Position numbers and translations under genes: made by a program. A DNA stretch of 64,000 bases from Kibdelosporangium persicum (GTDB lineage: Bacteria; Actinomycetota; Actinomycetes; Mycobacteriales; Pseudonocardiaceae), in NCBI RefSeq assembly GCF_013280595.1, contig NZ_JAAATY010000008.1, positions 248,001-312,000 of the forward strand. Direction: 5' to 3'. The notes beneath the pieces were generated by a model, which was given only the letters and a program-made list of their open reading frames with translations, did no database searches and had not been told where the DNA came from. This document shows positions 1 to 64,000 of the stretch, piece after piece. Each line of letters starts with the position of its first letter. Position 1 is the first letter of the stretch.

Positions 1-404
1 GAGATCACGATGATCCCGCCGAACAGGTACAGCCAGTACGAGAACGCGTTCAGCCTCGGGAACGCCACGTCCGGCGCGCCGATCTGCAGCGGCAGCACGA
101 AGTTGGCGAACCCGAACAGGATCGGCGTCGCGTACAGCAGCAGCATGATCGTGCCGTGCATGGTGAACAGCTGGTTGTACTGCTCCTGCGACAGGAACTG
201 CTGTCCTGGCACGGCGAGCTCGGTGCGGATCAGCATCGCCATCGCGCCGCCCACCATGAAGAAGGCGAACGCGGTGACCAGGTACATGATCCCGATCTGC
301 TTGTGGTCCGTAGTGCGGAACAACCGCAGGAGGTACGAACCCTTGACCGTCTTACCCGCCGGGAACGGTCGAGTCGCGATCGGCTTGGGGGCTACCGCCG
401 TCAC
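1..404 (-). CDS. ctaD: Cytochrome c oxidase subunit I, 5' part only
   Basis: Only the first 134 residues are present; the gene runs off the left edge. It is the catalytic haem-copper subunit of the aa3 oxidase in the cytoplasmic membrane. The visible part has the hydrophilic N-terminus ([18 protein letters not shown]), a first membrane helix, and the FTMHGTIML stretch whose His is a low-spin haem a ligand in this family. The helix that follows ([20 protein letters not shown]) and [18 protein letters not shown] are also typical of subunit I. The GTG start is preceded by GGAGG at suitable spacing. The identification is firm; copper-binding and proton-channel residues lie outside the window. Confidence 0.95.
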
Positions 405-553
405 TTCCGTGCCTCCAGTGGTGGTTCTCGTTCGGGGCCGCGCCAAGACAGCTGTCCGGGCGACGGACTGGATACTATCCCCCGCTACATATGTGGGCGC
501 GCGAGGGGAGCCAACCACACCTCGACCGGCAGGCTGCCGTTGGGTGGATCACA

Positions 554-1789
554 TCAGGACGGCTGAGCTGGGACAACCGCGTACTGACGAAGTGTCAGGT
601 CGGTGTAGGTGACCGGGCCGCGCGGGCCGGGCACCTTGTCGATGTTGATCCCGGTCTCCGGCACCGCGAGCAGCTTGAACCCGTCGAGCAGCCTGGTGGT
701 GGCGTTCCAGAACACCCCGGTCCCGGTGTACGCGGCCATGAAGGCGTCGGCGGTCGCTGAGTTCTCCGTCACGATTCCGGCGGCCAGGCCCGAGGTCTTC
801 TCGTTGGCGACCTGCGCGGCCTGCACGGCGTCGTCGACCGGGGACACGGTGACGGTCGCCTCGCGGTCGGAATCCAGCGCCCACTCGTAGCCGATCGGGT
901 GGTCGTGCGGCGGCAACGAGGCCCGGACGCCTGCTTTCTCCAACGTCTCCAGCACGGCGGGCAACACGTCGGCGTAGACGGCGGAGTCGATCAGCAGCAG
1001 GTTGAGCCGGTTGCACACGCCCAGCCGGTCCAGGCTGCGGGCGATCAGGTCGTGTGCCTTGGCCAGGTCCGCGTCGCCGTCCAGGTACAGCACGCCGCCG
1101 CCGTCCGCGTGCGCCAACGTCCGCACGCCGTGCTTGGCGGCCTCGAAGCCCAGCTCACGGGTGCTGTCGCCGCTGCCGCGCAGGATCACCAACGGCACCA
1201 GGCCGGGAAAGCGGACCAGGGCCGCGGCCGCCGCGCGGTCGGCGCTCGGCACGAGCTGGATGACAGCGGGGTCGATGCCCGCGTCGGTCAGCGCGGGCGC
1301 GATGACCTCGTGCACCAGGGCCGTGGCCGATCTCAGCGCGGCCGAGCCGGTGCGCAGCACGCCCGCGTTGCGGGACTTGATCAGCTGGGAGGCGACGTCC
1401 ACCGTGACGTTGGGCCTGGCCTCGTAGTTGGCGCCGATCACGCCGACCGGCCTGCGGCGCTCGACGAGCCTGAGGCCGTCCGGCAGGTCGCGGATCGGGG
1501 TCTCCCGTGGCGCGTGCGGCACACCGGCGAGGAGGCTCAACGAATCGGCCATGGCGGTCAGCCGGGCCTCGGTGATGGTCAGCCGGTCCATCAGGCCGGA
1601 GCTCATCCCGCCGGCCTTCGCGGCCTCGACGTCCTGGGCATTCGCCTCGAGCACGGCCCGCGCGCTGGCCCGCAACCGCTCGGCCATTCCGGTCAGCGCG
1701 GCGTCGATGGCCTGCTCGGATGCCGTGGCCAAGGACGGCGCCGCCTGCTTCGCCGCGCGTGCGCAGGCCTCGACAACCTGGTCAACCAC
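554..1789 (-). CDS. proA: Glutamate-5-semialdehyde dehydrogenase (gamma-glutamyl phosphate reductase)
   Basis: A 411-residue member of the aldehyde dehydrogenase superfamily. It reduces glutamyl-5-phosphate to glutamate-5-semialdehyde with NADPH, the second step of proline synthesis in the cytosol. The family hallmarks RPVGVIGANYEARPNVT, LRTGSAAL and the catalytic-Cys segment RLGVCNRLNLLL are visible, and length is normal. I place the start at the GTG at 1789, behind GAGGAGAAG; 19 further in-frame upstream codons lack family similarity. No proB lies beside it. The amidase gene starts divergently 89 bp away. Confidence 0.95.
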   Translation of the reverse strand: MVDQVVEACARAAKQAAPSLATASEQAIDAALTGMAERLRASARAVLEANAQDVEAAKAGGMSSGLMDRLTITEARLTAMADSLSLLAGVPHAPRETPIRDLPDGLRLVERRRPVGVIGANYEARPNVTVDVASQLIKSRNAGVLRTGSAALRSATALVHEVIAPALTDAGIDPAVIQLVPSADRAAAAALVRFPGLVPLVILRGSGDSTRELGFEAAKHGVRTLAHADGGGVLYLDGDADLAKAHDLIARSLDRLGVCNRLNLLLIDSAVYADVLPAVLETLEKAGVRASLPPHDHPIGYEWALDSDREATVTVSPVDDAVQAAQVANEKTSGLAAGIVTENSATADAFMAAYTGTGVFWNATTRLLDGFKLLAVPETGINIDKVPGPRGPVTYTDLTLRQYAVVPAQPS

Positions 1790-1878
1790 CGTCTTCTCCT
1801 CTCGAGTGGAGTGACTAGTCTGCCGCACGGGGTGGCACCATCCCACGGGAGGCGAAACACAAGTCCACTGGAGGCGTC

Positions 1879-3246
1879 GTGACTCAGTTCGTGGGCCTGC
1901 GGCGGACCGCCGAAACGGTCGCTGCCGGCGATACGAGCTCGGTCGACCTCGTCTCCGAGGCGCTCGACCGGATCGAGAAGTCCCAGCCCAGCCTGAACGC
2001 GTTCCGGCGGCTGCGCCGGGAGGCCGCGCTCGCCGAGGCCGCCGAGGCGGACCAGCGCCTGGCCGCCGGTGACCGGGCGCCGCTGCTCGGGGTGCCGATC
2101 GCGGTGAAGGACGACACGGACATCGCCGGTGAGCCCACGGCGTTCGGCTGCGCCGGGGACTTCCCGCCCAAACCGGCCGACTCCGAACTGGTCCGCCGGT
2201 TGCGCCAGGCCGGTGCGGTGATCGTGGGCAAGACGAACACCCCGGAGTTCGGCCAGTGGCCGTTCACCGAGGGGCACGCTTTCGGCGCCACCCGCAACCC
2301 GTGGGACATGGGCTACACGCCCGGCGGTTCGTCAGGCGGATCGGCCGCGGCCGTGGCCGCAGGCCTGGTGCCCGCGGCGACCGGTTCGGACGGCCTCGGT
2401 TCGATCCGGATCCCGTCCGCGTGGACGGGCTTGGTCGGCGTGAAGCCGACCCGCGGGGTGGTGCCGAGCGACCCGTTGCCGGACATGTGGAACGGTCTGG
2501 CCACGCACGGGCCGTTGGCCAGGACGGTCGAGGACGCCGCTCTGTTGCTGGACGTCATCGCGGCCAGCGGTACGCGGATGCGGGATGGCGCGAATCGTGC
2601 GCCAGGCCGGTTGCGGATCGCGCTGGCGCTGCGGGTCCCGTTCACGCTGTCGCCCGCCCGGCTGCATCCCGAGGTGCGCTCGGCCGTGGTCCGGCTCGGC
2701 CGGGTCCTGGCCCGGCTGGGGCACGAGGTCAGGCTGGCGAGCCCGAACTACGGGCTGGTCGGACTGGGTGTGTTCCCCCGGTCGCTCGATGGGCTGAAGG
2801 ACGCGGCGCTGGAGGTCCCGGACCTGCGTCTGCTGGACAAGCGCACCCAGCTCAACCGCAAGATGGGCGCCCTGGCCGGACCCCTGGTCCGGCTTTCGCG
2901 CCTGCACGAGCAGTTCGAGCGGCGCAGGATCGGCCGGATCTTCGACACGGCCGACGTGATCCTGGCGCCGACCACAGCGACTCCGCCCACTCCGGTCGGC
3001 CGCTACGACGGGCTGTCCAACTTCGCCACGACTCGCGCCATGATCGCGGCGTGTCCGTACGCGTGGCCGTGGAACATCCTGGGGCTGCCGGGCGTGAACG
3101 TGCCTGCGGGCCTGACGAGCACGGGCCTGCCGATGGGCGCTCAGATCGTCGGGCCAGAGAACAGCGAACCGCTGTTGTTGTCGCTGGCGGCGCAGTTGCA
3201 GAAAGAAGAACGCTGGCACGATCGGGTTCCACCGAACCTGACCTGA
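1879..3246 (+). CDS. Amidase, amidase-signature family
   Basis: A 455-residue cytosolic amidohydrolase of the amidase-signature family. The Ser-cisSer-Lys triad can be read directly: Lys in AVKDD (about residue 77), the [10 protein letters not shown] loop (about 149-158) and the nucleophile Ser in GLGSIRIP. The GTG start follows GGAGG closely. The substrate cannot be predicted; GatA is unlikely because gatB and gatC are absent and the C-terminal half differs. It stands alone between divergent proA and convergent tetR. Confidence 0.85.
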
Positions 3247-3394
3247 ATGATCTCGCGACAAAACCCCGGACCTGCTTCTACCGGGCCTTCTGGGCCTCAG
3301 GAACCTCCAGGCGAGATCGGAGGCGAAGGACCCGGCAGCTGATCCGCTTCCTCGTTCTGGCTGAACGACAACGGTCAACTGTGTTAGCGCGGCT

Positions 3395-3988
3395 TCACAA
3401 CGGACGCGTTCCCGTGGCCAGCGCGCGAAGGGTTTTGACCAGCACGTCCACCGGGATCGACGGGTCGATGACGCGCTGCATACCCAGGCCTATCCCGAGG
3501 CTGAGCAGCGCGGTCGCCATGTCCCGTGGGTCCAGGGTGGCGGCGTCGCCGTCGAGGTGGGCGGCGAGCACTGAGGCGATGACTTCCCGGATCGCACGGT
3601 CTCGGTCGGCCAGTTCCTGCCGGAGCACGGGGTCACGGCGGGCCTGGAGCGCGAATTCGACCTCGAGGGTGGTCCAGCCCTCGTCGCCGATCATGCGCTC
3701 CGCCCATCGCTCGAACCCGGCGATGCCCTCTTCCAGGCTGGGCGACGCGCCGACGTCGGCGACGGCCCTGGCGATCTCGTCGTGGTGGATCTGGTCCAGC
3801 ACCGCGAGGCACAGCTCGTCCTTGTTGCGGAAGTTCGAATACACCGCGCCTTTGGAGAAGCCCGCTTCGTCGGCGACCTTCTCCAGCGAGGTGGCGTGGT
3901 AGCCGTCGCGCAGGAAGAGCTCTCGGGCGGTGGCGACAAGCAGGTCCCTGGTACGGGCCTGGCTCTCCGCCCGGGTCAGTCGGGGCAC
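3395..3988 (-). CDS. TetR-family transcriptional regulator
   Basis: A 197-residue one-component repressor-type protein. The N-terminal helix-turn-helix is typical: RDLLVATARELFLRDGYHAT, then SLEKVADEAGFSKGAVYSNF and RNKDELCLAVL. The remaining all-helical part should form the ligand pocket. The start is placed at the GTG at 3988, which gives VPRLTRAESQARTRDLL; the reading frame stays open upstream but is unlike the family. It is divergent from a flavin monooxygenase gene 88 bp away, and nested dyads lie between them. Control of the monooxygenase and of itself is the natural inference; the ligand is unknown. Confidence 0.88.
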   Translation of the reverse strand: MPRLTRAESQARTRDLLVATARELFLRDGYHATSLEKVADEAGFSKGAVYSNFRNKDELCLAVLDQIHHDEIARAVADVGASPSLEEGIAGFERWAERMIGDEGWTTLEVEFALQARRDPVLRQELADRDRAIREVIASVLAAHLDGDAATLDPRDMATALLSLGIGLGMQRVIDPSIPVDVLVKTLRALATGTRPL

Positions 3989-4002
3989 CCGGCCAGAATA
4001 CG

Positions 4003-4053
4003 AACCTACCGCGAGTAGATAAATACTGCTAGGTTCCAGATACCAGTGGTATC
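4003..4053. promoter_or_regulatory. Nested dyads between tetR and monooxygenase, candidate TetR operator
   Basis: The divergent gap has AACCTA (4003-4008) paired with TAGGTT (4030-4035), an inner AGTA/TACT pair, and a perfect 15-bp dyad GATACCA-G-TGGTATC (4039-4053). TetR repressors normally bind such dyads in the gap between themselves and their target. Binding is inferred, not shown. Confidence 0.45.
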
Positions 4054-4076
4054 CCACTTCGGCGCGGAGGTGCGGC

Positions 4077-5525
4077 GTGGACGTCCCGATCGCGATCATC
4101 GGCGCAGGCGCGTCCGGCATCGGCGCGGCGATCAAACTCCGGCAGGCGGGCGTCACCGGCTTCGTCGTCCTGGAGAAGGCGCGCGAATTGGGCGGCACGT
4201 GGCGCGACAACACCTATCCCGGTTGCGCGTGCGACGTACCGTCCGCTTTGTACTCGTATTCGTTCGCGCCGAATCCGGAATGGACGCGGGCATTCGCACA
4301 ACAGCCTGAGATCAGGCAATATCTGGAGCGCACCGCGTCCCGGTACGACGTGCGGCGGCATATCCGTTTCGGCGTGCGACTGGACGACGCCCGGTGGAAT
4401 CCGTCCACCAACCGTTGGGACCTGGCCACGTCAGACGGCCAGTACACGGCGCAACTGCTGATCGCCGGGACCGGCCCGTGGCATCAGCCACGGATTCCGG
4501 ATCTTCCCGGCCTGGACGAGTTTCCCGGCGAAACGTTTCATTCGGCCAGGTGGAACCACGACTACGACCTGACCGGCAAGCGGATCGCGGTCGTCGGCAC
4601 CGGCGCTTCGGCCGTCCAGTTCGTGCCCGCGATCCAGCCAAAAGTCGGCGAACTGCGTCTGTACCAGCGCACCGCCCAGTGGGTGTTACCCAAACCCGAC
4701 CACTACGTGCCCACAGTGGAACGCTGGCTGCTGCGGACGTTCCCGGTGACGCAGAAAGCATTGCGGGCGGCAGAATACGCCGCGATGGAGGCGCTCGGCG
4801 TCGGGTTCCGGCATCCCTGGGTCCTGCGGCTGGTCCAGCGGATCGGCCTGCTCCACTTGCGCCGGTCGGTTTCTGATCCCGAACTGCGCCGTGCCCTGAC
4901 ACCGGACTACACGTTGGGCTGCAAGCGGTTGCTGATGTCCAACACGTACTACCGGTCGCTGACCAAGCCCAACGTCGCCGTGCACAACACGGCTGTCCGC
5001 GAGATCCGCGGCAGCACGGTGGTCGGCGCGGACGGCAGTGAGTCGGAAGTGGACGCGATCATTTTCGGTACCGGGTTCCACATTCTCGACATGCCGGTCG
5101 CCTCCCGCGTCCGTGACGCGGACGGCCGCACGCTGGCCGACGTGTGGCAGGGCAGTCCTCAGGCGTACCTCGGTACGTCCGTCAACGGCTTCCCGAACCT
5201 CTTCCTCCTGCTCGGGCCCAATCTCGGCACCGGGCACTCGTCGGCATTCTCCATTTTGGAGTCACAACTGGCCTACGTCGTCGACGCCGTGCAGGCGATC
5301 CGCCGCAACGGCTGGTCGAGCATCGACGTGCGCAAGGACGTGCAGGACGCGTACAACGCGGACGTGCAACGGGCACTGCGTACCACTGTGTACAACGCGG
5401 GCGGCTGTGTGAGTTACTACCTGGATGCCAATGGACGCAACAGCTTCAGTTGGCCGTGGTCCACGGTGACGATGACGAGGCGGATCAAGGACTTCGACCC
5501 GGCGTCCTACACGGCGGCACGGTGA
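4077..5525 (+). CDS. Flavin-containing monooxygenase, Baeyer-Villiger type
   Basis: A 482-residue NADPH/FAD enzyme expected to insert oxygen next to a ketone, or to oxidise a soft heteroatom. It has the FAD-binding motif IIGAGASGIG at the N-terminus and the NADPH motif VVGTGASAVQF about residue 175. Between them, FPGETFHSARW (about 149-159) matches the type I Baeyer-Villiger fingerprint FxGxxxHxxxW. The start is a GTG just after GCGGAGGTGCGGC. A methyltransferase gene overlaps its stop codon, so the two are probably co-transcribed under the divergent TetR regulator. The natural substrate is unknown. Confidence 0.88.
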   Translation: MDVPIAIIGAGASGIGAAIKLRQAGVTGFVVLEKARELGGTWRDNTYPGCACDVPSALYSYSFAPNPEWTRAFAQQPEIRQYLERTASRYDVRRHIRFGVRLDDARWNPSTNRWDLATSDGQYTAQLLIAGTGPWHQPRIPDLPGLDEFPGETFHSARWNHDYDLTGKRIAVVGTGASAVQFVPAIQPKVGELRLYQRTAQWVLPKPDHYVPTVERWLLRTFPVTQKALRAAEYAAMEALGVGFRHPWVLRLVQRIGLLHLRRSVSDPELRRALTPDYTLGCKRLLMSNTYYRSLTKPNVAVHNTAVREIRGSTVVGADGSESEVDAIIFGTGFHILDMPVASRVRDADGRTLADVWQGSPQAYLGTSVNGFPNLFLLLGPNLGTGHSSAFSILESQLAYVVDAVQAIRRNGWSSIDVRKDVQDAYNADVQRALRTTVYNAGGCVSYYLDANGRNSFSWPWSTVTMTRRIKDFDPASYTAAR

Positions 5526-6259
5526 GCGACAGGATGAACCGGCGACTGCTCGACCTGTTGACCGCCGAGCCGGTGCAGGTCGGCGACTACGTGGACATGC
5601 TCGGCGACGTCGAGCAGCCGAGTACTGGGGTGGCGCAACGACTGATGCGCACCAGCCTCGTGCCCCGGATCTACGAGCGGTACTGGCGGCCGGCGCTCGG
5701 CCGCGTGGCGAAGGGCCTGGCCGGGCCGAGCATGGCCGAGGAGCATCGGTTCGCCCGCGAGAACCTGGCGCTGCACAAGGGCCACATCGTGCTGGACGTC
5801 GCGTGCGGCACAGGCGGCTTCACCCGCGGCTTCGCCGGGGTGGTCGGCCCAGAGGGCCTGGCCATCGGGCTCGATTCCTCGCGGACGATGCTCTCGCGCG
5901 CCGTGGCGGCTGGCGGCGGTGCGGTCTATCTGCGAGCTGACGCCGTCCGGCCGCCGCTGCGGGACGAGTCGTTGGACGCCGTGTGCTGTTTCGCCGCGTT
6001 GCACATGTTCGCCGAGCCCATGGTGGCGCTGGACTCGTTCGCCCGGACGCTCAAGCCGGGCGGGCACATCGCGATGCTGACCAGCGGCCGTCGTGACCAG
6101 CAGCCGCTGCGGACGGTGGACACTCTGGTGGGCCAGGCCAGTGGCCAGCGGATGTTCGACCGCGGCCAGATCGGGGCCGCGCTGCGGGCTCGGGGCTTCA
6201 CCGCGGTCGTCGAGCGGTACGCGGGTCTGACGCAGTTGGTGGCAGGACGGAAGGACTGA
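5522..6259 (+). CDS. Class I SAM-dependent methyltransferase
   Basis: A 245-residue protein with Rossmann-type methyltransferase motifs: motif I VLDVACGTGGFTRGFA, an acidic residue after strand 2 (IGLDSS), then LRADAVRPPLRDESLDAVCCFAALH and the post-motif KPGGHIAMLT. This resembles UbiE/ubiquinone-type and other small-molecule methyltransferases. The GTG start overlaps the monooxygenase stop as GTGA; an ATG 12 bp further on is an alternative. The coupling suggests that it acts on the monooxygenase product or in the same pathway, but the substrate is unknown. Confidence 0.82.
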   Translation: MSDRMNRRLLDLLTAEPVQVGDYVDMLGDVEQPSTGVAQRLMRTSLVPRIYERYWRPALGRVAKGLAGPSMAEEHRFARENLALHKGHIVLDVACGTGGFTRGFAGVVGPEGLAIGLDSSRTMLSRAVAAGGGAVYLRADAVRPPLRDESLDAVCCFAALHMFAEPMVALDSFARTLKPGGHIAMLTSGRRDQQPLRTVDTLVGQASGQRMFDRGQIGAALRARGFTAVVERYAGLTQLVAGRKD

Positions 6260-6286
6260 TCTGTTCGCTGGTCGGGCAGCTCAGCC

Positions 6287-6400
6287 ATGTGGACAAGTCG
6301 TTGGACAAGTGGATAGATCGCCGGGAAGGCATCACCGACGGGCACGCCTGAGACTCAGGCAGTTCGACATATGTCCAAGCCATTGGCCACAGGGACAACG
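6287..6400. repeat. Cluster of TTGG(A/C)CAA-type motifs in a convergent gap
   Basis: Five related 11-mers lie in the 145-bp gap between two converging genes: ATGTGGACAAG (6287), CGTTGGACAAG (6299), CTTGGACATAT on the minus strand (6369-6379), CATTGGCCACA (6381) and CAGGGACAACG (about 6390). GACATATGTC at 6366-6375 is a perfect palindrome, and GCCTGA-GAC-TCAGGC at 6346-6360 could form a small hairpin. The first copy also contains TGTGGACAA, the usual high-GC DnaA box. A similar cluster lies at 46110-46267. Confidence 0.55.
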
Positions 6401-6404
6401 GCTC

Positions 6405-7112
6405 TCACCTGGCGATGACCGGCTCCAGCAGCCACATGCCGCCGAGGAACGCCGCGCCCAAGGAGATGAGCACGAACATGGCCACCCAGAACAGCCCAGG
6501 CGTCCGGGTCAGCCGGGCCAGCTGATCGGCGTCGGAGTCTCGGGCCTGCCTGCGACGCCGTTTGGCCTGTAGCTCGAACACCGGCCGGACACCGCCGAAC
6601 AGCAGAAACCACGCGACCAGGCACGCGAAGGCGGCCTGGACCTGAGGTGAGGTCACCAGCGACACGGTGACCAGCACGGCACCGGTCAGCACGACGGACA
6701 CCACGCCGAAGACGTTGCGGATCATCACCAGGACGGCCAGCATCAAGGCGGTCATCACCCACAACAGCAGGGTGATCTTGCCCGCGATCATCAACGCCGC
6801 GAGGCCGAGCCCGATCAGGGACGGCGCGACGTACCCGGCGAACGCGGTCAGCACCATGCCTGGCCCGGTGGGCTTGCCACGCGACACCGTGACCCCCGAG
6901 GTGTCCGAGTGCAGCGTGATCCCGCGCAGCCGACGGCCCACCAGAACGGCCACCAGCGCGTGCCCTGCCTCGTGCACGATGGTGATCACGTTGCGGGCCA
7001 GCCGCCACGGCTCGCCGGAGAGCACCAGCAGCAGGGCGGCGGCGCCGGTCACCAAAGTCACCGCCACTGGCGGGTCCGGCTGCGTCCCGAACAGCTCATC
7101 CCAGAAATCCAC
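6405..7112 (-). CDS. M50-type membrane zinc metalloprotease (site-2 protease-like)
   Basis: A 235-residue integral membrane protein with several hydrophobic helices. The metal-binding motif HEAGH (residues 47-51) sits at the end of a membrane segment, as in M50 proteases; a third metal ligand is not obvious by eye. This family cleaves substrates within the membrane, often anti-sigma factors. The version here is short, without PDZ or CBS domains, as in many actinobacterial M50 proteins of unknown substrate. It converges with the methyltransferase gene and is divergent from the glycosyltransferase gene across a 200-bp gap. Confidence 0.8.
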   Translation of the reverse strand: MDFWDELFGTQPDPPVAVTLVTGAAALLLVLSGEPWRLARNVITIVHEAGHALVAVLVGRRLRGITLHSDTSGVTVSRGKPTGPGMVLTAFAGYVAPSLIGLGLAALMIAGKITLLLWVMTALMLAVLVMIRNVFGVVSVVLTGAVLVTVSLVTSPQVQAAFACLVAWFLLFGGVRPVFELQAKRRRRQARDSDADQLARLTRTPGLFWVAMFVLISLGAAFLGGMWLLEPVIAR

Positions 7113-7311
7113 CGCGACACATCACCACACACCGTGTGGGCGGCCGGTGAACTCGCAGGTCAATGCTGGTGGCGCAGCCGGACGACCTAGGGTGATCACA
7201 GCGGCTGCTTCAAGGACGCCGCGTGCAGGGATGGCGTACACGACCTGGGAAGGGCGACTGGCACTCCAGAATGTCTCGCACCACGCACACACCGACGGCA
7301 AAGGAATGAAC

Positions 7312-8445
7312 ATGGTGTTGACGGCCTTGCGTACCAGGCCGTACCTGCAAGCCGTCGGCGTTTTCCTGCTGGTGCGGCTAACCGGTCTGGTCGTGCTCGC
7401 AATACTGGCCGGCAACCGTGAGCGTGACCTGTTCGACGTGTTGAAGTCGTGGGACGGTGACTGGTACCTGGCAATCGCCGACAACGGTTACGGCAACGTT
7501 CCCGAGCGGTTCGTCGACGCGGCCGGGCAACGGACACCGGCGACGCCGCTGGCGTTCTTCCCGCTATATCCGATGCTCATTCGCGTTCTCACGCCCATCA
7601 CCGGTTCGGATAGCCTCACCGCGGCATTGCTCGTCAGCCTCATCGCGGGATGCGCGGCGGCGGCGGGCATCTTCCGGATCGCCCAGATCGTCGACCCGCG
7701 GCCGAAGACCGGGCTGTTGCTGGTCGCATTGTGGGGCGGCGCGCCAATGGCCATCACGTTGTCCATGGCCTACACCGAGGCGCTTTTCACCGCGCTGGCC
7801 GCGTGGGCTCTTGTCGGCGTGCTGGAACGCAACTGGACCGTGGCCGGCCTGTGCACCGCGGCCGCGGGCCTGGTCCGGCCGTCGGCCTCGGTGCTGGTCG
7901 GCACGGTCGCGCTCGCCGCGATCGTCTCGGTGTTCCGGGAAGGAAAGTCCTGGCAGGCGTGGGTGTGCGCGGTGCTCAGCCCGATCGGCCTGTTCGGCTG
8001 GTGGGGCTACGTGGCCAAGCAGACCGGCAGCCTGACCGGCTGGTTCGACATCCAGCGGCAGGGCTGGTTCAGCTACTTCGACGGCGGCATGCAGACGGTG
8101 AAATTCTTCGGCGACATCCTGGACACCGGCAATTCCGTGATGGAAACCGTCACGATGCTGATGGTGCTCGGCGCCGTCGTGCTGACTTTCCTGATCCTGT
8201 TCAGCCGCATTCCGTGGCCGTTGTGGCTCTACGGCGGCGGGACGGTGTTCATGGTGCTGGTCACAGCCGGGATCACGTACTCGAAGGCCCGGTTCCTCAT
8301 CCCGGCGTTCCCGCTGCTGATCCCGGTCGCGCAGGGGCTGGCCAACCGGAAGCGCCACACGATGCTCGCGGCCACCGCGGGGTTCGTGCTGTTCGGCAGC
8401 TGGTTCAGCGCGTACTCGCTGACCGGGTGGACGCTGGCGATCTGA
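7312..8445 (+). CDS. PIG-V-like polytopic membrane glycosyltransferase
   Basis: A 377-residue multi-spanning membrane protein. The early extracytoplasmic loop SWDGDWYLAIADNGY carries the acidic Asp motif typical of GT-C mannosyltransferases of the PIG-V group, followed by TPLAFFPLYPMLIR and AYTEALFTALAAWAL, both common in that family. Such enzymes transfer a sugar from a polyprenyl-phosphate donor outside the membrane. I chose the ATG at 7312 because AAAGGA lies 6 nt upstream; the ATG at 7306 is too close to it. The acceptor is unknown, and it is probably monocistronic. Confidence 0.75.
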   Translation: MVLTALRTRPYLQAVGVFLLVRLTGLVVLAILAGNRERDLFDVLKSWDGDWYLAIADNGYGNVPERFVDAAGQRTPATPLAFFPLYPMLIRVLTPITGSDSLTAALLVSLIAGCAAAAGIFRIAQIVDPRPKTGLLLVALWGGAPMAITLSMAYTEALFTALAAWALVGVLERNWTVAGLCTAAAGLVRPSASVLVGTVALAAIVSVFREGKSWQAWVCAVLSPIGLFGWWGYVAKQTGSLTGWFDIQRQGWFSYFDGGMQTVKFFGDILDTGNSVMETVTMLMVLGAVVLTFLILFSRIPWPLWLYGGGTVFMVLVTAGITYSKARFLIPAFPLLIPVAQGLANRKRHTMLAATAGFVLFGSWFSAYSLTGWTLAI

Positions 8446-8481
8446 AGCCGCCGTCCACCGGCCACGGTTACCATCGCGAGC

Positions 8482-9015
8482 ATGTCGCCCAGTAACGAGC
8501 TCACGGTCGGTGAGCTGGCCAGACGTGCCGGCGTGCCCGTCTCGACGCTGCACTTCTACGAGGCCAAGGGGCTGATTACCAGCCGCCGGACCGCGGGCAA
8601 CCAGCGCCGGTTCCGCCGGGACACACTGCGCCGGATCGCGTTCATCCGGATCGGCCAACGGGTCGGCATCCCGCTGAACACCATCGCCGAGGTGCTCGGC
8701 AAGCTGCCGGACGGACGGGTGCCGGACCGGAGCGACTGGGCCGAGGTGTCGGCGTCGTGGCGGGCCGAACTGGACGCCCGGATCGAACAGTTGCTGCAGC
8801 TGCGGGACGACTTCACCGACTGCGTCGGCTGCGGGTGCCTGTCGCTGGACCGTTGCGCCCTGGCCAACAAGGACGACCAACTGGGTGCGAACGGTCCAGG
8901 TCCGCGCAGGTTGATCGCGGCACGCAAACAACAGTCCGCGGACCCGCTCCCCACCGGCGGGCCCGCGAACTGCCATCCGTGCGTCACTCCCACCGGAACA
9001 GACGGGATGCGATGA
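8482..9015 (+). CDS. soxR: Redox-sensing MerR-family activator SoxR
   Basis: A 177-residue MerR-type regulator with an N-terminal winged helix (LTVGELARRAGVPVSTLHFYEAKGL), a dimerisation helix, and the SoxR iron-sulphur signature CVGCGCLSLDRC with Cys 114, 117, 119 and 125. In the family this [2Fe-2S] cluster is oxidised by redox-cycling compounds, which switches on target promoters. In actinomycetes these targets are often monooxygenases and exporters. About 45 C-terminal residues beyond the usual end are hydrophilic, and the last 32 bp overlap the converging ABC permease gene. Confidence 0.92.
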   Translation: MSPSNELTVGELARRAGVPVSTLHFYEAKGLITSRRTAGNQRRFRRDTLRRIAFIRIGQRVGIPLNTIAEVLGKLPDGRVPDRSDWAEVSASWRAELDARIEQLLQLRDDFTDCVGCGCLSLDRCALANKDDQLGANGPGPRRLIAARKQQSADPLPTGGPANCHPCVTPTGTDGMR

Positions 9016-9805
9016 AGCCGACGACCAGCGTGAACACCGCCAGGACGATCAGGTGCAGCGGCTCGGGGAACGAGCCGTCCCACGCCCGCTGCATCGCCTG
9101 AGACCCCGCGCCCAGCGGCGAGAAGTCCGAGACGCGCCGGATGACGTCGGGCATCAACGGGCCCGGGGTCCACACACCGGCCAGGAAGACCAGCGGGAAG
9201 AACGCCACCGTGCCGATCCCGTTGGCCGCCTTACCGGTCGGCGCGACCGCGGAGATGAGCAGCCCGACCGCGAACATCGACACGATGCACAGGAAGAAGG
9301 CCAGCACGAACCCGAAGAACTGACGCGGCATCGGCACGTCGAACGCGAAACCGGCGACCGCCATCACCACCGCGGTGACCGTGGTCAACGACGCGAGGTT
9401 CACCAGTCCCTGCGCGATCATCAGCGTGATCGGCCGCACCGGGGTGACCGCCAGCCTGCGCAGGATTCCCCGCTCCCGGTATGAGGCCAGCACGCTGGTC
9501 AGCGCGTTGAGCGCCATCATCCCGATCACCATGGTGATGATCGGCGGCAGGTAGAAGTCGATGAACCGCCGTCCGCCGAAGTCCGGGCTGGGACTGCCGG
9601 TCGACGGCAGGGAGCCGAAGACGACCACCAGCAGCACCGGGATCGACATGACGAACGCGAGCCCGGGGTCCCGCAGCATCAACCGGAACTCGCTGCCGGT
9701 CAGCTTCCGGAGTCCGGTCAGCACGTTTCCTCCTCTGCCCGGCACCGCCGCCGGGGTGTGGCTCGTTTCCTGCGCCTTGTCCATGACCTGCGTAAACCCG
9801 CTCAT
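8984..9805 (-). CDS. ABC-2 type transporter permease (DrrB-like)
   Basis: A 273-residue membrane protein with six predicted helices. It has the ABC-2 permease features LASYRERGILRRLAVTPVRP after the second helix and FFPLVFLAGVWTPG near the end. It would form the membrane part of an exporter with the ATPase encoded just upstream in the same direction. The start follows GGAGA. The ABC-2 permease at 16217-16942 is clearly related to it. Exported compounds of DrrAB-type systems include antibiotics, but the substrate here is unknown. Its 3' end overlaps soxR. Confidence 0.88.
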   Translation of the reverse strand: MSGFTQVMDKAQETSHTPAAVPGRGGNVLTGLRKLTGSEFRLMLRDPGLAFVMSIPVLLVVVFGSLPSTGSPSPDFGGRRFIDFYLPPIITMVIGMMALNALTSVLASYRERGILRRLAVTPVRPITLMIAQGLVNLASLTTVTAVVMAVAGFAFDVPMPRQFFGFVLAFFLCIVSMFAVGLLISAVAPTGKAANGIGTVAFFPLVFLAGVWTPGPLMPDVIRRVSDFSPLGAGSQAMQRAWDGSFPEPLHLIVLAVFTLVVGFIASRLFRWE

Positions 9806-9908
9806 GCCTGGTTCTCCGTTGTGGTCGACCGCTTCGCGTGAGCGGCGCTCTGTGCTGATGACCCTGCGCTGAATGTCGGGGTGCTGAACGACACGCCGAA
9901 CGACCCGG

Positions 9909-10823
9909 TCATGACTCCTCCGCGAGCCGTCGCCCGGTCAGCGCGACGAAGGCGTCTTCCAGGTTGGTCTGCTCGACCCGCAGGTCGAGGGGCACCACAT
10001 TGCGGCCGGCCAACGTCGTGCTGACCGCCTGGAGCAGGTTGCCGTGCCCGGTCACCACGGTCTGGCTCGTGGTGTGCGCCACCTCCGTGACCTCGGGCAG
10101 GTCGGTCAGGATCCGGTCGTCGAACTGGATCGAGGCACGGAACCGCAGCCGCAGCCCGCCGTCCACCCGGGACACCAGGCCCGCCGGGGTGTCCAGCGCG
10201 ACCACGCGGCCCGCGTCCACCAACGCGAGGCGATCGCAGAGGCGCTCGGCCTCCTCCATGAAGTGGGTGACGAGCACGACCGTCACTCCCCGGTCGCGGA
10301 TCTGCTCGACCAGCTGCCAGGTGTCGCGGCGGGCCTGCGGGTCCAGGCCGGTGGTCAGTTCGTCGAGGAACGCGATCTCCGGGTTGCCCACCAGCGCCAG
10401 CGCGATCGCCAGGCGCTGCTGCTGCCCACCGGACAACTTCTTGAACGGCGTGCGGCGCTTGCTGGTCAGGCCCAGGTCGTCGAGCAGTTTGCCGCCGTCC
10501 GCCGGATTCGGGTAGAACGAGGAGTAGAGCTCCATCGCCTCGGCCACCTGCATTTTCTCCGGCAGTTCGCTTTTCTGCAGCTGCACGCCGACCCTGCGGC
10601 GAACCTCAAGGCCGTCCTTGCGCGGATCGAACCCCAGGACGGAAATACTTCCGCTGTCCGGTGTGCGCAATCCCTCGACGCATTCGACCGTCGTCGTCTT
10701 GCCTGCGCCGTTCGGCCCGAGAATTCCGAAGATCTCGCCGCGCTCGACCGTGAAGGAAACGTCGTCCACCGCGACGTGGTCCCCATATCGCTTGTGCAGG
10801 TTCGCGACCTCGATGACCGCCAT
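9909..10823 (-). CDS. ABC transporter ATP-binding protein (DrrA-like)
   Basis: A 304-residue cytosolic ATPase. It has Walker A GPNGAGKTTT, signature LSGGQQQRLAIALAL, Walker B IAFLDELTTGLDP and switch His in LVTHFMEEAERLCDR. The C-terminal extension, with LEDAFVALTGRRL, is typical of DrrA-type drug-export ATPases. It pairs with the permease 103 bp downstream. Upstream, 124 bp away, a sensor kinase/regulator pair points in the opposite direction and may control it. It is strongly similar along its whole length to the ATPase at 15218-16120. Confidence 0.93.
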   Translation of the reverse strand: MAVIEVANLHKRYGDHVAVDDVSFTVERGEIFGILGPNGAGKTTTVECVEGLRTPDSGSISVLGFDPRKDGLEVRRRVGVQLQKSELPEKMQVAEAMELYSSFYPNPADGGKLLDDLGLTSKRRTPFKKLSGGQQQRLAIALALVGNPEIAFLDELTTGLDPQARRDTWQLVEQIRDRGVTVVLVTHFMEEAERLCDRLALVDAGRVVALDTPAGLVSRVDGGLRLRFRASIQFDDRILTDLPEVTEVAHTTSQTVVTGHGNLLQAVSTTLAGRNVVPLDLRVEQTNLEDAFVALTGRRLAEES

Positions 10824-10947
10824 TCCCCGCTCCCCTCGCCCGTTTCGCCCTGTTCGCTTTCGATGGGGAGAACGTTATTCAGCGGGCGGGCCGGAGCGAA
10901 TCCGTCTGGAACCAGACCTGGGGTGGGGCTAGCCATACCCCGGCACT

Positions 10948-12891
10948 ATGTCTGCGAGTAGTGCGTGCCCCAGGTGCATCCGCAACACTGATCGCGTGCT
11001 GCGCGAACATGCCCTTGCCCTGGTCCGTGGGCTGGCGCTGTTCGGGCTGTCCTTGGTGGCCGCCGTGCAGAGCGCCCTCGCGATCGTGGTGTCGTGTGCC
11101 GGGGTGCTCGCCGGCTTCAAGCGGGAACGGTGGCTGCCCAACCTGGTCAGACGGCTGGTGGCTCGCTGGACGGGCCTGGAGATCCCAGTCCCCTACTGGC
11201 CGGAGCCCGGGCCGCCACGACCCGAACGGGACGGCTGGTACCGCTGGGGCAACCAGCTCTACCGCAAGCCCGGCCCGATCGCGCGGATGCAACGGTTCCG
11301 ATGGCTGCTCAAAGATCCGGCCACGCACCGCGATCACATCTGGGCACTGACCGCACCCGTCACCAGCGCCCTGACCGTGGGTCTACCAGCGGTTCTGGTG
11401 GTGGCCGGATTTTTGGTCCACCCGTTGGCGGCGTTACCCATGGCCGCGGTCGGCGGCGCGGCCGCGCCGGCGTTGCTGCGGATCTACAGCCACTGGACCG
11501 GCGCGTTGTTGCGGCCGACCACCCGGACCGGCCGGACCTCGCTGTGGGCCTGGGTAATGGGCCGGGCGAACGTGTTGCTGAAGCTCGCCGCCACGTTCGG
11601 GCTGTCCCTCATCGGCGTCGTCCATGTCGGCGTGACGGCCGTGACGTTGTCCGGATTCCTCGGACCTTTCGCGGCCCAGCGGCAGCCGAGCCGGACGTTC
11701 CTCAACCGGCGGCGCCGCCAGATCGGCGCGTGGACAGGCGTGCGGATCGACGTGCCGTACCTGCCGATGCCACCGCCGCCCGCGCCACGGCCGGACGGCA
11801 AGTACCAGCACGGCCGGATGCTGTACGACTCGCCGCATCTGATCAGGTACACGCAAACGTTCACAACGCTGATGAAGGACAAGGCGACCTGGCGCGACCC
11901 GCTGTACCTGATCTTGGATCCGCTGGTCAGCCTCTTCCTCGCGATCGTGCCGGTGGTGCTGGTCGTCGGCGGGTTCTTCGGCTACTTCTGGACCTGGATG
12001 TGGTCACGGCCGATCTCCTTCTTCGCCGGCTTCGACATCACGCACGACTGGGGCTACCTCGGCGACCTGTTCCCGGCGCTGCGGGCGCTGCCCGGCTGGC
12101 TCACCCCGGTGGCCGGTCTGGCCGCGGCCATCGCGGGCCTGCTGGTGTGCCAGGCCTGCCTCACGGCCCACGGCCACTGGAGCAAGTGGCTGCTCGGACC
12201 GACCAGGTCCGCGCAGCTGGCCCAGCAGGTGGACCACCTCCGCGAGACCAGGTCGGAGGCCACCGACGCCCAGGCCGCCGAGCTGCGCCGGATCGAACGG
12301 GACCTGCACGACGGCGCCCAGGCCAGATGGGTGGCCATGGGACTGAACCTCAGCGTGGTGGAGCGCCTGATCGACCAGGACCCGGAAGCGGCCAAGAAAC
12401 TCGTGGCCAACGCCCGGGGCGCCTCCGCGGAGGCACTGGTCGAGCTGCGCCAACTGGTCCGCGGCATCCTGCCGCCGGTCCTGGCCGAACGCGGCCTGGG
12501 CGACGCGGTGCGGGCGTTGGCCCTGGACAACGCGTTGACCGTGCACGTCGCGGTCGACCTGCCTGGCCGTGTGGACGCGCCGGTCGAGGCCGCCGTGTAC
12601 TTCGCGATCAGCGAGGTGCTGACCAACGCGGCCAAGCACGGGCAGGCCGAGCAGGTCAGCGTCGACCTGCGCCACGTCGACGGAAAGCTGCGGGCCACCG
12701 TGGCCGACGACGGCCGCGGCGGCGCGGATCCGGCACAAGGCAGCGGCCTGCGAGGCATCCAGCGCCGACTCGCTACATTCGACGGCGTACTCACCCTGAC
12801 CAGCCCTTCGGGCGGCCCGACCACCGTGACCTTGGAGGTCCCGTGCGCGTTGTCCTCGCCGAGGACCTCTACCTCCTCCGAGACGGCCTGA
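10948..12891 (+). CDS. Sensor histidine kinase with internally duplicated membrane sensor
   Basis: A 647-residue NarL-partner kinase. Two related membrane units form the N-terminal sensor, about residues 26-160 and 208-345. They share FGLSL at the start, a WTG-I-VPY-P-PP-PRPDG segment, and LxKDxATxRD before a hydrophobic helix pair. The HisKA_3 box ERDLHDGAQARWVAMG follows, with His about 454. The ATPase domain has ISEVLTNAAKHG and GSGLRGIQRR. The last 15 residues overlap the regulator gene in another frame. It is the likely partner of the regulator at 12843 and is divergent from an ABC exporter. Confidence 0.88.
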   Translation: MSASSACPRCIRNTDRVLREHALALVRGLALFGLSLVAAVQSALAIVVSCAGVLAGFKRERWLPNLVRRLVARWTGLEIPVPYWPEPGPPRPERDGWYRWGNQLYRKPGPIARMQRFRWLLKDPATHRDHIWALTAPVTSALTVGLPAVLVVAGFLVHPLAALPMAAVGGAAAPALLRIYSHWTGALLRPTTRTGRTSLWAWVMGRANVLLKLAATFGLSLIGVVHVGVTAVTLSGFLGPFAAQRQPSRTFLNRRRRQIGAWTGVRIDVPYLPMPPPPAPRPDGKYQHGRMLYDSPHLIRYTQTFTTLMKDKATWRDPLYLILDPLVSLFLAIVPVVLVVGGFFGYFWTWMWSRPISFFAGFDITHDWGYLGDLFPALRALPGWLTPVAGLAAAIAGLLVCQACLTAHGHWSKWLLGPTRSAQLAQQVDHLRETRSEATDAQAAELRRIERDLHDGAQARWVAMGLNLSVVERLIDQDPEAAKKLVANARGASAEALVELRQLVRGILPPVLAERGLGDAVRALALDNALTVHVAVDLPGRVDAPVEAAVYFAISEVLTNAAKHGQAEQVSVDLRHVDGKLRATVADDGRGGADPAQGSGLRGIQRRLATFDGVLTLTSPSGGPTTVTLEVPCALSSPRTSTSSETA

Positions 12892-13496
12892 CGCTGCTGC
12901 TGGAGGCCAGCGGGTTCGACGTGGTCGCCGCCGTGTCGACCGGTCCGGAGCTGGTCAAGGCACTGGACGACCTGAACCCCGACGTGGCGATCGTGGACGT
13001 CCGGCTGCCGCCCACGTTCACCGACGAGGGCCTGCAAGCCGCGCTCCAGGCCCGCCGGAAAGTCCCCGGCCTGCCGGTGCTGGTGCTGTCGCAGCACGTG
13101 GAGCAGTTGTACGCCCGGGAACTGCTGGCGGACGGCGCCGGGGCGATCGGCTATCTGCTGAAAGACCGCGTGCTCAATTCGGACCAGTTCATCGACGCGG
13201 TCCGGCGGGTCGCGGACGGCGGAACCGCGATGGACCCGGAGGTCATCTCCAAACTGCTGGCCAGCAACGCGCGCCACGAGCCGTTGGCCGAGCTCAGCCC
13301 GCGGGAACGCGAGGTCCTCGAGCTGATGGCCAGCGGCAAGTCGAACGCGGCGATCGCCGCGCAGCTGTTCGTCAGCGAGGGCGCGGTGGGCAAGCACACC
13401 GCCAACATCTTCGCCAAGCTCCGGCTGGTCCCGTCGGACGACACCAACCGGCGGGTGCTCGCGGTGCTGGCCTACCTCAACCGCACGGGGGCGTGA
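12843..13496 (+). CDS. NarL/LuxR-family response regulator
   Basis: A 217-residue regulator with a receiver domain (phospho-acceptor Asp52 in VAIVDVRLPP, Lys in YLLKDRV) and a C-terminal LuxR helix-turn-helix (LSPREREVLELMASGKSNAAIAAQLFVSEGAVGKHTANIF). The GTG start lies 49 bp inside the kinase gene, so the two are translationally linked. Kinase and regulator would form a two-component system for an envelope signal, with the neighbouring exporter genes as plausible targets. It converges on another response regulator 10 bp away. Confidence 0.92.
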   Translation: MRVVLAEDLYLLRDGLTLLLEASGFDVVAAVSTGPELVKALDDLNPDVAIVDVRLPPTFTDEGLQAALQARRKVPGLPVLVLSQHVEQLYARELLADGAGAIGYLLKDRVLNSDQFIDAVRRVADGGTAMDPEVISKLLASNARHEPLAELSPREREVLELMASGKSNAAIAAQLFVSEGAVGKHTANIFAKLRLVPSDDTNRRVLAVLAYLNRTGA

Positions 13497-13506
13497 AAGG
13501 CCCAGC

Positions 13507-14115
13507 TCAGAGCCGGTGGCGCAATTCCGCGGCCAGCACGGCGGCCTGGGTGCGCCTGCGCAGGCCGAGCTTGCCGAGCACGCTGGAGACGTAGTTCTTC
13601 ACGGTCTTCTCGGCCAGGTTGAGCCGCTCGGCGATCTGCCGGTTCGTCAGGCCCTCGCCGATCAGCCGCAACACCGACCGTTCCCGGCGGGTCAGCGCGT
13701 GCAGCGGGTCGTGGGTCTGTTCCCCGGGCGGCTCCTCGGACAGCCGCCCGCCCGCTCCGACGATCCGGATCGCGCTGGTCAGCTCGGCCCCGGCGACGTG
13801 TTTGGCCACCACGCCGGCCGCGCCCGCCTTGATCGCGGCGGTCATGGTCTCGGGATCGACGAACGGCGTCAGCATCAGGCACCGCACCTCGGGGCAACGC
13901 AGCTGCAGATCCCGGCACAGTTGGACGCCGTCGCCGTCAGGGAGGCGGACGTCCAGAACGGCCACGTCCGGCAACTGCTCGGGGACCTGGGCCAGGGCCT
14001 CGACCACGGTGCCCACCTGGCCGACCACGCGCATGTCGGTTTCGTCGGCGAGCAGCGAGGCCAAGCCCCGCCGGACCAGTTCGTGATCGTCGACGATGAA
14101 GACGCTGGTTGTCAC
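13507..14115 (-). CDS. NarL/LuxR-family response regulator, orphan
   Basis: A 202-residue regulator with a receiver domain (VFIVDDHELVRRGL, acceptor Asp55 in VAVLDVRLPDGDG, Lys in VVAKHVAG) and the LuxR domain LTRRERSVLRLIGEGLTNRQIAERLNLAEKTVKNYVSSVLGKL. The order and linker are like DevR/DosR regulators. No kinase gene adjoins it on its own strand, so its partner is either the kinase at 10948 or one encoded elsewhere. The GTG start faces a 523-bp gap. Confidence 0.9.
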   Translation of the reverse strand: MTTSVFIVDDHELVRRGLASLLADETDMRVVGQVGTVVEALAQVPEQLPDVAVLDVRLPDGDGVQLCRDLQLRCPEVRCLMLTPFVDPETMTAAIKAGAAGVVAKHVAGAELTSAIRIVGAGGRLSEEPPGEQTHDPLHALTRRERSVLRLIGEGLTNRQIAERLNLAEKTVKNYVSSVLGKLGLRRRTQAAVLAAELRHRL

Positions 14116-14638
14116 GGTTTCAGCCGGGAGCTAGTCGGTGCGCCGCGCAGCACGATCAGACGTGCCGCGCGACGCACCCGCGCCCGGCCGGGCGACGCGG
14201 CCCTGCCCCGCGTCGCCCGACCGCCGGTGCCGTCAGCACCGGGGGTCCTGTGCGGTACAACCCCGTGAGGTACTACGCCTCGACTCCGCGGTGACGGAAT
14301 TCTGTCGATCGAAATAACCGCAAAAGAATTCAACCTCACCGGATCCGGACCGAGTCGCAACGTCTCCCACGCTAGGTATTTCGTTTGGACTCGCCTGATC
14401 TGACCGAGGTTCACTCGAATGGCGGAAGTTAGTCGGCACCGTACCGCCGTTACAGTGAAACGTCTGATATGACGTTGAGATTCTCACCACATGGGACACG
14501 GGCCGAATGGCCCTCCCGGGTCCGTGTCACGGGGTAGATGCTTCCATCGAAACACGGAAGAAATATGTTCAAATAACAACTATCGACATCGAGACGGCCC
14601 CTGCGCTGGGACGTGGCGGGCCGATCGGGGGTGTGGTA
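14116..14638. promoter_or_regulatory. 523-bp divergent gap, AT-richer, with an 18-bp dyad
   Basis: No gene is convincing here. The stretch from about 14280 to 14600 is visibly richer in A and T than its surroundings. It contains two GAATTC sites and the dyad AACGTC-TGATAT-GACGTT (14459-14476). As the only shared upstream region of the orphan regulator and the sigma factor gene, it probably holds both promoters; I could not assign -35/-10 boxes. Confidence 0.4.
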
Positions 14639-15145
14639 ATGCCGGTCCCGGACGCACGCACGCGTACCGACGACTACTGGCAGGAGTGCATCAGGATCCG
14701 GCCCACGTTGGTCCGGATCGCCGCCCGGCGTTGCGCGGCACCGGTGGACCCCGATGACATCGTCAACGAAGCCCTGATCCGCGGGGCCGAATTCGACGAC
14801 CTGGACATGAACAGGCTGGAACAGTTCCTGGTCTCCACGGTCACCCGGCTGTGCGCGGACGAGGCCAGGCGCCGCACGGTGGCCACCCGGATGGCCAACC
14901 ACCCGAGGCTGGTGCCGCCGTCCGCGGAGGACCCCGCCGAATTCGCCTGTGACAAGGCGGAAGCCCGCTGGCTGGCGGTCCGGCTGCTGGCGCTGCCGCG
15001 CCGCGACCGCGAGCTGGTCGACATGCTCGCCGACGGGATGCCGCACAGCGAGATCGCGCGGGAGCTCGGCACCACGACGCAGGGCGCGCATTCGGCGCTC
15101 TACCGGCTGCGCAAGCGGATCGGGGCCTATCGACCGATCGGCTGA
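14639..15145 (+). CDS. Small sigma-70 family (ECF-like) RNA polymerase sigma factor
   Basis: A 168-residue protein. The N-terminal half resembles sigma region 2 (LVRIAARRCAAPVDPDDIVNEALIRGAEF), and the C-terminal half has a region 4-like helix-turn-helix (LPRRDRELVDMLADGMPHSEIARELGTTTQGAHSALYRLRKRI). No anti-sigma gene adjoins it; the following gene encodes an ABC ATPase 72 bp on. The ATG at 14639 follows GGGGGTG. The frame is open further upstream, but that part lacks sigma-like sequence. Confidence 0.72.
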   Translation: MPVPDARTRTDDYWQECIRIRPTLVRIAARRCAAPVDPDDIVNEALIRGAEFDDLDMNRLEQFLVSTVTRLCADEARRRTVATRMANHPRLVPPSAEDPAEFACDKAEARWLAVRLLALPRRDRELVDMLADGMPHSEIARELGTTTQGAHSALYRLRKRIGAYRPIG

Positions 15146-15217
15146 TGGCCGTATCCGCCGGGAAGATGGCTGGTGAGGCGATCCGGAAACAGCCCTGCAC
15201 GACGCATGCTGCGTGGC

Positions 15218-16120
15218 ATGTCAGTCATCGAGGTGTCCAACCTGCACAAGAGGTACCGCGACAAGATCGCGGTACGGGACGTGTCCTTCGCCGTGGCCGA
15301 GGGTGAGATCTTCGGCATTCTCGGCCCCAACGGCGCGGGCAAGACCACCACGGTCGAATGCGTGGCCGGGCTGCGGGCCCCCGACGGCGGCACGATCCGC
15401 GTGCTGGGCCTGGACCCGCGGCGCGACAAGGACGAGCTCAACTCCCAGGTCGGCGTGCAGTTGCAGGAAAGCCAGCTGCCGGAACGGCTGAAGGTGTGGG
15501 AGGCGCTGCACCTCTACGCGTCGTTCTACCCGGACCCGGCCGACTGGGAACGCCTCATCGACGAGTGGGGCATGTCGGAGAAACGCGCCACCCCGTACGG
15601 CAAGCTGTCCGGCGGCCAGAAGCAGCGGCTGTTCATCATGCTCGCGCTCGTCGGCAGGCCGCGGGTGGTGTTCTTGGACGAACTGACCACCGGCCTCGAC
15701 CCGCAGGCACGCCGCGAAACGTGGCAGCTGATCGAGCGGCTGCGGCAGACCGGCGTGACGGTCGTGCTCGTCACCCACTTCATGGAGGAAGCCGAGCGGC
15801 TGTGCGACCGGCTCGCCGTCATCGACGACGGAGCCGTCGTGGCCATCGACACGCCAGGTGGACTGGTGTCGCAGATGGACAGTCGCCAGCGGATCCGGTT
15901 CCGCGTCACCGGGCCGTTCGACAAGGGCCTGCTGACGCCGATTCCCGAGGTCAGCGAGGTGGCGCAAAACGGCGACCACATCGAGGTGACCGGCACGGGC
16001 GACCTGCTCTACGCCGTGACGGCGGTGCTGGCCCGCCACCAGATCGTCGCGGCCGGCCTCCGGGTCGACCAGGCCAGCTTGGACGACGCCTTCGTGGCGC
16101 TCACCGGCAAGCGGTTCTGA
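15218..16120 (+). CDS. ABC transporter ATP-binding protein (DrrA-like), paralogue
   Basis: A 300-residue ATPase with Walker A GPNGAGKTTT, signature LSGGQKQRLFIMLAL, Walker B VVFLDELTTGLDP, switch His in LVTHFMEEAERLCDR, and the DrrA-type tail LDDAFVALTGKRF. It is strongly similar from end to end to the ATPase at 9909-10823, so the two arose by duplication. The start at MSVIEVSNLHKRY is chosen by alignment with that paralogue; ATG and GTG codons exist upstream. It is first in a four-gene array with permease, kinase and regulator. Confidence 0.92.
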   Translation: MSVIEVSNLHKRYRDKIAVRDVSFAVAEGEIFGILGPNGAGKTTTVECVAGLRAPDGGTIRVLGLDPRRDKDELNSQVGVQLQESQLPERLKVWEALHLYASFYPDPADWERLIDEWGMSEKRATPYGKLSGGQKQRLFIMLALVGRPRVVFLDELTTGLDPQARRETWQLIERLRQTGVTVVLVTHFMEEAERLCDRLAVIDDGAVVAIDTPGGLVSQMDSRQRIRFRVTGPFDKGLLTPIPEVSEVAQNGDHIEVTGTGDLLYAVTAVLARHQIVAAGLRVDQASLDDAFVALTGKRF

Positions 16121-16216
16121 CACCACCATCCGATCATCCGCGGTGGGTTTTCTGTTCGTCGTTTGCACTTCCGGAATGCCCGTCGTTTATTAAGCACGGC
16201 TTCATTAGGAGAATCC

Positions 16217-16942
16217 ATGTCCGGGACCGGCACCCTCACTTTCACCGAGTTCAAACTGTTCCTGCGAGATCCCGGGGCCACCATCGCGACCATCGGCCTG
16301 CCCGTCGCGATCGTCGTGGTGTTCGGCCTCATCGCCCAGCCGGGCAGCGGCACAGATCCGATCATGACGTACTTCCCGGCCATGGCGCTGGCGTTGGGCC
16401 TGGCGCAGCTGGCGCTCAACGTGACGCCGACGACGCTGGCCAGCTACCGCGAGAAGGGCATCCTGCGCCGGATGTCGACGACACCGATGCGCCCGGCGCG
16501 GCTGCTCACCGCACAACTGCTGATCAGCATCGGTCTGGCGGTCGCCGCCGCCGTGTTGGTCGTCCTGGTGGGCCACCTCGGTTTCCGGTTCACCTTGCCG
16601 CAGAACTTCGGCGGCTTCGTCGCGGCGTTCCTCCTGGGATGTGCGGCGCTGTTCGCCGTCGGCCTGCTCGTCGCCGCCGTCGCGCCGAGCGCACGGGTCG
16701 CGACCGGGGTGGGTGTGGGGTTGTTCTTCGTCAGCCTGGTGTTCGGCGGAGTGTTCATGCCCGCCGAGACCCTGCCGCCGTTCCTGGTGCGGATCGGCGA
16801 CTTCACCCCGCTCGGCGCGTTCATGCAGTCGCTTCGGGCCAGCTGGGGTGGCACCATGCCGGAGCCGCTGCACCTCGCCGTGCTCGGCGGGTACACGATC
16901 GTCGCCGGTCTGGCCGCCGCCAGGCTCTTCAGGTGGGAATGA
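16217..16942 (+). CDS. ABC-2 type transporter permease (DrrB-like), paralogue
   Basis: A 241-residue membrane protein with six hydrophobic segments. It has the ABC-2 features LASYREKGILRRMSTTPMRPARLL and FFVSLVFGGVFMPAETLPP. It would make the membrane half of an exporter with the preceding ATPase. AGGAGA upstream of the ATG at 16217 fixes the start. Its stop overlaps the next ATG (ATGA), so exporter and kinase are translated together. The exporter may therefore be part of the signal input or its output, as in other transporter-linked systems; this is inference. Confidence 0.88.
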   Translation: MSGTGTLTFTEFKLFLRDPGATIATIGLPVAIVVVFGLIAQPGSGTDPIMTYFPAMALALGLAQLALNVTPTTLASYREKGILRRMSTTPMRPARLLTAQLLISIGLAVAAAVLVVLVGHLGFRFTLPQNFGGFVAAFLLGCAALFAVGLLVAAVAPSARVATGVGVGLFFVSLVFGGVFMPAETLPPFLVRIGDFTPLGAFMQSLRASWGGTMPEPLHLAVLGGYTIVAGLAAARLFRWE

Positions 16943-18171
16943 GGGTGATGCTGCAGATCACCGAGGACGGCAAGCCCCACAAGGCGAAGTGGATCTACAC
17001 CGGGCTCGCCTACGCGGCCCTGCTGTTCGCCGTCACGTGGGCGATGATCCAGCCGGAGATCACGCCACGACCGGAGCTGACGCTCGTGCTCGGCGTGGCG
17101 GCCGCGGTCTGGCTGGGGGCGATCGTGCGGTGGTGGCCGGTCTGGCCACGGCAGCGCGCCTGGGCGGTGGTCGCCTACTTGGGCCTGCTGGCCCTCAACG
17201 TCGGCCTGATCGCCAGCAGTGACGCGTTCACCGCGTACGTGTGGATCGGTTTCCCGTACGCGTTCGCGATCTTCCCGGCGCGGTGGGCGGTGTTCGCGGT
17301 GACGAGCAACGCGGTCTCCACCTTCGTGGTGCAGAGCGGCGCGCTGCAGAGTTCGCCGTTCGTGGTCATGGTGGGAGTAGCCGGTCCGGTGATCTTCGCG
17401 GGGTGGGTCGCCGGACTGGAGAGCGAACGGCGGGAGAAGGCCATCAGCCAGCTCACCGAGGCCAACCGGCGCCTGGCCAGCGCGATGGAGGAGAACGCGG
17501 GCCTGCACGCCCAGCTGCTCGTGCAGGCCAGGGAAGCCGGGGTGCTGGACGAACGCCAGCGGATGGCTCGCGAGATCCACGACACCTTGGCGCAGGAACT
17601 GGCCGCGTTGATCAGGCAGTTGCACGCGGCCAACCGCGTTCGGGAACAGCCCGAGCAGTGGCAGCACCACATGGACCAGGTGCGGTTGATGGCGGAGCGC
17701 GGCCTGTCCGAGGCGCGCCGGTCGGTCCAGGCGTTGCGGCCGGCGCAGCTGGAGAAGTCCCGGCTGCCTGAGGCGATCGAGGAGCTGGCGCGGAACTGGA
17801 GCCAGGCCTCGGGCGTGCCGGTCCGGGTGGAGACGACCGGCACGCCGGAGCCGATGATCCCGGGCATCGAGGTGGCACTGTTCCGCGTCGTGCAGGAGGC
17901 ACTGGCCAACATCGCCAACCACGCGAGCGCCGCCAGGGCGGGTATCACATTGTCCTATTCGGACGACGTGGTCCTGCTGGACGTCCGGGACGACGGCGCC
18001 GGGTTCGACCCCGGCGCGACCGGCCCGGGCGAGGACGGCGGATACGGTCTGGGGACCATGCGTCAGCGGCTGCTGGGGGTGGGTGGCACGCTGGAGATCG
18101 AAAGCAGGCCGGGCGAGGGCACCGCGATCGGCGCGAGCGTCCCCGCGATCAGGGCGGAAGGTGCACCGTGA
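16939..18171 (+). CDS. Sensor histidine kinase, NarL-partner type
   Basis: A 410-residue kinase with about six N-terminal membrane helices, a short coiled-coil linker (ISQLTEANRRLASAMEEN) and HisKA_3 dimerisation box MAREIHDTLAQELAALIRQL, His about 214. The ATPase domain has VVQEALANIANHA, DDGAGFDP and GYGLGTMRQR. It overlaps the permease upstream by ATGA and the regulator downstream by GTGA. It most likely phosphorylates the regulator at 18168 and reports on the adjacent exporter's substrate or on envelope stress. Confidence 0.92.
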   Translation: MRVMLQITEDGKPHKAKWIYTGLAYAALLFAVTWAMIQPEITPRPELTLVLGVAAAVWLGAIVRWWPVWPRQRAWAVVAYLGLLALNVGLIASSDAFTAYVWIGFPYAFAIFPARWAVFAVTSNAVSTFVVQSGALQSSPFVVMVGVAGPVIFAGWVAGLESERREKAISQLTEANRRLASAMEENAGLHAQLLVQAREAGVLDERQRMAREIHDTLAQELAALIRQLHAANRVREQPEQWQHHMDQVRLMAERGLSEARRSVQALRPAQLEKSRLPEAIEELARNWSQASGVPVRVETTGTPEPMIPGIEVALFRVVQEALANIANHASAARAGITLSYSDDVVLLDVRDDGAGFDPGATGPGEDGGYGLGTMRQRLLGVGGTLEIESRPGEGTAIGASVPAIRAEGAP

Positions 18172-18788
18172 TCAGGTTGCTGATCGTCGACGACCACCCG
18201 GTCGTCCGGGACGGCCTGCGCGCCACGTTCACCGGGGAACCGGACATCGAGGTGGTCGGCGAGGCGGGCAACGGCCGTGAGGCCATCGATATGGTGGCCG
18301 CGCACGACGCCAACGTGGTCCTGATGGACCTGCGGATGCCCGAACTGGACGGTGTCCGTGCGATCCGCAGGCTGCGGGAAACCGCGCCGGGCACCCGGGT
18401 TCTGGTGCTGACCACGTTCGACACCGACAGCGACGTGCTGCCCGCGATCGAAGCGGGCGCGACCGGCTACCTGCTCAAGGACGCGACCACGGACGAACTG
18501 CTGAAGGCGGTCCGCGCGGCGCACCAGGGCCAGTCGGTGTTGTCGCCGTCGGTGGCCAACCGGCTGATCGGCCAGGTGCGCAAGCCGCAACGCGGCACGC
18601 TCAGTCCTCGGGAACTCGAAGTGCTGAAGCTCGTCGCCGCGGGCGCCACGAACCGTGAGGCGGCGTCGAAGTTGTTCATCAGCGAGGCGAGCATCAAGAC
18701 GCACCTGCTGCACATCTACGCCAAGCTCGACGTGCGCGACCGGGCGGCGGCGGTCGGCGAGGCGTACCGGCGCGGCCTGCTCGACTGA
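18168..18788 (+). CDS. NarL/LuxR-family response regulator
   Basis: A 206-residue regulator. The receiver domain shows LLIVDDHPVVRDGL, acceptor Asp54 in VLMDLRMPELDG, and Lys in GYLLKDATTDELL. The LuxR domain is LSPRELEVLKLVAAGATNREAASKLFISEASIKTHLLHIYAKL. It is the last gene of the ATPase-permease-kinase-regulator array; autoregulation of that array is the usual pattern. A strong hairpin lies just beyond, oriented for the converging operon. Confidence 0.92.
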   Translation: MIRLLIVDDHPVVRDGLRATFTGEPDIEVVGEAGNGREAIDMVAAHDANVVLMDLRMPELDGVRAIRRLRETAPGTRVLVLTTFDTDSDVLPAIEAGATGYLLKDATTDELLKAVRAAHQGQSVLSPSVANRLIGQVRKPQRGTLSPRELEVLKLVAAGATNREAASKLFISEASIKTHLLHIYAKLDVRDRAAAVGEAYRRGLLD

Positions 18789-18802
18789 GACCCCTGGCGC
18801 GA

Positions 18803-18855
18803 AAAAAGAGCCCCCTCGCGAGCGAGCGGTCGGGTTGCTCGCCAACGAGGGGGCG
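18803..18855 (-). terminator. Rho-independent terminator ending the redox operon
   Basis: GCCCCCTCG (18811-18819) pairs with CGAGGGGGC (18847-18855), and inner GCGAGC/GCTCGC bases extend the stem. Read leftward, the hairpin is followed by six U residues (A-run 18803-18808), the classical layout. It lies downstream of the reductase gene that ends at 18910. The stem could also stop rightward transcription from the regulator gene. Confidence 0.85.
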
Positions 18856-18909
18856 CGCCGCGACGGCCGAGGGCCCGGCCGCCGCGGCAGTGCTCGGCCA
18901 GCCGTGTCT

Positions 18910-21339
18910 CTAGCCGAACCCTCGGACCGCTTCTCCCGCGGGGAAGCGGCTGTCTTCCGCGCCAGGCCGTGCGACGGGTTGCATCGACGGGAATGACGGG
19001 TGTTCCATGCCGGGCCGCGCGACCGGCCGCATGTTCGGGAACGAGGGGTGTTCCACGCCCGGTCGCGCGACGGGCTGCATGTTCGGGAACGACGGGTGCT
19101 CCATCAACGGCATCGGCGGCCGTTGAACAGGACGCATCGCGGGGAACGACGGGTGGTCCATCATCTGGTCGTCGCTCGGCCGCGCCACCGGCCGCATGGT
19201 GGGGAACGACGGGTGCTGGTCGGCGGGCATCGGCGGAACGGGCGGAAGCGGCTTGCGGTCGCGTTCCGGCCGTCCGGCCCGGCGTTGCCGCGAAGGCGGC
19301 GGCGCGGGCCGCATCGCGTCCGCCGGGGTGTCCGGCACCTCGATGTTCGGGACGGACAGGTTCGACAGCGACAGGTTCGGCGCCGACAGGATCGGCAGGG
19401 CCGTGGTCGGCGGCAGGAGCGGCTCCGAGCGCACCGGCGGCACCGGCTCGGTCATCGGCCCCGGGTCCCTGCCGAGCATCGGCAGCTCCGGCTTGGCGTG
19501 CCGGCCGGACGGCTGCTCCACTGGCGGCATGCCCCGCCTCGACGGCGGTTCCACCGGAGCCATCCCGCGCCGGGACGGCGGTTCCACCGGCGGCATCCCG
19601 CGCATCGACGGCCGCTCGACCGGCGGCATCCCACGCCGAGACTGTGGTTCGACCGGCGGCATGCCCCGCCTGGACGGCGGCTCCGCCGGAGCCATGCCAC
19701 GCATCGACGGCGGTTCCACCGGCGGCATCCCGCGCATCGACGGCCGCTCGACCGGTGTCATGCCACGCATGGACGGCGCCGGACCCGAGTTCATCGGAGC
19801 CGCGGCACGCGGCATGGCGGGCATCGGGCGCCTGCCCGAGTTGGCCGGAGGCGGCACCGGCTGCATGTTCCGGCCTGTGGTGCCCATCACCGGCGGCCCG
19901 GCCGGCGCTGGTGGCCGGACCACCGGCGGCCCGGCGGGCACCGGCATCGGCGCCGAGATCTGTGCCGAAGCCTGGGGACGTCCGGCCCCGGCCAGCGCGG
20001 GCACCTGCGGGGCGGGGACCTGGGTCGGCATCTCGGCCAGGGTGTTCTGCCGTACGGGCGGTGCCGGTGGCCGCAGCGCCGACTGCGCGGCGACCGGCTC
20101 GGTCACCGGTGGCTTCGACGGCGCCGGGATGACCGGGCGGCGGCCCTTGGTCTCGGTGGGAACCGGCAGTTCCTCGTGCAGCTTCTCGGTCCACTTGATC
20201 ATCGCGCGCGGCGCGTCCCAGCCGCACACGCCGACCAGCTTGCCGTTGCGCACGTACCCGGTGATGCCGGGTGTTCCGGCGGCACCGTCGGCCAGCTTCA
20301 CGGTGTCCGTGCCGAGCGACGGGATACCGGCGATCTGCAGCCGCACACCGTACTGACCGGACCACACCCGTGGGATCGGCATGAACGGTGTGGCCTTTTC
20401 CCGGCCCAGCAACAAGTTCTCGGCCGCGTGCCGTCCCATCTCGACAGCGTTGATCCAGTGCTCCACGCGCCGCGGCGTGTCGTCGAACCGCAGGTTGGGC
20501 CACCGGCCGCAGTCACCCGCGACCACGACGTCCTGCGCGCCCGCGGCGAACAAAGTGGACTCGCACAGCACGCCGTCCTCGAGGATCAGCCCGGATCCGC
20601 GCATCCACTCGACCGCGGGGATCGACCCGACCGCCATGATCACCGCGCCCGCGACCAGCAACTGGCCGTCGGTGGTGTGCATCGCGACGGAGTCGTCCGC
20701 ACAGATCCAGTTGCGGATGTCGGTGCCCATCGCCATCCGCGCGCGGTGCTTGCGGTGCAGGTTGTCCACGGCGGCGGCGACGTCGTTGCCGAGGTTGCGC
20801 AACGGGAAGCGGGACCGGCCGACCATGGTCACGTCCCGGCCCATCTTGCGGGCGCTCGCGGCGACGTCACAGCCGATGTAGCCGGTGCCGAGCACCACGA
20901 TCGGCAGGTCGCTGCGGTGGATGGTCTTCTTGACCGCCAACGCCTCGTCCACTGTGCGCAGTGTGTGCACCCGCGGGCTGTGCCGGGGAACACCCTTGAG
21001 GTGCCGGGGCTCCACACCGGTCGCGATGATCAGCCCGTCGTACTTGATCTCCTCACCGCCGGGCAGGTGCACGACTTTGCGCTGTGTCTCGAGCCGTTCC
21101 GCGCGGGTCCCCAGGCGCCAGCGGGCACCGGTGTCGATGTGCCGCTGCAGGGTCAGGTCGGCCGGGCGGTCGCTGCCGGCCAGCAGGTCCTTCGACACCA
21201 ACGGGCGGTGGTACGGCCACCGCGGTTCGTCACCGATGATCACCAGCTCACCGTCGTAGTCGAGCTCGCGCAGGCGTTCCGCGGCCCGTAAGCCGGCCAC
21301 CCCCGCGCCGACGATGACGATGCGTTCGAAGTCGGTCAT
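18910..21339 (-). CDS. FAD-dependent ferredoxin-type reductase with long Pro/Met-rich repeat tail
   Basis: An 809-residue protein. Residues 1 to about 400 form a pyridine-nucleotide-disulphide-type reductase: FAD motif IVIVGAGVAGLRAAERLREL, NAD(P)H motif VVLGTGYIGCDVAAS, and FAD motif VVVAGDCGRWP. This is like the reductases that feed P450 or Rieske ferredoxins. The second half is low-complexity, rich in Pro, Met, Ser and Arg. It includes eight 11-residue repeats PS[MR]RGMxPVE[PRQ] (about 522-609) and five HPSFPxM[RQ]PV[AQ]RP repeats (about 709-792). Usual family length is about 400, so the tail is exceptional. Its start abuts the ferredoxin stop. Confidence 0.88.
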   Translation of the reverse strand: MTDFERIVIVGAGVAGLRAAERLRELDYDGELVIIGDEPRWPYHRPLVSKDLLAGSDRPADLTLQRHIDTGARWRLGTRAERLETQRKVVHLPGGEEIKYDGLIIATGVEPRHLKGVPRHSPRVHTLRTVDEALAVKKTIHRSDLPIVVLGTGYIGCDVAASARKMGRDVTMVGRSRFPLRNLGNDVAAAVDNLHRKHRARMAMGTDIRNWICADDSVAMHTTDGQLLVAGAVIMAVGSIPAVEWMRGSGLILEDGVLCESTLFAAGAQDVVVAGDCGRWPNLRFDDTPRRVEHWINAVEMGRHAAENLLLGREKATPFMPIPRVWSGQYGVRLQIAGIPSLGTDTVKLADGAAGTPGITGYVRNGKLVGVCGWDAPRAMIKWTEKLHEELPVPTETKGRRPVIPAPSKPPVTEPVAAQSALRPPAPPVRQNTLAEMPTQVPAPQVPALAGAGRPQASAQISAPMPVPAGPPVVRPPAPAGPPVMGTTGRNMQPVPPPANSGRRPMPAMPRAAAPMNSGPAPSMRGMTPVERPSMRGMPPVEPPSMRGMAPAEPPSRRGMPPVEPQSRRGMPPVERPSMRGMPPVEPPSRRGMAPVEPPSRRGMPPVEQPSGRHAKPELPMLGRDPGPMTEPVPPVRSEPLLPPTTALPILSAPNLSLSNLSVPNIEVPDTPADAMRPAPPPSRQRRAGRPERDRKPLPPVPPMPADQHPSFPTMRPVARPSDDQMMDHPSFPAMRPVQRPPMPLMEHPSFPNMQPVARPGVEHPSFPNMRPVARPGMEHPSFPSMQPVARPGAEDSRFPAGEAVRGFG
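18964..19215 (-). repeat. Five HPSFPxM[RQ]PV[AQ]RP repeats in the reductase tail
   Basis: Five copies of a 13-residue unit HPSFPxM[RQ]PV[AQ]RP, separated by 3-7 residue linkers that often begin with Gly or Asp, form residues 709-792 of the reductase. The last three copies are evenly spaced at 16 residues. Codons vary between copies, so the repeat is kept at protein level. Confidence 0.85.
19513..19776 (-). repeat. Eight 11-residue PS[MR]RGMxPVEP repeats in the reductase tail
   Basis: Eight tandem units of 33 bp encode PS[MR]RGM[PAT]P[VA]E[PRQ], residues 522-609 of the reductase (the fifth begins with Gln). A ninth, decayed unit (PSGRHAKPELP) follows. The units are basic, Met- and Pro-rich, and probably extended rather than folded. 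Confidence 0.88.
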
Positions 21340-21546
21340 CTAAACCCTGTCCACCTTGATGGCCTGCATGGGGCAGCAACGCGCAGCGGCCGCCGCCTGC
21401 TCGACCTGATCCTCTTCCGGTCTCTTCGTGTAGAAAAGCCGCCCGTCGGGGCTCAGTTCAAACAGGTCCGGCGCCTCCATCTGGCAGATCGCGTACCGCT
21501 CGCAGCGGTCGTTGTCCACTTTGACCCGAAGCCGTCGGCCTCTCAT
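21340..21546 (-). CDS. Small ferredoxin, [3Fe-4S]/[4Fe-4S] single-cluster type
   Basis: A 68-residue protein of the kind that serves cytochromes P450. The cluster motif is CERYAIC near residue 14 and a CCP near residue 56, so three Cys are in the expected places and the second position of the usual four-Cys motif is not Cys. APDLFEL and the AxxCCPMQAI end are typical of the family. It would pass electrons from the reductase encoded immediately downstream, with no spacer base, to the membrane haem protein encoded upstream or to an unlinked enzyme. No P450 gene is present in the window. Confidence 0.88.
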   Translation of the reverse strand: MRGRRLRVKVDNDRCERYAICQMEAPDLFELSPDGRLFYTKRPEEDQVEQAAAAARCCPMQAIKVDRV

Positions 21547-22148
21547 ACCTGTTCCTCCACCAGACCGATCTGCACGAGCATCCGGGTGGGAATGAACCGC
21601 AGGATCGAGAGGGTGACGGCCGGGATCAGCAAGGTCAGTCCGGCGAGCCACAACACCGAGAGGTGCCCGTTGGCCGCCGCCGCGAGGATCGAGTGCACGA
21701 CCAGAAGGCCGAAGGCCGCGTAGGCCATCCGGTGCACCCATTGCCAGCGACGGTAGGAAGTCCAGCGGTACAGGCCCGCGGTGAACGCGATGGCGAGCAT
21801 CAGTTCCAGGCCGACGATCGCGATGGCGTAGCGGAAGAACACGCCGTCCCCGAAAGGCACCGAGATCTGCGCGAACGTGAACGCGCCCTCGGCGAGGAAC
21901 AGGAACCCCATGGCGTGCACGATGCCGAAGGTGATCGTCAGCGTGGCGAGGACCATGTGCCCGGAACGCAAGGTCTTGCGCTCGCCGAACCTGCGTGCCC
22001 AGCCGGTCTTGGTGAGCACGCCCCAGCAGATCGTCAGGCACATCAAGGCGTACGAGGCACGAGCCGCGACCGCGGCGACACCGCGCAGGCCCTCGTCTCT
22101 GGGGCCACCAACTGCGAGAACGACCGTATCGGCCAGACTGTCGATCAC
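21543..22148 (-). CDS. Ferric-reductase-like haem-b membrane protein
   Basis: A 201-residue integral membrane protein with about five to six helices. Two His pairs sit in separate helices at 13-14-residue spacing, His64/His78 (SGHMVLATLTITFGIVH) and His139/His152 (VHRMAYAAFGLLVVH). This is the pattern of bis-His haem b ligation in ferric reductase-like domains. There is no fused flavin domain, which fits supply of electrons by the ferredoxin and reductase encoded next to it. It overlaps both neighbours (GTGA upstream, 4 bp with the ferredoxin start). The terminal electron acceptor is unknown. Confidence 0.78.
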   Translation of the reverse strand: MIDSLADTVVLAVGGPRDEGLRGVAAVAARASYALMCLTICWGVLTKTGWARRFGERKTLRSGHMVLATLTITFGIVHAMGFLFLAEGAFTFAQISVPFGDGVFFRYAIAIVGLELMLAIAFTAGLYRWTSYRRWQWVHRMAYAAFGLLVVHSILAAAANGHLSVLWLAGLTLLIPAVTLSILRFIPTRMLVQIGLVEEQV

Positions 22149-22954
22149 CGTGCGAGTTCCTTGTCCACGAACAACCGGCTTCGCTTGCCACCACCACCGC
22201 CACCGCCACCGCCACCGCGGCGGCCGCGGTCGTTGTCATCGTCGTCGTCATCGACGCGCCGGACGGCTGACTCCTGCGCACGACGACGGCGGTTGCGGCC
22301 CGCGGCGAGCCACAGCAGGAACACCGTCAGCGCCACCAGCAAGGGCACCAACGTGACCGCCACGACCATGTCCGTTCCCTCGGCGTCCGAGGACAACTTC
22401 AACGGCGTGGCGTCGGCCAGGTTGGCGTAGTCCACGTTGTTCGTGCTCTCCAGGATCGTCATGTGCTTCATCACGACCGTGTTGGCCGTCGTCGCGAACT
22501 CGCGGATCTTCGGATCTGTTGTCCCTGCCCGAACCTGGGCGATCAGCGGGAAGATCATCCCGTGCGCGGAGCGCAGGCGCATCGCCCAGACGGAGTCAAA
22601 CTGGGCTCCGGTCGACGTGGCCATCTCGGTGAGCCAGCTCTTCTGGGCATCGTTGGGCTGGTTGGGCAACGGGCACGCGTACGGCGCCGCCAGCTCGTCC
22701 ACTGCCTGGTCGAGCATGGCGTGGTCGGACTTCAGGGTGCGGCCGACCTCCTGCACCTTCGGGTCGGCGGACCGCTCCTGCGCCATGTCGCCCGCGGGCA
22801 TCTCCCACAGACCGGCCAGCTTCACCTTGACGAGCAGTTCGCAGTCGATGTCGGTCAGCGGCGCCGTTCCCGGCTGCTGCGCGGACGCGACGGTCTGGCT
22901 CGCTGTGAACAGGGTGATCAGCAGGAGCACCAACGACGCGAGGGATCGTTTCAC
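22145..22954 (-). CDS. Exported DUF4142 protein with C-terminal membrane anchor
   Basis: A 269-residue protein. An N-terminal signal peptide (KRSLASLVLLLITLFTASQTVASAQ) is followed by a four-helix DUF4142 domain, with Asp/Glu/His-rich helices such as SDHAMLDQAVDEL and TVVMKHMTILEST. Then come one membrane helix (VVAVTLVPLLVALTVFLLWLA) and a cytosolic tail with a run of six Asp and ten Gly. DUF4142 domains resemble ferritin-like bundles, but no metal site is proven. The GTG at 22954 follows AAGGAAGGA. It is first gene of the redox operon and divergent from a sigma factor gene. Confidence 0.8.
   Translation of the reverse strand: MKRSLASLVLLLITLFTASQTVASAQQPGTAPLTDIDCELLVKVKLAGLWEMPAGDMAQERSADPKVQEVGRTLKSDHAMLDQAVDELAAPYACPLPNQPNDAQKSWLTEMATSTGAQFDSVWAMRLRSAHGMIFPLIAQVRAGTTDPKIREFATTANTVVMKHMTILESTNNVDYANLADATPLKLSSDAEGTDMVVAVTLVPLLVALTVFLLWLAAGRNRRRRAQESAVRRVDDDDDDNDRGRRGGGGGGGGGGKRSRLFVDKELAR
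22180..22258 (-). repeat. Trinucleotide runs coding poly-Asp and poly-Gly
   Basis: Near-perfect GAC/GAT and GGT/GGC codon runs encode DDDDDDND and ten successive Gly residues in the cytosolic tail of the DUF4142 protein. Such runs change length easily by slippage, and the tail length probably varies between strains. Confidence 0.8.
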
Positions 22955-23203
22955 GGCGTCCTTCCTTGTCTCTCCGGGCGTCCGCGATGGACGGACGCGA
23001 TAAGCGACGTTGCTGGAAAAGGCCGTGCTGGGTCCACTATGGACACGGCAGGGTGCCATAGCGGGCCCACTGGTGCGTCCTGGCGGGGCACCTGGTTTAC
23101 GCCTTCACCGATGGATACGGAGGGGGCAGCCGGGCGGTTCAAACAAAAATTCCGCAACGATTTGGCACTGGACGGACAACGGCCGCCACACCAGGATGTC
23201 ACC

Positions 23204-23761
23204 GTGGGACGCCACAGCCATTCCGCAAGAGCCCTCCTGGGTGATGAGTTGCGCCGTCACGGGCATACCGAAGAAGACCTGGCCACCGCGCTGTACCGGG
23301 ACTTCGGCACGCCCTTGATGGCGTTCGCCCTCAAGCTGACCGGCAACGACCGGCACTGGGCGGAGGACGTCGTCCAGGAAACCCTGATCAGGGCTTGGCG
23401 TAACGCCGAGAAGCTGGACCGCAGCCCGGACATGCTGCGCGCCTGGCTGTACACGGTCGCCCGTCGGATCGTCATCGACGGCAGGCGCAGCCGGAAGGCC
23501 AGGCCGCAGGAGGTCGAGGAACCGGACGCCAACTCGGTGGGCGTGCCCGACGAGTCGGACCGCACGCTCAGTGCGATGGTCGTGTACGACGCGTTGCGGG
23601 TGTTGTCCGACGAACAACGCGAAGCGATCATGCAGACCTACCTACGTGACCGCACGGTTAATGATGTCGCCGAGACACTGGGCGTTCCTCCGGGTACGGT
23701 CAAGTCGAGGCTGTACCACGCGGTCCGCGCACTGAGGCGCGCGCTGCGCGATCGGGGGTGA
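23204..23761 (+). CDS. ECF RNA polymerase sigma factor
   Basis: A 185-residue ECF sigma factor. Region 2 is clear (LYRDFGTPLMAFALKLTGNDRHWAEDVVQETLIRAWR, then LRAWLYTVARRIVID), as is region 4 (LSDEQREAIMQTYLRDRTVNDVAETLGVPPGTVKSRLYHAVRALR). A zinc-type anti-sigma gene overlaps its stop (GTGA), so it is held inactive at the membrane until a signal comes. It most resembles the SigL-RslA arrangement of mycobacteria, by layout only. The GTG at 23204 follows AGGA; an ATG at 23111 is an alternative start. Divergent placement suggests that it controls the redox operon. Confidence 0.85.
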   Translation: MGRHSHSARALLGDELRRHGHTEEDLATALYRDFGTPLMAFALKLTGNDRHWAEDVVQETLIRAWRNAEKLDRSPDMLRAWLYTVARRIVIDGRRSRKARPQEVEEPDANSVGVPDESDRTLSAMVVYDALRVLSDEQREAIMQTYLRDRTVNDVAETLGVPPGTVKSRLYHAVRALRRALRDRG

Positions 23762-24471
23762 AGTCGGGAATGGTCCACGCGTCGGGGCACGTCGACATAG
23801 CCGCGTACATTCTCGGCGCGCTCGACGAGCCCGACAACGCGGCGTTCGAGGAGCATCTGCTCGACTGCCCGAGGTGTCAGCTGGACTTGGTCGAGCTGCA
23901 GGATGTGCCTGACCTGCTGGACAAGGTCAAGCACGACGCACCCGCGCTGCTGGTGCCCGTGCCCGGTCCGCAGGTGTTGTCGTCGTTGCTGGAAGAGGCC
24001 ACCAAATCGCGCCACCAGCGCCGTCGCAGGCAGTGGTTCGCCGCCGCCGCGGCCGCGGTCCTGATCGTCGCCGCGCCGCTGGTGACGATCCTGCTGACCA
24101 GCGACGAGTCGCCGGAGCCGATCGCCAGTCCGCCGGTGAACGTCAGGATCGAGACGCCACCGACGACAAGCGACGCGCAGGTGCTCAACGGGGTCGGCGG
24201 CGAGATGGACGCCAACGTCACCATGTTGTCGCAGGACTGGGGCACGCAGATCTCCATCGAGCTGCGCGGCGCGGTCGGGCCGCGTAAGTGCGAGCTGGTG
24301 GCTGTGTCCACACGCGGCGAGACGGAGACCGTGACGAACTGGATCGTCCCGCCGGGTGGCCGCAACGAGCCGCTCAAGCTCACCGGGGGCACGACGTTCC
24401 AGCCCGCTGACGTCGCCCGCATCGAGGTGCGCGACGACAAGGGCCAGGTGCTGCTCTCCGTTCAGGGCTGA
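23758..24471 (+). CDS. Zinc-finger-type membrane anti-sigma factor
   Basis: A 237-residue single-pass membrane protein. The cytosolic N-terminus carries the anti-sigma zinc motif HxxxCxxC (EEHLLDCPRC; His33, Cys37, Cys40). A membrane helix follows (QWFAAAAAAVLIVAAPLVTILL), and the extracytoplasmic part looks beta-rich. In the family, the zinc domain binds the sigma factor, and oxidation or cleavage releases it. Start overlaps the sigma stop codon, so the two are made in fixed ratio. Confidence 0.88.
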   Translation: MKSGMVHASGHVDIAAYILGALDEPDNAAFEEHLLDCPRCQLDLVELQDVPDLLDKVKHDAPALLVPVPGPQVLSSLLEEATKSRHQRRRRQWFAAAAAAVLIVAAPLVTILLTSDESPEPIASPPVNVRIETPPTTSDAQVLNGVGGEMDANVTMLSQDWGTQISIELRGAVGPRKCELVAVSTRGETETVTNWIVPPGGRNEPLKLTGGTTFQPADVARIEVRDDKGQVLLSVQG

Positions 24472-24487
24472 CTGACCGGTTAATCTC

Positions 24488-25375
24488 GTGAGCAAGCGCT
24501 CACTCGGGAGGAAGCCGGTGTTGTTCGACTCTGTGGACGAGGTCGCCCAGCGGCTGGCCGGCGCCGGCTATCTGACGTCGACCGCCATCGCGACCACCGT
24601 GTTCCTCGCCGACCGGCTCGGCAAGCCGCTGCTGGTGGAAGGGCCCGCGGGCGTCGGCAAGACCGAGCTGGCGCGCGCGGTGGCCCAGGCGACCGGGTCG
24701 CAGCTGGTGCGTCTGCAGTGCTACGAGGGCATCGACGAGGCCCGCGCGCTGTACGAGTGGAACCACGCCAAGCAGCTGCTGCGGATCACCGCCGGGCGTG
24801 ACGAAGGCTGGCACGAGGCCCGCGCGGACATCTTCACCGAGGAGTTCCTGCTCGCCCGGCCATTACTGACGGCCATTCGCAACGCCGAGCCGACGGTGCT
24901 GCTGATCGACGAGACCGACAAGGCCGACGTCGAGATGGAGGGCCTGCTGCTGGAGGTCCTCGGCGACTTCCAGATCACCGTGCCCGAGCTGGGCACGATC
25001 ACCGCGACCCGCAAGCCGTTCGTGGTGCTCACGTCCAACGCCACCCGCGAGCTGTCCGAGGCGTTGAAGCGCCGTTGCCTGTTCCTGCACATCGACTTCC
25101 CGGAAGCCGGCCGCGAGCTGGAGATCGTGCGGATGCAGGTGCCGGAGGTCTCCGAAACCCTGGCCGCATCCCTGGTCCGGGTGATCGGCGCGCTGCGGGC
25201 GCTGGAGCTGCGCAAGTCACCGTCGATCGCGGAGACGATCGACTGGGCCCGCACGTTGCTGGCGCTCGGCGCGGACCAGCTGGACGAGTCGATCGTGCAC
25301 ACCACGCTCGGGGTCGTGCTGAAGTACGAGGCCGACCGCAAGCGCGCGGTCGCTGACCTGAAGGTCTTCGGATGA
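24488..25375 (+). CDS. MoxR-family AAA+ ATPase
   Basis: A 295-residue ATPase with Walker A EGPAGVGKTELARAVA (about 51-66), Walker B VLLIDETDKAD, sensor 1 region VVLTSNATRELSEALKRRCLFLHID and an arginine-finger segment. MoxR ATPases act as chaperones that mature metalloenzymes or complexes together with a von Willebrand factor A protein. The VWA protein is encoded next, with overlapping ATGA. Which complex they serve is not visible here. The 16-bp gap to the anti-sigma gene suggests possible read-through. Confidence 0.92.
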   Translation: MSKRSLGRKPVLFDSVDEVAQRLAGAGYLTSTAIATTVFLADRLGKPLLVEGPAGVGKTELARAVAQATGSQLVRLQCYEGIDEARALYEWNHAKQLLRITAGRDEGWHEARADIFTEEFLLARPLLTAIRNAEPTVLLIDETDKADVEMEGLLLEVLGDFQITVPELGTITATRKPFVVLTSNATRELSEALKRRCLFLHIDFPEAGRELEIVRMQVPEVSETLAASLVRVIGALRALELRKSPSIAETIDWARTLLALGADQLDESIVHTTLGVVLKYEADRKRAVADLKVFG

Positions 25376-26715
25376 GCGTGCCGGAGCGTCTCGTCTCCTT
25401 CGTCGAGGCACTGCGGGAACACTCGATCCTCGCCGGTCCGGGCGAGACGGTCGACGCGGCCCGGGTGCTGGCCGTGCTCGGCATGGACGACCGCGAGCGG
25501 GTCCGGGAGGGACTGGCGGCGGCGTTGCTGCGCCGCTCCGGCCAGCGGACGGTGTTCGACCAGGTCTTCGACTTGTACTTCCCCGGTGCGGTGGGTGGCC
25601 CAACGGACGAGCCAGGGGATCTGGAGTCGTTGCGCGAACAGCTCGTCCAGGCTCTGGCCGGCGGCTCCGCCCAGCAACAGGCGGCGGTCGCGCAGGCCGC
25701 GATCGAGGCGTTCGGGCGGTTCGGCGAGGGCACGCAGGGCGCGGGCGGGTGGTCGGCGTATCAGGCCTTGCAGCGACTGCGGCCGGAGACGTTGCTGGTC
25801 AGGGTGTTGGCCGCGCTGCGGGCCGACGATCCCGGGTTCCTCGCGGACGTGCGCCGGGACGAGGTCCGCAGGCAGATCGCCGGGTTCCGGCGGATGGTCG
25901 AGACCGAGGCCCGGCGGCGGACCGCCGAACTGCGCGGCCGGGAGTCGGTGGCCCGCAACGCGGTGGCGCCTCCGTCGGACCGGGCCGATTTCCTCACCGC
26001 GGGCCGTGCGCAGCTCGCGGATATGCGTCGCGCGATCTATCCGCTGTCCCGAAAACTTGCCACCCGATTGGCCGCACGGCGGCGCCGGGCACGACGCGGC
26101 GAGATCGACGTGCGCCGCACGTTGCGCAGATCGATCGCCTACGGTGGCGTGCCCGTCAAGCCTGCCTACCGGCATCACCGGCCTGGCCGTCCGGAGTTGG
26201 TGCTGCTGTGCGACATGTCCGGGTCGGTGGCCGGGTTCGCCAACTTCACGCTGCTGCTCACCCAGGCGCTGCGCGACCAGTTCAGCAAGGTCAGGGCGTT
26301 CGCGTTCGTGGAGACCACCGACGAGGTCACGCACCTGGTGAAGGCCGGTGCCGAGGACCCGGCCGGGCTGGCCACCCGGATCCACCAGGAAGCCAGGCTG
26401 ATCCGCTGGGACGGCCACAGCGACTACACGCACGCGCTGCAGGTGTTCGCCGACGAGTACCTCGACGCGATCGGGCCGCGGACCTCGGTGCTGATCCTCG
26501 GCGACGGCCGCAACAACGGCGGCGACCCGAACCTCGCCGCGCTGCGCCGGATCGTCGGGAATGCCCGGCGCGCATACTGGCTCAATCCGGAACCGCGACG
26601 GTTGTGGTCGACCGGGGACTCCCTCGCGCACGAATACGCCGGTGTCGTCGAGATGCACGAGTGCCGGACCGTGCACCAGCTGTCCGAGCTGATCACGCGG
26701 TTGCTGCCGATCTGA
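25372..26715 (+). CDS. VWA-domain protein, CoxE-like
   Basis: A 447-residue protein. The N-terminal half is helical and Arg/Glu-rich. The C-terminal half is a VWA domain with the metal-ion-dependent adhesion motif DMSGS (about residue 281). MELVLLCDMSGS-like context and the later TSVLILGDGRNNGG and WSTGDSLAHEYAG are common in CoxE-type proteins. It pairs with the MoxR ATPase just upstream. In carbon monoxide dehydrogenase maturation such pairs insert metal, but no cox genes are near. Stop overlaps the sensor kinase start (TGATG). Confidence 0.88.
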   Translation: MSVPERLVSFVEALREHSILAGPGETVDAARVLAVLGMDDRERVREGLAAALLRRSGQRTVFDQVFDLYFPGAVGGPTDEPGDLESLREQLVQALAGGSAQQQAAVAQAAIEAFGRFGEGTQGAGGWSAYQALQRLRPETLLVRVLAALRADDPGFLADVRRDEVRRQIAGFRRMVETEARRRTAELRGRESVARNAVAPPSDRADFLTAGRAQLADMRRAIYPLSRKLATRLAARRRRARRGEIDVRRTLRRSIAYGGVPVKPAYRHHRPGRPELVLLCDMSGSVAGFANFTLLLTQALRDQFSKVRAFAFVETTDEVTHLVKAGAEDPAGLATRIHQEARLIRWDGHSDYTHALQVFADEYLDAIGPRTSVLILGDGRNNGGDPNLAALRRIVGNARRAYWLNPEPRRLWSTGDSLAHEYAGVVEMHECRTVHQLSELITRLLPI

Positions 26716-27782
26716 TGGTCCAGCGTTGGGTGCGGTTGGTCGTCGGTCTGATGCTGGGTGCGTGCCTGGCCGTCGTCGAGGTCCTGTACGTCGCGATCAG
26801 GTGGCCACGCAAATGGGCCAGGGCGCTGACGGAAGTGGAACGCCGCAGGTTGGCGCGGTGGCACGGCGTCGAGAGCTCGTCCGACTACGACGACCGCAGC
26901 GCGGTGAAGTACCTCGCGCTGAGGGCACTGGTAGGCGGCGTGCTCGGCGGCGGGACGCTGGCGTTGCAGGCGTACGGCGTCGTTGTCGCCGGTCTGGCCG
27001 TGATGCAGCTGGTGACGGGGGCCATGCACCCGTCGGGTCTGGCGATGGTCGTCCCGCTTGGCCTCGTCCTGCTGTACGGCAGTCTCCAGGGACTGCTCGG
27101 CGTGGCCAGGCTGGAACGGACCCTGGCCCTGCGCTACCTGGGGCCGAGTGAGCAGGAGCTGCTGCGGCGCCGGATCACCGAACTGGCCACCAGCCGGGCC
27201 GGGGTGATCGACGCGGTCGACGCGGAACGCCGCCGGATCGAACGGGACCTGCACGACGGCGTCCAGCAGCGGCTCGTCGCGCTGGCCATGCTGCTGGGCC
27301 GGACCCGGCGCCGGGCGGTGGCCGACCGCGACGACCTGCTGGCCCAGGCACACGACGAGGCCCAGCAGATCCTCAACGACCTGCGGGACGTGGCGTGGCG
27401 CGTCTATCCGACCGTGCTGGACAACCTGGGCCTGGCCGAAGTGCTCGCCGGGGTGGCCGAACGCGCCGGGATTCCTGTGAAGCTGACCTTCACGCTGGAG
27501 GGCCGGTTGCCCGCGCAGCTGGAAACGGCGGCGTACTTCGTGGCGTCCGAGGCGGTCACCAACGCGGCCAAGCATTCACACGCCGACCTCGTCACGATCG
27601 AAGTCGGCGGCCACGAGAACATGGTGCTCGTGCGGATCACTGACAACGGGATCGGCGGCGCCGACGAGCGCGGGAGCGGCCTGTCCGGCCTGGCCCGCCG
27701 GGTGGCCGCGCTGGACGGCCACTTCACCGTGACCAGCCCGGAAGGCGGCCCGACCGTCGTCACCGCCGAACTGCCACTTTAG
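26715..27782 (+). CDS. Sensor histidine kinase, NarL-partner type
   Basis: A 355-residue kinase with an N-terminal membrane helix, two or more further helices between about 70 and 125, then HisKA_3 box ERDLHDGVQQRLVALAMLLG (His about 180) and an ATPase domain with VASEAVTNAAKHS, DNGIGGAD and GSGLSGLARRVAALDG. Start codon overlaps the VWA gene stop as TGATG, which ties it to the MoxR-VWA unit. Partner regulator follows 9 bp later. Confidence 0.92.
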   Translation: MVQRWVRLVVGLMLGACLAVVEVLYVAIRWPRKWARALTEVERRRLARWHGVESSSDYDDRSAVKYLALRALVGGVLGGGTLALQAYGVVVAGLAVMQLVTGAMHPSGLAMVVPLGLVLLYGSLQGLLGVARLERTLALRYLGPSEQELLRRRITELATSRAGVIDAVDAERRRIERDLHDGVQQRLVALAMLLGRTRRRAVADRDDLLAQAHDEAQQILNDLRDVAWRVYPTVLDNLGLAEVLAGVAERAGIPVKLTFTLEGRLPAQLETAAYFVASEAVTNAAKHSHADLVTIEVGGHENMVLVRITDNGIGGADERGSGLSGLARRVAALDGHFTVTSPEGGPTVVTAELPL

Positions 27783-27791
27783 GAGCGGGCA

Positions 27792-28436
27792 ATGCGGATA
27801 GTGCTCGCCGAGGATTCGATCCTGCTGCGCGAAGGCCTGGTCCGGCTGCTGGCCGAGGAAGGTCATGAGGTCGTCGCCGCGGTCGGGGACGGTGTCTCGC
27901 TCGTCGAAGCGGTCGCCGCCAAGCAACCGGACGTGTGCGTTGTGGACGTCCGGATGCCGCCGACCCACACCGACGAGGGCCTGCGGGCGGCGTTGGAGAT
28001 CCGCGAGCGATGGCCGGCTGTGGGTGTGCTCGTGCTGTCGCAGTACGTCGAGAAGCGCTACGCCACCCAGTTGATCACGTCCGACACGGGAGCCGTCGGC
28101 TACCTGCTGAAGGACCGGGTCGCTCAGGTCGGCGAGTTCCTCGACGCGCTGGACCGGGTCGGCGCGGGCAACGCGGCCTTCGACCCGGAGGTCGTCCGGC
28201 AGCTCCTGGCCCGCACCACGCACACCGATCCGCTGTCGCGCCTGACATCACGCGAGGTAGATGTCCTTGGACAAATGGCGCAGGGTTATACAAATGACAG
28301 AATCGCCACGTCGCTGCACATCTCCCGGAGCGCCGTGGAGAAGCACGTGAACTCGATCTTCGACAAGCTCGACCTGCCGCGCAGCACCGGCTACAGCCGC
28401 CGGGTGCTGGCCGTGCTCCGGTATCTCGGGACGTAG
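27792..28436 (+). CDS. NarL/LuxR-family response regulator
   Basis: A 214-residue regulator with receiver domain (acceptor Asp52 in VCVVDVRMPP, Lys in YLLKDRVAQ) and LuxR domain (LTSREVDVLGQMAQGYTNDRIATSLHISRSAVEKHVNSIFDKL). It resembles the regulator at 12843 in length and layout. From about 28256 to 28310 the DNA is poorer in GC and uses codons rare here (TAT, ACA, AAT, AGA) without breaking the helix-turn-helix. It is the partner of the kinase 9 bp upstream. Confidence 0.92.
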   Translation: MRIVLAEDSILLREGLVRLLAEEGHEVVAAVGDGVSLVEAVAAKQPDVCVVDVRMPPTHTDEGLRAALEIRERWPAVGVLVLSQYVEKRYATQLITSDTGAVGYLLKDRVAQVGEFLDALDRVGAGNAAFDPEVVRQLLARTTHTDPLSRLTSREVDVLGQMAQGYTNDRIATSLHISRSAVEKHVNSIFDKLDLPRSTGYSRRVLAVLRYLGT

Positions 28437-28451
28437 GTACGGTTGACGCAC

Positions 28452-29012
28452 GTGACCATCTATCTCGCCAGACACGGCCAGACCGCCTACAACGCCGCCG
28501 GACGGTTCCAGGGACAGCAGGACATCCCACTCGACGAGGTCGGACTCGTGCAGGCCAAGGAACTGGCCGTCAAGGTCGCCGACCTGGGCCTGGCCGCGCT
28601 GTGGTCGAGCCCGCTGGCCAGGGCACGGCAGACCGCGGAGGCGGTGTCGGCCCACATCGGCCTGCCCGTCCGGTTCGACGACCGGCTCAAGGAGACCGAC
28701 ACCGGGATCTGGACCGACCGGCTGGTCAAGGACTTCGCCACCCAGAACCCTGACGGCTACCAGGGATGGATCTCGGGCACGATCGATTTCGGGTTCGAGG
28801 GCGGCGAGACGTTCGCCGAGCAGAGCGACCGGGTGATGGCCGCTCTGGCGGAGATCGAACAAGGACCGCGTCCTGCGCTCGTGGTGTGCCACGGCATGTC
28901 CATGCGGCTGGCGCTGGCACGGCGCGCTGCCGACAGATTCACCACCAGCACCGGCATTCCCAACGCCGCCGTGGTCGAGTTCCCTAGCGCGGATCAGGCA
29001 GCCGGCGGCTGA
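28452..29012 (+). CDS. Histidine phosphatase family protein (phosphoglycerate mutase-like)
   Basis: A 186-residue cytosolic protein with the catalytic RHG motif (TIYLARHGQT, His8), Arg/Glu residues in LWSSPLARARQTAEA, and the second catalytic His in VVCHGMSMR. The branch contains both mutases and broad phosphatases; the length and lack of mutase-specific sequence favour a phosphatase. The GTG at 28452 is chosen; a TTG nine bases earlier is possible. Its last 29 bp overlap the converging MFS gene. Confidence 0.85.
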   Translation: MTIYLARHGQTAYNAAGRFQGQQDIPLDEVGLVQAKELAVKVADLGLAALWSSPLARARQTAEAVSAHIGLPVRFDDRLKETDTGIWTDRLVKDFATQNPDGYQGWISGTIDFGFEGGETFAEQSDRVMAALAEIEQGPRPALVVCHGMSMRLALARRAADRFTTSTGIPNAAVVEFPSADQAAGG

Positions 29013-30411
29013 ACAGCGAGACCATCATGGCCACGACGGCCTGGACCGCCATCACCACGGCGAAGGCGTCGCGCATCCCGAGCACGTCCGGTTCGCTGAG
29101 CCACAGGAACAACGACCCAAGGGTGGCGACGCCGAGCGCCAGGCTCACTTGTTGGACCGTGACCAGCGAACCGCTCCCGACGCCGGCGCTTTCCACGGGC
29201 ACCCGCGACAGGACCACCCGGAACAACGTGGTGACCATCAGGCCCTGGCCGAATCCGGTGACCACCATCGCGGGCGCGAGGGTCAGCGCGGTCACGTCAG
29301 GCCACGCCAGCAGGACCGTCACGATGCCGATGACCACGCCGCTGCCCTGGATCGCCGCGCCGACGGTGATCACCCCGCGGCCGTGTCGGCTCACCAACCG
29401 GCTGGACATGAGCGACGCGATCAGGAAGGACACGGCCATAGGCGCTATGGCGAGGCCAGCCCCGAGCGGCCCGTAATGCAGACCGTCCTGAAAGGTCACC
29501 GCAGCGACGAACATGTAGGCGCCGAACCCCATGAAGAACGGGCCACTCAACAGCAGGCCCAATTTGATGCTCGGCATCCGCAGCACGGACGGCGGCAGCA
29601 ACGCGGTCCGCCCGGCTCGTTCGACGCGCCGCTGCACCACCGCGAGCGCGGCGAACAACACCGGGCTGGCCGCCAGCAGCAGCCACGTCCACAGTGGCCA
29701 GCCGATCGCCCGGCCTTCGGTCAACGGCACCAGCAACGCGAACAGGGACACGGCCAGCAACGCCGTTCCGGCGAAGTCCAACGTGGCCGGATTGGCCGAC
29801 CTGGTCTCCGGGATGCGCCGGGCCAGCACCAGGCCGACCAGTCCGACCGGGACGTTGACCAGGAAGATCGGCCGCCAGCCGGAGCCCGCGATGTCCGCGG
29901 CGATCAGGGCGCCGCCCAGCACCTGGCCCAAAACCATGGCCATCCCCGCGTTGGCCCCGTACAGGCCCAACGCCCGGGACCGGCGCTCCCCCGTCGTGGT
30001 GGCCTGGATCGTGGACAGGACCTGCGGGAGCATCAACGCGGCCGCCGCGCCCTGCGCGATCCGGGCGCCGACCAGCACACCGGCGGTCGGCGCGAGGCCG
30101 CAGGCCAGTGAAGTGATCGTGAACGCCGTGAGGCCGATCTTGAAGAGCCGCTTGCGACCGTAGGTGTCGCCGAGCCGCCCGCCGAGGACCAGCAGGACGC
30201 CGTAGGCGATCCCGTACCCCGCGACGACGAGCTCCAGCATGGTGGCGGAGGCGTTCAGGGTGCGGTCGATGGTCGGCAGGGCCACGTTGACGATGAAGAA
30301 ATCGAGGATCGGCAGGGCCGCGCCGAGCAGGATCGTGATGAGTCCCACCGTCGTCAGCCCGGCCTCGCCAGCCGGCGCCGATGTGGTGCGCCGGAGAGTG
30401 GGTGTCGTCAT
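28984..30411 (-). CDS. MFS drug-type exporter, 14-helix (EmrB/QacA) family
   Basis: A 475-residue polytopic membrane protein. Motif C-like and A-like features are visible: LDFFIVNVALPTIDRTL in helix 1, GGRLGDTYGRKRLFKIGL in the loop after helix 2, and GANAGMAMVLGQVLGGALI in helix 5. Proton-driven export of toxic compounds is the usual role. It is divergent from an MmyB-type regulator gene, a frequent pairing. ATG at 30411 is used; a GTG three codons upstream is possible. Confidence 0.88.
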   Translation of the reverse strand: MTTPTLRRTTSAPAGEAGLTTVGLITILLGAALPILDFFIVNVALPTIDRTLNASATMLELVVAGYGIAYGVLLVLGGRLGDTYGRKRLFKIGLTAFTITSLACGLAPTAGVLVGARIAQGAAAALMLPQVLSTIQATTTGERRSRALGLYGANAGMAMVLGQVLGGALIAADIAGSGWRPIFLVNVPVGLVGLVLARRIPETRSANPATLDFAGTALLAVSLFALLVPLTEGRAIGWPLWTWLLLAASPVLFAALAVVQRRVERAGRTALLPPSVLRMPSIKLGLLLSGPFFMGFGAYMFVAAVTFQDGLHYGPLGAGLAIAPMAVSFLIASLMSSRLVSRHGRGVITVGAAIQGSGVVIGIVTVLLAWPDVTALTLAPAMVVTGFGQGLMVTTLFRVVLSRVPVESAGVGSGSLVTVQQVSLALGVATLGSLFLWLSEPDVLGMRDAFAVVMAVQAVVAMMVSLFSRRLPDPR

Positions 30412-30439
30412 GGCTGCCACGATTCGCCGGACCCATAGC

Positions 30440-30449
30440 CTGGTACCAG
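30440..30449. promoter_or_regulatory. CTGGTACCAG palindrome in MFS/regulator gap
   Basis: A perfect 10-bp palindrome, overlapping a direct repeat AGCCTGGT, lies in the 103-bp gap between the exporter and its divergent regulator. It is a candidate operator; binding is not shown. Confidence 0.35.
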
Positions 30450-30514
30450 AGCCTGGTTATCCGGGTATCCACACTACCTGGCACCGGGATCACGTGGCGT
30501 GCGATCCTGGTGGC

Positions 30515-31399
30515 ATGACCTCGACGCTGCCTGCCGGGACTCGCGATGGCCTGCGGCGACACGAGCTGGCCACGTTCTTGCGCAGCCGCCGGGAGCGGAT
30601 CAGCCCGGAGGAGGTCGGCCTGCCGCCGGGTGGCCGGCGCCGCACGCCAGGTCTGCGCCGTGAGGAGGTCGCGCAGCTCGCCGGGGTCGGGGTCACCTGG
30701 TACACCTGGCTGGAGCAAGGACGCGACATCAAGGCGTCCGACCAGGTGCTGGCGGCGATCGCGGGCACGCTCCGGCTGGATCCCCACGAGCGCGCGCACA
30801 TGTTCACCCTCGCCGGTTCACCGCAACCGGTGGCGGCCAGCGAATGCGACGCGTTGTCCCCGCAGATGCACATCATCCTGCGCCAGCTGGAGCCGCTGCC
30901 CGCGACGGTGCTCAACTCCCGGATGGACATCCTGGGGTCCAACCGGCCGTACATGTGGCTGTACGACCTCGACGCCGTCCCCTTCGAGGACCGCAACGCG
31001 ATGGTCCTCGCCTTCACGCACCCGACGTGGCGCGCCCGTCTGGTGGACCGCACGGACAACCTGCCGTGGGTGGTCGCCCAGTTCCGGGCGTCGATGGCCG
31101 AGCACGTGGGAGACAAACGGTGGAAGTGCCTGGTGACCAAGCTCCGGGCGGAGTCACCGGAGTTCGACACGCTGTGGGACCGCCACGACGTGCGGTGGAT
31201 CGAGAACGCGACCAAGCGGGTCGACCACCCCGAGGTGGGCAGGCTCGAGTTCGACTACACCAACCTGTGGTTCGGTCCGCGCAGCGAGACCCGGCTGACC
31301 ACGTACACACCTTCCAATGAGGACACCTGGCGCAAGATCCGCGCCAGGTTCGACGGTTGTCCACAGCCTGGACCGGCCACCGGCCCGGACACCGGCTGA
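30515..31399 (+). CDS. XRE-type regulator with MmyB-like ligand-binding domain
   Basis: A 294-residue one-component regulator. The N-terminal helix-turn-helix contains GRRRTPGLRREEVAQLAGVGVTWYTWLEQGRDI, the signature of the MmyB-like group. The remaining part is the PAS-like binding domain of that family (LNSRMDILGSNRPYMWLY, WLYDLDAVPFEDRN and so on). Such proteins usually repress a divergent oxidoreductase or exporter gene, here the MFS gene. ATG at 30515 is the first in frame with family similarity. Confidence 0.9.
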   Translation: MTSTLPAGTRDGLRRHELATFLRSRRERISPEEVGLPPGGRRRTPGLRREEVAQLAGVGVTWYTWLEQGRDIKASDQVLAAIAGTLRLDPHERAHMFTLAGSPQPVAASECDALSPQMHIILRQLEPLPATVLNSRMDILGSNRPYMWLYDLDAVPFEDRNAMVLAFTHPTWRARLVDRTDNLPWVVAQFRASMAEHVGDKRWKCLVTKLRAESPEFDTLWDRHDVRWIENATKRVDHPEVGRLEFDYTNLWFGPRSETRLTTYTPSNEDTWRKIRARFDGCPQPGPATGPDTG

Positions 31400-31417
31400 G
31401 GATGGAGAATGGGTCGT

Positions 31418-32311
31418 GTGATCGACCCCCGACGGCTACGAGTGCTGCGAGCTCTGGCGGACCACGGAACAGTGACCGCCGCGGGTGAGGCGCTGCACCT
31501 CACGCCGTCCGCCGTTTCGCAGCAGCTGGCCGCGCTGGAATCCGAGACCGGGCAGGAGTTGCTGCGCCGGCGCGGCCGGCGCGTGTCGCTGACGCCCGTC
31601 GGCGAACTGCTCGTCCAACACGCCAACGCGGTCGCGGCGGAGCTGGAACGCGCCCAGGCCACGCTCGCGTCGTTCGCCACGGGAACCAGGGGGCGCGTCG
31701 AACTGGCCAGCTTCGCGTCGGCCATCACGCAGGTGGTCGCGCCCGCGGTCCGCAAACTCCGGTTCTTCGCGCCCGACATCACCGTGGTCGTCCGCGACGC
31801 CGAGGGGCACGCGAGCGTGCCGCTGTTGCTGGACGGCGAGATCGACATCGCCATCACCGAGGACAGCCGGCAGGGACCGCGGACCGACGACCCCCGGCTG
31901 ATCCGGTACCCGCTGTACACCGAGCCGTTCGACGTGGTCCTCCCGGAGCGCCACCACCTCGCCCGCAGCAAGGCGATCACCCTCAAGGACCTCGGCGAGG
32001 ACGAGGACTGGATCGCGCCGTTGCCCGGCAACCCGTGCCGCGACGTCGTGGAGGTCGCCGGGAACAACCCCCGGATCACGCATACTTCGGACGATTTCAG
32101 CGCGATCGTGGCCCTGGTCTCGGCCGGTGCGGGTGTCGCGTTGGTGCCGCGCAACGCCTTCACCCAGACCCGTGGGGCTGTCCGCATCCCGATCGCGGAG
32201 GCGCCACCCGAGCGCCGCGTGTTTGTCGCCGTGCGCCGCGGCAGCGACCAACATCCCCTGTACAGCAAGGTTTTGGGCGCCTTGCTGGAGGCGGCCAAGG
32301 GCGAGGTGTAG
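31418..32311 (+). CDS. LysR-family transcriptional regulator
   Basis: A 297-residue regulator with the N-terminal winged helix (LRVLRALADHGTVTAAGEALHLTPSAVSQQLAALESETGQELL) and a periplasmic-binding-protein-like effector domain. GGAG lies 8 nt before the GTG at 31418 and only 1 nt before the ATG at 31409, so the GTG is preferred. It converges on kbl-tdh across a terminator. No divergent target is adjacent, so its regulon is uncertain; tdh-kbl is a candidate. Confidence 0.9.
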   Translation: MIDPRRLRVLRALADHGTVTAAGEALHLTPSAVSQQLAALESETGQELLRRRGRRVSLTPVGELLVQHANAVAAELERAQATLASFATGTRGRVELASFASAITQVVAPAVRKLRFFAPDITVVVRDAEGHASVPLLLDGEIDIAITEDSRQGPRTDDPRLIRYPLYTEPFDVVLPERHHLARSKAITLKDLGEDEDWIAPLPGNPCRDVVEVAGNNPRITHTSDDFSAIVALVSAGAGVALVPRNAFTQTRGAVRIPIAEAPPERRVFVAVRRGSDQHPLYSKVLGALLEAAKGEV

Positions 32312-32317
32312 CGAAGG

Positions 32318-32351
32318 TCTGCTTCATAGGCGCCGCCGCCTATGAAGCAGA
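32318..32351. terminator. Bidirectional terminator between lysR-type gene and kbl
   Basis: A perfect 15-bp inverted repeat, TCTGCTTCATAGGCG (32318-32332) and its complement (32337-32351) with a 4-nt loop, fills the 52-bp gap between converging genes. There is no long T-run on either side, but the stem strength and position favour a two-way terminator. Confidence 0.8.
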
Positions 32352-32363
32352 ACCACACAGCGA

Positions 32364-33547
<1,184 letters not shown>

Positions 33548-33548
<1 letters not shown>

Positions 33549-34579
33549 CAGATCTCCGTCCAATCCAGAATGATCTTGCCGCAGTCACCGCTCCTGGCCG
33601 TCGCGAAGGCCAGGTCGAACTCGTGCGCCCGATACCGGTGGGTGATCACCGGGGTCAGGTCGAGACCGGCTTGCAGCAGCACCGACATCGAATACCAGGT
33701 CTCGAACATCTCCCGGCCGTAGATGCCCTTGATGTGCAGCATCTTGAGCACGACCGCGCTGAAGTCGACCGGGAACTCCGCGGCGGGCAGGCCGAGCAGC
33801 GCGATCCGGCCGCCGTGCGCCATGTTGGCGATCATGTCGCGCATCGCGCTGGGCTGGCCGGACATCTCCATGCCGATGTCGAAGCCCTCGGACATGCCCA
33901 GCTCGGCCTGCGCGTCGGCGATCGAGGTATGGCGCACGTTCAGAGCCAGGTCCACGCCGACCCGTTTGGCCAGCTCGAGCCGGTGGTCGCTGACGTCGGT
34001 GATGGCGATGTTGCGGGCGCCGGCGTGCCGGGCGACGGCCGCGGCCATGATCCCGATCGGGCCCGCACCGGTGATCAGCACGTCCTCGCCGATGACCGGG
34101 AACGACAGCGCGGTGTGCACGGCGTTGCCGAACGGGTCGAAAATCGCGGCCACGTCCAGGTCGACCGGATTGCGGTGCACCCAGACGTTCTGCTCCGGCA
34201 GCACGGCGTACTCCGCGAAGGCGCCGTTGCTGTGTACGCCCAGGCCACGGGTGTTGGCGCACAAATGGCGCCTGCCGGCCTTGCAGTTGCGGCACGTGCC
34301 GCAGACCAGATGGCCCTCTCCGCTGACCAGGTCACCGACCTGCACGACGGTGACGGCCGCGCCGGTCTCGACGACCTCGCCCGCGAACTCGTGGCCGGCC
34401 ACCAGCGGCGTCCGGATGGTCTTCGCGGCCCAGTCGTCCCAGGCGTCGATGTGCAGGTCCGTGCCACAGATCCCGGTGCGCAGCACACGCACCACGACGT
34501 CGTTCGGGCCTGGTTCGGGGTCTGGGACGTCGGTGAACTCCAGGCCCGGGCCCTCGACCAGCTTGACGAGTGCCTTCAT
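33548..34579 (-). CDS. tdh: L-threonine 3-dehydrogenase
   Basis: A 343-residue zinc-dependent medium-chain dehydrogenase. It oxidises threonine to 2-amino-3-ketobutyrate with NAD. Catalytic zinc ligands appear in GICGTDLHI and [10 protein letters not shown], structural zinc Cys in [15 protein letters not shown], and the cofactor loop in [15 protein letters not shown]. It is upstream of kbl in the same transcript. A GGACTT/AAGTCC dyad lies about 40 bp upstream of the start. Confidence 0.95.
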
Positions 34580-34617
34580 GCGGGCAGTGTGGACCCGGGC
34601 CTGTTGTGCAGTCCATC

Positions 34618-34635
34618 AGGACTTTCTGAAGTCCT
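34618..34635. promoter_or_regulatory. AGGACTT-TCTG-AAGTCCT dyad upstream of tdh
   Basis: A perfect 7-bp inverted repeat with a 4-nt centre lies 39 bp before the tdh start. It is a candidate regulator site for the tdh-kbl operon, for instance for the nearby LysR protein; it might instead end the next operon's transcript. Confidence 0.4.
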
Positions 34636-34689
34636 TTGTTAGCGCAGCTGGAATAGCCGCATTGTTGGACGTGACCTGCCGATGCCCTC

Positions 34690-37600
34690 TCAGTGGTCAC
34701 AGCAGATGTGGGTCGCCCATTCGGGTTCGTGCCACCAGTGCTGCTGCTTGGCCGACGCCCTCGCGGGCAGGACCGCGTTGACCACCCGGCTGCTCGCCGG
34801 TGCCTGGCTCCGGAAAGGCGCCATCAGTTCGTCGACGGTTCGCTGCACGCCGCCCACGACCGTACGCCGCACGGCAGCCGCCGCCTTGATGTCGGTCAAC
34901 GGGTTGCCGTCCACCAGCGCCAGGTCCGCGAACGCGCCACGCTTGAGCACGCCGATCCGGTTCTCCAGGCCGAGCCACACCGCCGGGTTGCGCGTCGCGG
35001 TGATCAACGCCTCGCGCGGTGTGAAGCCGTACTTCACCATCGCGCGGAGGTTCTGGTGCAACGACACGGCCACGTTGTCCAGCGGCGCGTCCGTCCCGCA
35101 GATCACCAGCCCGCCGCCACGATGCACCCGCAGCACCATGTCGACGTTCGCGGCGAGCGCCTGCGGCGTCGGCGCGCCCGGTGTGCCGATCGCGTTGATA
35201 TCACTCGCCAGCCGCTCGTACTCCCACTGCGGGAAGAGCACCTTGGTCCGTTCGTCGGTGAACAGCGACTTGTCCTCGGCGTAGAGAACCTTGGAGTTGA
35301 ACAAGGTCGGCGTCAGCGACATACCCGATCGGGTGAAAAGCGTGACCGCGTCCTGATACGCCCGGCCGATCCGGCTGACCGTGTGCGAATAGCCGAGCCG
35401 GTTGGTCGCCCCGGTGTGTTCCATCCCGTCCATACCGATGTTCGCCGCCGGGTACAGATAGTGCGACGACAGCGGGATACCGGCGGCGTGCGCGGCGCGG
35501 ATGACTGTCTGCTGGTACTCCACTGGTAGTCGCACATACGTCTTGACCATGTCGTAGCCGAGCGCGACGGCCCTCGACAACTCGAGGTCCAATTGCTTGC
35601 GGGACAACGTGGGCCGCATGAAGTTGTAGTAGACCCGCGACCCGTCGATCGCCTCGCCCGTGGCCAGGAATCGCGGCCCGACCCGGCTGCCGGATTCCAG
35701 CGCCTCCCGCGTCTCCACCATCTGGTAAGCCGGGTCACCGGGTGATCGCGTCGTCGTGATGCCGTACGCGAGCCACAGCCGGCCCTGCCTGTCGCCCCAT
35801 GCACGGCCACGCAAATGCCAATGCACATGCGCGTCGACCAGGCCCGGCATGGCGACGAGCTTGCTGGCGTCGACTGTTTCGGAGCCACGGCGATGCGGCC
35901 TGATCTCCGCGATACGGCCGTCCTCGATGACGATGTCGACGTCGTCGCGCAACCGCTCGGATTCACCGTCCCACACCGCGCCCGCGTGGATGATCGACCG
36001 CTCCGGCGGCCGGGGACGGCGCCAGGTCGCCGCGAGCCGGACAGTGCGCGGGCGTCCGCCGCTGATCTTGACCACCCGCAGTTGCCCGTTCGACAGGTAC
36101 ACCAACGCGTCGGACCTTTGCCAGGCAAGGGAATCGGTGACCTCGTGGGTGACCTGCCTCGGGTCGCCGATCATCTTGCCCGTGGCGTCGACCGGCGCGA
36201 TCCACGCGACGCTTTCCACGACAAAGGCAAGGTACCTGCCATCCGGCGACCACAGTGGACCGTCGTCGCCGCGGGTGGCGAGCGAACGGAACGGCATCGG
36301 TTCGGCGTAACGGAGCTCGCTCGTGCGCAGGTTGACGGTGAGGATCTGGCTTGTGCCCTCACGGAAACGCCGTGAGAACGGCTTGACGGCCGCGACTGCG
36401 ATCACGTTGCCGTCCGGCGACCAGCTCGGCCTGCCGGGCATGAACAGCGCCGGGGTGATCTGCTGGACGGCGCCGGTGGCGACCTCCAGCGTCCACAGTG
36501 CACCATCCTGGTCGATGTACGCGACGCGCCGCCCGTCCGGCGACCATCGCGGCATCGTCTGCGCCCCGGGCAACGACGTCAGGACCTTGTCCGTGCCGCT
36601 GGCCAGATCCCGCAGCCACAGGTCCGCGGTGCCCAGCCGGTCGCTGATGTACAGCAGGCTCCTGCCGTCCGGTGAGAAGTCCGGGTCGGAGTTGAAGTAC
36701 TGGTCGCTGACGATCCGCTTCGGCACTCCCCCAGTGCTCGGGACCAGGTACAGCGCGTTCAGGGCGCGGTAGGCGATCTGCGAGCCGTCCGGCGACACGA
36801 CCGGGCTGGCGATACCGCGGACCGGCTGCGGCGCGGGCGAATCGAGGTCGCGGACCCGGCGCCGGTAGTCCCGCCGCACGACGGAAACGCTTGCCTCGAT
36901 GGGGACATCGCGGACCGCGGCGCCCGAACGGACCCGGATGCGGCCGTCGGCGACGTACCAGACGTCCTGGCCCGTCCAGGTGGCCGCGAACCCGAAGACG
37001 TCCTCGCCGGTGGTCACCTGCTGGTCACCGAGCATCAGGCTGGCGTCCGGCCCACGCAGCCGCATGTAGCTGGGGGTTTGGCCGTCCGGCCCGAAACCCG
37101 GGCCGTAGAACCGGTCGATGCCGGTCGCCGTGACCAGCCGCGTCCGCTCGCCGGTCGCCAGCGTCACGGTGTCGATGGCGGTGTCGTTGACGGTGAAGAT
37201 GAGGCGTTGCCCGTCGGGCGACCACCTGGGCATGGCTTCCTCGTCCGGTGTGGTGGTCACAGCCGTGAGGGTTCCGGAAGCCAAGTCGAGCAGCCAGATG
37301 CCGTAGCTGCCGTCGCGGTCACTGCTGAACGCCAGGCGTTTGCCGTCCGGCGAGAACACCGGTTCGCGGTGGTCGAAGGCTCCGCTGGTCAGCTTGCGCG
37401 GCGTACCACCGTCGGCGTCGATGACATAGAGGTGGAAGTTGCCGTCGCGATACGACTGGAACACGAGCTTTCGGCCGTCCGGCGACCAGGCCGGCTGGGT
37501 CGCGTCCTGGAAGTCGTCGGTCAGCCTTCTCGCCCGTCCGCCGGTCGCCGGCAGCACCCAGATGCCGGTGACCAGATCGATCGCGATCCGCTTGCCGTCC

Positions 37601-37764
37601 GGGGACAGCGCCGCGGACATGTTCGTACCTTCGCGTAAGACGACCTGCCCCGCGGCCGTCTCGGGTTCGGCGACCGCCGTCGTCGCCCCGGTAATCGTCA
37701 GACCCGCTGCTACTTGGCCGCTTCGGTAAAGAAGTTCCCGCCGGGAAAGTGCCTCTGGTGACAT
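34690..37764 (-). CDS. Exported amidohydrolase with N-terminal TolB-like beta-propeller
   Basis: A 1024-residue protein. The N-terminus has a twin-arginine-like signal (SRRELLYRSGQVAAGLTITGATTAVA). About ten PD40/TolB-type blades follow (repeated WSPDG, FSPDGKRLAFSSDRDG, and similar) up to about residue 600. The C-terminal amidohydrolase domain has metal motif HVHWH (in VDAHVHWHL), a MVKTYVRLP Lys, SSHYLYP and CGTDAPLDN. Substrate is unknown. ATG at 37764 follows GGGAGGT, a very good ribosome site. It stands alone between tdh and an OmpR-type regulator. Confidence 0.85.
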   Translation of the reverse strand: MSPEALSRRELLYRSGQVAAGLTITGATTAVAEPETAAGQVVLREGTNMSAALSPDGKRIAIDLVTGIWVLPATGGRARRLTDDFQDATQPAWSPDGRKLVFQSYRDGNFHLYVIDADGGTPRKLTSGAFDHREPVFSPDGKRLAFSSDRDGSYGIWLLDLASGTLTAVTTTPDEEAMPRWSPDGQRLIFTVNDTAIDTVTLATGERTRLVTATGIDRFYGPGFGPDGQTPSYMRLRGPDASLMLGDQQVTTGEDVFGFAATWTGQDVWYVADGRIRVRSGAAVRDVPIEASVSVVRRDYRRRVRDLDSPAPQPVRGIASPVVSPDGSQIAYRALNALYLVPSTGGVPKRIVSDQYFNSDPDFSPDGRSLLYISDRLGTADLWLRDLASGTDKVLTSLPGAQTMPRWSPDGRRVAYIDQDGALWTLEVATGAVQQITPALFMPGRPSWSPDGNVIAVAAVKPFSRRFREGTSQILTVNLRTSELRYAEPMPFRSLATRGDDGPLWSPDGRYLAFVVESVAWIAPVDATGKMIGDPRQVTHEVTDSLAWQRSDALVYLSNGQLRVVKISGGRPRTVRLAATWRRPRPPERSIIHAGAVWDGESERLRDDVDIVIEDGRIAEIRPHRRGSETVDASKLVAMPGLVDAHVHWHLRGRAWGDRQGRLWLAYGITTTRSPGDPAYQMVETREALESGSRVGPRFLATGEAIDGSRVYYNFMRPTLSRKQLDLELSRAVALGYDMVKTYVRLPVEYQQTVIRAAHAAGIPLSSHYLYPAANIGMDGMEHTGATNRLGYSHTVSRIGRAYQDAVTLFTRSGMSLTPTLFNSKVLYAEDKSLFTDERTKVLFPQWEYERLASDINAIGTPGAPTPQALAANVDMVLRVHRGGGLVICGTDAPLDNVAVSLHQNLRAMVKYGFTPREALITATRNPAVWLGLENRIGVLKRGAFADLALVDGNPLTDIKAAAAVRRTVVGGVQRTVDELMAPFRSQAPASSRVVNAVLPARASAKQQHWWHEPEWATHICCDH

Positions 37765-37940
37765 ATTTACCTCCCAGCGGGCCACTATGCCGCGCCGGAA
37801 CACCGGAGTCCATCGCTGATCGCCACACGGTGAGCACATCCCGTGACCATCCCGCTAAGCTCGGAGGGCCACAGGGAGGTGGGCATGCGATACACAGTGG
37901 ACGGGGAGCACGTTCCGGGCGGTGCGGGCAGGATGGAAAC

Positions 37941-38597
37941 GTGAACCCGAAAGCTGCGCCGCGGCTGCTGATCGTGGCCGACGACGAAGTGCTCGTCACC
38001 CGCCTGGGCGAATTGCTCGACGGAGCCGGATACCAGTACGAGGTCGATCCGACAATGGGCAAGGCCCTGGACTCGTACTATGACGTGTTGATCGTCGACC
38101 GGTCCGAGGAAAACCTCGAGACCCTCGCCCAGCTGCGCCGCAAAGCGGTCACCGCGCGGGCGCTCGTGCTTTCGGCGATCGGTTCCGACAAGGACCAGTC
38201 CGACGCGATGGCCGCGGGCGCGGACGACTACCTGCCCAAGCCCTTCCTGCCCGCGCGACTGCTCGCGAAAATCCGCGGCCTGCTTCGACGGCACATCGAC
38301 AACGCCGAGACAATCCCGTTCGGCCGCGCACAACTCGACGTCCGCCGTTATGAGGTCGTCCTGCCCCGGGGCAAGCGGGTCTCGTTGTCGGTCCGGGAAT
38401 TCGACCTGCTGCGCACGCTGGTGGCCCGGCCGACGGTGATCTACCCGAAAGCGGAGTTGCGCAACCGCGTATTCGGCACCGATGCCAGCGAATCCACCGT
38501 GGACACGTACGTGTATTACCTGCGCAAGAAACTGGGCCAGGGAGTCGTGCGTTCGGTTTATCGCCTCGGCTACAAAGCCGGTGCGATCGCCCCGTGA
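37941..38597 (+). CDS. OmpR/PhoB-family response regulator, orphan
   Basis: A 218-residue regulator with a receiver domain (VADDEVLVTRLGELL, acceptor Asp53 in VLIVDRSEEN, Lys in YLPKPFLPARL) and a winged-helix DNA-binding domain (VSLSVREFDLLRTLVARPTVIYPKAELRNRVFG and VDTYVYYLRKKLG). No kinase gene is adjacent. The GTG at 37941 fits the family; the frame is open upstream. It is divergent from the amidohydrolase gene across 176 bp. Confidence 0.88.
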   Translation: MNPKAAPRLLIVADDEVLVTRLGELLDGAGYQYEVDPTMGKALDSYYDVLIVDRSEENLETLAQLRRKAVTARALVLSAIGSDKDQSDAMAAGADDYLPKPFLPARLLAKIRGLLRRHIDNAETIPFGRAQLDVRRYEVVLPRGKRVSLSVREFDLLRTLVARPTVIYPKAELRNRVFGTDASESTVDTYVYYLRKKLGQGVVRSVYRLGYKAGAIAP

Positions 38598-38627
38598 CCA
38601 GGACCGATCGCGGCCGCCTGGTCACGG
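38592..38627. terminator. Hairpin carrying both stop codons of two converging genes
   Basis: CCGTGACCAGG (38592-38602) and CCTGGTCACGG (38617-38627) form an 11-bp stem with a 14-nt loop. The stop codon of the OmpR regulator lies in one arm and that of the leftward gene in the other. A compact two-way terminator is the likely role. Confidence 0.7.
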
Positions 38628-39263
38628 AGCACAACCGGCCAGCTCGCTCGGCGGAATCAGCGTGCAGTCGCCCAACTGCCTGACCAGGCTGAAAGCTTGG
38701 ACCCAGCCGATTCTGGGGTGACCGAAGGCGAAGACGTCATTGGCGGCTCGCACCGGCCCGTCATCGCCCCGGACAAAAAGCGTGCCTCGTACGCCGACCA
38801 AAGGACACTCTCGTGCCCGGATGACCGCCGCGCCCCGGCGCAGCTTGGGGCACAGCCGGACCGAAACCTCGACGCAGCGCGGACATACCGGTGGCTCAGC
38901 GTTGGCCATGGCGTTCGGCCACCCCGGCCAGTCCTCACGGAAGTCAGGCAGCAGCCACAGGGTTCCGGCCGCGGTCTGATCAGCCGGTCCTCCGCACACC
39001 TGGCACAACAGCCGCCGCATGGCCCTGCGCTGCCGCAGCGAATGAACTTCGCCGAATTCCGGTCGCCCTTCGCCGGGACGGGAAGCCGCGCGAATCCACA
39101 GGACACCGCGAGAATCGCGATCCATGACCGTCTCATCGGCATAACCGATACCGCCTCTGGCCCGGCAGATCAGTTCACCGGAACGGTCCTGTTCAGCGGA
39201 CCATGCCGTCACATACGGAACAGTGATACGATTTGGCTCGATTTCCTTGGTGTTCGATGGCAT
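38622..39263 (-). CDS. Hypothetical Cys-pair protein
   Basis: A 213-residue protein that I do not recognise. Pairs CQVCGG and CPRC in the middle, with further Cys residues, could hold a zinc ion. RRLLCQVCGGPADQT and PPVCPRCVEVSVRLCP suggest a zinc-ribbon-like fold. No signal peptide or membrane segment. Similar proteins tend to sit beside XRE regulators in actinomycetes, as here; that is from memory and uncertain. ATG at 39263 follows AGGT; longer starts exist to 39305. Confidence 0.65.
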   Translation of the reverse strand: MPSNTKEIEPNRITVPYVTAWSAEQDRSGELICRARGGIGYADETVMDRDSRGVLWIRAASRPGEGRPEFGEVHSLRQRRAMRRLLCQVCGGPADQTAAGTLWLLPDFREDWPGWPNAMANAEPPVCPRCVEVSVRLCPKLRRGAAVIRARECPLVGVRGTLFVRGDDGPVRAANDVFAFGHPRIGWVQAFSLVRQLGDCTLIPPSELAGCAP

Positions 39264-39326
39264 GGCTACCTGTTGATCTCGTGAAGGTGTCATCAAGGAG
39301 TACACGCTCTCAATAGCTGTCAGACT

Positions 39327-39581
39327 TCACTGGTCGACGATCTCTACGTCCGCAACGGCGAACAGGCGAGTACCGACATGATCGATATCCACAGGGAACA
39401 GGAGGCCGTTCCAGTCCCATTCATAGAGGGCGACGGTTCCAAACCTGTAGTGACCTCGGATCTCGTGCTTGGTTTTGACCCTCGCGCCCGGGTAGGGGCG
39501 ACCATTGGTGGGTTGAGGCTTGGTGCGGCCAGGTGCGCCCACAACCGCGGTGGGGCTTGATGATGTGCACTGGACTGCCAT
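39327..39581 (-). CDS. Small hypothetical protein
   Basis: An 84-residue protein with a hydrophilic first half and a mixed second half (GTVALYEWDWNGLLFPVDIDHVG). No family recognised. ATG follows AGGA at about 6 nt. It lies between the Cys-pair protein and the divergent XRE regulator gene, in a stretch of somewhat lower GC than the flanks. Probably real, but short. Confidence 0.5.
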   Translation of the reverse strand: MAVQCTSSSPTAVVGAPGRTKPQPTNGRPYPGARVKTKHEIRGHYRFGTVALYEWDWNGLLFPVDIDHVGTRLFAVADVEIVDQ

Positions 39582-39705
39582 GAGTGTTCCTGTCCGGGTC
39601 GAGTTTCTTTACTGGTTCGATTCGACCTGGTGAAACTGCGAGTGGGCGATGTTGTGGACGTGATCATCACTGCGGGGTTCACAAGCTGGTCAACTGACAC
39701 GGCTA

Positions 39706-39729
39706 CCCTGGTTGGGTCGGTGACCAGGG
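39706..39729. promoter_or_regulatory. CCCTGGT/ACCAGGG dyad upstream of the XRE gene
   Basis: A 7-bp inverted repeat (39706-39712 and 39723-39729, 10-nt spacer) lies 30 bp upstream of the XRE gene start, in the divergent gap. It is a plausible autoregulatory site. Confidence 0.35.
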
Positions 39730-39758
39730 CATCTACCGTTATCCGGGCGGTGTGAGAA

Positions 39759-41102
39759 GTGGGCCATGAATCGGAGACCATCACTCGAACGCGTCGCGAG
39801 GTGGGTGAGCGGCTCGCCACCTTCCGTACCGCTGCCGGACTGACCCAGGCGGAATTGGCTGCCCGGGTGAGCTGTGACCGCACAACTCTTACCCACCTGG
39901 AGAACGGCCGCCCTGGCGGCACGGTGGAACTGTGGGGCGCGCTGGATACCGCCCTAGCCGCTGACGGCATGCTGATCACCAGCTACATGGGCCTACAAGC
40001 CTTGATCAAGGCGGAGCAGCACCAACAGCAGCAGACCCGCGCGGTTGAGGCTCAGGCACGCGTGGCTGGGCTGCGTCAGGCCCGCAGCAGCGGTCTTACC
40101 GACGAGCTGACCATGGCGGCTTCACGCGCGGAGTTGACGGTGGATGAGCTCGCCGATGATGAGCTGGCGGCCGTGGAACTCGCCCGCCGGATCACGGCCA
40201 GTGATGTGTCAGACGAAACGCTCACTCGCCTGGAGACCGCATTCGATGACCTTGCCACGTCCTACCCCAAGGCGGACCCGCCCGCGTTGCTCGGACGGTT
40301 GCGGCTCTATCTTTCCTATGCGGCAAAACTGGCCGACCACAAAGCCACCCTTTCCCAGAAGCGGCGTTTGGTCACTGTCGCCGGATGGTTGTCATTGCTC
40401 GCCGCGACTGTGCACATCGACCTGAAACAACGACACGCGGCCACTGCGCGGCTGAAGACAGCAGCCGAGCTGGCCCGTGAAGCCGAGCATGACGAGATTC
40501 GCGCCTGGTGCTATGAGACCGAAGCCTAGCGCGTGTTGACCGACGGGAACTACCTGCTCGCGGTGGAGCTTTCGCAAGCAGCACAAAGACTCGCCCCGCA
40601 AGGGTCGTCAGTGTTGATCCAGTCGACCATGCAAGAAGGACGCGCACGCGCACGCCTCGGTCAGCATGAAGCCACATACGCCGCAGTCACCCGCGTCCAC
40701 GGCTACGTGTCCAACCTGCCGCGCCCAACCCGCCCAGAACATCATTACCGATACGACCCGGACAAAGCGATCGCTTATACCGCGACAACTCTTGCTTGGG
40801 CAGGTGACCCAGCAGCCGAAACCTATGCCCGGGAAACCATCACCAGGCTCGCCCCGTCGGGCGACACCAGCACTTGGCCCCGCCGCGTCGCCAGCGCCAA
40901 ACTCGACCTGGCCCTCACGCTCCTGATCACAGATCAATTCGACGAAGCCTGCCACGCCACACAACAAGCACTTGAATCCGGCCGCGTCGTACCGTCCAAC
41001 CGCTGGCGGGCTGCCGAGGTCATCAAAGCTGTGGAGCAAAAACACATGCCCGAAGCCACGGAGCTCAAAGAGGCATACCAGCAGCTTGAAAACGCACAAT
41101 AG
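39759..41102 (+). pseudogene. XRE/TPR-type regulator gene split by an in-frame amber codon
   Basis: The first part (256 residues) starts with an XRE helix-turn-helix (GERLATFRTAAGLTQAELAARVSCDRTTLTHLENGRPGG) followed by helical TPR-like sequence. A TAG at 40527-40529 stops it. The same frame continues for 190 codons of the same TPR-like style to 41102. Related actinobacterial regulators read CYETxAW at this point, so TAG most likely replaced TGG (Trp) by one base change. If read through, the product would be 447 residues, close to family size. A GTG at 40533 could restart translation. Confidence 0.75.
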
Positions 41103-41139
41103 AACGGCGCGGATCGCCGTCAGGTGGGGAACAAAAGGT

Positions 41140-41172
41140 AAGCCGGTGCGCACGTGGCGTTTGCACCGGCTT
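41140..41172 (-). terminator. Rho-independent terminator after lpdA
   Basis: AAGCCGGTGC (41140-41149) pairs with GCACCGGCTT (41163-41172) with a 13-nt loop. Read leftward the stem is followed by ACCTTTTGTT, a short U-rich run, so it ends lpdA transcripts. It may also stop rightward transcription from the split XRE gene. Confidence 0.8.
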
Positions 41173-41190
41173 CACTCGGATGGGTGTACT

Positions 41191-42576
<1,386 letters not shown>

Positions 42577-42633
42577 GTCCTCAGCCTATGCCGGGCCGAT
42601 TAGGGTGTCCGAACCGACGAGAGGGGGCTCACG

Positions 42634-45600
42634 ATGGGACGTCCGCGACTGCCCGACCACCTGGAGATACTGCTCAGCGACGAACCCGTCGTGGACTTGT
42701 ACGCGCACGGCCCGTGGCGCGTGCCGGACGGCCTGCTGGAGGAGATCGCCGAGCGCGCCCGCGTGCTCAACAACGACCCGCGAGTGGCCGAACTGCCCTA
42801 CAACCTGACTGACTTCTACGGCCAGCAGGCCACTGTCGTCGGCGCCGAACTGTGGTGCATCGTCCCGTACCTGTCCGGGATCGCGGCCATCCGCGGCGGC
42901 AACCGCGCGGACCTGGAAGCGGAGCTGCTCAACGCGTTCCGCGGTGAACAGCTCCCGGTCAACCGTGATCCGGCCTGGTTCTCCGCGCGGACCAACAAGT
43001 TCCGGCCGCCCGGCGACTGGCTGATCACGGCGGCAGGCGACGATCCGGCCAAACGGGAGCTGGCCTACCAGCTGGCGCGGGAGTGCCTGGACGTCTTCGC
43101 CGGGATCGAGCCGTTCGAGCGGCGCCGCCAGGCCGCCATCAAGCTGTACGAGCTGCCCAAACCCGAAGAGGAGAGCGGCACGCCGTACGGCAACCTCGTC
43201 AACGTCTGGGCTCGCGCGGCCACTGACGAGATCCTCGCCGACCTGCCCGAGCTGGCCGGGACCGTGAACTACCTGGAGTGGGTGGTCTCCGGGTTCGTCG
43301 CGGCGCACGACCGGCTCCGCGCGGCGATCTCCGGCTGGGAGGCCGCGGCCGCCGTCGCGTGCCTGCTGCAGCAGGCGGGTGTCTGGGAGAGCCCGGCCGA
43401 GTTCGCCGTGTTCACCGACACGACCCTGTACGAGAACGTCAAGAAATACATCAGCCAGCCGTTCGCCGAGAGCTGGGCGACCGAGGTCCGGGCGTGGCTG
43501 GCCCGTGGCCTGATCGAGGGCGAGGCGGACGCGTGCCGGGCCTGGCTGGACATGGGGATGCGCCTGGAGGCCTGTTTCCGTGGCCTGCCGGAGGGGCCGA
43601 ATTCGGCGGGCACGCTGCTGCCGGTGACCAGCTTCCAGCGGGCCGTCCGTGACCTGTTCAGGCGGCGTCCGCTGGTCAACCCGCTGGAACGGAAGTTCAC
43701 GGTGGTCACGCGTGCGGCCCAGGAACAGCCGGTGCCCGCCCGGCCGGAGTTCTCTCTGGTGGGCCAGCCCGAACTGGCCTCGGCGATCCGGGATCTGCGG
43801 GTGGACCGGCCGAGTGAGCAGCGCCGGATCCGCTTGCTGGTCGCGGGCCCGGACGCGACCGGACGCCGCACAGCCGTGAGCGCGTTGATCCAGAACCTGG
43901 TGGACAACCGCGTTGTGGCCGGCGCGCGCTGGATTTCCGACCCGATCTACACGACGCTCGACGCCAGCAACGCGCTGCAGCAGCTGAACCGGGATGTCCG
44001 TGAGTGCATCGCCGAACGAAACGTGCTCGTCCTCGACGGCCTCGACCGGATCGTCGGCATCGACCGGTGCGGCACGGCGGTGGCCGAAGAACTGCGCCGC
44101 AGCCTCAAACGGCACCCGGAGCTGCACGTCATCGCGGTCTGCGGGCTTGGCGGCGACACCAGGCTGTTCGACACGAACCCGGCGCTCTACCAGCTCTTCC
44201 GGGTGGCCAGGACCCACGAGTTCACCGACAAGCAGTACGCCGAACTGCTCAAGCGGGCGGTCGCCCGGCGAGGTGCGTCGATCAGCCGTGCGGTCAGTCT
44301 CGCGGCCGGTGTCCTGCTCACCCGCACTCCCCCGCTGTTGAACCTGCGTGGCGCTCGCCTGGTGGAGCACCTCGCCGAGCAGTCGGTCCTCGCGGCGCGC
44401 AAACGGGCCAAGGTCGGGCCGTCCCGGTCGGTTGGCGTGACCGAGGCCGATCTGCCGCGCCAACTGGTGCCCGGGGACGTCGCCGGGTCCGACCCGCAGG
44501 CCGAGCTGGACTCGTGCGTGGGCCTGGAGAAGATCAAGCGGGAGCTGGCGCTGCTGGTGGCCGAAGAGAAGGCGCACCGGATGCGCCGCGAGGCCGGGAT
44601 GGTCGTCGACGACCGGGCCCGGCACATGGTGTTCACCGGCCCGCCCGGCACCGGCAAGACGATGGTGGCGCGAATTCTCGGCCGCATGTTCGCGGCGACC
44701 GGGGTGCTGTCGTCCGGGCACATCGTGGTGGTCGACCGGGCCGACCTGGTGCACGGCGAAGGCTGGGAGATCGGGCCGCGGGTCCGGCGGCTGGTGGACC
44801 GGGCCGTCGGCGGCGTGCTGTGCGTCGAGTCGGCGCACGAGCTGCAGCCGAGCGACGACGACTGGCGCAACCGGGAGACCGTCAACGCGTTGGTGGCCGC
44901 TGTGCAGAGCCACGGCAAGGATCTCGTGGTCGTGCTGACCGGGCCGGACGCGGGCGTCAACGGGCTGCTGAAGTCCGAGCCGGACCTGGCCGCGTTCTTC
45001 CCGTCCGTGCTGCGGTTCCCGCCGTTGACCGAGGACAGCTTCGTGGCGCTGTTCGAGGCGAAGGCCGAAGCGGCCGGGTTCACCTTGCGGGACGGTGTCG
45101 TGCAGAAGGTCCGGAGCCTGGTGAAGTCCACGCCGACCGGCAACGCCCGGATGGCGATCGGGCTGCTCGAACGAGCCATCGCCCGGCAGGCCCGGCGGGT
45201 GCTGGCCGACGACGTGGTCGGCGAGGACGAGTCGCTGCACGAGATCCTGGCCGAGGACGTCCCCGACACGCTGGCCACCACGTCGTGGGTGGAGCTGCCG
45301 AACGACCCGCTGTCGGAGATCGACAAGCTGATCGGGCTGGACTCGGTCAAGCACGAGGTCCGGCTGCTGGTGGCCGAGGCCAAGGCAGACCGGATGCGCC
45401 GCGAGGCAGGCATCCCCCTGGCCGCGCCGACGCGCCACCTGGTCTTCACCGGCAGCCCGGGTACCGCGAAGACGACCATGGCCCGGCTGCTCGCGGCCGT
45501 CTACGCCAAACTCGGCCTGCTGTCGTCCGGGCATCTGGTCGAGGTCTCCCGCGGTGACCTGATCGGCGAGTACCTCGGGCAGACGGCGCCCAAGGTGCGG

Positions 45601-46128
45601 GCGGCGGTGGCCAAGGCGCTCGGCGGTGTGTTGTTCATCGACGAGGCCTATTCGTTGACGGAGGCCTGGTACGACGACTACGGCTCGGAGGCGATCGCGG
45701 AGCTGATCAAGCTGATGGAGGAGCACCGCGAGGACTTGGTCGTCATCGTGGCCGGGTACGACGGCAAGATGGCCAAGTTCATGGACAAGAACCCGGGTCT
45801 GGCGTCGCGGTTCCCGACCAAGCTGCGGTTCCCGGACTACAGCGACGACGAGCTGGTCGCGATCTTCAAGGCGATGACCGCGAAGGCCGGCTACGAGCTG
45901 CACCCCGACGTGATCCCGGCGGTCCGCGAGTTGCTCAGGCGCACGCCCCGGGGCGAGTCCTTCGGCAACGGCCGGTTCGTCCGCAACGTGTTCGACCGGG
46001 CGGTGGCTCTCCAGGGCCACCGGATCACCAGCAGCGCCGAGTCACCCGAGGTCCGGCTGCTGCTCGCCGAGGACCTGCCGAAGTCCCAGGACACCGGGCA
46101 CGATGTGCCAACTGGCCAATACCTCTGA
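42634..46128 (+). CDS. Large protein with three ATPase-like domains, two of CbxX/CfqX AAA+ type
   Basis: A 1164-residue protein. Residues 1 to about 370 are helical, without known motifs. A first nucleotide-fold has a decayed P-loop (GPDATGRRT, about 405-413) and an intact VLVLDGLDRI. The second is CbxX-like with good Walker A GPPGTGKT (about 669) but a changed Walker B (VLCVESAHE in place of the usual hhhDEAY). The third has P-loop GSPGTAKT (about 940), with Ala for the usual Gly, and a normal VLFIDEAYSL (about 1000). EccA of type VII secretion is a relative of the last two domains. No ESX genes are near. Function unknown. Confidence 0.85.
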   Translation: MGRPRLPDHLEILLSDEPVVDLYAHGPWRVPDGLLEEIAERARVLNNDPRVAELPYNLTDFYGQQATVVGAELWCIVPYLSGIAAIRGGNRADLEAELLNAFRGEQLPVNRDPAWFSARTNKFRPPGDWLITAAGDDPAKRELAYQLARECLDVFAGIEPFERRRQAAIKLYELPKPEEESGTPYGNLVNVWARAATDEILADLPELAGTVNYLEWVVSGFVAAHDRLRAAISGWEAAAAVACLLQQAGVWESPAEFAVFTDTTLYENVKKYISQPFAESWATEVRAWLARGLIEGEADACRAWLDMGMRLEACFRGLPEGPNSAGTLLPVTSFQRAVRDLFRRRPLVNPLERKFTVVTRAAQEQPVPARPEFSLVGQPELASAIRDLRVDRPSEQRRIRLLVAGPDATGRRTAVSALIQNLVDNRVVAGARWISDPIYTTLDASNALQQLNRDVRECIAERNVLVLDGLDRIVGIDRCGTAVAEELRRSLKRHPELHVIAVCGLGGDTRLFDTNPALYQLFRVARTHEFTDKQYAELLKRAVARRGASISRAVSLAAGVLLTRTPPLLNLRGARLVEHLAEQSVLAARKRAKVGPSRSVGVTEADLPRQLVPGDVAGSDPQAELDSCVGLEKIKRELALLVAEEKAHRMRREAGMVVDDRARHMVFTGPPGTGKTMVARILGRMFAATGVLSSGHIVVVDRADLVHGEGWEIGPRVRRLVDRAVGGVLCVESAHELQPSDDDWRNRETVNALVAAVQSHGKDLVVVLTGPDAGVNGLLKSEPDLAAFFPSVLRFPPLTEDSFVALFEAKAEAAGFTLRDGVVQKVRSLVKSTPTGNARMAIGLLERAIARQARRVLADDVVGEDESLHEILAEDVPDTLATTSWVELPNDPLSEIDKLIGLDSVKHEVRLLVAEAKADRMRREAGIPLAAPTRHLVFTGSPGTAKTTMARLLAAVYAKLGLLSSGHLVEVSRGDLIGEYLGQTAPKVRAAVAKALGGVLFIDEAYSLTEAWYDDYGSEAIAELIKLMEEHREDLVVIVAGYDGKMAKFMDKNPGLASRFPTKLRFPDYSDDELVAIFKAMTAKAGYELHPDVIPAVRELLRRTPRGESFGNGRFVRNVFDRAVALQGHRITSSAESPEVRLLLAEDLPKSQDTGHDVPTGQYL

Positions 46129-46267
46129 CATGTGTACAAAAGGACCGGCTGTCTCCCGATCGTCAACCGCATACACCATATGTCCAACCCGTCGGACATA
46201 TGGACAACTGTCGCTCCTGAGCCCAGGGTATGCGCCACTTGGCCAACGCTTAGGACACTTGGACAAC
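46110..46267. repeat. Second cluster of TTGG(A/C)CAA-type motifs, 20-bp phased
   Basis: Related 11-mers lie at 46110 (AACTGGCCAAT), 46130 (ATGTGTACAAA, weaker), 46198 (ATATGGACAAC), 46237 (ACTTGGCCAAC) and 46257 (ACTTGGACAAC). A perfect 9-bp inverted repeat CATATGTCC/GGACATATG spans 46177-46202. Several copies are exactly 20 bp apart, about two helix turns. The cluster begins in the last codons of the ATPase gene and fills the convergent gap before the GGDEF gene, as at 6287-6400. Confidence 0.65.
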
Positions 46268-46282
46268 CCGAGTTACACCTGG

Positions 46283-47653
46283 TCAGGAGGGAATGTCCGT
46301 CCGACGGCGCAGTGGGCGCGCCTGTAAGGGGATGGCTGATGGGATGACGTCCGCAGCCGGGGCCGTCGCGCCGTTGTCGCTGGGAGTGGCCAGGCAGATC
46401 TGGTTGCGACCGGCCTCCTTGGCGGCGAGCAGTGCCGCGTCCGCCGCCAGGACCAGGCGATCGGTATCCACACCGGAGTCCGGGTAGACGGCCGCGCCCA
46501 TGGACACCCTGATGCCGTCGAGGACAAGGGTCTTGCCGGTCTTGGCGTGCGTGATGGACACCGGCGTGTGCGCCAGACGCAGCCGGATGCGTTCGCCGAC
46601 CGACAGCAGTTCGGTACTGGACGTGCCGGGAAGCACGACCGCGAGTTCGTCGCCGCCCCATCTCGCGGCCAGGTCGCCGCGGCGGATCTCGGAGCGGACC
46701 ACCCGGACGACCGCCTGGAGCGCCTGGTCACCCGCTGGGTGGCCGTAGCTGTTGTTGATCTCGCTGAACTTGTCGACGTCCATCATCAACACGCCGACGT
46801 TGCCGCCGACCAACTCGGCGCGCCGCAACTCGGCACCGACCACCTGGGACCAGAACGTCGGCGCGGCCAGCCCGGTCTTGTCGTCGGTCCGGGCCTGACG
46901 TTGGTACTGCGGCAGCAGCAGGTCGCGGTGGAGCGCCAGCACGGTGACCATCAGCACGGGCACAACCCACGGGTTGGACGCCTCCAAGGCGCCGACCGCG
47001 ATACCGAGGCCGAGTGCGGCGGCCACCACGAGCTGGTCGGACAGGTCACCGAGGGCTCGCCGGGCGGTGGCCTCCGGGGAGGACAAGAGGATCGCGCCGA
47101 CGACCATGGCGTAGTTGATCAGCCACCACGTCGCGGCCGCGGCGATCACGATGACCAGCGACCACGGTCCGACCGGGACACGTGGCGCGCTCTCCAGGCC
47201 ACCGGCCCGCAGCACCGCCGAGGCGCAGGTGCTGGCCAGGATGAACGTGGCCGCGGAGAAGATCTTGCGATGCCAGACGAACTGGCCGTAGACCCGCGCC
47301 CAGCAGAACCCGTAGGCGATCACCACGAGCGCGACTACAAGCGGTAACGGCAGTAGAAGCACCCCGGTGAACACCCAGAGTGACTTCAGGTTGGTGTACG
47401 GGACGCCTTCGACGGCGACCTCGCGCCTGCGTTCGATGCTCCGCGCCGCCTCGAGGTGCAGCAACGATGCCGTGGCCAGCACCGCGAACCACACCCATTC
47501 GGTGCGGCTCACGCTCACATGCAGGCTCGCCATCACTGTGACCAGGACCGCGACCAGGTCCGTGACCAGCACATACGCCAACGCGGCTGGTGGAAGCGAG
47601 AAGAGACGCCACTTTCGGGGCGAGACCCAGCGCAGCCTGGGGTTCACACTCAT
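46283..47653 (-). CDS. Membrane GGDEF-domain protein, possible diguanylate cyclase
   Basis: A 456-residue protein. About 250 N-terminal residues make seven or so membrane helices; the C-terminal GGDEF domain follows (ARTDDKTGLAAPTFWSQVV, MMDVDKFSEINNSYGHPAGDQAL). The active-site signature reads GGDEL rather than GGDEF (about residues 333-337), which leaves the catalytic Asp/Glu in place, so cyclic-di-GMP synthesis is possible. No EAL domain. ATG at 47653 is used; a GTG at 47683 is possible. It is divergent from the GNEWF repeat peptide gene, 119 bp apart. Confidence 0.85.
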   Translation of the reverse strand: MSVNPRLRWVSPRKWRLFSLPPAALAYVLVTDLVAVLVTVMASLHVSVSRTEWVWFAVLATASLLHLEAARSIERRREVAVEGVPYTNLKSLWVFTGVLLLPLPLVVALVVIAYGFCWARVYGQFVWHRKIFSAATFILASTCASAVLRAGGLESAPRVPVGPWSLVIVIAAAATWWLINYAMVVGAILLSSPEATARRALGDLSDQLVVAAALGLGIAVGALEASNPWVVPVLMVTVLALHRDLLLPQYQRQARTDDKTGLAAPTFWSQVVGAELRRAELVGGNVGVLMMDVDKFSEINNSYGHPAGDQALQAVVRVVRSEIRRGDLAARWGGDELAVVLPGTSSTELLSVGERIRLRLAHTPVSITHAKTGKTLVLDGIRVSMGAAVYPDSGVDTDRLVLAADAALLAAKEAGRNQICLATPSDNGATAPAADVIPSAIPLQARPLRRRTDIPS

Positions 47654-47772
47654 CACCAGGCCCGTATCAGCAACGCGGGTCACCCGGTGAACGGTAATCG
47701 GCTAGGACACCCGATGTCTTTCGGCCAGTCGGGGGTCTTGCACCGATCCGATGTGTACAGAGAGGAACGACC

Positions 47773-47922
47773 ATGAGCGGCAACGAGTGGGTCCAGCGCG
47801 GGAACGAGTGGTTCGCGGGCAACGAGTGGTTCGCAGGGAACGAATGGTTCACCGGCAACGAGTGGTTCGCGGGAAACGAATGGTTCACCGGCAACGAGTG
47901 GCTCTTCCAGGCCGCCTGCTGA
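47773..47922 (+). CDS. 49-residue peptide of seven GNEW repeats
   Basis: MSGNEWVQR is followed by five GNEWF[AT] units and a final GNEWLFQAAC. GNEW occurs seven times, at 6-7-residue spacing. AGAGGA lies about 7 nt before the ATG. Codons differ between copies at silent sites (GGC/GGG/GGA, GAG/GAA, GCG/GCA), so selection keeps the peptide, not just the DNA. A strong hairpin follows 13 bp after the stop. It has no signal peptide, is strongly acidic and Trp-rich, and ends in Cys. I recognise no family and no modification enzyme nearby. It could be a peptide precursor, a structural peptide or a binding repeat. Confidence 0.7.
   Translation: MSGNEWVQRGNEWFAGNEWFAGNEWFTGNEWFAGNEWFTGNEWLFQAAC
47779..47901 (+). 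repeat. 18-bp tandem repeat coding GNEWF[AT]
   Basis: Seven copies of a unit related to GGCAACGAGTGGTTCGCG. Spacing is 21 bp between the first two and 18 bp for the rest. Silent differences between copies argue for age and for selection on the amino-acid sequence. Confidence 0.85.
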
Positions 47923-47935
47923 TGCGAGCCCAGGG

Positions 47936-47968
47936 GGTGGCGGGCTCGCCCTCGCTGAGCCCGCCACC
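47936..47968 (+). terminator. Strong hairpin after the GNEWF peptide gene
   Basis: GGTGGCGGGCTC (47936-47947) and GAGCCCGCCACC (47957-47968) form a perfect 12-bp stem with a 9-nt loop, 13 bp after the peptide stop codon. No T-run follows, as is common in high-GC actinomycetes. It implies that the peptide has its own short transcript. Confidence 0.75.
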
Positions 47969-48037
47969 TCGGCGCCGCCGCATGCTGGTCGCGGCCGGCG
48001 CCATCGCCATAGAGACGTGGGCGTGCGCCGTGCGTTG

Positions 48038-48098
48038 ACCGGCGATGGTCCCTCAGGTCCGAAGATCGGACGCGCAGGGCAGGACCGGAATCGCCGGT
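48038..48098 (-). terminator. Candidate terminator after paaE
   Basis: ACCGGCGAT-GGTCC (48038-48051) can pair with GGACC-(3-nt bulge)-ATCGCCGGT (48082-48098). The structure begins right after the paaE stop codon and would end the leftward paa operon. Confidence 0.45.
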
Positions 48099-48099
48099 G

Positions 48100-49173
48100 T
48101 CACTGGTCGAAGTCGATCTCCACGGTGTCCGATGTGGGCACGGTCTGGCAGGTGAGTACGAAGCCCGCGTCGACCTCCGCGTCCTCCAACGCGAAGTTGC
48201 GGCGCATGTGGACCTTCCCGGTGATCACCTTGGCCCGGCACGTCCCGCACACCCCGCCCTTGCAGGCGAACGGCAGATCGGGGCGTACCCGCTGGGCGCC
48301 TTCCAGCAGGGTCGAGTCGCGGGGCACGACCGCCGTGGTGGTCCGGCTGTCGAGCCGGACGGTCACTTCGGCGCTGGGCCCGGTCGTGCCTGGGTCGACG
48401 TGGTGGACCTGCTCGGGCGGCGTGTCCTCCACATAGAACAGCTCGAAGTGGACACGTTCCCGGGGAACTCCGAGTTCCGCCAGGACTTCCCGCGCCTCGG
48501 TCACCATGCCGAACGGTCCGCACAGCCACCAGTGGTCCACCTCGGACACCCGCGTCAGCATGGGCAGCAGGAGGCGGAGTTTCTCGCCGTCCAAACGGCC
48601 GGTGAACAGCTCGGCCTCGCGGGGTTCGCGGGACAGCACGTGCACGAGTTCCAGCCGGGCTGTGTAGCGGTCCTTAAGGTCGGCGAGTTCGTCGGCGAAC
48701 ATGACTGTATTGGTGCGGCGGTTGCCGTAGAGCAGCACCGCGCTCGCCGAAGGGTCCTGCAGGACGGTCGACAGGATCGACATCACAGGCGTGATTCCTG
48801 AGCCGGCCGCCACCAGCACGTGCCGGGCCGGTGCCGGCTCGGGCGTGAAGTCGCCGGTCGGCGGCAGGACCTCGATGGTGTCGCCGGGTCGCACCTCGTG
48901 CACGAGCCACGGCGAGAACGCACCGCCGGGGACCTCACGGACGCCGATCCGTGGTTTCGAGCCGACCATGGCGCAGATCGAATACGAGCGCCGCTCGTCA
49001 CGGCCGTCGATGATCCGCCGCAGAGTCAGCGACTGCCCGGCACGGAAGTCGTACTCGGCGGCCAGGTCCGGGGGTACGTCGAAGGTCACTGCGACGGCGT
49101 CGTCGCAGAGGCGCTCCACGTGGGCCACGGTCAGTTTGTGGAACTCGGTCCGGCGACGCAAGGAGGTGGTCAT
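48100..49173 (-). CDS. paaE: Phenylacetyl-CoA epoxidase reductase subunit
   Basis: A 357-residue flavo-iron-sulphur protein. The N-terminal part is a ferredoxin-NADP reductase fold (RSYSICAM for FAD, VLVAAGSGITPVMSIL and WWLCGPFGMV for NADPH). The C-terminal part is a plant-type [2Fe-2S] ferredoxin (CKGGVCGTCRAKVITG and a fourth Cys in LTCQTVP). It feeds electrons from NADPH to the di-iron subunit PaaA in ring epoxidation of phenylacetyl-CoA. ATG at 49173 lies 2 bp after the paaD stop. Last gene of paaZABCDE. Confidence 0.95.
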   Translation of the reverse strand: MTTSLRRRTEFHKLTVAHVERLCDDAVAVTFDVPPDLAAEYDFRAGQSLTLRRIIDGRDERRSYSICAMVGSKPRIGVREVPGGAFSPWLVHEVRPGDTIEVLPPTGDFTPEPAPARHVLVAAGSGITPVMSILSTVLQDPSASAVLLYGNRRTNTVMFADELADLKDRYTARLELVHVLSREPREAELFTGRLDGEKLRLLLPMLTRVSEVDHWWLCGPFGMVTEAREVLAELGVPRERVHFELFYVEDTPPEQVHHVDPGTTGPSAEVTVRLDSRTTTAVVPRDSTLLEGAQRVRPDLPFACKGGVCGTCRAKVITGKVHMRRNFALEDAEVDAGFVLTCQTVPTSDTVEIDFDQ

Positions 49174-49175
49174 TG

Positions 49176-49661
49176 TCAGATCTCCTTGACGTGTTCGAAC
49201 GGTTCGGCGCACGCCCGGCAGCGCCGCAGCGCCTTGCACGCCGTGGCGCTGAATTCCGACAACAGCTCGGTGTCCGGCGACCCGCACCGCGGGCACGCGA
49301 CCCGCTTGGGCGGGGCGGTCAGCGTGAGCGGGATCGGGCCGCCTCTGGGCGCCGCGCCGGGCGGGGCGATACCGGCTTCGGCGAGCTTCTGGCGTCCTGT
49401 CGCGGTGATCCAGTCGGTGGTCCACGCGGGCGACAGGACCGTGCGTACATCGACGGCCCCGAACCCGGCCTGGTGCAGCGCCGAGCGCAAGTCGGAACGC
49501 ATGGCGTCCATCGCGGGACAGCCGGTGTACGTGGGCGTGATGGTCACGACCACGCCATCCGGCGTCTCCTCGACCTCACGCAGGACACCCAGATCGGCCA
49601 GGGTCAGCATGGGCAGTTCCGGATCGGTGACCGTTTCGGCCACGGCACGCGCGCTCACCAT
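49176..49661 (-). CDS. paaD: Phenylacetyl-CoA epoxidase maturation factor
   Basis: A 161-residue protein with an N-terminal MIP18/DUF59-type domain (VTDPELPMLTLADLGVLREV and TPTYTGCPAMDAMRSDL) and a C-terminal Cys-rich zinc-ribbon-like end (CPRCGSPDTELLSEFSATACKALRRCRAC). In other bacteria PaaD is needed for cluster assembly in the epoxidase complex. It overlaps paaC by 7 bp. Confidence 0.93.
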   Translation of the reverse strand: MVSARAVAETVTDPELPMLTLADLGVLREVEETPDGVVVTITPTYTGCPAMDAMRSDLRSALHQAGFGAVDVRTVLSPAWTTDWITATGRQKLAEAGIAPPGAAPRGGPIPLTLTAPPKRVACPRCGSPDTELLSEFSATACKALRRCRACAEPFEHVKEI

Positions 49662-50500
49662 GTCGCGTCCGGATGGGCTCGGGCGACGCTCTGCATTTCA
49701 GCCAGCAACGGCTCCAGGTGTTCGGTGTGCCGCCCTGCGGTCGGGACCGGGCGCAGGTATGGCTGCTTCAGCGCGCCAGCCGTGATGACCTGCGCCATCA
49801 CCGCGTCGAACTCCTCGCGCAGGGCCTTGTCGTCCTCATTCTCACCGTCGAAGAGCTCGTCGACGTACGGCCACACCTCGTCCAGCCCGGCCTGCATCCG
49901 TTCGTGCGACAGATCCGTGCCGTCGCCGAGCCGGACGACCCAACGGGCCGCGTAGTCGCGGTGATACGTCAGTTCCTTGACGCCCTTGGCCGCGATCGCG
50001 GTGAGGACCTGGTCGGGCGAATCGACCAGGCGCTGGAAAAGAGCCAGCCGCCAGGTGCTGAACACCAGCAGCCTGGCCATCGAGAAGGCGAAGTCGCCAC
50101 CCGCCAGCTCGACCAGCCGGACGTTGTGGAAGTCCTCGGCCGCGCGGAAGAACGCCAAGGCGTCCTCATCGGACTGGTTCACCGCCGGGACCAGTGCCGG
50201 ATCCGCCTTGGCCGCACGGGCGAGCAGCAGCCGGGCCTGGCCGAGCAGGTCGAGGCCGATGTTGGCCAACGCGACCTCGTCCTCCAGCTCCGGCGCCGCG
50301 GCCACCCACTCCTGCAGCCGGTGCGACATGATCAGCGCGTCGTCACCGAGCCACAGGCAGGACCTGGCCAGCTCGGCGGCGTCCACACCGGACGGAACCG
50401 ACGTGTCCATGCCCGCCAGCGGATCGGTGAAGCCGGTGCCGAAGGCCCACCGGGTGTCATTGTCTTCGGTAAGCGCCTCGTAGGCGTTGTCAAAGGACAT
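49655..50500 (-). CDS. paaC: Phenylacetyl-CoA epoxidase structural subunit
   Basis: A 281-residue ferritin-like helical protein, the partner of PaaA in the epoxidase core. LWLGDDALIMSHRLQEWVAAAPELEDEVALANIGLDLLGQARLL is a family hallmark, as is RDYAARWVVRLGDGTDLSHERMQ. It does not itself bind the catalytic di-iron centre. It is translated just after paaB (6-bp gap). Confidence 0.95.
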   Translation of the reverse strand: MSFDNAYEALTEDNDTRWAFGTGFTDPLAGMDTSVPSGVDAAELARSCLWLGDDALIMSHRLQEWVAAAPELEDEVALANIGLDLLGQARLLLARAAKADPALVPAVNQSDEDALAFFRAAEDFHNVRLVELAGGDFAFSMARLLVFSTWRLALFQRLVDSPDQVLTAIAAKGVKELTYHRDYAARWVVRLGDGTDLSHERMQAGLDEVWPYVDELFDGENEDDKALREEFDAVMAQVITAGALKQPYLRPVPTAGRHTEHLEPLLAEMQSVARAHPDATW

Positions 50501-50506
50501 CTCGGC

Positions 50507-50788
50507 TCACATGTGGGGGACGTCTTCGGGGATGTCGTAGAACGTGGGGTGCCGGTAGACCTTGTCCCCGCTCGGCGCGAAGAACGGGTCCTTCTCGTCC
50601 GGGCTCGACGCGGTGATGTGGTCGGCACGGACGACCCAGATGCTGACACCCTCGTTGCGACGCGTGTAGAGATCGCGGGCGTTGCGCAGCGCCATCTCGT
50701 CGTCGGCGGCATGCAGCGATCCGACGTGGACATGGTTGAGGCCACGCTTCCCGCGGACGAACACCTCGTACAGCGGCCAGTCACTCAT
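50507..50788 (-). CDS. paaB: Phenylacetyl-CoA epoxidase small subunit
   Basis: A 93-residue protein with the family pattern [26 protein letters not shown], then [21 protein letters not shown] and [11 protein letters not shown]. PaaB joins the PaaAC heterodimers into the full complex. ATG at 50788 overlaps the paaA stop by 4 bp. Confidence 0.95.
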
Positions 50789-51711
50789 GCCACGGCCTCC
50801 TTGTGTTTGGCGGCGTACGCGGCGGCCGCGTCGCGCACCCACTGGCCGTCCTCGTGTGCCTTGCGGCGCCGCTCGATGCGGATCTTGTTGCACGGGCCGT
50901 TGCCGCTGACCACCTCTTTGAAGTGGTCCCAGTCGATCTGGCCGAAGTCGTAGTGGCCACGTTCGGGGTTCCAGCGAAGGTCCGGGTCCGGCAGCGTGAC
51001 GCCGAGTTTCTCGGCCTGCGGCACGCTCATGTCCACGAACCGCTGCCGCAGCTCGTCGTTGGTGTGCCGCTTGATCTTCCACGCCATGGACTGCGCGGTG
51101 TTGGTCGATTCCGCGTCCGGCGGGCCGAACATCATCAGCGACGGCCACCACCAGCGGTTGGTCGCGTCCTGCACCATGTCGCGCTGCTCCTGGGTGCCGC
51201 TCATCATCGTCATCAGCAGCTCGTAGCCCTGACGCTGGTGAAACGACTCCTCCTTGCAGATCCGGATCATCGCCCGCGCGTACGGCCCGTACGAACTGCG
51301 GCACAACGGGACCTGGTTGCAGATGGCGGCGCCGTCGACGAGCCACCCGATCACGCCGACGTCCGCGAACGTCAGCGTCGGGTAGTTGAAGATCGACGAG
51401 TACTTCTGGCGGCCTTCGATCAGCCGCTCGGTCAGGTCGGTGCGGTCGGCGCCCAGCGTCTCCGCGGCGGAGTACAGGTAGAGCCCGTGGCCGGCCTCAT
51501 CCTGCACCTTGGCCAGCAGGATCGCCTTGCGGCGCAGCGAAGGCGCGCGGGTGATCCAGTCGCCTTCCGGCTGCATACCGATGATCTCCGAGTGGGCGTG
51601 CTGGGCGACCTGGCGGATCATCGTCTTGCGGTAGCCCTCGGGCATCCAGTCCCGCGGCTCGATCCGCTGGTCACGCTCGATGGTGGCGTCGAAGTGTTCC
51701 TGGAGGTTCAC
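50785..51711 (-). CDS. paaA: Phenylacetyl-CoA epoxidase catalytic di-iron subunit
   Basis: A 308-residue protein. Di-iron ligand motifs can be seen in [13 protein letters not shown] and [14 protein letters not shown]. It forms the ring-1,2-epoxide of phenylacetyl-CoA, using electrons from PaaE. GTG start overlaps the paaZ stop (GTGA), so paaZ and paaA are translated together. Confidence 0.96.
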
Positions 51712-53741
51712 GAGGACTGCTCCCGTTTCGCCACGAGGGTGAGCACGTCGTACTTGGCGACGGACTCACCCTTCTGGTTGGTCACGTCGGCGTCCCACCG
51801 GACTTCGCCGTACTGCTGGTCGTTGCGCGGCGTGATCTGCTTGGCGGTCAACGTGACCGTCAGCGAGTCACCGGGGAACGTCGGCGTCAGGAAGCGCAGG
51901 TTCTCCAGGCCGTAGTTGGCCAGCACGGGGCCCGGGTCCGGCTGGACGAACAGGCCAGCGGCGAACGACACCACGAGGTAGCCGTGGGCGACGCGGCCGC
52001 CGAAGAACGGGTTGGCCGCGGCGGCTTCCTGGTCCATGTGGGCGTAGAACGTGTCGCCGGTGAACTCGGCGAAGTGCTCGATGTCGGCCATGGTCACTTC
52101 ACGCGGCCCGGCAACGACCGTGTCGCCGAGGCGCAGGTCTTCCAGGTGCTTGCGGAACGGGTGCTCGCCTTCGGTCCGCTCCGAGCCCGGCACCCAACGG
52201 TTCGTGACCGCCGTGAGAACACGAGGGCTGCCCTGTACGGCCGTGCGCTGCATGTGGTGCAGCACGCCACGGATGCCACCCATCTCCTCACCGCCGCCTG
52301 CTCGACCGGGGCCGCCGTGGACGAGGGCCGGCAACGGTGAGCCGTGGCCAGTGTTCTCCTTGGCGTTCTCGTTGTCGGTGACGAGCAGACGGCCGTGCCA
52401 TGGGGCCACCCCGAGTACGACGTCACGAGCGAACTGGGTGTCCGCGGTGACGACGGAGCCCGCGAGGCTGCCGTGGCCGCGTGCGGCGAGTTCGATGACG
52501 TGCTGCGTGTCGCGGTACGGCATGAGCGTGCTGACCGGTCCGAACGCCTCGACCTCGTGCGGTTGGGCCTGGCTGGAATCTTCGGCCACCAGCAGGACGG
52601 GCGAGATGAACGCGCCACGCTCGGCATCGGCGTCTACCACGGACACCTGGTCGGGGTCGCCGAACACCACGTGGCCCGCCTCGAGCAGGGCCTTGAGCGA
52701 GCGGCGGACCTCCTCGCGCTGTTCGAGGCTGGCCAGGGCGCCCATCCGGACATCCGCGTTGGCCGGGTTGCCGACGGTGATCTTGGCGAGGCGCTCGCTG
52801 GTGGCCTGGGTGACGTCGTCCAGCAGTCCGGCCGGGACGAACGCGCGCCGGATCGCGGTGCACTTCTGGCCTGCCTTGACGGTCATCTCGGTGACCAACT
52901 GCTTGACGAACAGGTCGAACTCGGGCGTGCCGGGGGTGGCGTCCGGGCCGAGGATCGAGCAGTTCAGCGAGTCGGCCTCGGCGTTGAAACGGACCGAGCG
53001 GCGGACCACGTTCTCGTGCGCGCGCAGTCGCTGTGCCGTGGAGGCGGAACCGGTGAAGAAGACGAGATCCTGCTCGGTGAGGTGGTCGAGCAGGTCACCC
53101 GCGCTGCCCGTGACCAGCTGGAGCGATCCTTCCGGCAGGATGCCGGACTCGATGATCAGCTCGATCAGCCGGACCGTGAGGTACGCGGTCTGGCTCGCCG
53201 GTTTGACCAGGCTCGGCACGCCGGCGATGAACGCGGGCGCGAACTTCTCCATCGGTCCCCAGACGGGGAAGTTGAAGGCGTTGATCTGCACCGCGACGCC
53301 CTGCAGCGGGGTGCAGATGTGCTGGGCGACGAACGTGCCGCCCTTGCCGAGCGGTTCGACGTTGCCGTCGACGTAGACGGTGTCGTTGGGCAGCTCGCGC
53401 CTGCCCTTGCTGGAGTAACCGAACAGCGTGCCTATGCCGCCGTCGATGTCGAACTTGTTGTCGCCCTTGGTCGCACCCGTGCGGTGAGACAGCGCGTACA
53501 GCTCGTCGCGGTGCTCCATGAGGTACGACGCCAGGACCTTCAGCAGAGCGGCGCGCTGGTGGAAGGTCAGCTCACGCAGCTCGGCGCCCTTGTCGCGGCC
53601 GTAGGCCAGCGCGGCGGCCATGTCGACGCCGGCCGACGAGATCCGGGCGATCTCCTCGCCGGTGACCGCGTCGTGTAGCGGCGCGCCCTCGTCATCGGGC
53701 GTGTGCCACCGGCCGGACACATAGCTGCGCAGCGGAGCCAT
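51708..53741 (-). CDS. paaZ: Bifunctional oxepin-CoA hydrolase / semialdehyde dehydrogenase
   Basis: A 677-residue two-domain protein. Residues 1 to about 520 are an aldehyde dehydrogenase (Cys in [27 protein letters not shown]). About 535-677 is a MaoC-like hydratase ([29 protein letters not shown]) that opens the oxepin ring. The product, an oxo-acyl-CoA semialdehyde, is oxidised by the dehydrogenase domain. It is first gene of the leftward paa operon, with a candidate regulator site just upstream. Confidence 0.95.
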
Positions 53742-53763
53742 CCTGGTCGCCTCCCGGCTGAAT

Positions 53764-53783
53764 TACTAACCGTCCGTTCAGTA
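53764..53783. promoter_or_regulatory. Candidate TetR (PaaR-like) operator 1
   Basis: TACTAACCGTCCGTTCAGTA is an imperfect palindrome (7 of 9 base pairs match about a TC centre) in the 61-bp gap between paaZ and the isomerase gene. A close relative lies at 56112-56131, with AACCGTCC shared exactly. Both fit the kind of ACCG/CGGT dyad that TetR proteins of fatty and aryl-acid catabolism bind. Control by the TetR protein at 56543 is inferred. Confidence 0.65.
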
Positions 53784-53802
53784 GGCATGGTAGCTTGGCG
53801 GC

Positions 53803-54573
53803 ATGGCCGACGAAAGCGGTGTGACGCTGGTTCGCCAGGGTCAGGTGGCGACCATCACGATGACTTCGGCGGCGCTGACCACCCGGGTGAAAAGCGACCT
53901 GCTCGACGCGGTCACCGAGGCCGGCAAGGACTCCGGCGTTCGCGCGGTCGTGCTGACCGGCACCGGGAAGGCGTTCAGCGTCGGCCAGGACCTCAAGGAG
54001 CACGCGGAGACGTTGCGGGCGGACGCGACGCACGCTTTCGACACCGTCGAGCAGCACTACAACCCGATCGTGCTCGGGCTGGCGACCATGCCCAAGCCGG
54101 TCATCGCGTCCATCAACGGGCTGTGCGTCGGCGCCGGTCTCGGGTTCGCGCTGGCTTGCGATCTGCGGATCGCGTCGGCCAAGGCCAAGTTCGGCACGGC
54201 CTTCACCGCGATCGGCCTGACCTGCGACTCCGGCCTGTCGGTCACGCTGGCCAGGGCGGTCGGTGCCGCGCGGGCCAGCGAACTGGTGTTGCGGGCGAAC
54301 ACGTTCAGCGCCGAGGAGGCCCTGCAGTGGGGCATCGTCGGGCAGGTGGTCGAACCGGAGGACCTGGCGGCCGAGACAATCGCGCTCGCGGAGAAGTTCG
54401 CCAACGGCCCGACGCTGGCGTATGCCGAGGCCAAGGCGGCTATGGCGGTTTCGTTGAGCCAGGCTTTGGCGGCCGAGGGCGCCGGGCAGGCACGCCTCGG
54501 CGTCACCAAGGACCACCGCAATGCCGTGGAGGCGTTCCTCGCCAAGGAGACGCCCACGTTCGAAGGACGTTAG
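53803..54573 (+). CDS. paaG: Enoyl-CoA hydratase/isomerase family protein, probable PaaG
   Basis: A 256-residue crotonase-fold protein. Oxyanion-hole segments are AFSVGQDLKEH and INGLCVGAGLGFALACDLRIAS. The catalytic loop reads GLTCDSGLSVTLAR, with Asp where PaaG-type isomerases have it, rather than the Glu pair of hydratases. PaaG converts the ring epoxide to oxepin-CoA and later isomerises a double bond. No second paralogue (paaF) is in the window, so the exact step is uncertain. It is divergent from paaZ. Confidence 0.8.
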   Translation: MADESGVTLVRQGQVATITMTSAALTTRVKSDLLDAVTEAGKDSGVRAVVLTGTGKAFSVGQDLKEHAETLRADATHAFDTVEQHYNPIVLGLATMPKPVIASINGLCVGAGLGFALACDLRIASAKAKFGTAFTAIGLTCDSGLSVTLARAVGAARASELVLRANTFSAEEALQWGIVGQVVEPEDLAAETIALAEKFANGPTLAYAEAKAAMAVSLSQALAAEGAGQARLGVTKDHRNAVEAFLAKETPTFEGR

Positions 54574-54726
54574 GCGCGGCGGATCCGGCGATTGCTCGGC
54601 CATCAGGTCGGCCCACCAGATCCGGACACGGTCCGGGCGAACCTCCTGTAGCCGCGCCTCACGCCAATCACCGTCGAGTTCGACGAGCCACCGGTCGGCC
54701 AGGCACAACAAACCGTCGCGCCGCAT
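54574..54726 (-). pseudogene. Protein-like leftward fragment behind the isomerase gene
   Basis: An ATG at 54726, preceded by GAGGAGAAC, opens a frame that reads like protein for about 51 codons (CLADRWLVELDGDWREARLQ, then RVRIWWADLMAEQSPDPPRL). It then runs without a stop into the antisense of the isomerase gene. It may be the start of a small gene that has lost its end. No family recognised. Confidence 0.3.
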
Positions 54727-54769
54727 GTTCTCCTCGGCTTGTTCGAGGCTCGTCGGATCAGCCAGTTCC

Positions 54770-54923
54770 CTACTGCACTACTGGCAACCGACACCCGAGG
54801 CGTACGCCGCGATGGGCGCCATGTACCGGACAGATCCCAGGCAGCGGGCCATGGCCGAAAAAGCGGATCAGGCTCTGCCTGACTGGTTGGCGTCAGCTGT
54901 CGAGGCTTACGCCGTCCGTCAGC
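54770..54923 (+). pseudogene. Remnant of a TipAS-type ligand-binding domain
   Basis: The rightward frame encodes LLHYWQPTPEAYAAMGAMYRTDP, AEKADQALPDWLASAVEAYAV and RQL. This resembles the end of TipAS domains (tPEhyxxLGxMYvdDPR ... LaxyLrdAixaYA). No start codon, MerR DNA-binding domain or earlier part of the domain is present, so this is a fragment. It overlaps the thiolase stop by a few bases. Confidence 0.5.
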
Positions 54924-56102
54924 TCAGGGCTTCTCGAACGCGACCGTGACGCCCTGACCCACGCCGACGCACAGCGTGGCGATGCCTCGGTTGCTGTTCT
55001 CGCGCTCCATGCGGCCCAACAAAGTGACCACCAGGCGAGCGCCGGAGCAGCCGAGCGGGTGGCCCAGCGCGATGGCCCCGCCGTCGGCGTTGACGCGTTC
55101 CTCGTCGAGCTTCAGTCGACGGATCACCGCGAGGCTTTGTGCGGCGAACGCTTCGTTCAACTCGACCGTCAGGTCGTCGCGTTGCCAGCCCGTACGCTCA
55201 AGCACCTTCTCCGTCGCGGGCACGGGACCGAGGCCCATGATGTGTGGTTCAACGCCCGCGCTGGCGCTGGCGACAACCCGCGCGCGTGGGTTGAGGCCCA
55301 GGCGCTCGACGGCGGCCTCGCTCGCGAGCACAAGCGCGGCGGCACCGTCAGACAACGGCGACGACGAGCCGGCCGTCACGATGCCGTCCTTACGGAAGAC
55401 GGTTTTGAGTTGGCCGAGCTTTTCGAGCGTCGTGGCGCGTCGGGGTCCTTCGTCCACAGTCACCGTACTGCCGTCCTTGACCGCCACTGGCACGATCTCG
55501 CGGTCGAAGCGTCCCGCGTCGATCGCCGCGATCGCGCGCGAATGGCTTCGCAAAGCGAAAGCGTCGGAGTCCTCGCGGGTGATGCCGTCCAGAGTGGCCA
55601 CTTCCTCGGCCGTCTCGCCCATGGAAAGCGTGGTCCCGCCCGAGAACTTGGGGTTGGTGAAGCGCCACCCCAAGGATGTGTCGGCGATCTCCCCCGGCTT
55701 GGCCCACGGCGTGCCCGGCTTGGCCATCACCCAGGGCGCACGGGTCATGGACTCCACACCGCCGGCGACCACAATGTCCGCATCGCCCGATTTGATCGCC
55801 TGGGCGGCGGACGCGACCGCGGTCAACCCGCTGGCGCACAAGCGGTTCACCGTGTAGCCGGGCACCGTGTGCGGCAGGCCCGACAGCAGCACCGCCATTC
55901 TGGCGACGTTACGATTGTCCTCACCGGACTGGTTGGCCGCGCCGAGGACCACCTCGTCGATCTCGTCGGCGGGCACTCCGGCCCGGCCGACGGCTTCGGC
56001 CACCACGAGAGCCGCCAGATCATCCGGCCGCACCCCGGCGAGCGCCCCGCCGTACCGGCCCTGCGCTGTTCGGACACCGTCAACCACGAATGCCTCGGCC
56101 AT
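54924..56102 (-). CDS. Acetyl-CoA acyltransferase (thiolase) of phenylacetate catabolism
   Basis: A 392-residue thiolase. Active-site Cys in RLCASGLTAVASAAQAI, the His in ALGHPLGCSGAR, and the second Cys in TLCVGVGQGVTVAFE. In this cluster it should cleave 3-oxoadipyl-CoA (and its 5,6-dehydrosuberyl analogue), the PaaJ/PcaF role. It might instead serve general beta-oxidation. ATG at 56102 begins the family sequence (MAEAFVVDGVRT). It is divergent from the thioesterase gene, with a candidate operator between. Confidence 0.9.
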   Translation of the reverse strand: MAEAFVVDGVRTAQGRYGGALAGVRPDDLAALVVAEAVGRAGVPADEIDEVVLGAANQSGEDNRNVARMAVLLSGLPHTVPGYTVNRLCASGLTAVASAAQAIKSGDADIVVAGGVESMTRAPWVMAKPGTPWAKPGEIADTSLGWRFTNPKFSGGTTLSMGETAEEVATLDGITREDSDAFALRSHSRAIAAIDAGRFDREIVPVAVKDGSTVTVDEGPRRATTLEKLGQLKTVFRKDGIVTAGSSSPLSDGAAALVLASEAAVERLGLNPRARVVASASAGVEPHIMGLGPVPATEKVLERTGWQRDDLTVELNEAFAAQSLAVIRRLKLDEERVNADGGAIALGHPLGCSGARLVVTLLGRMERENSNRGIATLCVGVGQGVTVAFEKP

Positions 56103-56111
56103 ACCCGTTAT

Positions 56112-56131
56112 TATCAACCGTCCATTCGGTC
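56112..56131. promoter_or_regulatory. Candidate TetR (PaaR-like) operator 2
   Basis: TATCAACCGTCCATTCGGTC matches operator 1 in 14 of 20 positions, with AACCGTCC and TTC shared. It lies between the thiolase start and the thioesterase start, 10 bp from the thiolase ATG, where it could block that promoter. Confidence 0.65.
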
Positions 56132-56153
56132 AGTTGGCAAGGTGGTGAATCCG

Positions 56154-56546
56154 GTGTCACAGAATGCGGCGCACGACATGTTCGAAGCGGATGCCGCGTC
56201 GCGGGCACTGGGCATCGAACTGATCGAAGCAGCCGACGGCCGCGCGGTCACCAGGATGCGCGTCACACCGGACATGGTGAACGGCCACGACATCGCCCAC
56301 GGCGGATACGTTTTCCTGCTCGCCGACACGACTTTCGCGCTCGCCTGCAACAGCCACGGACCGGTCACGGTGGCCGCCGGAGCGGACATCACCTTCGTCG
56401 CATCGGCGCGTGCGGGCGATGTTCTCACAGCGCACGCCGTGGAAAAGACGCGCTACGGCCGAAGCGGGATTTATGACGTGACCGTGGACCGAGACGGCGA
56501 AGTGATCGCGGAGTTCCGGGGACGCAGCAGGGTGATCAACCGATGA
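56154..56546 (+). CDS. paaI: Hotdog-fold acyl-CoA thioesterase, PaaI type
   Basis: A 130-residue protein. The family motif NGHDIAHGGYVFLLADTTFALACN holds the catalytic Asp. In phenylacetate catabolism PaaI frees CoA from dead-end ring-hydroxylated thioesters. The GTG at 56154 is chosen because AGGTGG lies 8 nt upstream; GTG codons at 56142 and 56145 are possible. Its stop overlaps the next ATG (ATGA). Confidence 0.9.
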   Translation: MSQNAAHDMFEADAASRALGIELIEAADGRAVTRMRVTPDMVNGHDIAHGGYVFLLADTTFALACNSHGPVTVAAGADITFVASARAGDVLTAHAVEKTRYGRSGIYDVTVDRDGEVIAEFRGRSRVINR

Positions 56547-57127
56547 CCCGCCGCGGCCGTCCCGGATACGACCTCGAATCGCTGCTCGCGGTGGCGGTCA
56601 AACTGTTCAACGAACGCGGGTACGAAGCCACCAGCATGGAGGAGTTGTCCCGCAAGCTGGGAATCACCAAATCCGCGATCTACTACCACGTGGCCAGCAA
56701 GGACGAACTGCTGCGCCTCTCGGTCGACCGGGCACTGGACGGCCTGTTCGCGGTCGCCGACGAGGCCATGACGATCGACGGACCGGCGATCGACCGGCTG
56801 GAATTCCTGGTCCGCGGCAGTATCAATGTGCTCGTCGAGCGATTGCCGTTCGTCACGCTGCTGCTGCGCGTGCGGGGCAACACGAAGGTCGAGCGCGCCG
56901 CACTGGCCCGCAGGCGCGAGTTCGACCAGCTGGTCACCGAACTGGTGAAACAAGCGGAGGCCGAGGGGGACGTCCGGCCGGACATCGACCCGTCGGTGAC
57001 GGCGAGACTGCTGTTCGGGACCGTCAACTCGCTCATCGAGTGGTATCGCCCGAGAGGCGGGCTCGGTGGCCAGGAGCTGGCCGACGCGGTCTGCGCGATC
57101 ACCTTCGACGGTCTTCGGACGCGCTGA
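56543..57127 (+). CDS. TetR-family regulator, likely repressor of the paa cluster
   Basis: A 194-residue regulator. The helix-turn-helix is GYDLESLLAVAVKLFNERGYEATSMEELSRKLGITKSAIYYHVASKDELL. The C-terminal domain is of the type found in PaaR/AcrR-like repressors. It is co-translated with paaI and sits at the end of the paa gene group. The two matching dyads at 53764 and 56112 are its probable targets; phenylacetyl-CoA is the usual effector of PaaR proteins. Confidence 0.88.
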   Translation: MTRRGRPGYDLESLLAVAVKLFNERGYEATSMEELSRKLGITKSAIYYHVASKDELLRLSVDRALDGLFAVADEAMTIDGPAIDRLEFLVRGSINVLVERLPFVTLLLRVRGNTKVERAALARRREFDQLVTELVKQAEAEGDVRPDIDPSVTARLLFGTVNSLIEWYRPRGGLGGQELADAVCAITFDGLRTR

Positions 57128-57145
57128 CAAAATCAGACAGAAATC

Positions 57146-57203
57146 CCCGCCGCGGGTGATTTCCGGCGGGAGGTGGAAGTGGCTCTCCCCATGGCCACTT
57201 CCA
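57146..57203. terminator. Double hairpin between the paa regulator and lsr2
   Basis: CCCGCCG/CGGCGGG (57146-57152, 57164-57170) is followed by TGGAAGTGGC/GCCACTTCCA (57174-57183, 57194-57203). The converging genes end 18 bp to the left and 10 bp to the right, so the pair probably works as a two-way terminator. Confidence 0.65.
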
Positions 57204-57212
57204 GCACCGGCA

Positions 57213-57599
57213 TCACGACGAGAATGCCGGCTCGCCCTTCTTCTTGCCCTTGCTGGTGTGCGCCGCCTCGAACGCCTCGATGACGTTGGCCGGAATACGG
57301 CCGCGGTCGGAAAGCTCGAAGCCGTTCTGCCGGGCCCAGTCCCGAATGGCCTTGGTCTGCTCCCGGCTCGCGGGCGAACCGGCGCGCTTGGTCGGCGACG
57401 TGCCGCGCTTGACACGGCCACCGATACGGCGTGCGGAGTTGACGAACTCCTCGAGGCCCGCACGCAGCTTCTCGGCGTTGGCCTCGGTCAGGTCGATCTC
57501 GTAGCTCACGCCGTCGAGCGCGAAGCTCACGGTGCTGATGTCGTCGGCGGCGGTGCCGTCGAGGTCATCAACCAACTGGACGGTGACCCTCTGAGCCAT
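57213..57599 (-). CDS. lsr2: Nucleoid-associated protein Lsr2
   Basis: A 128-residue protein. The N-terminal dimerisation domain reads [15 protein letters not shown] then [23 protein letters not shown], and the C-terminal AT-rich-DNA-binding domain contains the RGR hook ([21 protein letters not shown]). Lsr2 binds and bridges AT-rich, often foreign, DNA and silences it. Length is slightly above the usual 112-120 because of a Lys-rich tail. ATG follows GAGG at 8 nt. Confidence 0.96.
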
Positions 57600-58471
57600 T
57601 AAAGGTTACCTCGATTTGCGACAGTGGTGACAATGGGTAACTCCCGCCGATGGAATCAACCCGGCGCAGGAGTTACTCGAGACTATAGTTTGTCACTACC
57701 GGCACTTCGCAACTGCTGGCGTTCCGGCGTGGCGGAGCACACCCTGACATGCATCAGATGGGTTTTCCGTCGGCCCTCGCGAGTCCCTTGACATGAACGC
57801 CGTGCGGGCACCCGGAAGGTTCCCTGCACGCCGTGCAGGTTGATGTTCTGCGAGAAACCGCCATGTTTCGCGTTCGACTTGACCGACCTGGGCGAACTGC
57901 GTCGTGCCAATGACATTCGACTTGCGACCCGGACGCTCGCAGGTTTGCGTTCAGAGTCTAGTTCTGACGCCGAGCGCGGGTGATCCGACGTCCGTCAGCA
58001 CCGCTTGGTGGACAGGACACCGGGCCCACCCGGCGGTGATGGCGGGAAATTCGGGCTTTCAGCGGGACACCCCGAATAAGGACCATGGGCGCGTTGTCCG
58101 TCGATGAAGGTCGGCCGCGGCAGCGCCCGGGAAACACCGCCTGACATCGGGCATGCCCACCTCGACCTGGGATTCCCCGGGCCTGGTCGACGGCCTTGTT
58201 GCACGACGAGGTGGCGTTCGCGCCAGCATGCCGCTTCCGGGCAGCGCGATGTTCGTCTGGTCGGGCAACCAGTCGTCGGCGATGGATCATGCTGTCGGTG
58301 CGCTCCGATACCGGAGCGAGGACTGCGGGGAAATTCCGCGCCGTCCAGGGCACCTTCCGGAACGCCGCGGCGCCGGCCGAGTTGTCTGGTTTGGCCGGGG
58401 CTTCCGATCGATGGCGAGAAAATTCACACTCCGAAGAATCGACGACTCCGACGGCCACACCCCTCCGTCGG

Positions 58472-58489
58472 TTACTCCATATGGAGTAA
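58472..58489. promoter_or_regulatory. 18-bp perfect palindrome TTACTCCATATGGAGTAA
   Basis: A perfect two-fold symmetric site in the gene-poor stretch, with no spacer. It has the form of an operator for a dimeric regulator. No gene starts nearby that I can support, so its role is open. Confidence 0.5.
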
Positions 58490-59375
58490 TGCCTCAGAAA
58501 TGCGCTGCTCCGAAACAGACACAGACCTTATCGCCAGCAAGTGGTGACAACGTCATCCTGGCGATTAGGCGCGTCCCGTCGTTCCGCGCAAACGTGGACA
58601 GCCATACCACCCCCGCTAACCCGCTCAGCGAGCAACAGGCGGCACGGTCGCCGGTTTTTCGACCGCGCTCCGAATCTGATGGCCTGTTCGCCGTTCCCCC
58701 GGACCCGGCAGACGCTCAACTGGCCATCGACAGGTTCCCTTCGGTTCGCGTCGCACAGTGCCGATCGAGGCAACTCGGCCGCCTCCATGGCGCGCCGACC
58801 ACGGCAGCAGAACGTTGCGCCACGCGGTCGCCGCGTACTGGGACGCCGCCGAGTCCTTTACGGTCTCCACGCTCGGGCGCGCCGGTTCCTTGCACTGCTG
58901 GCCGTTGGGGCGACGAGCGGGTGGCCGCGTTCACCATGGCCTCTTCATACGGATCACCCTTACCGGGTCCACGGTCTCAGACTCCGAGACCATGTGACGT
59001 TCGGTTCCTGGCGTATCTCATCCCAACGGCTCGATCCTGCCTCCGGTTCTCGACCGCCAAGGCCTACCAGTTCTGGGGTACGCCTCCGGCTCATCTGCCC
59101 GTGATTCCGCAACGACGGACACTGGGCATGACTCGTGCATCTCCGCCCTGCGGAGCCACACCGATCCTATCGAAAGCCGACGGCCCGCCTAGACCGTCGA
59201 GCCGAAAAGCCCTGATCTACAAGGCATCCGCCGCCCACACAAGCCGAACCTGTTACAGGCCAACAACTGCCATACAACCCAAACGCTCCCAGACAGCCCC
59301 CACCACTCCCGGGGGGGCGACCCCGAACCCAGCCTACCGGCGGACGTTGATCAACAGGGATTACGTTGTGCACGT

Positions 59376-59402
59376 TGTGGATAACTCGCGCCCTGTGGAC
59401 AA
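59376..59402. other. Two tandem DnaA-box-like 9-mers
   Basis: TGTGGATAA (59376-59384) and TGTGGACAA (59394-59402) match the DnaA box and its high-GC variant, in the same orientation, 18 bp apart from start to start. This is not the origin: no dnaA, dnaN or rpmH is near. They may titrate DnaA or be chance. Confidence 0.45.
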
Positions 59403-59528
59403 CTCGACGATGTGGATCTTCATCGCCTTGCAGCGTCAGTGGATCTGGCTACGCTGACGGTGCATTGTTGTCCTCTGTCCAAAGCATACGAAGTGCTGAC
59501 CACGGTAGATGAGGACTACCGCGGCCGG

Positions 59529-60530
59529 TCACAGCGTGAAACCTCGCGGGAAAGGATCGGTGGGGTCCAACAGGTATTGAGCCATACCGGTGATCCAGGC
59601 GCGACCGGTGACCGTGGGAACGACCGCCTCGACGGAAGCGACGGTGGTCTTTCTGCTGAGTCGTCCGGTGAACGTCGTCCCGAGCAGGGACTCGTTCACG
59701 AAGTCCTGCCCGATGGCGAGTTCGCCACGGGCGTACAGTTGCGCCATTCGTGCGGAAGTGCCTGTGCCGCACGGGGATCGGTCGAACCAGCCAGGATGGA
59801 TGACCATGGCGTTGCGAGCGTCGCTGTGTTCACCACCGGGTGCCACCAGTTGTACGTGCTTGCAACCGCTGATTCGGGCATCGGCGGGATGCACGGGACG
59901 GCGCTCGGCGTTGATCGCGGCCATGATGCGCAGGCCTGCCGTGAGCATCTTGTCCTTTTCGGACTTGTCAAAGGGGATGTCGAGGTCCTTGACCGGCAGG
60001 ATGGCGTAGAAGTTCCCGCCATAGGCCATGTCGTAGCGAACCTCGCCGATCCCCGGCACAGTCACGGCCGCGTCCAGCTCCAGCGAGAACGATGGCACGT
60101 TCTCGATGGTGACCGACTCGGCATGGCCGTCGCGCACCTGGACCTCCGCGACGACCAGTCCGGCGGGCGTGTCCAGCCTGACCGTGGTGACGGGTTCGAC
60201 GACTTCGACCATGCCGGTCTCCACCAACACAGTGGCCACCCCGATGGTGCCGTGCCCGCACATCGGCAGGCAGCCGGAGACCTCGATGTAGATCACTCCG
60301 GTGTCGGCGTCGGGTCGAGTGGGTGGCTGCAGAATCGCGCCACTCATGGCGGCGTGCCCGCGCGGCTCGTTGACCAGGAACTGGCGGATGTGATCGAGGT
60401 GCTCGACGAAGTAGGCGCGTTTCTCGGCCATGGTGTCGCCGGGGATCACGCCGACTCCGCCGGTGATCACGCGCGTCGGCATGCCTTCGGTGTGCGAGTC
60501 CACCGCGGTGAAGTAACGGGTGGCGCGCAT
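59529..60530 (-). CDS. 4-hydroxyproline 2-epimerase (proline racemase family)
   Basis: A 333-residue cofactor-independent epimerase. Both catalytic Cys are present: Cys91 in LPMCGHGTIG and Cys254 in RSPCGTGTSA, so it is a true epimerase rather than a dehydratase of the family. With the deaminase and dehydrogenase genes beside it, it should turn trans-4-hydroxy-L-proline into cis-4-hydroxy-D-proline. ATG at 60530 lies 1 bp after the deaminase stop. Last gene of the operon in the window. Confidence 0.9.
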   Translation of the reverse strand: MRATRYFTAVDSHTEGMPTRVITGGVGVIPGDTMAEKRAYFVEHLDHIRQFLVNEPRGHAAMSGAILQPPTRPDADTGVIYIEVSGCLPMCGHGTIGVATVLVETGMVEVVEPVTTVRLDTPAGLVVAEVQVRDGHAESVTIENVPSFSLELDAAVTVPGIGEVRYDMAYGGNFYAILPVKDLDIPFDKSEKDKMLTAGLRIMAAINAERRPVHPADARISGCKHVQLVAPGGEHSDARNAMVIHPGWFDRSPCGTGTSARMAQLYARGELAIGQDFVNESLLGTTFTGRLSRKTTVASVEAVVPTVTGRAWITGMAQYLLDPTDPFPRGFTL

Positions 60531-60531
60531 T

Positions 60532-61434
60532 TCAGGCCATCCCCACCGCTCGGCGCATGTCGGCCTCCAGCACAGCAAGCTGGTCGGCGGACAACGGTCC
60601 ACGCGGTGGCCGGCATGGCCCACCATAACGGCCGACGAAGTCCATGCCGAACTTGATCGCCTGCACGAACTCGGTCCTGGAGTCCCACCGGAAGGCGCCG
60701 ACCAGGGACTCGTACAGCGCCCGGGCGTCCGCCAGCTTGCCTTCCAGGGCAAGGGTGAACAGGCGCACGGATTCGGCCGGGAAGACGTTCGGGAAACCAG
60801 CGAACCAGCCGGTCGCGCCCATCAGCACGGACTCGACCAGCACGTCGTCGGCCCCGGCGACCACGGTCAGGTTCGGCGCCAGGTCGCGGATCTCGGTCAC
60901 CCGGCGGACGTCGCCGGAGAACTCCTTGACCGCGACCACGTTGTCGAGCTGGGCGATCTCCGCGAGCACGGCGGGCGTCAGGTCGACCTTGGTGTCGAAC
61001 GGGTTGTTGTAGACCATGACCGGCAGGCCCACGGCGGCGACCTGCTCGAAGTGCTTGATCACCTCGCCGGTGTTCGCCCGGTACAGCGTGGGTGGCAGGC
61101 ACAGCACGCCATCCGCGCCGTCCTCGGCCGCGGCCTCGGCCCACTGCCGCGCCTGGTGCGAGCCGACGCCGTGCACACCGACCACGACGATTCCCTTGTC
61201 GCCCACGGCTTCGACGGCGGTTCGTGCGACGGCACGGCGCTCGTCGTCGGTCAGCGAGGAGTACTCGCCGAGCGAGCCGTTCGGGCCGACGCCACGACAT
61301 CCGTTCTCGATCAGCCACCGGCAGTGGTCGGCGTAACGGTCCAGGTCGACTCGGAGCCCAGCCGGTGCGCTCGCGTCCTCCGCGTATGGCAACGCCGTCG
61401 CGACGATGACGCCGTCGAGCTTTTCCTCGGTCAC
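60532..61434 (-). CDS. Pyrroline-4-hydroxy-2-carboxylate deaminase (DapA/NAL family)
   Basis: A 300-residue class I aldolase-fold protein. The Schiff-base Lys170 is in VVAVKEFSGD, and Tyr142 in VMVYNNPFDT. In hydroxyproline breakdown such a protein converts pyrroline-4-hydroxy-2-carboxylate to 2-oxoglutarate semialdehyde. Lysine-type dihydrodipicolinate synthase is excluded by context, not by motif. GTG start overlaps the upstream stop (GTGA). Confidence 0.85.
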   Translation of the reverse strand: MTEEKLDGVIVATALPYAEDASAPAGLRVDLDRYADHCRWLIENGCRGVGPNGSLGEYSSLTDDERRAVARTAVEAVGDKGIVVVGVHGVGSHQARQWAEAAAEDGADGVLCLPPTLYRANTGEVIKHFEQVAAVGLPVMVYNNPFDTKVDLTPAVLAEIAQLDNVVAVKEFSGDVRRVTEIRDLAPNLTVVAGADDVLVESVLMGATGWFAGFPNVFPAESVRLFTLALEGKLADARALYESLVGAFRWDSRTEFVQAIKFGMDFVGRYGGPCRPPRGPLSADQLAVLEADMRRAVGMA

Positions 61435-62687
61435 TCTTCCTCCTCGGCTGCGAGTTCGCCCAGCCGCAGCGGTGCCGCGATCGGGCGTCGTTCGGGGAAA
61501 GGCACTCCGGTCAGGTCGGCCGCGTTGCGCAGGCAGGTCCGTCCTTGGCAGCGGCCGAGGCCTACCCGGCTGACCAGCTTCACGGTCCGGGCCCCGGTCG
61601 CTGCCCTGGTTTCGACCGCATCGCACAACGCGCCGTAGGTGACCCGTTCGCAGCGGCAGACGATGGTGTCGGTGGCCAGCCAGCTGCGCCACCCTGGCTT
61701 TATGGGATACGCCTGGGCCATCGCTGCCGCGAACCTGCGGCCTTGGCGCACTTTCCGCAGTGTGTCCGACGGCACGTCGCCGCCGACTGCGGCGATCCCG
61801 GCGACGGTCCCCTCGGCCGCAGCCAGGTCCGCGCCACCGATTCCGGTGATCTCCCCGGCCGCGAACACACTGGGAACCGACGTTGCCTGGGCGATGTCGA
61901 CCTGGACGAAACCGTTCGCCAGGACGCATCCCGCGGCGATCGCGAGCTCGGTTCGCGGCGTGAATCCGTAGCCGACGCACACCGCGTCGACCTCGATTTC
62001 CTCGGTGCGGACGACATGCCAGTCATTGTCGAGCCGCGCGACGGTCGCCGTCTGAACATGGCCGTCGCCGTTCGCCGCGACCACTGCGGTGCTGGTCCGG
62101 TATGGGATTCGGTGGCGCGCGAGAAGAGCCCCATACCGCGCCGCCTCGCCGAACTTGTGACGTCCGGCGAGCGGAGTACGCAGCCACCGCGCCGGAGAGT
62201 TCGCCTCCAGCACGCCGATCACCGAAGCGCCGACGTCCATCAACGACTTCGTGACGGCCAGCAGGAACGGCCCGGTCCCGGCTACCAGTACGCGTTTGCC
62301 GATGGGCAGGCGCTGTTCTTTGGCCAGGATCTGTGCCGCGCCGGCGGTGTACACGCCGCGCAGGTCCCAACCGGGGAACGGGACGACTCGGTCGTACGCG
62401 CCGGTCGCCAGCACGATCGCGTCGGCGTCGACCGTGCGGGCACGTCGGTCTGGCCCGTCTACTGGGCCACTGAGGAGATGCACGCGGCGTCCCTCGACCG
62501 CCCAGACCACAGTGGACGGCAGATGCTCGACGCCGGGGAGCGTGCGCGGGCGGTCGTAAGGCTGGCGGAAGAACTGGCCACCTACGGAAGGCCCGGAATC
62601 GACCAGCAGCACGCTTGCGTCGCGGACCGCCGCGGCTCGGGCCGCGCTGATACCCGCAGGTCCGGCGCCTATCACGACCACAGTCAT
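61431..62687 (-). CDS. D-hydroxyproline dehydrogenase, FAD/iron-sulphur subunit
   Basis: A 418-residue flavoprotein. FAD motif VVVIGAGPAGISAARAAAV and NAD-type motif VLVAGTGPFLLAVTKSL come first. The C-terminal BFD-like cluster site is CRCERV and GLGRCQGRTC, which suits a [2Fe-2S] cluster. It resembles the larger subunit of HcnB/OoxA-type amino-acid dehydrogenases. With the small ferredoxin-like and DadA-like proteins encoded upstream, it forms the three-part enzyme. ATG at 62687 overlaps the previous stop (ATGA). Confidence 0.88.
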   Translation of the reverse strand: MTVVVIGAGPAGISAARAAAVRDASVLLVDSGPSVGGQFFRQPYDRPRTLPGVEHLPSTVVWAVEGRRVHLLSGPVDGPDRRARTVDADAIVLATGAYDRVVPFPGWDLRGVYTAGAAQILAKEQRLPIGKRVLVAGTGPFLLAVTKSLMDVGASVIGVLEANSPARWLRTPLAGRHKFGEAARYGALLARHRIPYRTSTAVVAANGDGHVQTATVARLDNDWHVVRTEEIEVDAVCVGYGFTPRTELAIAAGCVLANGFVQVDIAQATSVPSVFAAGEITGIGGADLAAAEGTVAGIAAVGGDVPSDTLRKVRQGRRFAAAMAQAYPIKPGWRSWLATDTIVCRCERVTYGALCDAVETRAATGARTVKLVSRVGLGRCQGRTCLRNAADLTGVPFPERRPIAAPLRLGELAAEEEE

Positions 62688-62887
62688 GATCGTGTCCGCA
62701 CGATGTCGCCGTCGGCCGCTATCCGCTGACACGAACGGACATCCGGCACGTCATTAAGCTCGACTACACAGTCGAAGCACACGCCGATCCCGCAGAAGAT
62801 CCGCGAGCGCCCCAAGGTGTGCAGCACCGCCGCGATGGTCTGACCAGGCCGTACGGGCACCTCCTCGCCGTCGACAGTCACGTGCAT
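62684..62887 (-). CDS. D-hydroxyproline dehydrogenase, small [2Fe-2S] subunit
   Basis: A 67-residue protein like HcnA/OoxC small subunits: VTVDGEEVPVRPGQTIAAVL, then cluster Cys in FCGIGVCFDC and VRSCQR. It would pass electrons between the two flavin subunits. It overlaps both neighbours (10 bp upstream, ATGA downstream). Confidence 0.88.
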   Translation of the reverse strand: MHVTVDGEEVPVRPGQTIAAVLHTLGRSRIFCGIGVCFDCVVELNDVPDVRSCQRIAADGDIVRTRS

Positions 62888-64000
62888 GTCATCACCGCCG
62901 GGCGGTCCACTCGGAACGGTCCGGGGTCGACGATCGGCTGCCGTCCGAGGAAAAGGTCGGCGAACAGCTGGCCCGTTCCGGCGGCCAGGCCGATTCCCGC
63001 GCCTTCGTGCCCGGTCACGTGCCAGAGACCCGGGACTCGGGGATCCGGGCCGATCACGGGCAGATGGTCGGGCGCGTACGGCCGGAATCCGCCATACGCC
63101 CGCATGATCGGGATCTTGGTCAGGGTCGGAAACAGCCTGACGGCCTTGCGCGCCAGTTCGCGGAGAACGGAGACACGCAACGTGTCGTCGAAGCCGGCAC
63201 GTTCCCGGCTTGAGCCGATCAGGATCGTCCCGGCCCGGGTCGATTCGACCACTGTGGACGTCTGCAGGTCGGCCGCGCCGCTTTCGACCGCACCGACGTA
63301 GTCCGCGTCGTAGACCTTGTGCCGCACGGTGTACGAGGTGTGGCTCGTCACGAGGACCACTCCCCTGCGCGGCTGGATGTTGATCGGCGCTCCAGCCTGT
63401 TCGCTGAACTGACCGGCCCACGGTCCGCACGCGTTGACCACGGCGCCGCATGGCAGGAGCCCTTCGGACGTGAGCAGCCCGCCAGGTCGAACGCCCAGCG
63501 CGGTGACGTTGCCCCGGACGTCACCGCCACGGTGCTTCACCGCGGCCAGCAACGTCGTGGCGGCGAGAACGGGCTGGAGCTGTGCGTCGTCCGGGTAGTG
63601 CACGGCGGAGACCACGTCCGGGGTGAGGTTCGGTTCGAGCGCCACCGCGTCCGCTGCCGTGACCAGGTGCGCTCGTACCCCGGCCCGCCGTTGCTGGTCG
63701 GCGAAATCGGCCAGCGCACCCGGGTCCTCCAGCGTGACCACCAGGCCGCCCTTGGCGTCCCATTCCACCTCGGCCAACTGGGGTCCGAGCTGGTCGCGGA
63801 GGGTGGCCAGCAATTTCGGCCACCGGGCGACGGAGGCCTGGGCCAGCGTGAGTTCCGGGCCGGGCGGCTTGTCGGACAGCAGGACGTTGCCCTCGCCCGC
63901 CGCGGTCGTCCCGCTCGCCGGAGCGCCTCGGTCGATCACCGTGACCCGGATTCCGGCCGCGCTGAGCGCCTCGGCGCAGGCGGCGCCGATGATGCCCGCT
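62878..64000 (-). CDS. D-hydroxyproline dehydrogenase, DadA-like FAD subunit, 5' end missing
   Basis: The gene runs off the right edge; about 373 residues are present. The start of the FAD motif is visible at the edge (GIIGAACAEALSAAGIRVTVIDRG). Later come the glycine-oxidase/DadA-type features VVNACGPWAGQFSEQAGAPI and PRRGVVLVT, and the C-terminal GLWHVTGHEGAGIGLAAGTG. It should oxidise cis-4-hydroxy-D-proline. It is first of the five hydroxyproline genes seen here; other operon genes may lie outside. Confidence 0.88.
   Translation of the reverse strand, partial: AGIIGAACAEALSAAGIRVTVIDRGAPASGTTAAGEGNVLLSDKPPGPELTLAQASVARWPKLLATLRDQLGPQLAEVEWDAKGGLVVTLEDPGALADFADQQRRAGVRAHLVTAADAVALEPNLTPDVVSAVHYPDDAQLQPVLAATTLLAAVKHRGGDVRGNVTALGVRPGGLLTSEGLLPCGAVVNACGPWAGQFSEQAGAPINIQPRRGVVLVTSHTSYTVRHKVYDADYVGAVESGAADLQTSTVVESTRAGTILIGSSRERAGFDDTLRVSVLRELARKAVRLFPTLTKIPIMRAYGGFRPYAPDHLPVIGPDPRVPGLWHVTGHEGAGIGLAAGTGQLFADLFLGRQPIVDPGPFRVDRPAVMTCT

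Follow-up and report, generated by a model that had tools for sequence, protein, structure and literature searches.

A GNEW-repeat peptide gene of Kibdelosporangium persicum compared with short tryptophan-unit peptides encoded beside a predicted membrane diguanylate cyclase

Gram-positive peptide pheromone systems of the AgrC type use polytopic membrane receptors with short outer loops, and these receptors are histidine kinases. MccC, the pump of the microcin C system, is of the MFS type. Its gene shares a cluster with mccA, a seven-codon gene that starts with Met-Arg and is made in large amounts; the MccA peptides have a C-terminal Asn, and MccB adenylates them (parts of PMC6495379 that concern mccA). 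The biarylitide gene bytA is likewise a minimal gene missed by gene finders, found mainly in actinomycetes and sometimes in several copies, and it encodes five residues, aromatic at positions 3 and 5, and lies beside a P450 gene (passages of PMC13417212 on bytA). Streptomyces CdgC and RmdB represent the membrane-bound c-di-GMP enzymes of actinomycetes, and the signals for the N-terminal signalling domains of several Streptomyces c-di-GMP enzymes are described as unknown in the relevant sections of PMC6205966.

The peptides analysed here carry a short tryptophan unit (W unit), typically six or seven residues long and with Trp as the sixth. Their genes resemble mccA in the seven-codon form, the Met-Arg start and the pump gene of the cluster. 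However, most W units end otherwise than in Asn; their endings vary, and MRDNNWN (L304) is an Asn-ending exception. Furthermore, no MccB-like neighbour was conserved in 23 clustered stretches, and the constant partner is a predicted diguanylate cyclase. W-unit genes resemble bytA as minimal genes of actinomycetes in several copies, but they stand beside GGDEF and MFS genes, and MRDNTWT, MRDKIW and GNEW do not have the five-residue form with aromatics at positions 3 and 5. The short peptide, the candidate exporter and the candidate multi-helix receptor with short outer loops recall AgrC-type systems; a short peptide is encoded next to a polytopic signalling protein of the membrane (helices counted by eye on a weak model). 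The candidate receptor differs from AgrC in being a putative diguanylate cyclase, and both export and sensing are suggested by gene neighbourhood. CdgC and RmdB are comparable as membrane-bound enzymes, but the parts of PMC6205966 that treat them do not mention a peptide gene, and the membrane domain of the present protein gave no Pfam match up to E 0.01.

The peptide gene and its relatives with GNEW units

The window is a stretch of 64,000 nucleotides from a K. persicum genome of 10.35 Mb. The features at the locus are as follows.

46283..47683, minus strand: divergent partner, membrane domain plus predicted GGDEF diguanylate cyclase (coordinates of the longest ORF; the start codon is uncertain)
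47693..47718, plus strand: promoter-like element GTAAT-N17-GTC (pattern count across loci)
47761..47766, plus strand: ribosome site AGAGGA (read directly)
47773..47922, plus strand: W-unit peptide gene, putative fused form, 49 codons, seven GNEW units (ORF reading, orthologues, codon comparison)
47936..47968, plus strand: perfect 12-bp hairpin, terminator-like, without a T-run, starting 13 bp past the stop

The ORF runs from an ATG at 47773 to a stop at 47920–47922 and encodes the 49-residue product MSGNEWVQRGNEWFAGNEWFAGNEWFTGNEWFAGNEWFTGNEWLFQAAC with seven GNEW units. An earlier note on this DNA had described the 49 codons, the seven units, AGAGGA, the silent changes between copies and the hairpin, and direct reading confirmed all of these. 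The array scored 142–172 in Tandem Repeats Finder. In a scan of the whole genome, all six matches of a two-unit GNEW pattern fell within the ORF, and four codon combinations occur among the seven cores. Because the pattern is unique in the genome, the codons differ and orthologues exist, the array is more than chance. The note's impression that the peptide belongs to no known family agreed with the database searches, which gave 0 matches in NCBIfam up to E 10 and, in Pfam, matches far below the cut-off only. No description of a W-unit peptide system was found in the open-access PMC literature.

The next gene downstream is a convergent oxidoreductase with ferredoxin, FAD and NAD domains; thus nothing lies close behind the peptide gene on the same strand. 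RNA folding of 47917–47990 gave −45.4 kcal/mol (z −3.29), and 2 of 200 shuffles were as stable. Inspection by eye showed a comparable inverted repeat after the stop codon in the relatives of the genus. Elsewhere in the window, an 809-residue oxidoreductase-like frame (18913–21339, minus strand) has a long repeat-rich tail with MRGMPPVEPPS and HPSFPxMRPVARP repeats.

A GNEW array was found in seven of eight Kibdelosporangium genomes, the window's own included, in a search of 297 family genomes, and loci fetched from these genomes included GNEW ORFs of two further genera. The sole genome of the genus lacking GNEW (G114) has a PTDW peptide (L197) and a DQNW peptide (L278). A pattern scan of named genomes, which covered at least 119 stretches and is no census, added at least two Saccharothrix, at least four Amycolatopsis and at least nine Kribbella loci. 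A frame with four or more GNEW was present in 21 of the 119 matches listed; among these, L141, a 576-residue frame from Ruminococcus, looked unrelated by eye and was dropped, and the remaining 98 matches listed had other NEW repeats or were out of frame. A class-wide scan for two GNEW units matched 5 of 394 genomes, namely the window's own and four taken for chance. One GNEW-bearing record, JOAA01000003.1 (L059), is filed as Rhodococcus rhodnii NRRL B-16535, a name that is probably wrong. The orthologues in the genus, Saccharothrix, Amycolatopsis and Kribbella support the note's claim of an independent small gene. The terminal Cys, which it had considered as a possible functional feature, was limited to Kibdelosporangium among the GNEW peptides found and was rejected as such a feature.

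Codon alignments were compared by pairwise differences, which are not independent events. In six loci of the genus, the GNEW columns differed by 82 silent and 0 replacement changes, where about 19 silent would be expected if the 82 were random, and the linkers by 42 silent and 70 replacement changes, with about 31 silent expected. Silent and replacement counts were 36/0 in the core and 16/72 in the linkers of five Amycolatopsis-type loci, and 139/32 and 124/430, respectively, in nine Kribbella loci, where one unit has decayed in three species. On these codon comparisons, the GNEW core is strongly selected as peptide and the linkers much less, as the note had proposed for the repeat. It had added that a lack of homologues with conserved repeats, or a silent-to-replacement ratio near one, would count against the idea; such homologues exist, and the core ratio is far from one.

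Separate minigenes and fused chains of one unit family

Many of the GGDEF-homologue loci without a fused array had separate ORFs of 6–7 codons with their own ribosome sites (MRDKIW, MREKIW, MRDNNWT, MRNKNW and others). In a second family (f22, perhaps Micromonosporaceae), such minigenes stand in strings with a period of mostly 63–81 bp, including MRDNTWT in eight copies (L310), MRDNNWN in eight copies (L304), thirteen of the MRDTTWS type (L316) and up to six of the MRGNSWD type. Eighteen hand-picked arrays showed 184 silent and 10 replacement differences in codons 2–6, again as non-independent pairwise counts. In 14 of the 18, the spacers were 38–72% identical and the coding parts 83–99%; the other four had copies alike and spacers nearly identical, and added nothing to the counts. 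A pattern search independent of the GGDEF gene detected minigene pairs in 14 of 22 f22 genomes at 15 places, and all 15 places were beside GGDEF homologues. The reversed control of the pattern found none in the f22 genomes. Two forms stand somewhat apart. L310, L312, L314 and L318 have a 26-codon ORF with an MCDGA or VCDDA start that ends in the first unit and may be a longer precursor. In the window's genome, a lone minigene, MRGKDW, has a GGAGG-type site and adjoins another GGDEF paralogue (G000:C5, L234).

Fused forms were scored by an identical xxW tripeptide occurring twice in a short ORF upstream of a GGDEF homologue, with GNEW not required. Where the membrane domain was at least 44% identical to the window's, 31 of 34 loci satisfied the rule on the divergent strand and 3 on the other strand. 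At 38–43% identity the counts were 25 of 45 and 7, with 3 of the 25 (L202, L204, L263) looking like chance by eye, and at 33–37% they were 2 of 11 and 3 of 11. Among paralogues of six genomes, the divergent strand gave 1 of 24 (L226, chance by eye) and the other strand 1. The shortest fused forms were MRENTWRENTWK and VHDQNWRDQNW (L278).

With the fused and minigene rules taken together, the divergent strand carried units in 98 of 142 GGDEF-homologue loci; the other strand gave 6 and shuffled sequence 2.2. These loci share ancestry and were drawn mostly from the top of hit lists. Since the minigene rule was drafted after minigenes had been noticed, the argument rests on the controls and not on the raw fraction. 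By group, units were present in 30 of 34 loci (at least 44% identity), 33 of 45 (38–43%), 11 of 36 (below 38%) and 24 of 27 (f22). The 44 loci without a unit by the rule include most paralogues. L172 looks frameshifted; L180, L194 and L244, whose units are single or degenerate, were scored as misses. In one genus (g3), the promoter-like element is retained along with the GGDEF orthologue, and no unit was found.

Unit types vary by lineage (SNNW, STDW, PNDW, PTDW, PSEW, PADW, PAEW, GSEW, DSNW, DSHW, DNNW, ENTW and others). GNEW is one of about 30 types and was rejected as a defining motif. The mean unit over 386 units of 96 loci is R-[D/P/G]-[N/T/S/K]-[N/D/T/E/I]-W; two of the 98 loci (L202, L263) look like chance and were left out of this tally. 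Arg stands at −4 in about three quarters of the 386 units, and most of the seven copies in the window gene are without it. As the comparison of these predicted genes shows, what is conserved is the unit rather than the chain, and it is borne either as strings of minigenes or as one fused chain. On the same comparison, the window gene is a fused form of the W-unit family. Since a single unit is a complete gene of 6–7 codons with its own ribosome site in relatives, a solenoid or multivalent structure is not needed, and the structural or metal-binding repeat that the note had considered is unlikely.

The promoter-like element in the relaxed form GTAAY-N15..17-GTC was found on the peptide strand in 50 of the 142 loci, on the other strand in 0 and in shuffles 1.7 times. 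The GTAAT-N17-GTC form presumably resembles an ECF-sigma promoter. The relaxed element also precedes some GGDEF genes that have no detectable unit.

The divergent GGDEF protein and the MFS transporter

The partner contains GGDEL and RxxD motifs, with RRGDLAARWGGDEL at residue 334, and the positions of the active-site GG[DE]E[FL] and of the RxxD inhibition site are invariant in six aligned partner proteins. By its motifs, it is predicted to be an active diguanylate cyclase. The AlphaFold model, built with six sequences, was weak (mean pLDDT 60, pTM 0.43), including over the membrane domain, and a fold search with it returned GGDEF structures only. Counted by eye on this weak model, the partner has about eight membrane helices and short outer loops, so that a binding site on the outside is not evident.

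The link with the divergent GGDEF gene, noticed earlier in the window, holds in the relatives. The gene adjoins the peptide in 20 of the 23 clustered stretches, which represent 22 different places. Of the other three, tblastn detected it in L118 and L149; L139 begins at the peptide, and the gene is present in the overlapping locus L007. GGDEF and MFS were the only neighbours conserved across genera in these stretches. Class-wide, a GGDEF search at E 1e-35 found the window's own genome only, among 394, and a search at 1e-12 found 20 of 296 genomes, two in the window's family and 18 in f22.

Kribbella belongs to a different order. Its membrane domains are 63–68% identical to the window's, compared with 52–60% for Saccharothrix and Amycolatopsis. 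Kribbella steppae has one homologue of the window's GGDEF protein at E 1e-10, which is GNEW-linked and 66% identical. This suggests that the peptide gene and the GGDEF gene were probably transferred together.

In a tree of GGDEF membrane domains (68 picked rows), 19 unit-type changes were required for 18 types over 60 rows, and 200 label shuffles required at least 37. Unit type thus follows the membrane-domain tree in the sequences compared. A cognate ligand would give such agreement, and linked inheritance alone would give much of it. One Amycolatopsis genome has ten GGDEF homologues, three of them with detectable and different units (GNEW, PTDW and MSDKGW).

On the GGDEF strand, past the peptide, 70 of 98 unit-bearing and 12 of 44 unit-less loci have an MFS gene; none has one on the opposite strand. 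The count used three MFS queries on fetched stretches, many of them about 1 kb long only. In 28 of the 98, no MFS gene was found within the fetched stretch. The 12 unit-less loci indicate that the MFS–GGDEF pair also occurs without a unit. The Kibdelosporangium GNEW loci have no adjacent MFS gene, and the export reading is therefore weakest exactly there. The closest MFS relative that the window's genome has elsewhere lies on contig C7 (48% identity), where the GGDEF search gave no match.

Two other arrangements were seen in the window's genome. At G000:C45:9500-14500 (L280), MFS, membrane domain and GGDEF form one open frame of 933 residues, and on G000:C25 MFS and GGDEF matches lie within one frame of 916 residues. 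The 933-residue fusion makes it plausible that both proteins work together even without a peptide gene. In genus g31 (L192, L194, L200, L205), a different convergent gene, by eye perhaps hemerythrin-like, occupies the usual place of the MFS gene.

Proposed role and alternative readings

Our best reading, held tentatively, is that a free short W peptide acts as the ligand of the adjacent membrane diguanylate cyclase and is possibly an exported pheromone. The window gene would encode a precursor with seven copies of the short Trp unit. The peptide would be produced abundantly, with multiple copies raising the dose, and fused chains would be cut into units. The free peptide may bind the membrane domain of the partner and set its c-di-GMP output, with each GGDEF lineage reading its own unit type. 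In the boldest step, suggested by gene neighbourhood alone, the MFS protein would export the peptide as a cell-to-cell pheromone. ORFs of 2–8 codons can be translated repeatedly without ribosome release, as reported in vitro for mccA in the part of PMC6495379 on this point, and such repeated translation may explain the minigene form.

A rather unlikely alternative is that the peptide is an intracellular regulator, a small protein that stays in the cell and binds the GGDEF protein, the MFS protein or some other partner. The peptide has no apparent signal sequence, and the 28 unit-bearing loci in which no MFS gene was found, though often on short stretches, would agree with this. However, copy numbers of up to 13 and very short free peptides would suit a diffusible product better, a weak argument.

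It is unlikely that the units are RiPP precursors, modified by an enzyme encoded elsewhere, with the MFS protein exporting the metabolite and the cyclase sharing regulation only. MFS genes do flank many loci, and minimal precursors of similar size and copy number are described: in the portion of PMC13417212 concerned, a five-residue biarylitide precursor is present in six copies in one Lysinibacillus strain. In the 23 clustered stretches, however, no neighbour beyond GGDEF and MFS is conserved across genera.

Improbable, in our judgement, is a translational device, in which the tiny ORFs trap ribosomes or sense Trp-tRNA in the manner of a leader and the peptide is a by-product. The strong ribosome sites, the invariant Trp codons and the in vitro retranslation of mccA-type ORFs cited above from PMC6495379 are in line with it, but the fused forms keep the unit and lose the internal ribosome sites, and the residues beside Trp are conserved with silent codon change. 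Furthermore, a Trp leader would need a gene behind it: the window has none following on the peptide strand, its next gene being convergent, and in all 70 unit-bearing loci with an MFS gene that gene is encoded opposite to the peptide.

A repeat element acting as DNA or RNA, or low-complexity sequence arisen by chance, is very improbable and was rejected: the repeats are tandem and 4 of the 18 arrays are nearly identical including their spacers, but the silent-only change in the core, the strand bias of 98 to 6 and the lack of an Rfam match up to E 1 within 46000–49500 contradict it.

Returning to the peptide as a ligand, we regard a wider picture as possible, though on the unlikely side. Multi-copy Trp pheromones of actinomycetes would be unmodified, leave the cell through MFS proteins and be sensed by a membrane diguanylate cyclase; one genome would have several separate channels, and the precursors would shift between minigene strings and fused chains. 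Cell density or kin identity would then be passed through c-di-GMP to development; in Streptomyces, c-di-GMP controls development via BldD, according to the parts of PMC4151990 and PMC6205966 on this control.

Strings of up to 13 seven-codon genes are under the size handled by gene finders and have likely been missed in annotation. Their occurrence both as separate minigenes and as a fused chain clearly illustrates how repeat peptides may come about. Furthermore, being found consistently next to a single type of membrane diguanylate cyclase, they are a candidate answer to the question of what the membrane c-di-GMP enzymes of actinomycetes sense.
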